Below are positions 1 to 34,580 of a DNA stretch of 34,580 nt, one piece after another. A program made the position numbers and the translations under genes. The notes under the pieces were generated by a model. It did not search any database and was not told where the DNA came from. It saw only the letters and a program-made list of their open reading frames with translations. Numbering within the stretch: position 1 is the stretch's first letter; every line of letters starts with the position of its first letter. The stretch comes from a bacterium (GTDB lineage: Bacteria; Pseudomonadota; Gammaproteobacteria; Nevskiales; OUC007), in NCBI GenBank assembly GCA_018222345.1, contig JAAFAL010000016.1, forward strand, positions 1 to 34,580. The letters run 5' to 3'.

Positions 1-1740
1 AATGTGGATAAGAGACCGATCGCCAACAATGCCGATGGCCTGAGTGCATCCGAGCAATTCCAGGCCCTGACCGACCTGCACTTCGAGATCCTGCAACTCG
101 AACAACCCGTGTTCGGCACCTACATTGGTAGCAGCAAGCATCAGGATCGCTGGGCCGACAACTCGCGCCTGGGCACGCGCCGGCAGGAAGCGGCCACGCG
201 TAATAGCCTGGCCATTCTCAAAGGGCTAGATCGCGCTGCGTTGTCTGATAGCGAGCAGCTCAACTACGACATGTACGTGGCGCAGTTGCAGCAGAACGTG
301 GATGCGCAGCGCTTTTTGGGCAACCTGATGCCCATCAACCAACTCTCGGGCATTCAACAGGATGCCGCGCAGGCGTTGTCGCTCATGCCCACGCGCACGG
401 CGCAGCATTACGAGAACATCCTCGCCCGGCTCGAGGGCCTCGACACGGTCATCGACAACACCATCGAATGGATGCAACTGGGGCTGGAAAAAGGTGTGAC
501 GCCGCCCAAGGTCACGCTACGTGACATCCCTCAGCAAGTGCGCAACCAACTGTTCGACAAGCCCTCCGACAGCCCATTGCTGCGCGCCTTTGCCAAGTTC
601 CCCGAAAGCATTTCGGCCAAGCAGCAAGTCTCACTACGCCAGCAGGCCGAGGCCACCTATATTGCCGAAATCAAGCCCGCCTACGAGCGCCTGCTGAGCT
701 TCCTGGAAGACGACTATCTACCGGGCGCCCGCGAAACCATTGCGCTAACCGAGCTACCCGATGGCGAGGCTTGGTATGCCTACAACGTCAAGATGCGCAC
801 GACCACCGACCTGACGCCCCGCGAGATCCACAAGATTGGTCTGAGCGAAGTCAAGCGTATCCGCGGTGAGATGGAAGCGGTAATGGCCGAAGTGGATTTC
901 GACGGCGACCTGGATGCGTTCTTCGAGTACCTGCGCACAGAGCCCAGCTTCTATCACACCGACGCTGACGCCTTGATTGCCGAGTACCGCGCCATTGCGA
1001 AACGCGCCGACCCCGAGTTGGTCAAGCTGTTCGGGCGCCTGCCTCGCACACCCTACGGCGTGGTTAAAGTGCCGTCATACGCCGAGAAGTCACAAACCAC
1101 GGCCTACTACCAACCAGGTTCGCTGGAGTCCGGCCGGCCGGGCAACTTCTTTGCCAACACCTATGCGCTGGACACCCGCCCGCGCTGGGAAATGGAAGCA
1201 CTGACCCTGCACGAAGCCGTGCCCGGCCACCACTTGCAGATCGCCCTGCAGCAGGAACTGGACAACCTGCCGTGGTACCGCCGCTACGGCTGGGGCTACA
1301 CCGCATTTGTCGAAGGCTGGGGCCTGTACTCCGAAAGCCTGGGTTACGACATGGGCTTTTATACCGACCCCTACTCACGCTTCGGCGCGCTCACCTACGA
1401 AATGTGGCGCGCCATCCGCCTGGTGGTTGATACCGGCATGCATGCGCTGGGCTGGAGCCGCCAGCAAGCGATCGACTATTTCAAGGTCAACGCCGGCAAG
1501 ACGGAGAATGACATCGTCGTTGAAATCGACCGTTACATTGTTTGGCCTGGCCAAGCCCTGGCCTACAAAATCGGCCAGTTGAAGATTCTCGAACTGCGAG
1601 AAAACGCCAAGGCCACACTGGGTGGCAGCTTCGACATCCGCGGCTTCCACGACACCGTACTTGGGGCAGGCGCCATGCCGCTAGATTTGCTCGAGCAGCG
1701 GGTTGCCGACTGGGTGGCTGAGGTTCAAGCCGGCGGCTAA
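1..1740 (+). CDS. DUF885 family metallopeptidase-like protein, 5'-truncated
   Basis: The reading frame is open from the first base. A GTG at position 4 is available, but members of this family normally begin with a signal peptide or lipobox, and none is present here, so the true start probably lies before the window. About 578 residues are visible. The diagnostic zinc-site-like motif HEAVPGHH starts near residue 403 (HExxxGHH), followed by the conserved AFVEGWGLYSE segment with a likely third ligand glutamate. DUF885 proteins are thought to be secreted or periplasmic zinc carboxypeptidase-like enzymes; substrate unknown. The frame ends at TAA, and a hairpin repeat follows before the convergent CNB-EAL gene. 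Family assignment is firm; enzymatic role is inferred. Confidence 0.85.
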   Translation, partial: NVDKRPIANNADGLSASEQFQALTDLHFEILQLEQPVFGTYIGSSKHQDRWADNSRLGTRRQEAATRNSLAILKGLDRAALSDSEQLNYDMYVAQLQQNVDAQRFLGNLMPINQLSGIQQDAAQALSLMPTRTAQHYENILARLEGLDTVIDNTIEWMQLGLEKGVTPPKVTLRDIPQQVRNQLFDKPSDSPLLRAFAKFPESISAKQQVSLRQQAEATYIAEIKPAYERLLSFLEDDYLPGARETIALTELPDGEAWYAYNVKMRTTTDLTPREIHKIGLSEVKRIRGEMEAVMAEVDFDGDLDAFFEYLRTEPSFYHTDADALIAEYRAIAKRADPELVKLFGRLPRTPYGVVKVPSYAEKSQTTAYYQPGSLESGRPGNFFANTYALDTRPRWEMEALTLHEAVPGHHLQIALQQELDNLPWYRRYGWGYTAFVEGWGLYSESLGYDMGFYTDPYSRFGALTYEMWRAIRLVVDTGMHALGWSRQQAIDYFKVNAGKTENDIVVEIDRYIVWPGQALAYKIGQLKILELRENAKATLGGSFDIRGFHDTVLGAGAMPLDLLEQRVADWVAEVQAGG

Positions 1741-1764
1741 ACCTTAGCGGAGGAAGGGTTCTTC

Positions 1765-1814
1765 ACCTCTCCCGATGGGAGAGGTCGAAATCGCAGTGCG
1801 ATTTCGGGTGAGGG
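1765..1814. repeat. Tandem hairpin dispersed repeat (CTCTCCC type)
   Basis: Two perfect hairpins sit side by side between convergent genes: ACCTCTCCC/GGGAGAGGT (1765-1773 with 1777-1785, loop GAT) and CGAAATCGC/GCGATTTCG (1786-1794 with 1798-1806), then GGTGAGGG. The outer sequence matches the repeats at 17285-17375 and 29813-29931, so this belongs to a dispersed family. It may act as a bidirectional terminator or mRNA stabiliser for the two converging genes, although no T-run follows. Confidence 0.7.
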
Positions 1815-1815
1815 C

Positions 1816-3051
1816 TTAGGTCGTGATCTGAGCTGGCCCTTTATTCAACCAGGCAACTGCCGCTTCAATTGGCAGCGGCTTGCTGTAGCCAAACCCTTGC
1901 GCCAGTTCGCAGCCTATGCCGCGCAGGCGCAAGGCTTCGCTGTTGGTCTCGACGCCCTCCACAATCACCGTCATGCCCAGCGCATTGCCTAGCGCGGCAA
2001 TGGCCTTGATGATGGTCGCGCCGGCTCGGCCATGGCGCATTTGCACAACAAAGCTGCGGTCGATCTTCAACACGTTGGCATCGAGCTTTTGCAAGTAGCT
2101 GAGCGACGAGTAGCCGGTGCCAAAGTCGTCCAGCGCAACCTTGAAGCCCATATTGCGCAGCTCGCGTAGCACCTCCATCGCACGCTGGGGCGATTCGATC
2201 ATCGCGCCCTCTGTTACTTCAATCTGTAGATGCTTGGGCTCGGCCCCGGTGTCGGCCAAGGTCTGGAGCAAGGTGTCCAAAAATGCTGACGACGCGAACT
2301 GCCTCGACGAAACATTAATGCTCACGTACGGCTTGGAGCCGCCGCAGCGCAATCGCAGCGCATCTTCGCAGGCGCGCCGCATCACCCACTGATCGATGTC
2401 CAGAATCATTAGAGACTGTTCGGCCACCGGAACAAATTCGAATGGCGAGTGAAACCCGCCTTCGCCATCCGGCCACCGCAATAGCGCCTCGAACCCGACG
2501 GTTTCGCCGCCATCGAAGCGCACAATCGGCTGATAGTGCAGCTCCAGTTCGTCGCGCTCCAACGCCAAACGCAAGCGCGCTTCTATGTCGGCACTCGCCC
2601 GTGCGCTTTGGTGAACACTGCTGACCTGGTCGGCCTCGCGGCCCTCGCCGACAACCTCGACCAACGATGCACGCCGCTCTTTTGCACCGAGTTGGGTAGA
2701 TGCCGCACGCAGCCGATTGAGCATGCTGTGCACCAACAATTGCACCAGGGGGTCGGCCAATTGCAGGCGTTGGTTCAGTGTCGCCCTGTCGATGACCGAC
2801 AGCTCGGCATCGCTAAGCGCCCGCACGGTGGCAGAGCGCGGTGAGGCGTCGATCAGCGACATTTCGCCGATGATTTCGCCAGGCCCCAAATGTGCGAGCA
2901 CGAATAGTTCGTCGCCGCTGCCGCGCGATACCTCAAGTTGCCCGGATTCGACAAAAAACGCGGTATCGCCGGGCTCGTCTTCCAGAAACACCGTGTCGCC
3001 AGCGCGCACAAGCCGCCGATGGTGGTTGTCGATCAACACTTGCGCCGTCAT
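1816..3051 (-). CDS. Cyclic-nucleotide-binding domain / EAL c-di-GMP phosphodiesterase
   Basis: A 411-residue soluble two-domain protein. Residues about 5-115 form a cNMP-binding (Crp-like) fold with a phosphate-binding-cassette-like stretch, IGEMSLIDASPRSATVRA at 61-78. After a linker, residues about 158-402 form an EAL domain. The catalytic elements are present: EAL at 188-190, SINVS at 244-248, EVTE at 278-281, DDFGTG at 308-313, KID at 329-331, EGVET at 365-369 and QGF at 385-387. It is therefore predicted to be an active c-di-GMP hydrolase, perhaps gated by cAMP, c-di-GMP or another nucleotide bound at the N-terminus. It has no GGDEF domain and no membrane segment. It lies 96 bases after lexA on the same strand with its own possible promoter. 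Confidence 0.9.
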   Translation of the reverse strand: MTAQVLIDNHHRRLVRAGDTVFLEDEPGDTAFFVESGQLEVSRGSGDELFVLAHLGPGEIIGEMSLIDASPRSATVRALSDAELSVIDRATLNQRLQLADPLVQLLVHSMLNRLRAASTQLGAKERRASLVEVVGEGREADQVSSVHQSARASADIEARLRLALERDELELHYQPIVRFDGGETVGFEALLRWPDGEGGFHSPFEFVPVAEQSLMILDIDQWVMRRACEDALRLRCGGSKPYVSINVSSRQFASSAFLDTLLQTLADTGAEPKHLQIEVTEGAMIESPQRAMEVLRELRNMGFKVALDDFGTGYSSLSYLQKLDANVLKIDRSFVVQMRHGRAGATIIKAIAALGNALGMTVIVEGVETNSEALRLRGIGCELAQGFGYSKPLPIEAAVAWLNKGPAQITT

Positions 3052-3067
3052 GGCAAACCCCTAACGG

Positions 3068-3124
3068 TGCGAACCAAAGCGGTTCGCAGTACCCGGAGCA
3101 TAGTTTAACGTTTCTTTAGCGCAA
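3068..3124 (-). promoter_or_regulatory. Possible promoter and leader hairpin of the CNB-EAL gene
   Basis: On the minus strand, TTGCGC (3119-3124) and TATGCT (3097-3102) are spaced by 16 bases, resembling a weak sigma70 promoter. Between it and the start codon is a perfect 8-bp stem TGCGAACC/GGTTCGCA (3068-3088) with a 5-base loop. The hairpin has no T-run, so a terminator for lexA is less likely than a leader structure or an operator. Confidence 0.3.
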
Positions 3125-3147
3125 TGAAAGCGCGCAGCGCCAGGGCG

Positions 3148-3732
3148 TTACAGGCGGCGCATCACGCCTAGCGCCAGCCCTTCAATTGCGAACTCCTGGG
3201 CGGCCAGATCGACCTCGATAGGTTTGAAATCGGCATTCTCGGGCAGCAAGCGCACGTGTTGCCCGGTTTTCTCGAAGCGCTTGACGGTCACCTCGTCTTC
3301 GACCCGAGCGACGACAATTTCGCCGTTCCGTGCGGTGGGCGTGCGTTGCACGGCCAGCAAGTCGCCATCGAGTATGCCGATGTCGCGCATGCTCTCGCCC
3401 ACAACACGCAGAAAGTAGTCCGGCGTGGCGTCAAAGTAGCCGCTTTTGCCCTTGATGCGATCTTCGATATTTTCCTGCGCCAACAGCGGCAAGCCAGCAG
3501 CGACGCGGCCGATGATCGGGATGCCCTCTTCAATCAGCCGAATGCCCCGAGATGCGCCTTCGACCAGTTCGATAGCGCCTTTTTTGGCCAGCGCGCGGAC
3601 ATGGTCGCGCGCCGCGTTGTCGGACGAAAAACCCATACCGCGAGCGATCTCGCGCAAGGTGGGCGGCATGGCCTCGTCCTCGGCATAGCCGCGGATGAAA
3701 TCGAGCACTTCGGTCTGGCGCTTGGTCAACAT
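3148..3732 (-). CDS. lexA: LexA repressor
   Basis: A 194-residue SOS repressor/autopeptidase. The start is placed at the ATG that gives MLTKRQTEVL, the family's usual N-terminus; a longer frame reaches upstream through the operator-like palindrome and is not credible. Residues 1-65 are the winged helix DNA-binding domain (PPTLREIARGMGFSS recognition region). The cleavage dipeptide is Ala79-Gly80 (RVAAGLP), and the Ser-Lys dyad is Ser114 (GESM) and Lys151 (VTVKRF). RecA-stimulated self-cleavage would derepress DNA-damage genes. Upstream on the same strand is msrC, 53 bases away, and that gap holds a candidate operator. No recA or dinB is nearby. Confidence 0.96.
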   Translation of the reverse strand: MLTKRQTEVLDFIRGYAEDEAMPPTLREIARGMGFSSDNAARDHVRALAKKGAIELVEGASRGIRLIEEGIPIIGRVAAGLPLLAQENIEDRIKGKSGYFDATPDYFLRVVGESMRDIGILDGDLLAVQRTPTARNGEIVVARVEDEVTVKRFEKTGQHVRLLPENADFKPIEVDLAAQEFAIEGLALGVMRRL

Positions 3733-3753
3733 GAGGCGATCTCTGAAACTACT

Positions 3754-3769
3754 GCACTGCAAACAGTGC
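3754..3769. promoter_or_regulatory. Candidate operator palindrome upstream of lexA
   Basis: GCACTGCAAACAGTGC is a perfect inverted repeat with 6-bp arms and a 4-base spacer. It lies 22 bases before the lexA ATG, where autoregulatory operators usually sit. It does not match the E. coli CTGT-N8-ACAG box. LexA operators differ between proteobacterial lineages, so autoregulation is plausible but inferred from position and symmetry only. Confidence 0.4.
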
Positions 3770-3785
3770 GACGCTGTCTATTTAA

Positions 3786-4274
3786 TCACACCTGTGGATT
3801 TGCGCAAGTATCGCCAATGACGGCCTGCACGGCGGCGGCCAGTTGCTCGATGCCTGCAGCGTCCGCGGGCGTGAAGCGGCCAAGCTGGGGGCTGTCGATA
3901 TCCAGCACGCCGAACACCTGGCCGGCTTCGGTCTTCAATGGCACGACCAGTTCGGCGCGCGATGCCGAGTCGCAAGCGATGTGACCATCGAATTGATGCA
4001 CATCGTCCACACGCTGGGTTTGGCCGGTGGCGGCCGCCGCGCCGCACACACCGCTCCCCAGTGGGATGCGGATGCAGGCTGGCCGCCCCTGGAACGGCCC
4101 CAACACCAACACGTCAGCCTGCAGGCGATAAAACCCGACCCAATTGACCTGATCCAGCGCATGGAACAGCAAGGCACTGATATTGGCCATGTTGGCAACC
4201 GCGTCGGGCTCGCCGGCGGTCAAGGCCCGGGCTTGCGCGGTCAAGGCGGCGTAATCTGGCGTTGTGCTGGTCAT
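3786..4274 (-). CDS. msrC: Free methionine-(R)-sulfoxide reductase (GAF type)
   Basis: A 162-residue single GAF-domain enzyme that reduces free L-methionine-(R)-sulfoxide using thioredoxin. The diagnostic stretch NWVGFYRL at 44-51 is present, and the three family cysteines are at about residues 67, 77 and 101 (RPACIRI, GSGVCGA, HIACDS), so catalysis and resolution look intact. The start at 4274 gives the family's normal length; the frame stays open further upstream without recognisable sequence. It precedes lexA on the same strand. Oxidative-stress repair beside an SOS regulator is suggestive, but the 53-bp gap and palindrome imply that lexA also has its own promoter. Confidence 0.92.
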   Translation of the reverse strand: MTSTTPDYAALTAQARALTAGEPDAVANMANISALLFHALDQVNWVGFYRLQADVLVLGPFQGRPACIRIPLGSGVCGAAAATGQTQRVDDVHQFDGHIACDSASRAELVVPLKTEAGQVFGVLDIDSPQLGRFTPADAAGIEQLAAAVQAVIGDTCANPQV

Positions 4275-4472
4275 GGGCGGGGTTGCGCGAGGGCGCGGAA
4301 TTGTATGCCAAAGCTGCGAAAGTGACGCTACAACGTGACGCTGCGCACAGCTTAACGCTTGTTCACGAGGTATGCTGTTCCGCGTTACAATAGTGATTGA
4401 CAAGTTAATTGTTGACGCACCGGGGGGGCTGGGCATGTCAATTTTTGATGGCGATAGCCACCGCGGCTAAGT

Positions 4473-5129
4473 ATGAAGACGCCAAATGTTCCGAAACACG
4501 TGATGACGCCTGATTCGCAAGCCGTTGCTGAGCAGGCATTCCGCAACTTGCGCGATCAACTGGCCGAGTTGACGCGTATTTGCGCCAGCTTCACCGGGCC
4601 GTACGAGGTGGAGAACATGCACCGGCGCATCGTCACCAGCGCCCGCAAGCTTGCGGTGGTTGATGGCTGCACGCTGTACCGCATGGGCGACAACGCGTTG
4701 CACTTCGAAATTGTCACCTCCGACAGTCTAGGACTGCTCTACGGCGCCACTTTGGGCGACGCACCCGACTTTGAGCCGCTGCCGCTTTACGATGACAAGG
4801 GCGCGCTGGATGAAAGCATTGTGGCGGTGCGGGCCGCCGGCACCAACGACATCGTCAACGTGGCCGACGTGCCCAACACGCCCGGCTACGAATCGTCGCG
4901 CATCAAGCGCTTCGACCAAACCATGGGTTACACCACGCGGTCGATACTCGCGGTGCCAATTTCCTACTGCGGTGGCCCGGTCGAGGGCGTGCTTCAACTA
5001 GTGAATGCGAAAAATGCGCTGGGCAACTTCGTGCCGTTCGAGTCCGGGCACATCTCCACCGCGCGTTGCATGGCCGGGCTCATCGGTTTGATGTGGCACT
5101 TGCAGGCAATCGACCAAGGCCCGGTCTGA
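4473..5129 (+). CDS. Stand-alone GAF domain protein
   Basis: A 218-residue cytosolic protein with a short N-terminal helix (about 15-45) and a GAF domain (about 50-210). Segments such as DIVNVADVPNTPGYESSRIKRFDQTMGYTTRSILAVPI and EGVLQLVNAK are typical of the GAF modules found in cyclic-nucleotide phosphodiesterases and HD-GYP proteins. No output domain follows: the frame stops at TGA and a separate DUF3293 gene begins. It therefore probably acts as a ligand-binding sensor or partner protein; the ligand is unknown. A second in-frame ATG lies at 4503. It is divergent from msrC across 198 bp. GAF fold is confident; role unknown. Confidence 0.8.
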   Translation: MKTPNVPKHVMTPDSQAVAEQAFRNLRDQLAELTRICASFTGPYEVENMHRRIVTSARKLAVVDGCTLYRMGDNALHFEIVTSDSLGLLYGATLGDAPDFEPLPLYDDKGALDESIVAVRAAGTNDIVNVADVPNTPGYESSRIKRFDQTMGYTTRSILAVPISYCGGPVEGVLQLVNAKNALGNFVPFESGHISTARCMAGLIGLMWHLQAIDQGPV

Positions 5130-5143
5130 GTTCAGCGGCCGGA

Positions 5144-5578
5144 TTGTCGCGCGCTACGCTGGCAGCCGCTTATCAAGCCACCACGTATCGCATTGTGCGA
5201 CCCAGCGGCGCCGCGTTAGACACGCGCCTCGGCCAGCACACCCCGACCATCGACACCTTGCTGCGCAGTCACGCGACAACAAGCGCGGCCTTGATGACTG
5301 CATACAACCCAGGCAGCCAACGCCTGGAACCGGCGAAAAACGCAAGACGCAACGCCAGGTTGCAGTTCTACTTGCAGCGCTGCGCCGCACACACCTTGCT
5401 AGCTTGCAATATTGCCGATAGTGGCGATTGGCCCGACGAACCCGGCTGGCTGATTTTGGGGTCGGAACACGCAACCGCCGCACGCATTGCGACCGTCGCA
5501 GGGCAGGCAGCTTGGGTGGCGTACGCGTTGGGGCAAGCACCCAGCCTGCAATGGACACGCCACGCACCCTCAGACTGA
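5144..5578 (+). CDS. DUF3293 domain-containing protein
   Basis: About 144 residues. The sequence AAYQATTYRI near the start, the central TAYNPGSQRL segment and the GWLILGSEHATAARIA C-terminal half match the DUF3293 family, whose function is not known. The start is uncertain: TTG at 5144 follows the upstream stop by 14 bases and fits the family length, while an ATG at 5066 would overlap the GAF gene by 64 bases and add unrelated sequence. The gene lies directly behind the GAF gene and is probably cotranscribed with it. No signal peptide or membrane segment is visible. Confidence 0.7.
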   Translation: MSRATLAAAYQATTYRIVRPSGAALDTRLGQHTPTIDTLLRSHATTSAALMTAYNPGSQRLEPAKNARRNARLQFYLQRCAAHTLLACNIADSGDWPDEPGWLILGSEHATAARIATVAGQAAWVAYALGQAPSLQWTRHAPSD

Positions 5579-5620
5579 ACAGCAAATAACCGTTCGTCGG
5601 AAAGCAGCCATAAATAGCTT

Positions 5621-5695
5621 TTGCTGCACTGCAACATATTGACAATCACTTGACGACCCTTATACTGCACCGCAGCAATTGTTGCATTGCACAAA
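5621..5695 (+). promoter_or_regulatory. Phasin promoter with TGCA-rich (PhaR-like) sites
   Basis: A strong sigma70-like promoter is visible: TTGACA at 5639-5644, a 16-bp spacer and TATACT at 5661-5666. It is flanked by TGCA-rich motifs: CTGCACTGCAA (5624-5634) just before the -35, and CTGCACCGCAG (5665-5675) overlapping the -10, followed by TTGTTGCATTGCAC. The second fits the published CTGC-N3-GCAG pattern of the PHA regulator PhaR. Repression of phasin by PhaR until PHA granules form is known in PHA producers; applying it here is inference. No phaR gene is in the window. Confidence 0.6.
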
Positions 5696-5729
5696 TTTTT
5701 TAGCTGTTCCACCACTGAGGAGTCAAACC

Positions 5730-6233
5730 ATGGAATTTCAAACACTGATCAACGACGTCAAAGGCAAGGCCCAGACTTATGCTGGCCAAGCGCAAAGCGC
5801 CGCTCAAACTTCGGTCGATACCGTCAAGAAAGCTAACGACGTCGTCGTCAAGCACTTCAAGACCCTGGCCGAAACCGAAACCACGGCTGCCAAAGACCTG
5901 TACGCCGAAGCCGTGAAAAGCTTCGACAAGGCCCGCAAAGATGGCGTCAAGACTGTTGCCGCTGCCCCTGTTGGCTACCTGCCGAAAGACCGCGCCGTCA
6001 CTGCTTTTGACGACACCGTCAAGATTGTCGTGAAAACACGTGATGAACTGAGCAAAGTGTTCAACGCCGGTTTTGAAGGCGTGCAAATCGACCTGGGCAT
6101 CAAAAAGGCTCCGGTCAAGAAAGCCGTGAAGCGCACTACCAAGCGTGCAACCACGGCCAGCAAGACCACTGCCAAGAAGGCCAACACCACGGCCAAAAAG
6201 GCAACCACTGCTGCCAAGAAAGCAACGGCCTAA
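5730..6233 (+). CDS. Phasin with lysine/alanine-rich histone-like tail
   Basis: A 167-residue phasin, the amphipathic coat protein of polyhydroxyalkanoate granules. The start at ATG 5730 has a good ribosome site (GAGGAG). Residues 1-123 are a helical phasin domain (MEFQTLINDVKGKAQ, later AVTAFDDTVKIVVKTRDELSKVF). Residues about 125-167 form a tail built from AKKAT/KTTAKKA-like repeats, like histone H1 or the DNA-binding tails of PhaF/PhaM. Such tails can tether granules to the nucleoid and help share them at division. The gene is monocistronic: it has its own promoter and a strong terminator right after the stop. No PHA synthase is in the window. Confidence 0.9.
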   Translation: MEFQTLINDVKGKAQTYAGQAQSAAQTSVDTVKKANDVVVKHFKTLAETETTAAKDLYAEAVKSFDKARKDGVKTVAAAPVGYLPKDRAVTAFDDTVKIVVKTRDELSKVFNAGFEGVQIDLGIKKAPVKKAVKRTTKRATTASKTTAKKANTTAKKATTAAKKATA

Positions 6234-6262
6234 ATTTCGGTCGGGGTCACCCCTAAACCGAT

Positions 6263-6297
6263 ACGACAAAGGGGGCACACGCCCCCTTTGTCGTTTT
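6263..6297 (+). terminator. Rho-independent terminator of the phasin gene
   Basis: A perfect 14-bp stem (6263-6276 with 6281-6294) with an ACAC loop and a GGGGGC/GCCCCC core is followed by TTTTC, 29 bases after the phasin stop. This is a textbook intrinsic terminator. Confidence 0.92.
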
Positions 6298-6318
6298 CAA
6301 ATCACGGGAATCCAACAC

Positions 6319-6672
6319 ATGCCTGCAATTGACATTGACAAGCTGCCCGGCACGCGAACCTTCAAACTTGCCACCGGAGCCGCCGCCGACGCGGCACATA
6401 TCGTTTATGGCACAGGCGCCAATTTGGCCTGGATCGAGGTCAGTGCCTTGCGCGGCCACCGCGCCGACTTGGCAACCCGGTTTTCGTTGGCCCGTAGTGC
6501 CAATGACGTATTCGAGTTGATCGACAACCAACTCGACCTGATGCACGAAACCCGCCGCCGCCTCGCCAATGACCGCGCCCGCCGCCGTGAGGCCGTGGAG
6601 CGCATGCGCAAGAACCTGACCTGCGTCAGCCAACGGCTACAACGCCCGCCATTCGGCAGCGAATACGCGTGA
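6319..6672 (+). CDS. Small hypothetical protein
   Basis: 118 residues starting at ATG 6319 (MPAIDIDKLPGTRTFKL); the frame is open far upstream through the phasin tail, but this ATG sits just after the phasin terminator. I do not recognise a family. The C-terminal half (about 65-105) is arginine-rich and predicted helical (LDLMHETRRRLANDRARRREAVERMRKNL), so it could bind nucleic acid or form a coiled coil. There is no signal peptide or membrane segment. It converges tail to tail with the DUF6489 gene, their stops a base apart. Codon use resembles its neighbours, which supports a real gene. Confidence 0.55.
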   Translation: MPAIDIDKLPGTRTFKLATGAAADAAHIVYGTGANLAWIEVSALRGHRADLATRFSLARSANDVFELIDNQLDLMHETRRRLANDRARRREAVERMRKNLTCVSQRLQRPPFGSEYA

Positions 6673-6673
6673 G

Positions 6674-7000
6674 TTAGTCGCCGGTTTTCTTTCCCGTCGT
6701 CTTGCCCGCAGGTTTTCGCCGGCTTGCAGGTCCGCGGCGGGGCTTGGGTTTGTCTGCCTGTTCAGGCGCCGCGTCTTCGGCGGCACGCGCAAACGCGGCC
6801 GACAACACTTTTTGCCAGGCACGCGTGCCGCGTTCAACACCACCACGCACCAACTCGGTCGGGTCGAGGCCCTCGGCGCCACTGCTGACCCGCGTGCGCA
6901 CGTAGTTGATGATGTCCTCTTGAATACCCACCACATCGGGCAGACCCAAAAAGGCCCGAAGTTCTTCGGGTTTTACGTCGATTTCGATTTTGATGATCAT
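6674..7000 (-). CDS. DUF6489 family protein
   Basis: 108 residues. The N-terminus MIIKIEIDVKPEELRAFLGLPDV and the following helical stretch are typical of the DUF6489 family, small proteobacterial proteins of unknown role. The region from about 78 on is a disordered basic tail rich in K, R, P and G (PKPRRGPASRRKPAGKTTGKKTGD). The combination of a short helical body and a basic tail resembles the phasin two genes away and could also mean binding to nucleic acid or granules, but that is only inference. It lies 53 bases downstream of the SDR-like gene on the same strand, so they may share a transcript. Confidence 0.75.
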   Translation of the reverse strand: MIIKIEIDVKPEELRAFLGLPDVVGIQEDIINYVRTRVSSGAEGLDPTELVRGGVERGTRAWQKVLSAAFARAAEDAAPEQADKPKPRRGPASRRKPAGKTTGKKTGD

Positions 7001-7053
7001 GCGCGCGGTTACAGGTGCGGGTGATACAGCGCAGTGTTGCGCACGGTGAGGCC

Positions 7054-7932
7054 TTAGCGCAAAGCCTGCCGATCCATTGCCGCCAAGGCGGCACGAAAAT
7101 CAGTGTGTTGCGGCGGCGCTTTCAACACCGTGCATAGCCGCTCGATCCGCAGCCGGCGCGACTGCAGCAGGTACCCGCGCAACGCCGGGCTAGCCTGTTC
7201 CAGCACAGCTTCCAACGGCAGTTCAGGCAGCGCAGGCAAACCCATCGCCTGCGCACAGGCCTGCAAGTAGTCCGTCATGGTGCTCGGTGCGCCGTCGGCC
7301 ACATTCACCGCCAGGCTTTCCCCGGCCTGCATCCGCTCACGGTGGCCCAGCGCCGCTTCAATGGCGCGCACCACATCATCCACATGCACACGGTTGCTCC
7401 AGGTGGCTTGGCCAGGTTCGACCACCGCGTCGCCGCGCTTGATGCGTTTGCGCGGCAAGCGCTGTGGCCCGTAAATGCCTGCCAAGCGCAGGCGCACTGC
7501 AGTCGCCCCCTGGCGGCGGGCCCAGTCGCTGACCTGCTGCTCGGCGTCGGCCCGCCGCTTTGCACGGTCATCAGCCGGGTTCAGCGGCGCGGTTTCATCC
7601 ACCCAGCGGCCATCACAATCGCCATACACGCCGGATGTGCCGGCATAAACCAAGTGCCGCATGCGCGCTCCGTAGCGCGACAGGAAGCGCTGCAGGCGGG
7701 GGTCGGACTGTCCCTGGCGCGGCGGCGGCACCAAGTAAACACATAGCACTGCATCACTTGCCGGCAACGGCGCGTCGGTATCCAGGTCAATGCCCTGCAA
7801 TGCGCCGAAACTTTCGGCCCTGCCGCGCCGCGCCCACGCATCCACCAGCCAACTCTTGGCGTGCAACTGCGCAGCCAGGCGGTGGCCCACATCACCGCAA
7901 CCCATGATCAAAACATGTTTGTCTGCCTGCAT
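7054..7932 (-). CDS. SDR-like NAD(P)-binding protein (YeeZ-type)
   Basis: 292 residues. The Rossmann start VLIMGCGDVGHRLAAQL at about 7-23 gives the dinucleotide site GxGxxG. The middle has HLVYAGTSGVYGD, the strand and serine region of extended SDR epimerase-like proteins, and NRVHVDDVVRAI further on. The active-site YxxxK is degenerate (DRAKRRADAEQQV follows), as in atypical SDR proteins of the YeeZ group, so catalysis is doubtful. Substrate unknown. The start cannot be moved inward without losing the first beta strand, which leaves only 17 bases to the divergent ytfJ-like gene. Confidence 0.8.
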   Translation of the reverse strand: MQADKHVLIMGCGDVGHRLAAQLHAKSWLVDAWARRGRAESFGALQGIDLDTDAPLPASDAVLCVYLVPPPRQGQSDPRLQRFLSRYGARMRHLVYAGTSGVYGDCDGRWVDETAPLNPADDRAKRRADAEQQVSDWARRQGATAVRLRLAGIYGPQRLPRKRIKRGDAVVEPGQATWSNRVHVDDVVRAIEAALGHRERMQAGESLAVNVADGAPSTMTDYLQACAQAMGLPALPELPLEAVLEQASPALRGYLLQSRRLRIERLCTVLKAPPQHTDFRAALAAMDRQALR

Positions 7933-7949
7933 TTGCGTACTATGCCAGC

Positions 7950-8504
7950 ATGCGAATCGCTCGCTTGTTTATTGCGCTATATCTGTTCGCCGGCGCCGCC
8001 ACTGCGCAACTGCCGGCACCAGGCGAGCCCCTGCCCAGCGTCAACATTGCCGAACCCGGCGCACTGGTGACAGATGGCGACGACTTTACCTTGCGGCCGT
8101 TTTCCACCGATGAACTGCAAGGGCAAGTGGTCAGCATTCACGCCGTCGCCGGCCGGCTGGGCATCGACAAGAAAAATGCGCCCTATGTCGAGGCGCTGAA
8201 AGCGGCCGATTTGCCCGAAGAGCGCTTTGCCACGGTGAGCATCATCGATCAGAGTCAGGCGCTGTTCGGCACCAAGGGCTTGGTGCTGGGCAAGGCCAAA
8301 GACAAGCAACGCGAGTTTCCCACCACCCAATTCGTCGTCGATGGCGACGGTGCCGCCACCGCGGCTTGGGGGCTGGACAAGAAGGGTTATGCGGTCATCG
8401 TTATCGACGCCGCGGGCCGCATACTACGCGCTCACGACGGCAGCCTCGACGCCGCACAAATCGACGACTTCGTTACCGCTATCCGCACCGCAACAGAGGA
8501 CTGA
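7950..8504 (+). CDS. ytfJ: YtfJ family periplasmic protein
   Basis: 184 residues with a signal peptide (MRIARLFIALYLFAGAATA, cleaved about residue 19). The mature part resembles E. coli YtfJ across its length: LPSVNIAEPGALV, HAVAGRLGIDKKNAPYVEALKAADLPEERFATVSIID, then PTTQFVVDGDGAA and AVIVIDAAGRIL. The fold is thioredoxin-like, but no CxxC is present, so it is not a typical disulphide oxidoreductase; function is unknown. It is followed after 3 bases by the 2Fe-2S/FAD reductase gene, which makes a tight two-gene operon. Confidence 0.85.
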   Translation: MRIARLFIALYLFAGAATAQLPAPGEPLPSVNIAEPGALVTDGDDFTLRPFSTDELQGQVVSIHAVAGRLGIDKKNAPYVEALKAADLPEERFATVSIIDQSQALFGTKGLVLGKAKDKQREFPTTQFVVDGDGAATAAWGLDKKGYAVIVIDAAGRILRAHDGSLDAAQIDDFVTAIRTATED

Positions 8505-8507
8505 ATC

Positions 8508-9551
8508 TTGGGCAAGCCCCACACCATCCGCATCGCCGGCAGTGATGTGCAATTCGCCGTTGAGCCGGGCGAAACCGTGCTCGACGCCGCGCTGCGCCTG
8601 GGCCTGCCCGCGCCCTACGGCTGCAAGACTGGCCACTGCGGCGCCTGCCGCGCGCAACTCGTTGAAGGCAGCGTGCATTACAAGGCGCCGCCGCAGGCTT
8701 TGTCGGAGCGAGAGCGCGACGCCGGCCTGACCTTGCTGTGCGAAGCCCAGCCCGACAGCGACGCCACTTTCGACGTGCAATTGCTGGCCGCCGACGGCCA
8801 CCTGCGTGCGCGCAACCTGCCGGCGCGCATCAACAGCCGCACGCAATTGGCACACGATGTCTGGCAATTGGAATTGCAGGTTCCAAAGGCCAAACCGTTC
8901 GATTTTTTGCCTGGTCAATATATCGACTTTCTGTTGCCAGACGGCGGCCGCCGCAGCTTTTCGCTGGCCGCGCCACCGAATGACGACAACGTGCTGCAAT
9001 TGCAACTGCGTAAAGTGCCCGGTGGCAGCTTCGTGCAGCACGTGGTGGACGAGTTGGACGATTGCGCCGTGCTACGCATCCAGGGGCCATTGGGCGGATT
9101 TTTCATGCGCGAAGCCCCACAGCGCCCGGCGGTGTTTATTGCCGGCGGCACCGGCTTTGCGCCCATCCGCGCCATCCTGCTCAGCGAACTCGCCGCCGGC
9201 CAAAGCAAGCCCTTGCACCTGTACTGGGGCGTGCGTGCGCGGCGCGACCTGTACGACGCCGAACTGGCTGAATCCTGGGCGCGCGAGCACGCCAACGTGC
9301 AGTTCACACCGGTGCTGTCAGACCCGGAACCGGACGACAACTGGAACGGCCGCACCGGCTTTGTCCATCAAGTGGCCGCTGAGGATTTCCCCGATTGCAG
9401 CGAACTGGATGTGTATGTGAGCGGCCCACCCGTGTTGGTTGATGCCGCCAAGCGCGACCTAGGCAAGCAAGGCCTACGCCCTGCGCGAACGTTTTACGAC
9501 GCGTTTGAATATGCCCACGTGACTTGGCCCGCCCTAGCGAGCGACGATTAG
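8508..9551 (+). CDS. 2Fe-2S ferredoxin / FAD-NAD(P) reductase (glucoseen-reductase-like)
   Basis: 347 residues. An N-terminal plant-type ferredoxin domain (1-90) carries the cluster cysteines C39, C44, C47 and C78 (YGCKTGHCGACR, LLCEA). It is joined to a ferredoxin-NADP reductase module with the FAD motif RSFSLAAPP (about 147-155) and the NAD(P) motif GGTGFAPIRAIL. Such proteins are often labelled CDP-6-deoxy-delta-3,4-glucoseen reductase, but no deoxysugar genes are nearby, so it is better read as an electron-transfer partner for an unknown oxygenase or reductase. The start is TTG 8508, supported by AGAGGA at 8495-8500. Its TAG stop overlaps the first base of the inverted-repeat element. Confidence 0.88.
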   Translation: MGKPHTIRIAGSDVQFAVEPGETVLDAALRLGLPAPYGCKTGHCGACRAQLVEGSVHYKAPPQALSERERDAGLTLLCEAQPDSDATFDVQLLAADGHLRARNLPARINSRTQLAHDVWQLELQVPKAKPFDFLPGQYIDFLLPDGGRRSFSLAAPPNDDNVLQLQLRKVPGGSFVQHVVDELDDCAVLRIQGPLGGFFMREAPQRPAVFIAGGTGFAPIRAILLSELAAGQSKPLHLYWGVRARRDLYDAELAESWAREHANVQFTPVLSDPEPDDNWNGRTGFVHQVAAEDFPDCSELDVYVSGPPVLVDAAKRDLGKQGLRPARTFYDAFEYAHVTWPALASDD

Positions 9552-9793
9552 TCCGGATGCTTCACGTGATGCGCGGCAGCTGGCGCGGGATCGTTGGTTC
9601 TGGACGCCGCTCTGGAGCGAGAAACGTAGCAATAACTACGTTTGGAGTGAAGAGCAAGTCCAGGACGAACGAGACAAGTCAGATGTTGTGCAAGCGATTC
9701 TTCGGTAAAACTGGTTTTTTACAAAACCCTCGATTGTTGACCGTAATCATGGGCTTACAAGTTCTAACAAGCGGTCACGTGAAATATCCGGAC
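9551..9793. repeat. TIR-bounded structured element, copy 1
   Basis: A 243-bp element filling the whole gap between two convergent genes. The terminal inverted repeats are 9551-9569 (GTCCGGATGCTTCACGTGA) and 9775-9793, 17 of 19 matching; they can be extended outward by TA on both sides. Bases 9551-9700 align without gaps to the reverse complement of 25472-25621 at about 79 % identity by hand count. The middle (about 9701-9760) is AT-rich and unlike copy 2. A hairpin with three stacked stems lies at 9597-9666. There is no transposase and no credible ORF. Read on the minus strand it starts 3 bases after the hemY stop, the same end and orientation that follows the ATPase stop in copy 2. Confidence 0.8.
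9597..9666. other. Conserved multi-stem hairpin in copy 1
   Basis: Nested stems: 9597-9605 with 9658-9666 (9 pairs including one G-T), GCTCT/AGAGC (9609-9613 with 9651-9655), and AAACGTAG/CTACGTTT (9622-9629 with 9636-9643) around a 6-base loop. A purine-rich internal loop (GGAGCGAG opposite GGAGTGA) separates the last two. The same structure can be drawn in copy 2 with compensatory changes. Confidence 0.7.
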
Positions 9794-9796
9794 TAG

Positions 9797-10999
9797 TCAG
9801 TCCGGAGTCGGGCTATCCGTGGCCAGTGCCAGTTCCAGACCGCGGCGGTAGAACTCCATCGCTTTGCCTGGCTCCTGGGTTTCTTCATTGAGACGCGCCA
9901 GCGCAAAGTAAGTGTCGGGCGAACTGCGCTTATCCAAACTGGATTCCAGATAGCTGCGGGCGCGGCCCCATAGCCGGTTGCGCAGGCACAGCCGGCCGGC
10001 GACGAACAACAACTCGGGCTTTTCTTCGTAGCGCTTGATCCACTGCTCGACCTTGGCCAATTGCGACACCGGATCGGCGGCGCGCAGATCGCCATACAGC
10101 AACACCAGATCCGCATCCCAACCGGTTTTCAGCGCCGCATCGACCATGGCGATGGCCTCGCTGTCGGCACCCGCCGCAGCTAATTGCCGCGCATAAGCAC
10201 GCACTAGTTCGGCGCGGCTGCGAAAAGCTTTTGGCACGGACGACCACGCAGCTTTCAGGCTATCCAGCGCATGATGTTTGCCGGCGGCTTCGAGCATCTG
10301 CAACTGACACTGCAGCATCAGCGCATCCCAACGCGGCGCCGGCAATACCGTGCTGCCCTCAACTTTTTGCAGGAGTTCGCGCAAGGCTTCCCACTCTTGT
10401 GTCGCCTCATACACGCTCACCAAACGGCGCTGCACGCCAGGATGATGCGGCTCCAATTCTTCCAGCCGCGTTAGCGTGGCCAGCGCCTCGGCATGGCGGC
10501 CGCCGGCCAATTGCAGGTCGGCCTGTTTGAGCAACACCGGCACTTCATGGCCAGGATTAGCGTCGATGGCCAGTTGCAGGTAGTGGTCGCGGCGGTCGGC
10601 GGCGGCAACGCCATCGGCGGCCTCGGCGGCGGCCAGATAATTCAAATAAGCGTGGTCGTGATGCGCGGCGCGGCGAACCAGATCGACCTCGGCTTCCTGC
10701 AAGCGTGCTTCATACAACTTGCCGATGCCGTCAAGAAACGACTCGCGCGCCTTGTCGCGCTTGCGACGCGCCAGGGCCTGCGACACCTTGCGCGGCGCCT
10801 GCACGGTGCCGCGGATGGTGCGAAAGGCCAAACCCGCGAGCAGGAACAGCAAGACGACACCCACCACCAACACAATGGCGTTGGTCTCGACCACGTAGCC
10901 ACCAACATTGACCAGCACGTAGCCGGCATCTTCACGGATGAACACCGCGCCAATGGCGGCGACTGCGAACGCAGCCAGAATGAGCAATAAGACGACCAT
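9797..10999 (-). CDS. hemY: HemY-type heme biosynthesis TPR protein
   Basis: 400 residues, inner-membrane anchored. Two N-terminal hydrophobic segments (about 2-20 and 40-62) precede a basic stretch and a long alpha-helical region of TPR-like repeats (for example HPGVQRRLVSVYEATQEW, then SPDTYFALARLNEETQEPGKAMEFYRRGLELAL). This is the proteobacterial HemY of the hemCDXY operon, not the Bacillus protoporphyrinogen oxidase of the same name; its exact role in the late heme pathway is unclear. The start is 3 bases after the hemDX stop, so they are cotranscribed. It is the last gene of the operon; element copy 1 begins 3 bases after its stop. Confidence 0.9.
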   Translation of the reverse strand: MVVLLLILAAFAVAAIGAVFIREDAGYVLVNVGGYVVETNAIVLVVGVVLLFLLAGLAFRTIRGTVQAPRKVSQALARRKRDKARESFLDGIGKLYEARLQEAEVDLVRRAAHHDHAYLNYLAAAEAADGVAAADRRDHYLQLAIDANPGHEVPVLLKQADLQLAGGRHAEALATLTRLEELEPHHPGVQRRLVSVYEATQEWEALRELLQKVEGSTVLPAPRWDALMLQCQLQMLEAAGKHHALDSLKAAWSSVPKAFRSRAELVRAYARQLAAAGADSEAIAMVDAALKTGWDADLVLLYGDLRAADPVSQLAKVEQWIKRYEEKPELLFVAGRLCLRNRLWGRARSYLESSLDKRSSPDTYFALARLNEETQEPGKAMEFYRRGLELALATDSPTPD

Positions 11000-11002
11000 G
11001 GC

Positions 11003-12913
11003 CTATTGCCCTTGCTGGGCAATGACCCGCCGCACCGCTTGTAGGCTGGCACTGATATCGGGCCGCGCTTCAGCAACGCGTTCGCCCAACAGACTGCTGA
11101 GTTCGGCCTGCATGGCCTGCACACCACGGTTGTCGGTATCAAAATTGGCGCCCACCCAGGCTAGCGCCGTTTGTAGCGCATCGCGGTAAATGGTGGCCTC
11201 GCCGCGCAGTAGCGCCACGCGCGCGGTCTCCAGCTTCAGGGTCAGGTTCTGGCGCAGAAAATAATCCTGCTCCGGCGGCAGCAGCGGCCGCGTGGGCTCA
11301 TCGGCTTTGCGCACCACCACCATTTGTTTCAGCGCCTGCTTGGCCATGTGCAGCGCGCGTTTGCCGGCATCGGCCATGGCTTCGGCGCCGCTGGCCGTGT
11401 CATCGACCGGAGCTGGCGCTACAAAGTCGGTTGGCGCGATACGGCTCAGGGGCAATTCCGGCACCTGGCGGGTCAAGCTGGCCAGCTTTAGCGCAATGGC
11501 ACGTGTATCCACCCGTGGCGTCGCGGCGATTTGCGCCAACTCATTGGCCACCTGCTCGCGCGCCGGCAGCAATGCCGGGTCATTCATGGTTGCCATACGC
11601 GCCTGGGCTAGTTGCAAGGCCGTGCTAGCGCCTTCGAGGTCGCCGGACAACTGCAGGCGATCATTGGCGATGAGCAGCAAATGCTCGATCTCGCTGAGCT
11701 GCCAACTGCGGCGGCCACCGGCCACGAGTTGTGTCACATCGGCCATGGCGGCTTCGGTGGTGCCCAAGCGCGCGTCTTGTGCGTCCATCCGCGCCGCGTG
11801 TTTGGCGCTGGTTTGCTCGGCCAGGTCTAGCTTGCGCTGCAAGCTTGCGCTGCGTTGTTTTTGGTCATCCAGGCGTTCGGTCTGGCGCTCGTTGACCAGC
11901 GCCTGTTTGGTCACGCGCTCGTTCAGGCTCTCGCCCTTTTGCAGGGCACCGTCGAGCCACGGCAGCGCCAGCCGCCATGCCAAAAAGATGGCAGCGCCAA
12001 GCACCATCAAATTGAGCAAGGTGACGAACAGCGCTGCAGCGGCAAAACTGCGCCCGGACTTGGACGCAGCAGGCGCCGCATCGGTAGGTGGGGGCATGGC
12101 GGTTTCGGCCTGGTCGGTAGTGTCAGCTTCGGTCATGGCGCGCGGCTCGGCCGGTTGGGCAGCGGCAGTGGCTGCGGGGTCAGTGTTTAGCTGGCGCATT
12201 GCCGCCAGCACGGCAGCAGGGTTCATGCCATCGGCCACGGCATGCGTGCCCGAATAACCCCGCTGCTGCGATGTTTGTATCACACGCATGCTGGGCGCCA
12301 CCACTGGTAGGCGCAGCAAGCGCGAGCGGTCGCCCTCAGCGCATGCGGCGAGCAGGGCTTCGGCGGTTTCGACACTGGGCAGCAAGACGTGCGTGGCAGT
12401 GGCCAATGCATCAGCAAGCGCGGCGCTTGGCGGTTGCAGCCGCTCGCGCTGATAGGCGATGGCCTCAGTCACCGTGGCGCCGCGCGCACGCAGCGTATCC
12501 AGCAATGCCGTGCGGCCACCCGCGCCAGTCAGCAGCAATACATGTTGGCCGCCCAGATCCTGCAATTGCGGGTGCGCCAGCAAGCCCTCGGTGCTGGCGG
12601 GCTCCGGGCACGTCGCTGCGGGCCAGCCCGCCGCCTGAATCGCTTCGGCCGTGCTCGGGCCGATGGCGAACACGCTGTGCGGCGGCGTCCAGCCAGCGTC
12701 CAACATTGGCAGCACATGGCGCACTGCGTTGGCACTGGTGACGACCAGATGCTCGGCCGGGCCGTTCATGGCTGCTTTGACGGCTGCGGTGTCGGCGCTT
12801 GGCGTCGTTTCGACAACCTGCACCACACTACTGCCGATGCCGGCTTGCGCTAGCGCCTCGACTAACGCGGCGGCGCGCTCGGGCGCACGTGGAATCAATA
12901 GCTGCATCGTCAT
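11003..12913 (-). CDS. hemDX: Fused uroporphyrinogen-III synthase / HemX
   Basis: 636 residues. Residues about 1-240 are uroporphyrinogen-III synthase (HemD), which closes hydroxymethylbilane into the macrocycle: LLIPRAP, VVTSANAVRH, GTHAVADGMNPAAVLAAM. A proline/alanine-rich linker (about 245-288) leads to one membrane helix (about 290-312, FAAAALFVTLLNLMVLGAAIFL) and a coiled-coil periplasmic HemX domain ending near EAEDYFL-like family sequence. HemX proteins were once called uroporphyrinogen methyltransferases, but no SAM site is seen. The frame is continuous with no break, so this is a true fusion. The ATG at 12911-12913 overlaps the hemC TGA (TGATG), indicating translational coupling. 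Confidence 0.9.
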   Translation of the reverse strand: MTMQLLIPRAPERAAALVEALAQAGIGSSVVQVVETTPSADTAAVKAAMNGPAEHLVVTSANAVRHVLPMLDAGWTPPHSVFAIGPSTAEAIQAAGWPAATCPEPASTEGLLAHPQLQDLGGQHVLLLTGAGGRTALLDTLRARGATVTEAIAYQRERLQPPSAALADALATATHVLLPSVETAEALLAACAEGDRSRLLRLPVVAPSMRVIQTSQQRGYSGTHAVADGMNPAAVLAAMRQLNTDPAATAAAQPAEPRAMTEADTTDQAETAMPPPTDAAPAASKSGRSFAAAALFVTLLNLMVLGAAIFLAWRLALPWLDGALQKGESLNERVTKQALVNERQTERLDDQKQRSASLQRKLDLAEQTSAKHAARMDAQDARLGTTEAAMADVTQLVAGGRRSWQLSEIEHLLLIANDRLQLSGDLEGASTALQLAQARMATMNDPALLPAREQVANELAQIAATPRVDTRAIALKLASLTRQVPELPLSRIAPTDFVAPAPVDDTASGAEAMADAGKRALHMAKQALKQMVVVRKADEPTRPLLPPEQDYFLRQNLTLKLETARVALLRGEATIYRDALQTALAWVGANFDTDNRGVQAMQAELSSLLGERVAEARPDISASLQAVRRVIAQQGQ

Positions 12914-13851
12914 CAATGCGCCGCTTGCCGCAGCGTTCTCAACATGGCGTCCGCGCCTTGCGCGCGCAGGCCGTCGGCAGCTTGCTGCCCAAGCTGCGCG
13001 GCGACGCCCGGCGTAATCTCGCCGGACACATCACCATGCCAACGCAACTGCGCACTGCCGTCGGGCAGGCCCAGGAACGCATCAATGTGCAAATTTGCTG
13101 CGCCCAACACCGCGTGCGCCGCTAGCGGCAAAGTGCAGTCGCCGCCTAGGGCCAGGCTGACAGCGCGCTCGGCGGCGAGGCAAATCGCCGTTGGCGTGTG
13201 ATGCAAAGCCGCAAGCTGCTCGCGTGTGACGACGTCGCCGGCTGCAATTTCGATACCGATGGCGCCCTGGCCAATGGCTGGCAGCATCGTCGTCACTGGT
13301 AAGCGCTGGCTGATGCGCGGCGCCAAACCCAGGCGGTCCAGCCCGGCGGCCGCGAGCAGCAAGGCATCGAACTTGCCGCTATCGAGATGCGACAGGCGCG
13401 TGCCCACGTTGCCGCGCACTGGCGACACGCGCAGGTCGGGCCGGCGGGCGACAAGCTGCGCCTGGCGGCGCAGGCTAGCCGTGCCTACATGACCGCCTTG
13501 CGGCAAGTCATCGATATCTGTGACGTCGCCGGCAACCAGCGCGTCGCGCACATCGGCGCGCTGCAATATCGCTGCCAGTTCAAAACCCGCGGGCAACTGC
13601 GCAGGCACGTCTTTCATGCTATGCACGGCGAGTTGCGCGCGGCCATCCAGCAACGCGTGCTCGAGCTCCTTGATGAACAAGCCCTTGCCGCCAGCCTCAG
13701 CCAGCGGCGCGCCCAGCCGGCGGTCGCCTTCGGTGGTCATGGTCAGCAGTTCGACCTGCAGGCCCGGATGCGCCGCCATCAGGGCATCGCGCACATGTTC
13801 GGCTTGCCATAGCGCCAAGGGGCTCTGGCGGGTTGCAATCGTCAGGGTCAT
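12913..13851 (-). CDS. hemC: Porphobilinogen deaminase
   Basis: 312 residues, the usual length. The enzyme joins four porphobilinogens into hydroxymethylbilane in the cytosol. Visible features are IATRQSPLALWQAEHV at the N-terminus, catalytic aspartate in HSMKDVP (about D81), the basic substrate site GTASLRRQAQL, and the cysteine that carries the dipyrromethane cofactor, about C239 in LGGDCTLPL. It is followed by hemDX with overlapping stop and start codons and preceded by algR at 9 bases. This is the order known from Pseudomonas (algZ-algR-hemC-hemD), so transcription may begin upstream of the alg genes. Confidence 0.96.
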   Translation of the reverse strand: MTLTIATRQSPLALWQAEHVRDALMAAHPGLQVELLTMTTEGDRRLGAPLAEAGGKGLFIKELEHALLDGRAQLAVHSMKDVPAQLPAGFELAAILQRADVRDALVAGDVTDIDDLPQGGHVGTASLRRQAQLVARRPDLRVSPVRGNVGTRLSHLDSGKFDALLLAAAGLDRLGLAPRISQRLPVTTMLPAIGQGAIGIEIAAGDVVTREQLAALHHTPTAICLAAERAVSLALGGDCTLPLAAHAVLGAANLHIDAFLGLPDGSAQLRWHGDVSGEITPGVAAQLGQQAADGLRAQGADAMLRTLRQAAH

Positions 13852-13860
13852 GGGCAGATT

Positions 13861-14619
13861 CTACTTGCCCGGCGGCTCCACGTGCTGGTTGTCTTCGCTG
13901 ATCATGCGGCGCACGTCGGACAGGCGGCGGCGGCTGACCGGCAAGGGCTCGTCGGTGTGCAACAAATACAACTCGTGCTGGCCGGAATCATTGCGCTCCA
14001 GCCGCGCGATATAACGCGTGGCCACCAGCGCCTTGCGGTGCACACGCAAGAACCACGGCTCGAAATCGACCTCAAGCTGGCGCAGCGATTCTTCGATAAG
14101 CACTTGGCCGTGCAAATGAAACACGGTGACGTATTTCTGGTCGGCCAAGAAATACAGAATGTCGCGCGCCGGCACGCGCACCAGGCCAGTGCGGGTGGAG
14201 GCGACGATGTGCGTGCGCTTGGGTTCGGTGAACTGGTCGGTAGCAACCTCCAGTTGTGCGCGGCTGGGGCGACGGGCGCGCTGCAGGGCCTCGCGCAACT
14301 TCTCTTCGCGGATCGGCTTGAGCAGGTAAGCCACGGCCTGCGACTCGAAAGCGGTCAGCGCATGCTCGGCGAATGCCGTGGTGAAGATGACCGCCGGCGG
14401 GGTGTCATGCTCGGTCAGCGCACGGGCGACTTTGAGGCCGTCCATCTCACCCATGCGGATGTCCAACAACACCACGTCGGGCTCGGTGGCCTCGATGACC
14501 TCCAGTGCTTTTCTGCCGTTTTCGGCCTGGCCGACAACCTCCCAACCTGGGAAATGCGCCACCATCTGGCACAAGCGTTCGCGCGCCAAATGTTCGTCAT
14601 CGACGATGACCAGCTTCAC
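13861..14619 (-). CDS. algR: LytTR-family response regulator, AlgR-like
   Basis: 252 residues from GTG 14619 (VKLVIVDDEHLARERL); the longer frame that extends into the kinase gene is not needed. Residues 1-120 are a receiver domain with the acidic pocket VDDE, phospho-acceptor aspartate in VVLLDIRMGEMDG, and the lysine in YLLKPI. Residues about 145-245 are a LytTR DNA-binding domain (THIVASTRTGLVRVPARDILYFLADQKYVTVF, FLRVHRKALVA). In Pseudomonas AlgR controls alginate, type IV pili and other surface traits. The start is 7 bases after the algZ stop, so the pair is a two-component operon that leads into hemC. Confidence 0.93.
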   Translation of the reverse strand: MKLVIVDDEHLARERLCQMVAHFPGWEVVGQAENGRKALEVIEATEPDVVLLDIRMGEMDGLKVARALTEHDTPPAVIFTTAFAEHALTAFESQAVAYLLKPIREEKLREALQRARRPSRAQLEVATDQFTEPKRTHIVASTRTGLVRVPARDILYFLADQKYVTVFHLHGQVLIEESLRQLEVDFEPWFLRVHRKALVATRYIARLERNDSGQHELYLLHTDEPLPVSRRRLSDVRRMISEDNQHVEPPGK

Positions 14620-14626
14620 ACCGACC

Positions 14627-15730
14627 TCATGCCGTCGTCTGCTCCTTGCCGACTTCAGCCAGCACCGGAATCCGGATGCTGGCGCGGAAAATACCGGCTG
14701 CTGTCCCTGTGCCGTCTGCCACGCGCTGCGTGCGCAGACTGGCGTGATCACCGTACACCAAACGCAGGCGTTCCGTCAGGTTGGCCAGCGCCAAGCGCGT
14801 GCCGGCGCTGCTGCGTGGTTCGTCGGGCAATGGGTTCTCCACCGTCAGTTCCAAAGCGGGCTGATTGGCACTTGTAGCTAACTTGGCACTGATCCGGACT
14901 ACGCCGCCAGCATCGATTTGTGTGATGCCGTGGTGCACCGCATTTTCAGCGAGCGGTTGCAAAGACAGCAGCGGCACCGGCACACGCCGCGCCGCGTCGT
15001 CGATGGCCCACTCCACGCGCAGCCGATCGCCGAGGCGCACTTGCTCAATGTTCAAATACGCGCGGGTGATTTCCAGCTCATCATCCAGCGGCGCTTCACG
15101 CTGACGGCGATCAAGCGCCACGCGGAACAGATCGGCCAAGTCCGCCACCATCGCCTCGGCGCTGCGGGCATCGGTATGAATCAGCGCCGCCAGGCTGTTG
15201 AGCGTGTTGAACAAGAAATGCGGGCGGATGCGCGCTTGCAGGGCCTGATAGCGTGCTTCGGCCTCGGCCTCGACCTGGCTACGCCACTGCGCCTGCACCC
15301 AAAAATAACGCAGCGCTACCAATCCGACGATTGCTACCGTGCCCAATGTGGCAATGATGAAGGGGTCGTGTGTGGCCAGGCCCAGCATCGACTGCCAACC
15401 CAACACCAGCAACACAAACCAGGCAATTTCGGCTAACAGTGCCGCCAGACCCAGCAGCATCACATAGCTGGCCAGCAGCACGAACCACGGCGGCATACGC
15501 TGCAACCAGCTGCGCGCCTGGCACAGCACCGCCGCGCTGCACACACCAATCCACTGCATGTACAGCGACAGCAGCACAAAACGCTCCCAGAACAACACCG
15601 CCGGTGGCTGGGTGACGAACACCGTGAGCACGGCCACGAGCTCGACCATGATCATCACGGAAATCACCGCGCGGCCGCTGCAAAAGTCGGGCAGCAGGTG
15701 ATCGGGAACTCTTGGGCGCTCTACAGACAT
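14627..15730 (-). CDS. algZ: LytS-type sensor histidine kinase, AlgZ/FimS-like
   Basis: 367 residues. The first about 150 residues contain four to five hydrophobic membrane segments without a large periplasmic domain. The cytoplasmic His_kinase domain (about 170-250) holds the phospho-acceptor histidine in [18 protein letters not shown], typical of the LytS/YehU class. The ATPase part has [13 protein letters not shown] as N-box and a [18 protein letters not shown] region. It pairs with the AlgR-like regulator directly downstream. It is transcribed divergently from argH with an 85-bp gap that must hold both promoters; I could not pick convincing hexamers there. Confidence 0.92.
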
Positions 15731-15815
15731 TGCAGAGATAGTCCGCCCGGGCCACCGCAGTGGTCAAGCGGCGCGGTATCATGGCGCGCCGCAACATTCT
15801 CCGCTGCGCCTGACC

Positions 15816-17207
15816 ATGCCCGACACCAACACACCGCCGCCCGCCAAGCTTTGGGACGGCCGTTTCGATGAAGCCACCGACCCGCTGGTGGAAGCCTTCA
15901 CCGAGTCCGTGAGTTTCGACGCCCGCCTGGCGCCCTACGACATCCAGGGCAGCATCGCCCACGCCACCATGCTGGGCCGGGTAGGCATACTCAGCGCCGA
16001 AGAGGTGACCGCCATCACCGATGGTCTGAACGCCATCGCCGGCGAAATCTCAGCCGGCGACTTCGTCTGGAAGCCGGCGCTGGAAGATGTGCACATGAAC
16101 ATCGAGCAGGCGCTGACCGACCGCATCGGGGACGCCGGCAAAAAGCTGCACACGGCGCGCTCACGCAACGACCAAGTAGCCACCGACATTCGCTTATTCC
16201 TGCGCGATGCAGTCGATCAGACCATCGCCGCGCTGAACAGCTTTGCCGACACCCTGCTCGATGTGGCCGAGCGCGAGGCCGACACCATCGTGCCCGGCCA
16301 TACGCACTTGCAGGTGGCCCAGCCCGTGAGTTTTGGCCACCATATGTTGGCCTGGCGGGCCATGCTGCTGCGCGATGCCGAGCGCCTGGCCGACTGCCGC
16401 AAACGCATCAACCGCATGCCGCTGGGCAGCGCCGCATTGGCCGGCACACCCCACCCCATCGACCGCAGCATCACCTGCGACTTGCTGGGCTTCGACAGCA
16501 TCATCGACAACTCGCTGGATGCCGTGTCCGACCGAGACTTCGCCATTGAGTTTTGCAGCGCGGCGAGCCTGATCATGGTGCACCTTTCACGCATGAGCGA
16601 GGAACTGATCCTGTGGGCCAGCGCGCCGTTCGGCTTCGTTGAACTACCCGACCGCTTCTGCACCGGCAGCTCGATCATGCCGCAGAAGAAAAACCCGGAT
16701 ATCGCCGAGCTAGTTCGCGGCAAAAGCGGCCGCGTCATCGGCAGCCTGCAAAGCCTGCTGGTGATCATGAAAGGGCAACCGCTGGCCTATAACCGCGACA
16801 ACCAGGAAGACAAGGAACCGCTGTTTGACACCGTCGATACGGTGCTGCGCAGCTTGCACGTGTTCGCGCCCATGGTCGGCGCCATGGCGGTCAAGCGCGA
16901 GCGCTGCCTGGCCGCAGCGGCTCAGGGGTTCTCGACTGCAACAGACCTGGCCGACTACCTGGTGATCAAGGGCGTGCCGTTTCGCGATGCCCACAGCATT
17001 GTTGGCCGTTGCGTACGGCTGGCGACAGACCGCGGCTGCGACCTGGCCGAACTGCCACTGACCGAAATGCAGGCCATCAGCGACGCCATCAGCGACGACG
17101 TGTTCGATGTGCTGACTGTGGAAGGCTCGGTGGCCGCACGCGATCACATTGGCGGCACGGCGCCGGCGCAGGTGCGCGCGGCGGTTCAGCGGGCGCGAAG
17201 CGGCTAG
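15816..17207 (+). CDS. argH: Argininosuccinate lyase
   Basis: 463 residues, full length. It splits argininosuccinate into arginine and fumarate, the last step of arginine synthesis. It starts with [25 protein letters not shown], has the family segments [19 protein letters not shown] and [17 protein letters not shown] (proton-transfer histidine), and carries the fumarase/lyase signature [12 protein letters not shown] from about residue 284. It is a single gene on the plus strand followed by a dispersed repeat. Its position next to algZ is conserved in gammaproteobacteria although the functions are unrelated. Confidence 0.97.
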
Positions 17208-17284
17208 TTTATTGGTTCATCGCACATAGGCGTGGGCCAATGCCGCCACCGGTCGCTGGGCAGGAGGGGTGTGCAAGTCTTGAA

Positions 17285-17375
17285 ACCCCTCACCCCAACC
17301 CTCTCCCAGTGGGAGAGGGAAGAATCAACCCTTCTCCTATGGGGAGAAGGTGCCCCGAAGGGGTGGATGAGGGGT
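17285..17375. repeat. Dispersed hairpin repeat between argH and the YihY gene
   Basis: The 216-bp gap after argH is mostly this repeat: ACCCCTCACCCCAACC, then CCTCTCCC/GGGAGAGG, CCTTCTCC/GGAGAAGG and a GCCCCGAAGGGG hairpin, closing with GATGAGGGGT that pairs with the outer CCCCTCA. It belongs to the same type as the repeats at 1765 and 29813. Lying between convergent genes, it may stop transcription from both sides. Confidence 0.75.
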
Positions 17376-17423
17376 CGGGCGTATTGGGGCACAGGCTATC
17401 CCGTCAATCTGAGAAGAACCTAA

Positions 17424-18755
17424 TTATTCCGCTTGCGGATCGCCGTTAATCAGGCCACGCAAGTTCTGCCCCGCCAAGCCTGACTGCATGCCCGCTTCCA
17501 GCCCGCCCAAGGCCGCATGCACGGCGGGAAACGGCGCGCTACGGTCCATGGCATTAATGCTGTCCAGGTCGTCTTCGCGAACGACGGCCAACACATCCGG
17601 CAAACCGATGGCATCGAGGTCGCGGGTGGGCAGCAGTGCGTTGGGCGTGTCGTCGGTTTCGGTCAGCAGGCCAGCCTTGATCAGCCGGTCGGCCACTGAC
17701 GAAATCACCTCAGGCGGCTCACCCGTGACTTGCGCGAGTTCTTCGGTCTTCAGCGGCGCCTCGCCGCGTGCGAAACGGCTGGCCACAAGGCCCATGATCA
17801 GCAGCGCTGCATACTCGCGTGAGCGGTTGCCCACATAGCTTTCCTCGGTGTGGCGGCGCACCACATTCGGGTAATGCAAAAAGTAGCTGAGCTGGCAGCC
17901 GATGAGCAAAATCAGCCAGCCCACATACAGCCACAGCAGCAGAAACAGCAGGATGGCAAAGCTGGAATACACCGCGTTGTAATTGGTCGCGCCCGAGACG
18001 AACTCGGCAAACAAAATACTGGCGCTTTGCCACATGAAACCGGCCAACAAGGCACCGCCCAGCGCGGCGCGAAACTTCACCCGTGTGTTCGGCACGAAGG
18101 AATACAGGAAGGTGAACGCCGCCACGATCATCAGATACGGCACCAGCCGGCCGGCCAGTTGCAGCACGAAGCCGATGGCCTCGTAGCTGGCCAATTCGGT
18201 CACCACGGCATTGTTGGCCAATGACGCCGTCACGCCCAATGACGAGAACACCAGCACCGGGCCAACAATCAGTACCGACAGATAATCACCAAAGCGCTGC
18301 ACCAGCCGCCGTGGGCGCTTGATCTTCCATACGAAATTGAAGCTGGCCTCAACCTTTTGCAGCATCGAGATTGCGGTGTAAAACAACAGCAAGATGCCAG
18401 CCGCGCCGAGCACGCCGACCTTGATGTTGTCGGCAAAGCCGATCAGCGTGGCGGCGATCTCGCCGGCCTGGTCACCCAGCGGCGCCAGCAGCCCCAGCAG
18501 CACCGGCTCCATGGTCTCTTGCACGCCCAGCGCCTTGAGCATGGAAAACGACAGCGCCAGCAGCGGCACCAGCGACAACAACGTCGTGTAAACCATGCTC
18601 ATTGCGCGCATGGACAGTTGGCCGCGGGCCAACTCGCGGCCGAGCACGAAGATGTATTGCGCCACGCGCTGGCCCAGCTTGCGCCACCACGGCGAGCCGG
18701 CTGCAGGATGTGCCCACAGCCGGTCGTCGAATTTGCCTTTGATCAGATCAGTCAT
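17424..18755 (-). CDS. YihY/BrkB-type inner membrane protein with C-terminal winged-helix-like part
   Basis: 443 residues. The first about 300 residues are the YihY (BrkB) membrane domain, starting with ARGQLSMRAMSMVYTTLLSLVPLLALSFSMLKALG and containing six or so membrane helices (FYTAISMLQKVEASFNFVWKIKRPR, then AALGGALLAGFMWQSASILFAEF and YSSFAILLFLLLWLYVGWLILLIG). Old labels as ribonuclease BN are wrong; the role is unknown. After the last helix, residues about 310-440 look soluble, with a winged-helix-like region (LKTEELAQVTGEPPEVISSVADRLIKAGLLTE). This long form is common in proteobacteria. It lies downstream of the POT transporter on the same strand, 35 bases away. Confidence 0.88.
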   Translation of the reverse strand: MTDLIKGKFDDRLWAHPAAGSPWWRKLGQRVAQYIFVLGRELARGQLSMRAMSMVYTTLLSLVPLLALSFSMLKALGVQETMEPVLLGLLAPLGDQAGEIAATLIGFADNIKVGVLGAAGILLLFYTAISMLQKVEASFNFVWKIKRPRRLVQRFGDYLSVLIVGPVLVFSSLGVTASLANNAVVTELASYEAIGFVLQLAGRLVPYLMIVAAFTFLYSFVPNTRVKFRAALGGALLAGFMWQSASILFAEFVSGATNYNAVYSSFAILLFLLLWLYVGWLILLIGCQLSYFLHYPNVVRRHTEESYVGNRSREYAALLIMGLVASRFARGEAPLKTEELAQVTGEPPEVISSVADRLIKAGLLTETDDTPNALLPTRDLDAIGLPDVLAVVREDDLDSINAMDRSAPFPAVHAALGGLEAGMQSGLAGQNLRGLINGDPQAE

Positions 18756-18790
18756 GCAGCTAGCTTAACAACCTGCCAGCTACAGGCGGC

Positions 18791-20986
18791 TTACTCCGCT
18801 CGACCGTGCCCAAGGCGCTTGAGCCACGGCGACAGCACCAACACGACAGCAGCGATGACGATGGCGACCATGGCCACGTTGGTATAGACATCGGCGTAAT
18901 TGGCCTTGGCCGCAGTGAGGTCGAGAATCTCGCCGCCGACGGTCTCGGCGCCTGTGGTGGCGGCAATGGCGCCGGCAATGTAGTTACCAAAGCCCGAGGC
19001 CAGGAACCACGCGCCCATCATCATGCCCACAACTTTAGGCACCGCCAGCTTGGTGACCATGGACAGGCCGACTGGCGACAAGCACAGCTCGCCGGTGGTG
19101 TGTAGCAGGTACAGCAGCGCCACAAAAATCATCGGCGTCAGGCCGTCGGCGCCGGTCATCTTGATGCCTTGCACCAGCACCAAAAAGCCCAGGCCGACCT
19201 GCAATATACCGAGGCCGAATTTGGCCACGGTGTTGGGCTCCAGGCCTTTACGCGCCAAGGTCACCCACAACCAGGCAAACACTGGCGCCAGCGTGAAGAT
19301 AAACAGTGCATTGAGTGACTGGAACCACGACGCAGGCACCTCGAAGCCACCAATCATGCGATCCACAGCGCGGTCGGTGAACAGGTTCAGCGACGAGCCG
19401 GCCTGCTCGAACAGTGCCCAGAACGGCAGTTGCAGCAAAATCAAAAACAGCGCCAGCAACATGCGGTCGCGATCAACGGCCGGAATCTTGATCACATCCA
19501 GCACGATGACGACGCCAATCAGGATGGCGCCCAACGCCAGCGGCCACGACGCAATCAGCGCCGGCACGGCTGAAACATCCACGCCCAGCGTGCCGGCCAT
19601 CTTGATCAACACCGGCACCGCCATGATCACCACACCGGCGATAAACAGCGTGATCTCGGCGCGCGGGTTGCGGCCGTCGGCTGGGCGGCCGAACACGAAC
19701 AGCGACAAGCCGATGATCAGCGCCATGATGATCATGCCGGCAGCATTGAGCAGGTCGCCGACAAAGCCCTCATTCATCACCAGCAGCCACGACACCAGCA
19801 CCATGACGATGCCACCCAAATACACCAGCCATTCGCGATTGATGGGGCCGAAGACCTTCTCTTTCAGCGCTGCCGGGTTGGGCGGTTCGGCGCGGCCTTC
19901 GAGGAACTTCTGCCCCCACAAGAACACCACCAAGCCGGCCAGCATGCCCAGCCCGGCCAGGCCAAAGCCGTACTTCCAGCCATACACCTGCCCCAGATAA
20001 CCGCACAGCAGCACGGCAATGAACGAGCCCAGGTTGATGCCCATGTAGAAGATGGTGAAGCCGCCGTCGCGCCGCGGGTCTTCCGGGCCGTACAAGGCAC
20101 CGACGATGGTGGAAATATTGGCTTTCAGAAAGCCCACACCACCGATGATCAGCGCCAGCGACAGGTAGAAAATGCTGACGTAAAAGTTGTCGCGCTCAGC
20201 CACTTGTTGGTAGCTGCCACTGGCCAGAAACGCCGGCAGCCCATCGGCATTTTCGGCCCCGATCAGCCGCACACCACTGGTGGGCGTGTAAAAGCCCGGC
20301 AACACCGCATCACCGGCGATCACGCGCAATTGATTGCTGTCATTGCCACTACGCACCAGCAGGTATTCGGCGCCCAGGTGTTCGATGGCCTCCTGGCCAG
20401 TGGCGCCCGGCTCCATCAGTGCCAGGCTGCCACCGTAGGCAGCCGCCGGAATAACAGCCGGCACGCCCTCGGGGCGCTCCACTGCATCGATGCTGATGCC
20501 AGCAGGAATCCCCTTCACGCGGTAGCGCTCACCGCCGTATTCGACAAAGGTTTCGCTGTCGCTGCCGCGGCCATCAGTGACGACGCTGTAACTGGCGCCA
20601 TCGGCCGCCTGCAAGCTGGCCTTGGCAGGCTCGCCCTCGAATGCCATGCCGAAGTGGCCCAGCACCAGCAGAATGGCGCCGAAGGTCACTGCCTTGCGCG
20701 AACCTAAGTAGCGGTCGGCTAACATGCCGCCAATCACCGGCGTGACATACACCAGCGCGGTGTAGGCGCCGTAGATCAATGCCGAGCGTTGGTCGGAAAA
20801 CAAAAAGTGCTGCGTGAGATAAAAGATCAGCAGCGCGCGCATTCCGTAGTAGGAAAAACGCTCCCACATTTCGGTGAAGAACAGGATGGACAAGCCCTTG
20901 GGATGGCCAAAAAAGCTGCTGTCAACGGTGGCGTCGGCCGCCGCTGTGGTGTTGTCGGTGTTCACGTGATTGTTTGAGCCGGACAA
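18791..20986 (-). CDS. POT-family proton:oligopeptide symporter with large periplasmic insertion
   Basis: 731 residues, well above the about 500 typical of bacterial POT carriers. The family signatures are intact: FFTEMWERFSYYGMRALLIFYL (about 36-57, ExxER-like), GGMLADRYLGSRKAV (86-100) and FYMGINLGSFIA (313-324). Between membrane helix 3 (ends about 116) and helix 4 (starts about 267) is an inserted hydrophilic stretch of about 150 residues that topology places in the periplasm. It should import di- and tripeptides with protons. The annotated TTG start at 20986 is weak; GTG at 20965 is an equal candidate. It precedes the YihY-type gene. Confidence 0.88.
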   Translation of the reverse strand: MSGSNNHVNTDNTTAAADATVDSSFFGHPKGLSILFFTEMWERFSYYGMRALLIFYLTQHFLFSDQRSALIYGAYTALVYVTPVIGGMLADRYLGSRKAVTFGAILLVLGHFGMAFEGEPAKASLQAADGASYSVVTDGRGSDSETFVEYGGERYRVKGIPAGISIDAVERPEGVPAVIPAAAYGGSLALMEPGATGQEAIEHLGAEYLLVRSGNDSNQLRVIAGDAVLPGFYTPTSGVRLIGAENADGLPAFLASGSYQQVAERDNFYVSIFYLSLALIIGGVGFLKANISTIVGALYGPEDPRRDGGFTIFYMGINLGSFIAVLLCGYLGQVYGWKYGFGLAGLGMLAGLVVFLWGQKFLEGRAEPPNPAALKEKVFGPINREWLVYLGGIVMVLVSWLLVMNEGFVGDLLNAAGMIIMALIIGLSLFVFGRPADGRNPRAEITLFIAGVVIMAVPVLIKMAGTLGVDVSAVPALIASWPLALGAILIGVVIVLDVIKIPAVDRDRMLLALFLILLQLPFWALFEQAGSSLNLFTDRAVDRMIGGFEVPASWFQSLNALFIFTLAPVFAWLWVTLARKGLEPNTVAKFGLGILQVGLGFLVLVQGIKMTGADGLTPMIFVALLYLLHTTGELCLSPVGLSMVTKLAVPKVVGMMMGAWFLASGFGNYIAGAIAATTGAETVGGEILDLTAAKANYADVYTNVAMVAIVIAAVVLVLSPWLKRLGHGRAE

Positions 20987-21065
20987 AGCCGGCTAGTTGT
21001 GATGGTTATGTAATGAGTATGCGCGCCGGGCAACGCGCATGCCAAATGGCGCAACAAAACCAACG

Positions 21066-21830
21066 CTATTTCGGCGCCATGCGGATCGCGCCATCCAGGC
21101 GGATGGTTTCGCCGTTGAGCATGGTGTTGTCAACGATGTGCGCGACCAGCGATGCAAACTCCGCCGGCCGGCCGAGGCGTGACGGGAACGGCACCTGCTG
21201 GCCGAGTGATTCACGCGCGGCCTCGGGCAGGCCCGCCATCATCGGCGTTTCGAACAAGCCGGGCGCAATCGTCATGACGCGGATGCCCGAGCGCGCGAAC
21301 TCGCGGGCAATGGGCAGGGTCATGCCGACGACACCGCCTTTCGATGCCGAATAGGCGGCCTGCCCAATCTGGCCGTCGAACGCCGCAACCGATGCCGTGT
21401 TGATGATGACGCCGCGCTCGCCCTCGTCGTCGGGGTCGTTGTCGGCCATGGCGGCGGCGGCCAAACGCAGCATGTTGAAGCTGCCGATCAAATTGACCTG
21501 AATCACCTGCGTAAAGGCCTGCAACGGCATCACGCCGTCGCGGCCCAACACTTTGGCCGGCGTGCCGGTGCCCGCACAGTTCACCAGCCCATGCACGCCG
21601 CCAAACTCGGTCTTTGCCACCTCGACCGCGCTGGCGCAGGCCGCCTCTTCGGTCACATCGACAGGGACGAACCGCACACTGCCCAGTTCGCTCACCAGGG
21701 CTTGGCCGCGCTCGGCGTTGAGGTCAGCGATGACACAGTTTGCGCCGGAGGCGCACAGGCGACGCACCGCGGCCTCGCCCAAACCCGAAGCGCCGCCGGT
21801 AACGATGAAAGTCTTGTTTTTGCTTTGCAT
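21066..21830 (-). CDS. SDR dehydrogenase, 3-hydroxyacyl-CoA dehydrogenase type II-like
   Basis: 254 residues from ATG 21830. Classical SDR: cofactor motif [10 protein letters not shown] (11-20), NAD-preferring acidic residue in VIADLNAE (about D36), NAG variant NCAGTG (84-89), and the catalytic Ser147, Tyr160, Lys164 ([23 protein letters not shown]). The sequence resembles the mitochondrial HSD17B10 / bacterial 3-hydroxy-2-methylbutyryl-CoA dehydrogenase group, which acts in fatty-acid or branched-chain degradation. It stands alone, without beta-oxidation genes beside it, and is divergent from the desaturase-like gene. Class is sure, substrate inferred. Confidence 0.88.
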
Positions 21831-21974
21831 ATTTGGCCCCAATTTAACAATCAAATTCTTGACGCTGGCTTATACCTGCGCAGGCAAGCAGACACAACAC
21901 GGCACGTGCAGCACCAGCCGCTCGGGTTGGCTATGAGATACTGATGCGCCACCAATCTGGCATCCGAACTCCAC

Positions 21975-22811
21975 ATGAATATCGACTTGGACACCGGCAA
22001 GCTGGTCGTCTTCATCGGCGGCTTTGCGTTGCTGTTCGGGCTCGAAACGCTGTTCAGCAAACGCGGTTATCTGCGGCCGCGGTGGAAGCGGCTGGGCTTC
22101 CACGCCGGCATCGCACTCTTCAACATGGTCACGATCCGCGTGCTGGCCTATGTGCCGCTGCTGATGTGGATTGTCTATGTCGAGCAGCAGGGTTGGGGCC
22201 TGCGGCGCGTGTTCGGGCTGGTGGGCTGGGCCGAAATCATCGTCTCCATCATCGTGCTCGATGCCTTCGATTATTTTTGGCACCGCGCCAACCACCGCGT
22301 GCGTTTTTTGTGGCGCTTTCACAAGGCGCACCATTCCGACAACGAGATGGATGTCACCACCTCGCTGCGCTTCCACCCAGGCGAGTTGCTGATCTCGGCG
22401 TTTGTAAAAGCCGGCTGGATTCTGGTGTGGGGGCCGACGGCGGTGGCCTGGTTCCTGTTCGAGGCGCTAGTGAGCCTGTGCGCGCAGTTCCACCACGCCA
22501 ATATCGACTTCCCCGATCGTGTCGAGCGCGTACTCTCGGCGGTGATCGTCACGCCGCGCTATCACGCCGCTCACCATGCGGTTGACCGGCGCTGGGGCGA
22601 CCGTAACTTCTCGACCATCTTCAGTGTTTGGGATCGCTTGTTTCGCAGCTACGCGCGGCCTGCCGACGGCGGCGAGACCACCAACGGCAAACACGCCATT
22701 GGCCTACCGGATGCACGCGAGCGCGATTTCTCGCCAGTTGCCGTGCTTACCGACCCGCTTCGGAACGACAACCTAGGCCTGCGGTCAAACGCTGCATCGG
22801 ACCAGCCCTGA
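21975..22811 (+). CDS. Sterol desaturase / fatty-acid hydroxylase family membrane protein
   Basis: 278 residues with four hydrophobic segments (about 8-25, 47-68, 85-100 and 137-165). The di-iron histidine boxes are complete: HRANH (103-107), HKAHH (116-120), the pair H173-H174, and HAAHH (197-201). Such enzymes oxidise C-H bonds in lipids, for example C-5 sterol desaturase, alkylglycerol monooxygenase or carotenoid hydroxylase. The lipid substrate cannot be told from the sequence. The start ATG 21975 follows a 144-bp divergent gap shared with the SDR gene. It ends 82 bases before the EHGG-repeat protein. Confidence 0.88.
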   Translation: MNIDLDTGKLVVFIGGFALLFGLETLFSKRGYLRPRWKRLGFHAGIALFNMVTIRVLAYVPLLMWIVYVEQQGWGLRRVFGLVGWAEIIVSIIVLDAFDYFWHRANHRVRFLWRFHKAHHSDNEMDVTTSLRFHPGELLISAFVKAGWILVWGPTAVAWFLFEALVSLCAQFHHANIDFPDRVERVLSAVIVTPRYHAAHHAVDRRWGDRNFSTIFSVWDRLFRSYARPADGGETTNGKHAIGLPDARERDFSPVAVLTDPLRNDNLGLRSNAASDQP

Positions 22812-22841
22812 GCCACGAATACTTGGGTAGCGTTCTGTCAC

Positions 22842-22862
22842 GTCCCAGCGCATGCTTGGGAC
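22842..22862. promoter_or_regulatory. Imperfect palindrome before the EHGG gene
   Basis: GTCCCA (22842-22847) and TGGGAC (22857-22862) form a 6-bp inverted repeat around a GCATGC core, 31 bases before the ATG of the EHGG-repeat gene and 30 bases after the desaturase stop. There is no T-run. It could be an operator or leader hairpin; evidence is symmetry and position only. Confidence 0.3.
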
Positions 22863-22893
22863 ACCCACTCGAACCTCTACGGAGCGATTCACG

Positions 22894-23139
22894 ATGAGAA
22901 TTTTTATTGCAGCACTAATGGCAATCGGCTTGATGGCCTGTGCCCACGCTGGTGAGCACGGCGGCTCGGCTGCCAAGGAACACGGCGGCACATCCGCCCA
23001 AGAGCACGGCGGCAAAAAGGCCGATGACAAGAAAGAGCATGGCGGCGACGCAGCCAAAGAACAGGAGCACGGCGGTGAGGAAGCCGACGAGCATGGCGGC
23101 GACGCAGCCGATGAGCACGGCGGCGACCCGGCGCACTAG
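22894..23139 (+). CDS. Small secreted EHGG-repeat, histidine-rich protein
   Basis: 81 residues. The start ATG 22894 is preceded by ACGGAG. Residues 1-20 are a signal sequence (MRIFIAALMAIGLMACAHAG) with a lipobox-like LMAC and also a possible AHA signal-peptidase cut, so lipoprotein or free periplasmic protein are both possible. The mature part is almost entirely seven copies of EHGG spaced by 4-7 charged or small residues (AAK, TSAQ, KKADDKK, DAAKEQ). It has no cysteine beyond the lipobox and looks unfolded. Histidine plus acid repeats suggest metal binding. A strong terminator follows, so it is a separate transcript from the transporter operon. Family unknown to me. Confidence 0.75.
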   Translation: MRIFIAALMAIGLMACAHAGEHGGSAAKEHGGTSAQEHGGKKADDKKEHGGDAAKEQEHGGEEADEHGGDAADEHGGDPAH

Positions 23140-23153
23140 TCACGCATTCGCCG

Positions 23154-23190
23154 CAAAGGTGGCCGCAACAAAGCGGCCACCTTTGTTTTT
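23154..23190 (+). terminator. Rho-independent terminator after the EHGG gene
   Basis: A perfect 13-bp stem CAAAGGTGGCCGC (23154-23166) with 23173-23185, loop AACAAA, is followed by five T. It begins 14 bases after the stop codon. Confidence 0.93.
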
Positions 23191-23240
23191 GCGCTAGGCA
23201 AGCCCCGCTCTGGCGCGCAACCTGGATCGGAAAACCCCGC

Positions 23241-23720
23241 ATGACACGAGCCACGCAAACAAGCTTCCTGGCCAGTGCGCTAGCCGCCGCACTTTGCGTC
23301 GCCGCGCCGCATGCTGCGGCGCAAAGCGACGCCAGCGACACGGACGCCGAGCCCAAAACCTACTACGCCACCGACATCAAAGCCGCGATGCAAGACCACA
23401 TCAAGGCACGCGTGGATGATGACGGCGTGTTCCGCATCCGCGATAACAAGGTTGGCGAAGTGCTCGAATTGCGCTTTGTCACCATCCATGACCCCGTACG
23501 CGTGATTGACGACAACACCTACTTTGCCTGCACCGACTTCCATGTGGTGGGCGAGGAAGACAAGCTGTATGACCTCGACTTCTGGATGAACCCGGTCGAT
23601 GGCACGCTGAAAATCTACGACGAAAAGATTCACAAGGAACCGCGCCGCTCGCTGCTATACGGTTGGTACAAGCACCCCCGTTACACATTCGTGGACGACA
23701 AAGTCGTCCCATTGGATTGA
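23241..23720 (+). CDS. Hypothetical periplasmic protein leading a PhnD-type ABC operon
   Basis: 159 residues with a signal peptide (MTRATQTSFLASALAAALCVAAPHAAA, cleaved about residue 28). The mature part is about 130 residues, rich in aspartate and aromatic residues, with a predicted alpha+beta look (FRIRDNKVGEVLELRFVTIHDPVRVIDDNTYFACTDFHVV, then YDLDFWMNPVDGTLKIYDEKIHKEP). It has one cysteine, no CxxC and no membrane segment. I do not recognise a family. The stop is 4 bases before the start of the binding-protein gene, so it is translated as part of the transporter operon and may assist substrate capture or sensing. Confidence 0.7.
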   Translation: MTRATQTSFLASALAAALCVAAPHAAAQSDASDTDAEPKTYYATDIKAAMQDHIKARVDDDGVFRIRDNKVGEVLELRFVTIHDPVRVIDDNTYFACTDFHVVGEEDKLYDLDFWMNPVDGTLKIYDEKIHKEPRRSLLYGWYKHPRYTFVDDKVVPLD

Positions 23721-23724
23721 ATCG

Positions 23725-24636
23725 ATGAACATCAGAATTTGTTTTGCCGCGCTGGCGGCACTTGGATTGGCCGCCTGCGGTAACGGCGACGCGCCTGCCG
23801 AATCTGACGCTGCCGCCACTGCCGCCGCACCCAAGCCGACACTGGTTTACACGGCCATCCCCGATCAGGACGCGCGGCAGTTAGAACAGCGCTTCGCCAT
23901 CGTCACCGATGCACTGGAAGAATCGCTGGGTATCGACGTTAAATACGTACCGGTCAAATCCTATGCCGCGGCCGTCACAGCGTTTGTAAACGACAAAGTG
24001 CAGTTGGCGTGGTTCGGTGGCTTTTCCGGTGTGCAGGCACGCTTGCGCCAGCCCGGTGCGCGCGCTATCGCTCAAGGCGTGGAAGACCCCAACTACCGCA
24101 GCTATCTCATCGCTCACCACAGCACCGGCCTGGAGCGCGCGGACGAATTGCAGGATGCCTTCAAGGGCAAAACCTTCACCTTCGGTTCCAAGGGCTCCAC
24201 TTCGGGCCGGCTGATGCCGGAGTTCTTCATCCGCCAGCATTATGGCGCTGCGCCGGATGAAGTGTTCTCGCGCGTGGGCTTCTCAGGCGACCACAGCCGC
24301 ACCATCCAACTGGTGCAATCCGGTGCCTACGAGCTGGGCGTGCTCGGCTACACCACCTGGGAGAGCGAATCCAAGCGCGGCAACATAGATACCGACAAGG
24401 TCAGCGTCGTTTGGCAATCGCCCGGCTACCCCGATTACCAGTGGACGATCCGCGGCGATGTGGATGAGCGCTTCGGTGCTGGCTTTGCCGACAAGGTGCA
24501 GGCCGCCATCATTGCCATGGACGACCCCGAATTGCTGGGGCGCTTCCCGCGCAGCGGCTTCATCCCTGCCAGCAATGCCGACTTCGAGCCGATCGCCGAA
24601 ACAGCGCGTTCTGTTGGCCTGATCGAAGACAAGTAG
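23725..24636 (+). CDS. PhnD-like ABC transporter binding lipoprotein, putative selenate/oxyanion type
   Basis: 303 residues. The N-terminus MNIRICFAALAALGLAACGNGD has a clear lipobox (LAAC), so it should be membrane-anchored. The mature part is a PhnD-like type II binding protein: YTAIPDQDARQLEQRF, VKYVPVKSYAAAVTAFVNDKVQLAWFGGFSGVQAR, GARAIAQG, FGSKGSTSGRLMPEFF, GYTTWES. This subgroup is labelled in databases as putative selenate ABC transporter binding protein; phosphonate, phosphite or another oxyanion remain possible. Followed after 15 bases by its ATPase. No selD/selA genes are visible to support selenium. Confidence 0.85.
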   Translation: MNIRICFAALAALGLAACGNGDAPAESDAAATAAAPKPTLVYTAIPDQDARQLEQRFAIVTDALEESLGIDVKYVPVKSYAAAVTAFVNDKVQLAWFGGFSGVQARLRQPGARAIAQGVEDPNYRSYLIAHHSTGLERADELQDAFKGKTFTFGSKGSTSGRLMPEFFIRQHYGAAPDEVFSRVGFSGDHSRTIQLVQSGAYELGVLGYTTWESESKRGNIDTDKVSVVWQSPGYPDYQWTIRGDVDERFGAGFADKVQAAIIAMDDPELLGRFPRSGFIPASNADFEPIAETARSVGLIEDK

Positions 24637-24651
24637 CCAGCCAACAACTCC

Positions 24652-25374
24652 ATGCTGCACCTGACCGCCGAGTCGCTGACTGCGCATGGTCAGGTGCTGT
24701 TCACCGGGCTGGACCTCAAGGTTGAGGCCGGTGAGCGAGTGGTGGTGTTGGGTGCCAGCGGCGCCGGCAAGACGACGCTGCTCAATGCCTTGTATCGCCA
24801 CGCTGGGAAAAACGCTGCGCTCATTCCGCAGCCGCACGGCCTAGTCGGCCCGCTGTCGGCCGCGCACAACGTAGCCCTTGGCCGCATTGATCAGGTCAGC
24901 CTGCTGGGTAATTTGCGCAGCTTGCTATGGATGCCGCAGGCCGAGCGCTCGGCCATTCAGGACCAGTTGCTGGCCGTCGATTTGCCTTCGCATTTTGATC
25001 AGCCCGTCGAAACCTTGTCCGGCGGCGAACAATCACGCACCGCCATTGCCCGGGCGCTGTATCGCGGGTCACCGTTGCTGATTGCCGACGAACCCTGCGC
25101 GGCGTTGGATCCCGAGCGCGCCCGCAGCGTGCTAGCGGTGCTGCGCGCGCGCTTCGACACCATCGTTTGCAGCATGCACGACGTGCGCGCCGGGCTGGCG
25201 CTGGCCACCCGCATCATCGGTGTGGCCGATCGCAAGATGGTCTTCGACCAGCCAGTTGGCGATGTCACCGAGGCGCAACTGGATGCGCTGTACAACAACG
25301 GTGACAAATCGCAGTCCAGCGCCGAGCAATCCGAAACCAATCCGCTGGATACCATGCCCCGCGGCTGCATGTAA
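24652..25374 (+). CDS. ABC transporter ATP-binding protein (PhnC-like)
   Basis: 240 residues. Walker A GASGAGKT (34-41), signature LSGGEQ (122-127), Walker B LLIADE (142-147) with D-loop ALD, and the H-loop histidine in SMHD are all present, so it should be active. It powers the import system with the lipoprotein before it and the double permease after it. The last about 25 residues (GDKSQSSAEQSETNPLDTMPRGCM) extend beyond the usual end. The stop TAA is directly followed by the terminal repeat of element copy 2, which separates it from the permease by 239 bases. Confidence 0.9.
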   Translation: MLHLTAESLTAHGQVLFTGLDLKVEAGERVVVLGASGAGKTTLLNALYRHAGKNAALIPQPHGLVGPLSAAHNVALGRIDQVSLLGNLRSLLWMPQAERSAIQDQLLAVDLPSHFDQPVETLSGGEQSRTAIARALYRGSPLLIADEPCAALDPERARSVLAVLRARFDTIVCSMHDVRAGLALATRIIGVADRKMVFDQPVGDVTEAQLDALYNNGDKSQSSAEQSETNPLDTMPRGCM

Positions 25375-25621
25375 GCCCGCATGTTTCACGTGACCGCTCT
25401 CCGGAACTCCTAGGCCGATGAATCTCTGTGAAGGTGCTGGGAGGACTCTGAAGTGCTCACTTTGGATTGTCGCGTCGCTCGTACGGCATCTGACTGGTCT
25501 CGCCCGCCCTGAGCTTGCTCTTCATTCCAAATGTAGCTACGGCTACATTTCTCACTCCAGAGCGGCGCCCAGAACGGTCGATCCGGCGCCAGCTACCGCA
25601 CGCCACGCGAAACATGCGGGC
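25375..25621. repeat. TIR-bounded structured element, copy 2, inside the ABC operon
   Basis: A 247-bp element in the opposite orientation to copy 1. The terminal inverted repeats 25375-25393 (GCCCGCATGTTTCACGTGA) and 25603-25621 match at 17 of 19. Bases 25472-25621 are the conserved half shared with copy 1, and 15 bases near the left end (TTTCACGTGACCGCT) are identical to the matching end of copy 1. The middle (about 25405-25471) is unlike copy 1. A stem AAATGTAGC/GCTACATTT at 25529-25550 closes a TACG loop, a UNCG-type tetraloop when transcribed with the operon. The left end follows the ATPase stop with no gap; the right end contains the ATG of the permease. Confidence 0.8.
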
Positions 25622-27086
25622 TAGCCGCTCCCGGTTTAGTCTGCTGGCCCTGCTGGCCGCCGGGCTACTGCTGCCGTTTGCCGACCTGGCCATCGTCAGC
25701 TCAGACCCCGGCAGCGAGTTCGCCCGCATTGCCGCCGGCTTCGCCACACCCGCGCTGCCCGAATGGCCGGTGCTGCTGAGCGCACTGGGCTATACCTTTG
25801 CGTTTGGCCTGCTAGGCACCTTGGTGGCCGCCCCGTTTGGCCTGCTGATGGCACTGGTGTGGCGCTCGCGCGCTGTGCGCACGGTGGCCGCCAGCATCCG
25901 TGCCATCCACGAACTGTTCTGGGCGCTGATCTTTCTGCACGTGTTCGGGCTGACGCCGCTTACGGGCCTGCTGGCCATTGCCATTCCCTATTCAGGCATC
26001 TTCGGCAAGGTGTTCGCAGAGATTCTGGACGAGCAGCCCGACGATGCCGTGCGCCACTTGCCGCCCGGCACATCGGCCGTCAGCGCACTGCTGTTCGTGC
26101 GCTTGCCGCAGGCGTGGCCGCAACTGCGCAGCTATTTTTTCGCCCGTACTGAATGCGGCATGCGCTCCAGCGCCGTGCTGGGTTTTGTCGGCTTGCCGAC
26201 GCTGGGCTACCACCTGGAATCGGCGCTGTCCTATGGTGCCTATTCCGACGCGGTCGTATTCCTGATGGCGCTGATTTTGTTGATTGGCGCCTTCCGGCTG
26301 GTGGTGCCACCGCGCAGTTGGCTGGTTTGGCTTTTGGTATTGCCGTGGATGATCCCCGGCGAATGGGGTGTGCAAACCACAACGCTGGTGCGGCTGATCA
26401 CGGAAGACTTATGGCCCAGCGCCCTACTGACCGGCGACTGGGCAGACTTGTGGGTGTGGTTCGAGGCGCTCATGGTCGAAGCCTTGCTGCCCGGCCTGTG
26501 GCAGACCATCTTGCTCAGCGTACTCGCCCTGCTGGCCACGGCCGTACTCACGCTGCTGATCTGGCCCATCGCCATCCGCATGGTGGCCGGGCGCACCGGG
26601 CAAGCCGGTGGGCATGCGGCATTCCTGGTGTTCCGCGCCACGCCGGAGTATCTGCTGGCCTACCTGTTCCTGCTGCTGTGGGGGCCGTCCATGCTGCCGG
26701 CCATCGTCGCGCTGATGTTGCACAACGCCGGCATCATCGCCTTCTTGCTGGCACGCACCGCCGACCGCCTGCCGCGCCGCCTGGATGCCCCGCGTGGCCT
26801 GCGCGACTACCTGTGGAACAGCCTGCCCCGGCTCTACGGCCCGTTCCTCGCCTACTTGTTCTACCGCTGGGAAATCATCCTGCGCGAATCGTCGGTAGTC
26901 GGCATCCTGGGCATTGCCACGCTGGGCTTCTATGTTGATTCCGCGCTGGCCGAATTGCGGCTGGACAAGCTGTTACCGCTACTGATCGGCACGGTGTTGC
27001 TCAATGTCGCGGTCGATATCGCTTCACGCAGGCTGCGGCATTACCTGCAACTGGATGGCAAGCGAGGCACCGTCTCATTCAGCTAG
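25614..27086 (+). CDS. Double-domain ABC permease (PhnE-like tandem)
   Basis: 490 residues from ATG 25614; the frame is open back into the element. Two permease units are fused: about 50-240 (FGLLGTLVAAPFGLLMALVWRS, coupling region EILDEQPDDAVRHLPPGTSAVSALLFVRLPQAWPQ) and about 285-480 (TILLSVLALLATAVLTLLIWP, then LRDYLWNSLPRLYGPFLAYLFYRWEIILRESSVVGILG). A normal importer uses two PhnE copies, so this single protein can serve as the whole membrane channel. No Shine-Dalgarno is seen before the ATG, which lies within the terminal repeat of element copy 2; the true start or its translation may depend on the element. Confidence 0.87.
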   Translation: MRASRSRFSLLALLAAGLLLPFADLAIVSSDPGSEFARIAAGFATPALPEWPVLLSALGYTFAFGLLGTLVAAPFGLLMALVWRSRAVRTVAASIRAIHELFWALIFLHVFGLTPLTGLLAIAIPYSGIFGKVFAEILDEQPDDAVRHLPPGTSAVSALLFVRLPQAWPQLRSYFFARTECGMRSSAVLGFVGLPTLGYHLESALSYGAYSDAVVFLMALILLIGAFRLVVPPRSWLVWLLVLPWMIPGEWGVQTTTLVRLITEDLWPSALLTGDWADLWVWFEALMVEALLPGLWQTILLSVLALLATAVLTLLIWPIAIRMVAGRTGQAGGHAAFLVFRATPEYLLAYLFLLLWGPSMLPAIVALMLHNAGIIAFLLARTADRLPRRLDAPRGLRDYLWNSLPRLYGPFLAYLFYRWEIILRESSVVGILGIATLGFYVDSALAELRLDKLLPLLIGTVLLNVAVDIASRRLRHYLQLDGKRGTVSFS

Positions 27087-27103
27087 TCGAGATTTAATGG
27101 CGG

Positions 27104-27448
27104 CTAGGCGCTCAAAATCACATCAAAGCCGCCCCAAATCATCCGCTTGCCGTCAAACGGGAAGTCTTGCGGCATGTCCGGGTCTTGCATGATCTTCGCC
27201 CAGCCCGCGTCGCGCGCAGCCTTGGATTCCCAGGCAATCCAAGACATCACCACAGTCTCGTCCGGCTTGCGCATCACTGCCGTGTGTAGCGAATTGACCT
27301 CGCCTTCGGGCACGTCATCACCCCAGCATTCGGTGAGTGACAGCGCGCCATGTTTTTTGAACACCTTCGCAGCCTCTTCGGCATGCGCCTTGTAGGCGAC
27401 TTTGTTGGCAGTCGGCACGGCAGCGACTACACCATCGACATAATTCAT
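27104..27448 (-). CDS. DUF1428 domain-containing protein (YbaA-like)
   Basis: 114 residues, start ATG 27448 with a good ribosome site (AGGAG). The sequence MNYVDGVVAAVPTANKVAYKAHAEEAAKVFKKHGALSLTECWGDDVPEGEVNSLHTAV and the end FPFDGKRMIWGGFDVIL are characteristic of DUF1428, small proteins with a ferredoxin-like (dimeric alpha+beta barrel) fold related to YbaA of E. coli. Function is unknown. It converges with the permease gene (17 bases apart) and is divergent from the DUF4345 gene across 139 bp. Confidence 0.9.
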   Translation of the reverse strand: MNYVDGVVAAVPTANKVAYKAHAEEAAKVFKKHGALSLTECWGDDVPEGEVNSLHTAVMRKPDETVVMSWIAWESKAARDAGWAKIMQDPDMPQDFPFDGKRMIWGGFDVILSA

Positions 27449-27587
27449 GATCGGCTCCTGTTTTTGTCTTGTTTGATGTATCCGGCGCCGCGGTGGCCTG
27501 CGCGCTGGCGGCGTGGCGACAGCATAATGGCAAACCTATAGGCTGCGGGTATCACATCGTTGCCGAAGGCAACATCGGAGACACCAG

Positions 27588-27971
27588 ATGATCTACGACG
27601 ACTTGATTCGGCAACTACTGCTAGGCGCCACAGGGGTGGTGTTTCTGGCTTTCGCGCTTTGGACGCTGGTCAAGGCCGACGCGTTCGCGGCAGTGCTTGG
27701 CTACAAGCTGGACAGCAACAACAGCGTTAGCGAGTTCCACGCCATCTATCTGGGCGTGTTCGTGGCACAAGCCATCCTCTGCATGGTCGCCGCGTTGCGC
27801 GTGCAAGATGCGCTGATCGGCGATCTTGTCGCCATTTTTCTGCTCAGCCAACCCGCCGGGCGCGTGATTGCCGCCATCAAGCGCGGCTGGCCATCCGGTT
27901 TGATGGCGCTGCTATTCGGTGTAGAAATCGTTGCCGGGTTGCTGGTCCTCGGCGTTCGCCCGACGGCCTAG
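27588..27971 (+). CDS. DUF4345-like small membrane protein
   Basis: 127 residues with four hydrophobic segments (about 10-28, 49-67, 70-86 and 101-122), the pattern of DUF4345 proteins. The conserved-looking segment NSVSEFHAIYLGVFVAQAILCMVAA links helices 1 and 2. Function is unknown. The start ATG has CGGAG seven bases before it, and a small GTTGCC/GGCAAC hairpin (27559-27573) lies just before that ribosome site. It converges with glmS, only 3 bases apart. Confidence 0.72.
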   Translation: MIYDDLIRQLLLGATGVVFLAFALWTLVKADAFAAVLGYKLDSNNSVSEFHAIYLGVFVAQAILCMVAALRVQDALIGDLVAIFLLSQPAGRVIAAIKRGWPSGLMALLFGVEIVAGLLVLGVRPTA

Positions 27972-27974
27972 CCG

Positions 27975-29804
27975 CTACTCCACCGTAACCGACTTGGCCA
28001 AGTTTCGAGGCTGGTCAACATCCGTGCCCTTGAGCACGGCAACGTGATAACTGAGCAATTGCAGCGGCACGGTATAGACGATGGGCGCGATGCTGTCGTC
28101 GCAGGCCGGCATGCCGAACACGGTGTAGCCGTCTTCCTGATGCAGGCCGGTGCCGTCATCGGCAAAAACATACAGCTTGCCGCCGCGGGCGCGAACGACT
28201 TCCATGTTGCTTTTTAGCTTGTCGAGTAAGCCGTCTTTGGGCGCTACAACAACCACGGGCATGTCTTCATCAATGAGTGCCAGCGGGCCGTGCTTGAGCT
28301 CGCCGGCGGCATAGGCCTCGGCGTGGATGTAGCTGATTTCTTTAAGTTTTAGTGCGCCTTCCATGGCAATTGGCCACATCGGGCCGCGGCCCAGGAACAG
28401 GGTGTGGTGCTTTTCGGCAAACTGTTCGGCCAGGCGCTTGATGGCCTCGTCCATTTTCAGCACGTCTTCGATACGCGCCGCCAAGCTGTGCAATTGTTTG
28501 ACGATGCCGGCTTCGCGCTGCGCGTCCAAGCCGCGATGGCGGCCAAGCATGAGCGCAAACAGCAACATGGCAACCAACTGGGTGGTGAAGGCTTTGGTGC
28601 TGGCTACGCCGATCTCCGGGCCGGCTTGCGTCATCAGCGCCAGGTCGGACTCGCGCACCATGGAGCTGTGGCTGGTGTTGCACAACGTCAGGCTCGCCAC
28701 ATAACCGGAGCGCTTGGCAAGGCGCAGCGCCTCCAGCGTGTCGGCTGTTTCGCCCGACTGTGACAAGGTGACGAACAAGGTGCCCGGGGGCACGACTACT
28801 TTGCGATAGCGGTACTCGCTAGCCAGCTCCACTTGCACCGGCAGGCCGGTGAGGTTTTCTAGCCAGTATTTACCCACCAAGCCAGCGTGAAAACTGGTGC
28901 CGCAGGCAACGATATGCACGCCTTGAACTTGCGGCAGCAGCTCGCTGGCGCGTGGGCCCAAGCTTTCGGGCAGCACGGCATCTTGCTTGACGCGGCCTTG
29001 CAAGGTGTTGGTTACGGCCTGCGGCTGCTCGAAGATTTCCTTAGCCATGTAGTGGCGGAAGCTGCCGCGGTCGGCGGCACCGGCGCGCACGGCAATTTCG
29101 TGTTCCTCGCGCTGCACTTGCTGGCCATTGGCGTCGATGATGCGCACGGCGTCGCGGGTGATCTCGGCGACATCGCCTTCTTCCAAAAAGATGAAGCGCT
29201 GGGTGACGGGCAGCAAGGCGGCAATATCGGAGGCAGCAAAGTGCTCACCAATGCCAATACCGATGACCAACGGCGAGCCCATGCGCGCGACCACCAGGCG
29301 GTCAGGGCTTTCGGCATCAGCCACGGCCAAGCCATAGGCGCCGGTCAGCGTACCCACGACCGTGCGAACCGCGTCCAGCAAACTGGCATTTTTGCTTAGC
29401 GCACCGTGGATCAGGTGGGCAATAACCTCGCTGTCGGTCTCCGATGCAATGCTGTAGCCCTGCCCACGCACATCGTTGCGCAGCGGCGCGTGGTTTTCGA
29501 TGATGCCGTTGTGCACCACGGCCAAACGGCCGGACGACACATGCGGATGGGTGTTGGCTTCGGTGACCGCACCATGTGTGGCCCAGCGGGTGTGGGCAAT
29601 GCCGGTTTTGCCGCTGGCGGGCTCGGCTTTCAGGCTGGCCTCGAGCTGCGCCACCTTGCCGACGCAGCGGCGCTGGTGAAGCGCGCCATCTGCCAGCACA
29701 GCCAAGCCGGCCGAGTCGTATCCGCGGTATTCCAAGCGGTGCAGGCCTTCGACCAGAATCGGGACCACATTGCGCTGCGCGACTGCGCCGACGATGCCGC
29801 ACAT
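27975..29804 (-). CDS. glmS: Glutamine-fructose-6-phosphate aminotransferase
   Basis: 609 residues, full length. It converts fructose-6-phosphate and glutamine to glucosamine-6-phosphate, the first step of UDP-GlcNAc synthesis for cell wall and LPS. The N-terminal glutaminase uses Cys2 ([27 protein letters not shown]), and two SIS sugar isomerase domains follow ([71 protein letters not shown]), ending [12 protein letters not shown]. It sits downstream of glmU, separated by a hairpin repeat. Its Shine-Dalgarno GGGAGG lies at the edge of that repeat. No glmS ribozyme is seen. Confidence 0.97.
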
Positions 29805-29812
29805 TAGCGCTG

Positions 29813-29931
29813 CCTCCCCTCACCCCAACCCCTCTCCCCGTGGGAGAGGGGCTCAAAGGCTTTGGCGAAACGCATCACGGATTCGTATCGAGTTCCGCTC
29901 TCCCGCGTGGGAGAGGGGTCAGGGGTGAGGG
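29813..29931. repeat. Dispersed hairpin repeat between glmU and glmS
   Basis: The outer arms CCCTCACCCC and GGGGTGAGGG form an inverted repeat over about 115 bases, with two inner hairpins (CCTCTCCCCGTGGGAGAGG and CTCTCCCGCGTGGGAGAG). It is the third member of the type at 1765 and 17285. It fills the 136-bp glmU-glmS gap, so it is transcribed if the genes share a message and could be an RNase processing or attenuation site. Confidence 0.75.
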
Positions 29932-29940
29932 CATCAACGA

Positions 29941-31317
29941 TCATGACTTGTCCTTGCTCGGCCGGTTCCAGCCGTCAATGCTTTTTTGACCGCGCGCGCG
30001 GCAGATGGTCAATGCGTCAGCCGGAGCGTCCTTGGTGATGGTCGAGCCTGCAGCAACGTAGGCGCGCTCGCCCAGAGTCACTGGCGCCACCAACTGGCTA
30101 TCGGTGCCCACAAATGCGTCATCGCCAATGACTGTCGGGTGCTTGTTCACACCGTCATAGTTGCACGTAATCACACCGGCCGAAATATTCACCCGCTTGC
30201 CCACCGTGGCGTCACCCAAGTAGGCCAAGTGGCCCGCCTTGGCGCCCTCGTCCAAAACGGCTTTTTTCGTTTCAACGAAGTTGCCGATCTTGTTCTGGCC
30301 TTTAAGCACGCTGCCCGGGCGTAAGCGCGCGAAGGGGCCGATTTGGCAGTCCGGGCCAATGTCAGAATCTTCGATTACGGTGTTAGCGTGCACCACCGAG
30401 CCGGCGGCAACTGTCGCGTTGCGGATGTAGCAGTTGGGGCCAACACGGACGTTGTCGCCCAAACTGACATCACCTTCCAGGACTGCGTTGATATCGATAA
30501 AGACATCTCGCCCGGCGCTGACGACGCCCCGCACGTCGAGGCGCGCCGGGTCGGCCAAGGTCACGCCCGCTGCCAGAAGAGCATCTGCAGCACGCTGCTG
30601 AGTTGCGCGCTCGGCCTTTGCCAATTGAGCGCGGTTATTCACACCAGCAACCTCAGCTTCACTGTCGGCAACCACGCCCGCGACAGCCACCCCATCGCCC
30701 ACAGCCATGGCGACAATGTCGGTCAAGTAGTACTCGCCTTGGGCGTTGTCGTTGCCCAATCGGCCGAGCCATTCGGCAAATTTGTCGGCGCGCCCGGCAA
30801 GCAATCCGGTGTTGACCTCCTTGATTGCACGCTGCGTCTCGCTAGCATCTTTGTGCTCGACAATTGCGGTTACATGCCCAGCGTTGTTACGAACGACGCG
30901 GCCGTAACCAACGGGGTCGGCCGCGTTCACGCTGAGCAACGCGCAACCGGATTCGGATGCGTCGAGCAGGCCGCGCAGCGTTACGGGGCGCACCAACGGC
31001 ACGTCGCCGTATAACACCAAAACCCGTGCATCATTCGGAATGGCGGGCATGGCCTGCTGCACGGCATGGCCCGTGCCCAATTGCTCGGTTTGCGTGACCC
31101 AAGTCACGTCGGAGCCAGCAAACGCTGCTCGCACAGCATCGGCGCCGTGGCCAACAACGACATGAATGTGTGCTGGCTCTAGAGCTTGCGCACTGTCGAT
31201 CACGTGCGCGAGTAGCGGCCGCCCCGCCAAGGGCTGCAACACCTTTGGCAAAGCGCTGCGCATGCGCGTGCCCTGCCCGGCGGCCAGAATAATGATGTGC
31301 AGGGGGGCCTTGTTCAT
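29941..31317 (-). CDS. glmU: Bifunctional UDP-GlcNAc pyrophosphorylase / GlcN-1-P acetyltransferase
   Basis: 458 residues, full length. The N-terminal half (1-230) is the uridyltransferase with LAAGQGTRMRSALPKVLQPLAGRPLL and the YGDVPL metal site. The C-terminal half (about 250-458) is a left-handed beta helix of hexapeptide repeats (VRVGPNCYIRNATVAAGSVVHANTVIEDSDIG) with the acetyltransferase site around GNFVETKKAVLDEGAKAGHLAYLGDA. It makes UDP-GlcNAc in two steps after GlmS and GlmM. It lies directly after atpC (56 bases), the usual gammaproteobacterial order. Confidence 0.97.
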   Translation of the reverse strand: MNKAPLHIIILAAGQGTRMRSALPKVLQPLAGRPLLAHVIDSAQALEPAHIHVVVGHGADAVRAAFAGSDVTWVTQTEQLGTGHAVQQAMPAIPNDARVLVLYGDVPLVRPVTLRGLLDASESGCALLSVNAADPVGYGRVVRNNAGHVTAIVEHKDASETQRAIKEVNTGLLAGRADKFAEWLGRLGNDNAQGEYYLTDIVAMAVGDGVAVAGVVADSEAEVAGVNNRAQLAKAERATQQRAADALLAAGVTLADPARLDVRGVVSAGRDVFIDINAVLEGDVSLGDNVRVGPNCYIRNATVAAGSVVHANTVIEDSDIGPDCQIGPFARLRPGSVLKGQNKIGNFVETKKAVLDEGAKAGHLAYLGDATVGKRVNISAGVITCNYDGVNKHPTVIGDDAFVGTDSQLVAPVTLGERAYVAAGSTITKDAPADALTICRARGQKSIDGWNRPSKDKS

Positions 31318-31373
31318 GCCGCAGATTCTAGCGATTTAGACTGGCACGTATGCGCCAAGCATCAAATTCGCGC

Positions 31374-31787
31374 TCAGCGATTGCCCTTGAGCTTTTTGAG
31401 CAGATGCAACCGCGCCGCGGCTTCCGCCAATTCGGCCTGCGCACGTGCGATGTCGATTTCGGCGTTGGCGTTTTCTACCGCTTCTTTGGCGCGCTGCTCG
31501 GCTTCGACCGCAGCGGCCTCGTCCAAGTCCGCCGCGCGCGCGGCGGTGTCCGCCATCACAGTCACAACATACGGTTGAATCTCAAGAACGCCGCTGCCGA
31601 CAAAGAACGATTGTTCGTCGCCATCGAGCTTGCGCACGCGGACTTCGCCCGGCTTCAAACGCGTCAGCAGTGGGGCGTGACGGGGGGCAATGCCTACCTC
31701 GCCCATCTCGGCCGAGGCGAACACCATGGCGGCCGCGCCCGAAAAAATCTCGCCTTCGGCACTGACAATGTCAACGTGTAATTCCAT
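31374..31787 (-). CDS. atpC: ATP synthase epsilon subunit
   Basis: 137 residues from ATG 31787, with GGAG before it; a start six residues earlier is less likely. The N-terminal beta sandwich (MELHVDIVSAEGEIFSGAAAMVFASAEMGEVGIAPRHAPLLTRLKPGEVRV) is complete. The C-terminal helical hairpin, which can block ATP hydrolysis, follows (about 90-137, alanine and glutamate rich). It is the last atp gene, 54 bases after atpD. Confidence 0.95.
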   Translation of the reverse strand: MELHVDIVSAEGEIFSGAAAMVFASAEMGEVGIAPRHAPLLTRLKPGEVRVRKLDGDEQSFFVGSGVLEIQPYVVTVMADTAARAADLDEAAAVEAEQRAKEAVENANAEIDIARAQAELAEAAARLHLLKKLKGNR

Positions 31788-31841
31788 AGCGTGCTCCGCG
31801 TCCAATGCTGCGATGCGCGGCGCCTAGCGCCGCGCTATCCG

Positions 31842-33331
<1,490 letters not shown>

Positions 33332-33346
33332 CAAAAAATAGTGCCG

Positions 33347-34207
33347 TTAAACAGCGGCCGCGCCACCCACGATCTCAGCGAGCTCTTGCGTGATCGCAGC
33401 CTGGCGGGCTTTGTTGTACTCGAGCTGCAGGTCATCAATGATGTTTCCAGCGTTATCGCTGGCGCTCTTCATTGCGACCATGCGCGCGGCCATCTCACAA
33501 GCAACGTTTTCTACAACGCCGCCATAAACTTGCGACTCGACGTAGCGCATCAACACGCCGTCGAGCAGGTCTTCGGCACTGGGCTCGTAGATGTAGTCCC
33601 AGTGGTCGAGCAGGCCTTCGTCGTCCAGCGGCGGCACGGGTAGCAACTGCGCCGCTTCCGGGCTCTGCGTCATGGTGTTAACAAAGGTGTTGTGCACCAA
33701 CACCAACTTGTCGATTTCGCCGTCACGATACTTGTCGAGCATCACCTTGATAGGGCCAACCAAGTCGTTCATATGCGGCTTGTCGCCAAGGTTCGAGACC
33801 TCGGCCACGATATTGCCACCCATGCGCTTGAAAAAACTCAGGGCTTTGCTACCGACCAGCACCAAATCAACTTCGGCGCCCATCTCTTTTGCCGCCTTGA
33901 ACTCACCCAATGCCTTGCGGAACAGGTTGATATTCAAACCGCCACACAGTCCGCGGTCGGTGGACACCACCATCAAGCCCACGCGCGTCACATCGCGCTC
34001 GACCATGAACGGGTGCTTGTAGTCGGGGTTGGCCTGCGCCAGATGCCCGATGGTGCGACGGATACGCTCGGCATACGGACGCGCCGCAGCCATGCGGTCT
34101 TGGGCCTTGCGCATTTTGCTGGCCGCGACCATTTCCATCGCCTTGGTGATCTTTTGCGTGTTTTTAACGCTCTTGATCTTGGTCTTGATTTCTTTTCCGA
34201 CTGCCAT
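33347..34207 (-). CDS. atpG: ATP synthase gamma subunit
   Basis: 286 residues. The N-terminal helix [39 protein letters not shown] and the C-terminal helix [44 protein letters not shown] are the conserved rotor coiled coil. The middle holds [15 protein letters not shown]. It is the central stalk that couples proton flow to catalysis in the alpha-beta ring. It lies 158 bp after atpA, a gap in which I see no clear feature. Confidence 0.97.
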
Positions 34208-34365
34208 TGGTACTACCGTTGGGGCAAGTGAGTGCTGTCTTCAGGCTGCGCGGCGCAATCAGGTTGAATGCGGCTGCGCTGAGTCCATGAACACGTGTCA
34301 GTTGCCTTGATTGATTGGTCTCCCGGTTAGTTTCGGATTGCCTGACTGGAAAGTGCTAAAAAAGA

Positions 34366-34580
34366 CTAAAACGCGGACTGCTTGGCGAAGGCGCTCAATG
34401 CTTCCTTCATCTTGGCTTTGGTTTCGTCTTCGAACTTCCCGTCGTCGTCAATTTTTGCAATCAGGTCAGCGTGATCACTGTCCAGGTATTGATGCAGCGC
34501 CAAGTCGTAATCCACGACCTTGTCCACATCTACGCTGTCCAAGAAACCTTCCTCGGCAGCCAACAAGCTAAACGCCATGT
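34366..34580 (-). CDS. atpA: ATP synthase alpha subunit, C-terminal fragment
   Basis: Only the last about 71 codons are in the window; the gene continues past its right edge. The sequence MAFSLLAAEEGFLDSVDVDKVVDYDLALHQYLDSDHADLIAKIDDDGKFEDETKAKMKEALSAFAKQ matches the C-terminal helical domain of proteobacterial alpha subunits, and the order alpha-gamma-beta-epsilon confirms it. The ATG near the edge is an internal methionine, not the start. Confidence 0.93.
   Translation of the reverse strand, partial: MAFSLLAAEEGFLDSVDVDKVVDYDLALHQYLDSDHADLIAKIDDDGKFEDETKAKMKEALSAFAKQSAF

Follow-up and report, generated by a model that had tools for sequence, protein, structure and literature searches.

Bacterial MITEs are usually seen as decaying scraps of insertion sequences with incidental hairpins. 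The stability of their transcripts is a known trait (PMC2229807), and some of them give rise to small RNAs (PMC5896051, PMC10969869). The target of piggyBac, to which the IS1380 family of insertion sequences is related, is TTAA (PMC10140906), and that of IS630 is the TA in CTAG, according to Tenzen and Ohtsubo as cited in PMC2170065.

In the present study, we analysed a 34,580-nt stretch of DNA (hereafter, the window) that contains two copies of a short element, together with the genome from which it derives (the own genome, G000) and other genomes. Copy 1 occupies 9549-9795 (from TA to TA, 247 bp) on the + strand, which is the 'sense' orientation of the fold described below, and copy 2 occupies 25373-25623 (251 bp) on the - strand; when the flanking YTAR is counted, the outer bounds are 9548-9796 and about 25372-25624, respectively. 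The original prediction placed the copies correctly, although its bounds (9551-9793 and 25375-25621) were slightly too narrow because they left out the flanking YTAR, which is part of the site. The alignment of the two copies (149 nt at 80% identity in one half, 48 nt at 75% in the other, 69% overall) agreed with the predicted homology in opposite orientation. Both copies were closed by the expected 19-bp inverted repeats, 17 of 19 bases matching, and no transposase was found inside the element, as had been proposed. The repeats of each copy had indeed changed together, positions 2 and 6 reading T,G in copy 1 and C,C in copy 2, alike at either end; these co-changing repeats are part of a covariation that extends over the whole element.

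Copy 1 begins with the left target-site copy TTAG (YTAR; 9548-9551), followed by the left terminal inverted repeat GTCCGGATGCTTCACGTGA (9551-9569, +), which is an IS1380-type end and the 5' arm of an outer stem, P1. The inner 121-nt hairpin (9571-9691, +), to which covariance model R1 corresponds, is tipped by a GTAGC-AATA-acTAC stem, and its GGA/GA internal loops are invariant; the 3' domain (9692-9774, +) is richer in A+T, evolves faster and contains a weakly conserved ACAAACTGG motif. The right terminal inverted repeat (9775-9793, -), the 3' arm of P1, and the right target-site copy CTAG (9793-9796) complete the copy. In copy 2, the terminal inverted repeats lie at 25375-25393 (+; right end in element orientation) and 25603-25621 (-; left end). 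The sequence AATCATGGGCTTA was well conserved in the A+T-rich arm (right part) of the own-genome copies and is one base off the IHF consensus WATCAANNNNTTR; Correia elements carry an IHF site too. Three own-genome copies (L010, L011 and L015) have an extra 15-nt segment, CCCAGAAA[G/C]ATCGTTCTTGGG, which can form a small hairpin beside the tip stem. Elsewhere in the window, the Rfam Whalefall-1 RNA was detected at 1763-1815 (+; 38.4 bits, gathering threshold 37), just downstream of the ORF at 4-1740, and a 95-aa ORF at 22852-23139 (+) with repeated EHGG motifs, which had no NCBIfam match, was accompanied by imperfect 24-30-bp repeats at 22954-23148.

The ends of the element, YTAR|CCCGNATNTTTCAC, match those of IS1380-family insertion sequences, and across families the ends read YTAR|CC(C/T)GNATNTTKCAC... 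with a spacing of 243-300 bp. In one element-bearing genome (G347), ATGAAACATTCGGGCTAG follows the gene of an IS1380 transposase (NF033539, E = 3e-108); in another (G332), TAACCCGAATATTTCACGC precedes the IS1380 gene; a complete 1712-bp IS1380 on a plasmid of Endozoicomonas sp. Mp262 (CP092490.1) has TAACCCGGATATTTCATAAA ends with CTAA/CTAA flanks; and alphaproteobacterial IS1380s read CTAG|CCCGTCTTATTCACC with CTAG/CTAG flanks. A full-length, transposase-bearing relative with matching ends, which the original prediction proposed to look for, was found in Endozoicomonas, and a matching end beside the transposase gene in G347 and in G332. In the own genome, neither a 1-2-kb parent with such ends nor an IS1380 transposase (PF13701) was detected, the latter absence being weak evidence since the draft assembly breaks at repeats. 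The transposase was present in only three of 22 other element-bearing genomes. Among 61 elements with TA at both ends, the outer target bases agreed between the two sides more often than expected (N1=C', 48 versus 37.7 expected, p < 2e-4; G'=N2, 42 versus 34.9 expected, p = 0.002), which favours a 4-bp YTAR duplication over a duplication of TA alone and fits IS1380/piggyBac rather than IS630. On this duplication and on the match of the ends to IS1380, we rejected an IS630/Tc1-mariner MITE with a 2-bp TA duplication, and the IS630 transposase (PF13358) is absent from the own genome. Judged by its ends and target, the element is a putative non-autonomous (MITE-like) element of the IS1380 type; its mobilisation in trans by an IS1380 transposase, which we infer, may lie in the past for the own genome. 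The terminal repeat also contains TGTTTCACGTGA, which shares 12 of 16 bases with the canonical parS. A scan of genome contigs was swamped by parS-like sites. In the own genome, such sites read TGTTCCACGTGGAACA and occur twice, at a distance of about 600 bp (G000:C131:32688 and 33297); the resemblance was judged coincidental.

The own genome, a 3.0-Mb draft assembly of 220 contigs, yielded 43 BLAST matches to copy 1, with E values down to 8e-135, so that the two window copies are not the only ones and their similarity is far beyond chance. We delimited 27 full-length copies of 247-264 bp (mean pairwise identity 79%), and several further copies are cut by contig ends, indicating that the true copy number exceeds the count. 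A scan for the terminal-repeat pattern gave 71 matches, versus one for the reversed control pattern. The own genome thus contains about 40 dispersed copies of this element family in both orientations. There was no match at the DNA level in the 60 nearest relatives searched, and the terminal repeat was not found in 84 other genomes of the order except for one chance-like single match. The covariance-model search suggested in the original prediction reached further: of 368 further genomes of the class, 30 contained the element according to R1 (inner hairpin; E down to 1e-21), often in many copies, and R2, which was built from the copies found with R1, detected it in nine of a further 398 genomes drawn from across the phylum. 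Judging by hemY and a parS of the Pseudomonas type, the class is probably Gammaproteobacteria as defined in GTDB. The latter nine comprise one genome of the same class (G448), seven from a family of another class (f211), in several copies of which the terminal repeats are again CTAGCCCGGATTTTTCATGAG-like, and one from elsewhere in the phylum (G478) with a weak match (E = 2e-4). In a specificity control of 0.69 Mb of unrelated contigs, the best score was 20 bits (E = 0.14), versus 40-100 bits for most real matches.

Related miniature elements were noted in two other genomes. In G347, there were 142 repeat matches, the paired ones being spaced by about 120 to 355 bp, and this genome holds several miniature-element classes with common ends. 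In G324 (two contigs; L274-L277), a second, 182-bp class was represented by five near-identical end pairs with TAGCCCGCATTTCTCACC ends as in the main element; its core is related and scored 20-26 bits with R1, and the class repeats the design of the main element in a shorter form. In the search for a parent element, lone ends in G324 were assessed from their positions and open frames alone. A search of plasmids, phages and viral contigs for the element gave nothing useful. Two phage-like IMG/VR contigs (L200 and L201) have their first ~106 nt in common, ending in one terminal repeat, and these repeat ends adjoin terminase and capsid-like genes; they are possibly insertions or assembly joins.

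When one full copy was folded as RNA, the free energy was -127.5 kcal/mol (z = -10.6). The terminal repeats form the 21-pair outer stem P1, which encloses the rest of the element, and within P1 lie the 121-nt hairpin with a GTAGC-NNNN-GCTAC tip and then a less conserved third arm. In the alignment of 27 copies, which was made with MAFFT from sequence only and not fitted to the fold, 96.9% of cells pair, versus 92.6% in shuffled controls and less than 39% when the partner was slid, and changes on both sides were seen in 30 of 63 pairs (8.7 ± 2.0 shuffled). None of the 27 copies shows a change in the unpaired GGA/GA bases of the internal loops. Among 81 copies from other genomes, whose alignment was fitted to the model and is biased towards it, 91.7% of cells pair (64.5% shuffled), with 886 double-change cells (260 shuffled). 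The fold has clearly been preserved by evolution across many families and two classes. The original prediction had considered a structured RNA cassette, and the strongly covarying, strand-specific fold is in line with that suggestion; Rfam 15 gave no match to the window copy or to the copies from other genomes, and the original prediction had likewise recognised no named family.

The strand on which the fold is kept can be judged from the non-Watson-Crick pairs. In the sense orientation, G·U pairs account for 207 cells in the 27 copies (12% of pairs) and A·C mismatches for 18. Since C>T and G>A changes are equally frequent in the paired columns (59 each), mutational strand bias does not explain the G·U excess. 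The minority states were similarly skewed in the terminal repeats (P1; 29:6, p = 1e-4) and in the inner hairpin (67:12, p = 2e-10), as were the new changes on the terminal branches of the copy tree (44:15, p = 2e-4), also after removal of the six most divergent copies (33:12). On these branches, the G·U:A·C ratios, which rest on small numbers, were 11:4 for copies with sense neighbours and 25:7 for those with antisense-only neighbours, pointing to one-strand selection that is independent of the transcription of the neighbours. In our interpretation, selection acts on the RNA in the spreading lineages, and the main rival is a single-stranded DNA fold.

According to that rival, selection works on one DNA strand in its single-stranded form, which folds while the element is replicated or mobilised, in the manner of integron attC or REP/IS200-type hairpins. 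The appearance of selection tied to the mobile lineage and not to locus transcription would suit it, the DNA folding is also strong (z = -8.9), and G·T destabilises less than A·C in DNA too. Some of the G·U bias could stem from a strand-specific hairpin in DNA. However, the ends and the 4-bp duplication are of the DDE transposase type, which acts on double-stranded DNA, the observed share of G·U is typical of RNA, and no HUH or integrase partner was indicated; we consider this explanation unlikely.

Still less probable is an ordinary IS1380-derived MITE, in which the hairpin would be a by-product of the inverted repeats, the paired changes would come from template switching or gene conversion, and the fold would have no function. 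The ends, the target and the dispersal are all MITE-like, the transcripts of MITEs are known to fold stably (PMC2229807), and some mismatching mutations do build up on the terminal branches. Homogenisation of the arms is strand-blind, however, and would not yield the G·U excess over A·C seen over the whole element, in P1 and in the inner hairpin; the invariance of the unpaired purine loops and the maintenance of the fold across classes also argue against it, and this explanation is already disfavoured.

The neighbouring genes bear on the remaining alternative. The genes on either side of copy 1 are intact and convergent, namely that of a BenC/MmoC-like ferredoxin-NAD(P)H reductase (8508-9551, +), which ends in the TAG of copy 1, and hemY, encoding HemY (9797-10999, -), whose TGA is directly beyond the right target copy. 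Copy 2 is flanked by phnC (24652-25374) and, on the other side, phnE (25614-27086); the likely ATG of phnE (25614-25616) is within the terminal repeat, and copy 2 likely supplies the start codon and the first residues (MRAS...) of the phnE permease. With genes called by a simple script based on codon usage in place of a standard annotator, a neighbour gene stops in the TAR of the target copy in 16 of the 27 full copies, and in 13 of these 16 the stop codon stays at the same place when the flanks are joined in silico. Stop codons make up 24% of the background YTAR sites of the own genome that either are noncoding or coincide with a stop (33% when only CTAG is counted), and the enrichment of insertions over such tolerated sites is thus ~2-fold (p = 8e-5; 5e-3 against CTAG only). 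We dropped a special stop-codon-targeting mechanism because the choice of YTAR as a target, together with the purging of gene-breaking insertions, suffices for this enrichment. The siting of copies at 3' ends of genes agrees with what was originally suggested, and it is largely explained by target choice and purifying selection. Because the YTAR site used, mostly CTAG, in many cases coincides with a stop codon, the neighbouring proteins stay intact. Gene ends face the left and right ends of the own-genome copies about equally, and neither a promoter nor a U-tract terminator was found in the element. An RNA that the host has adopted as a 3' UTR to regulate or terminate the adjacent transcripts, as with the ERIC or Correia/NEMIS RNA that is processed within mRNAs, would agree with the copies at stop codons and with similar roles reported for other MITEs (PMC2229807, PMC10969869), but it is very unlikely in view of the even use of both ends, the fold kept equally in antisense-only and sense contexts, the lack of a terminator and the share of the stop-codon association that target preference accounts for.

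We thus regard as the probable explanation a MITE-like non-autonomous element that combines ends of the IS1380 type with a structured-RNA sequence of its own, the fold of which probably helps the element to spread or to be tolerated. The CCCG ends would be cut by an IS1380-type transposase acting in trans and encoded by an element that the assembly no longer contains; insertion into YTAR would duplicate 4 bp; and copies landing on stop codons would survive by sparing the neighbouring proteins. A left-to-right read-through transcript would then fold. The rarity of IS1380 transposases among the bearing genomes, the lack of a promoter and the antisense position of roughly half of the own-genome copies, in which transcription of the folded strand would be hypothetical, count against this reading. 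The fold would be selected in active lineages, and the predicted RNA most likely serves the spread or tolerance of the element, not a need of each host locus, perhaps as a stable, insulated transcript or as a regulator bound by protein at the invariant purine loops. A stronger version, in which the element's own folded RNA is needed for spread, either as an RNA-dependent partner of IS1380-type transposition or in a transposon dispersing a trans-acting structured RNA, and is old or mobile enough for at least two proteobacterial classes, is conceivable but doubtful.

Set against the usual view of bacterial MITEs, one fold with compensatory changes was kept on one strand in about 40 copies and dozens of genomes, independently of the neighbours, and this suggests that the RNA has a role belonging to the element itself. 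The question whether MITE RNAs act becomes testable, a sizeable RNA family missing from Rfam is added, and some 3'-end repeats become explicable as YTAR-targeted IS1380-type insertions. In the open-access literature, we found no paper with the repeat sequences, of which an earlier description elsewhere is possible, and no report of a covarying, strand-selected fold common to several families or of such IS1380-type MITEs.

The element resembles the IS1380 family in its ends, which start with CCCGNAT.TTTCA(C/T), and in its insertion into YTAR (CTAG/CTAA/TTAA) with a 4-bp duplication. It differs in having no transposase, in its length (247-264 bp versus about 1.7 kb) and in its conserved fold, which was not seen in the insertion sequence itself. 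MITEPsy1 of Pseudomonas syringae, a 100-bp MITE, also has a CTAG or YTAA target and a 4-bp duplication, but its ends are of the IS5 type, GGAAGGTCTGAAAAAGCC, not CCCG (PMC3189936). QMITE1 and QMITE2 of Coxiella burnetii are likewise gammaproteobacterial MITEs that give small RNAs, QMITE2 being found in 3' UTRs, whereas their target duplications are 2-3 or 7-11 bp with variable sequence, and cross-family covariation is not among the features reported in the parts consulted (PMC5896051). ERIC, Correia/NEMIS and RUP are, like the present element, short, dispersed and intergenic, with a TA-containing target and stable hairpin transcripts (PMC2229807). Their descriptions set them apart: the present element is larger, it has another parental insertion sequence (RUP being linked to IS630-Spn1), and its fold is conserved across many families and two classes.
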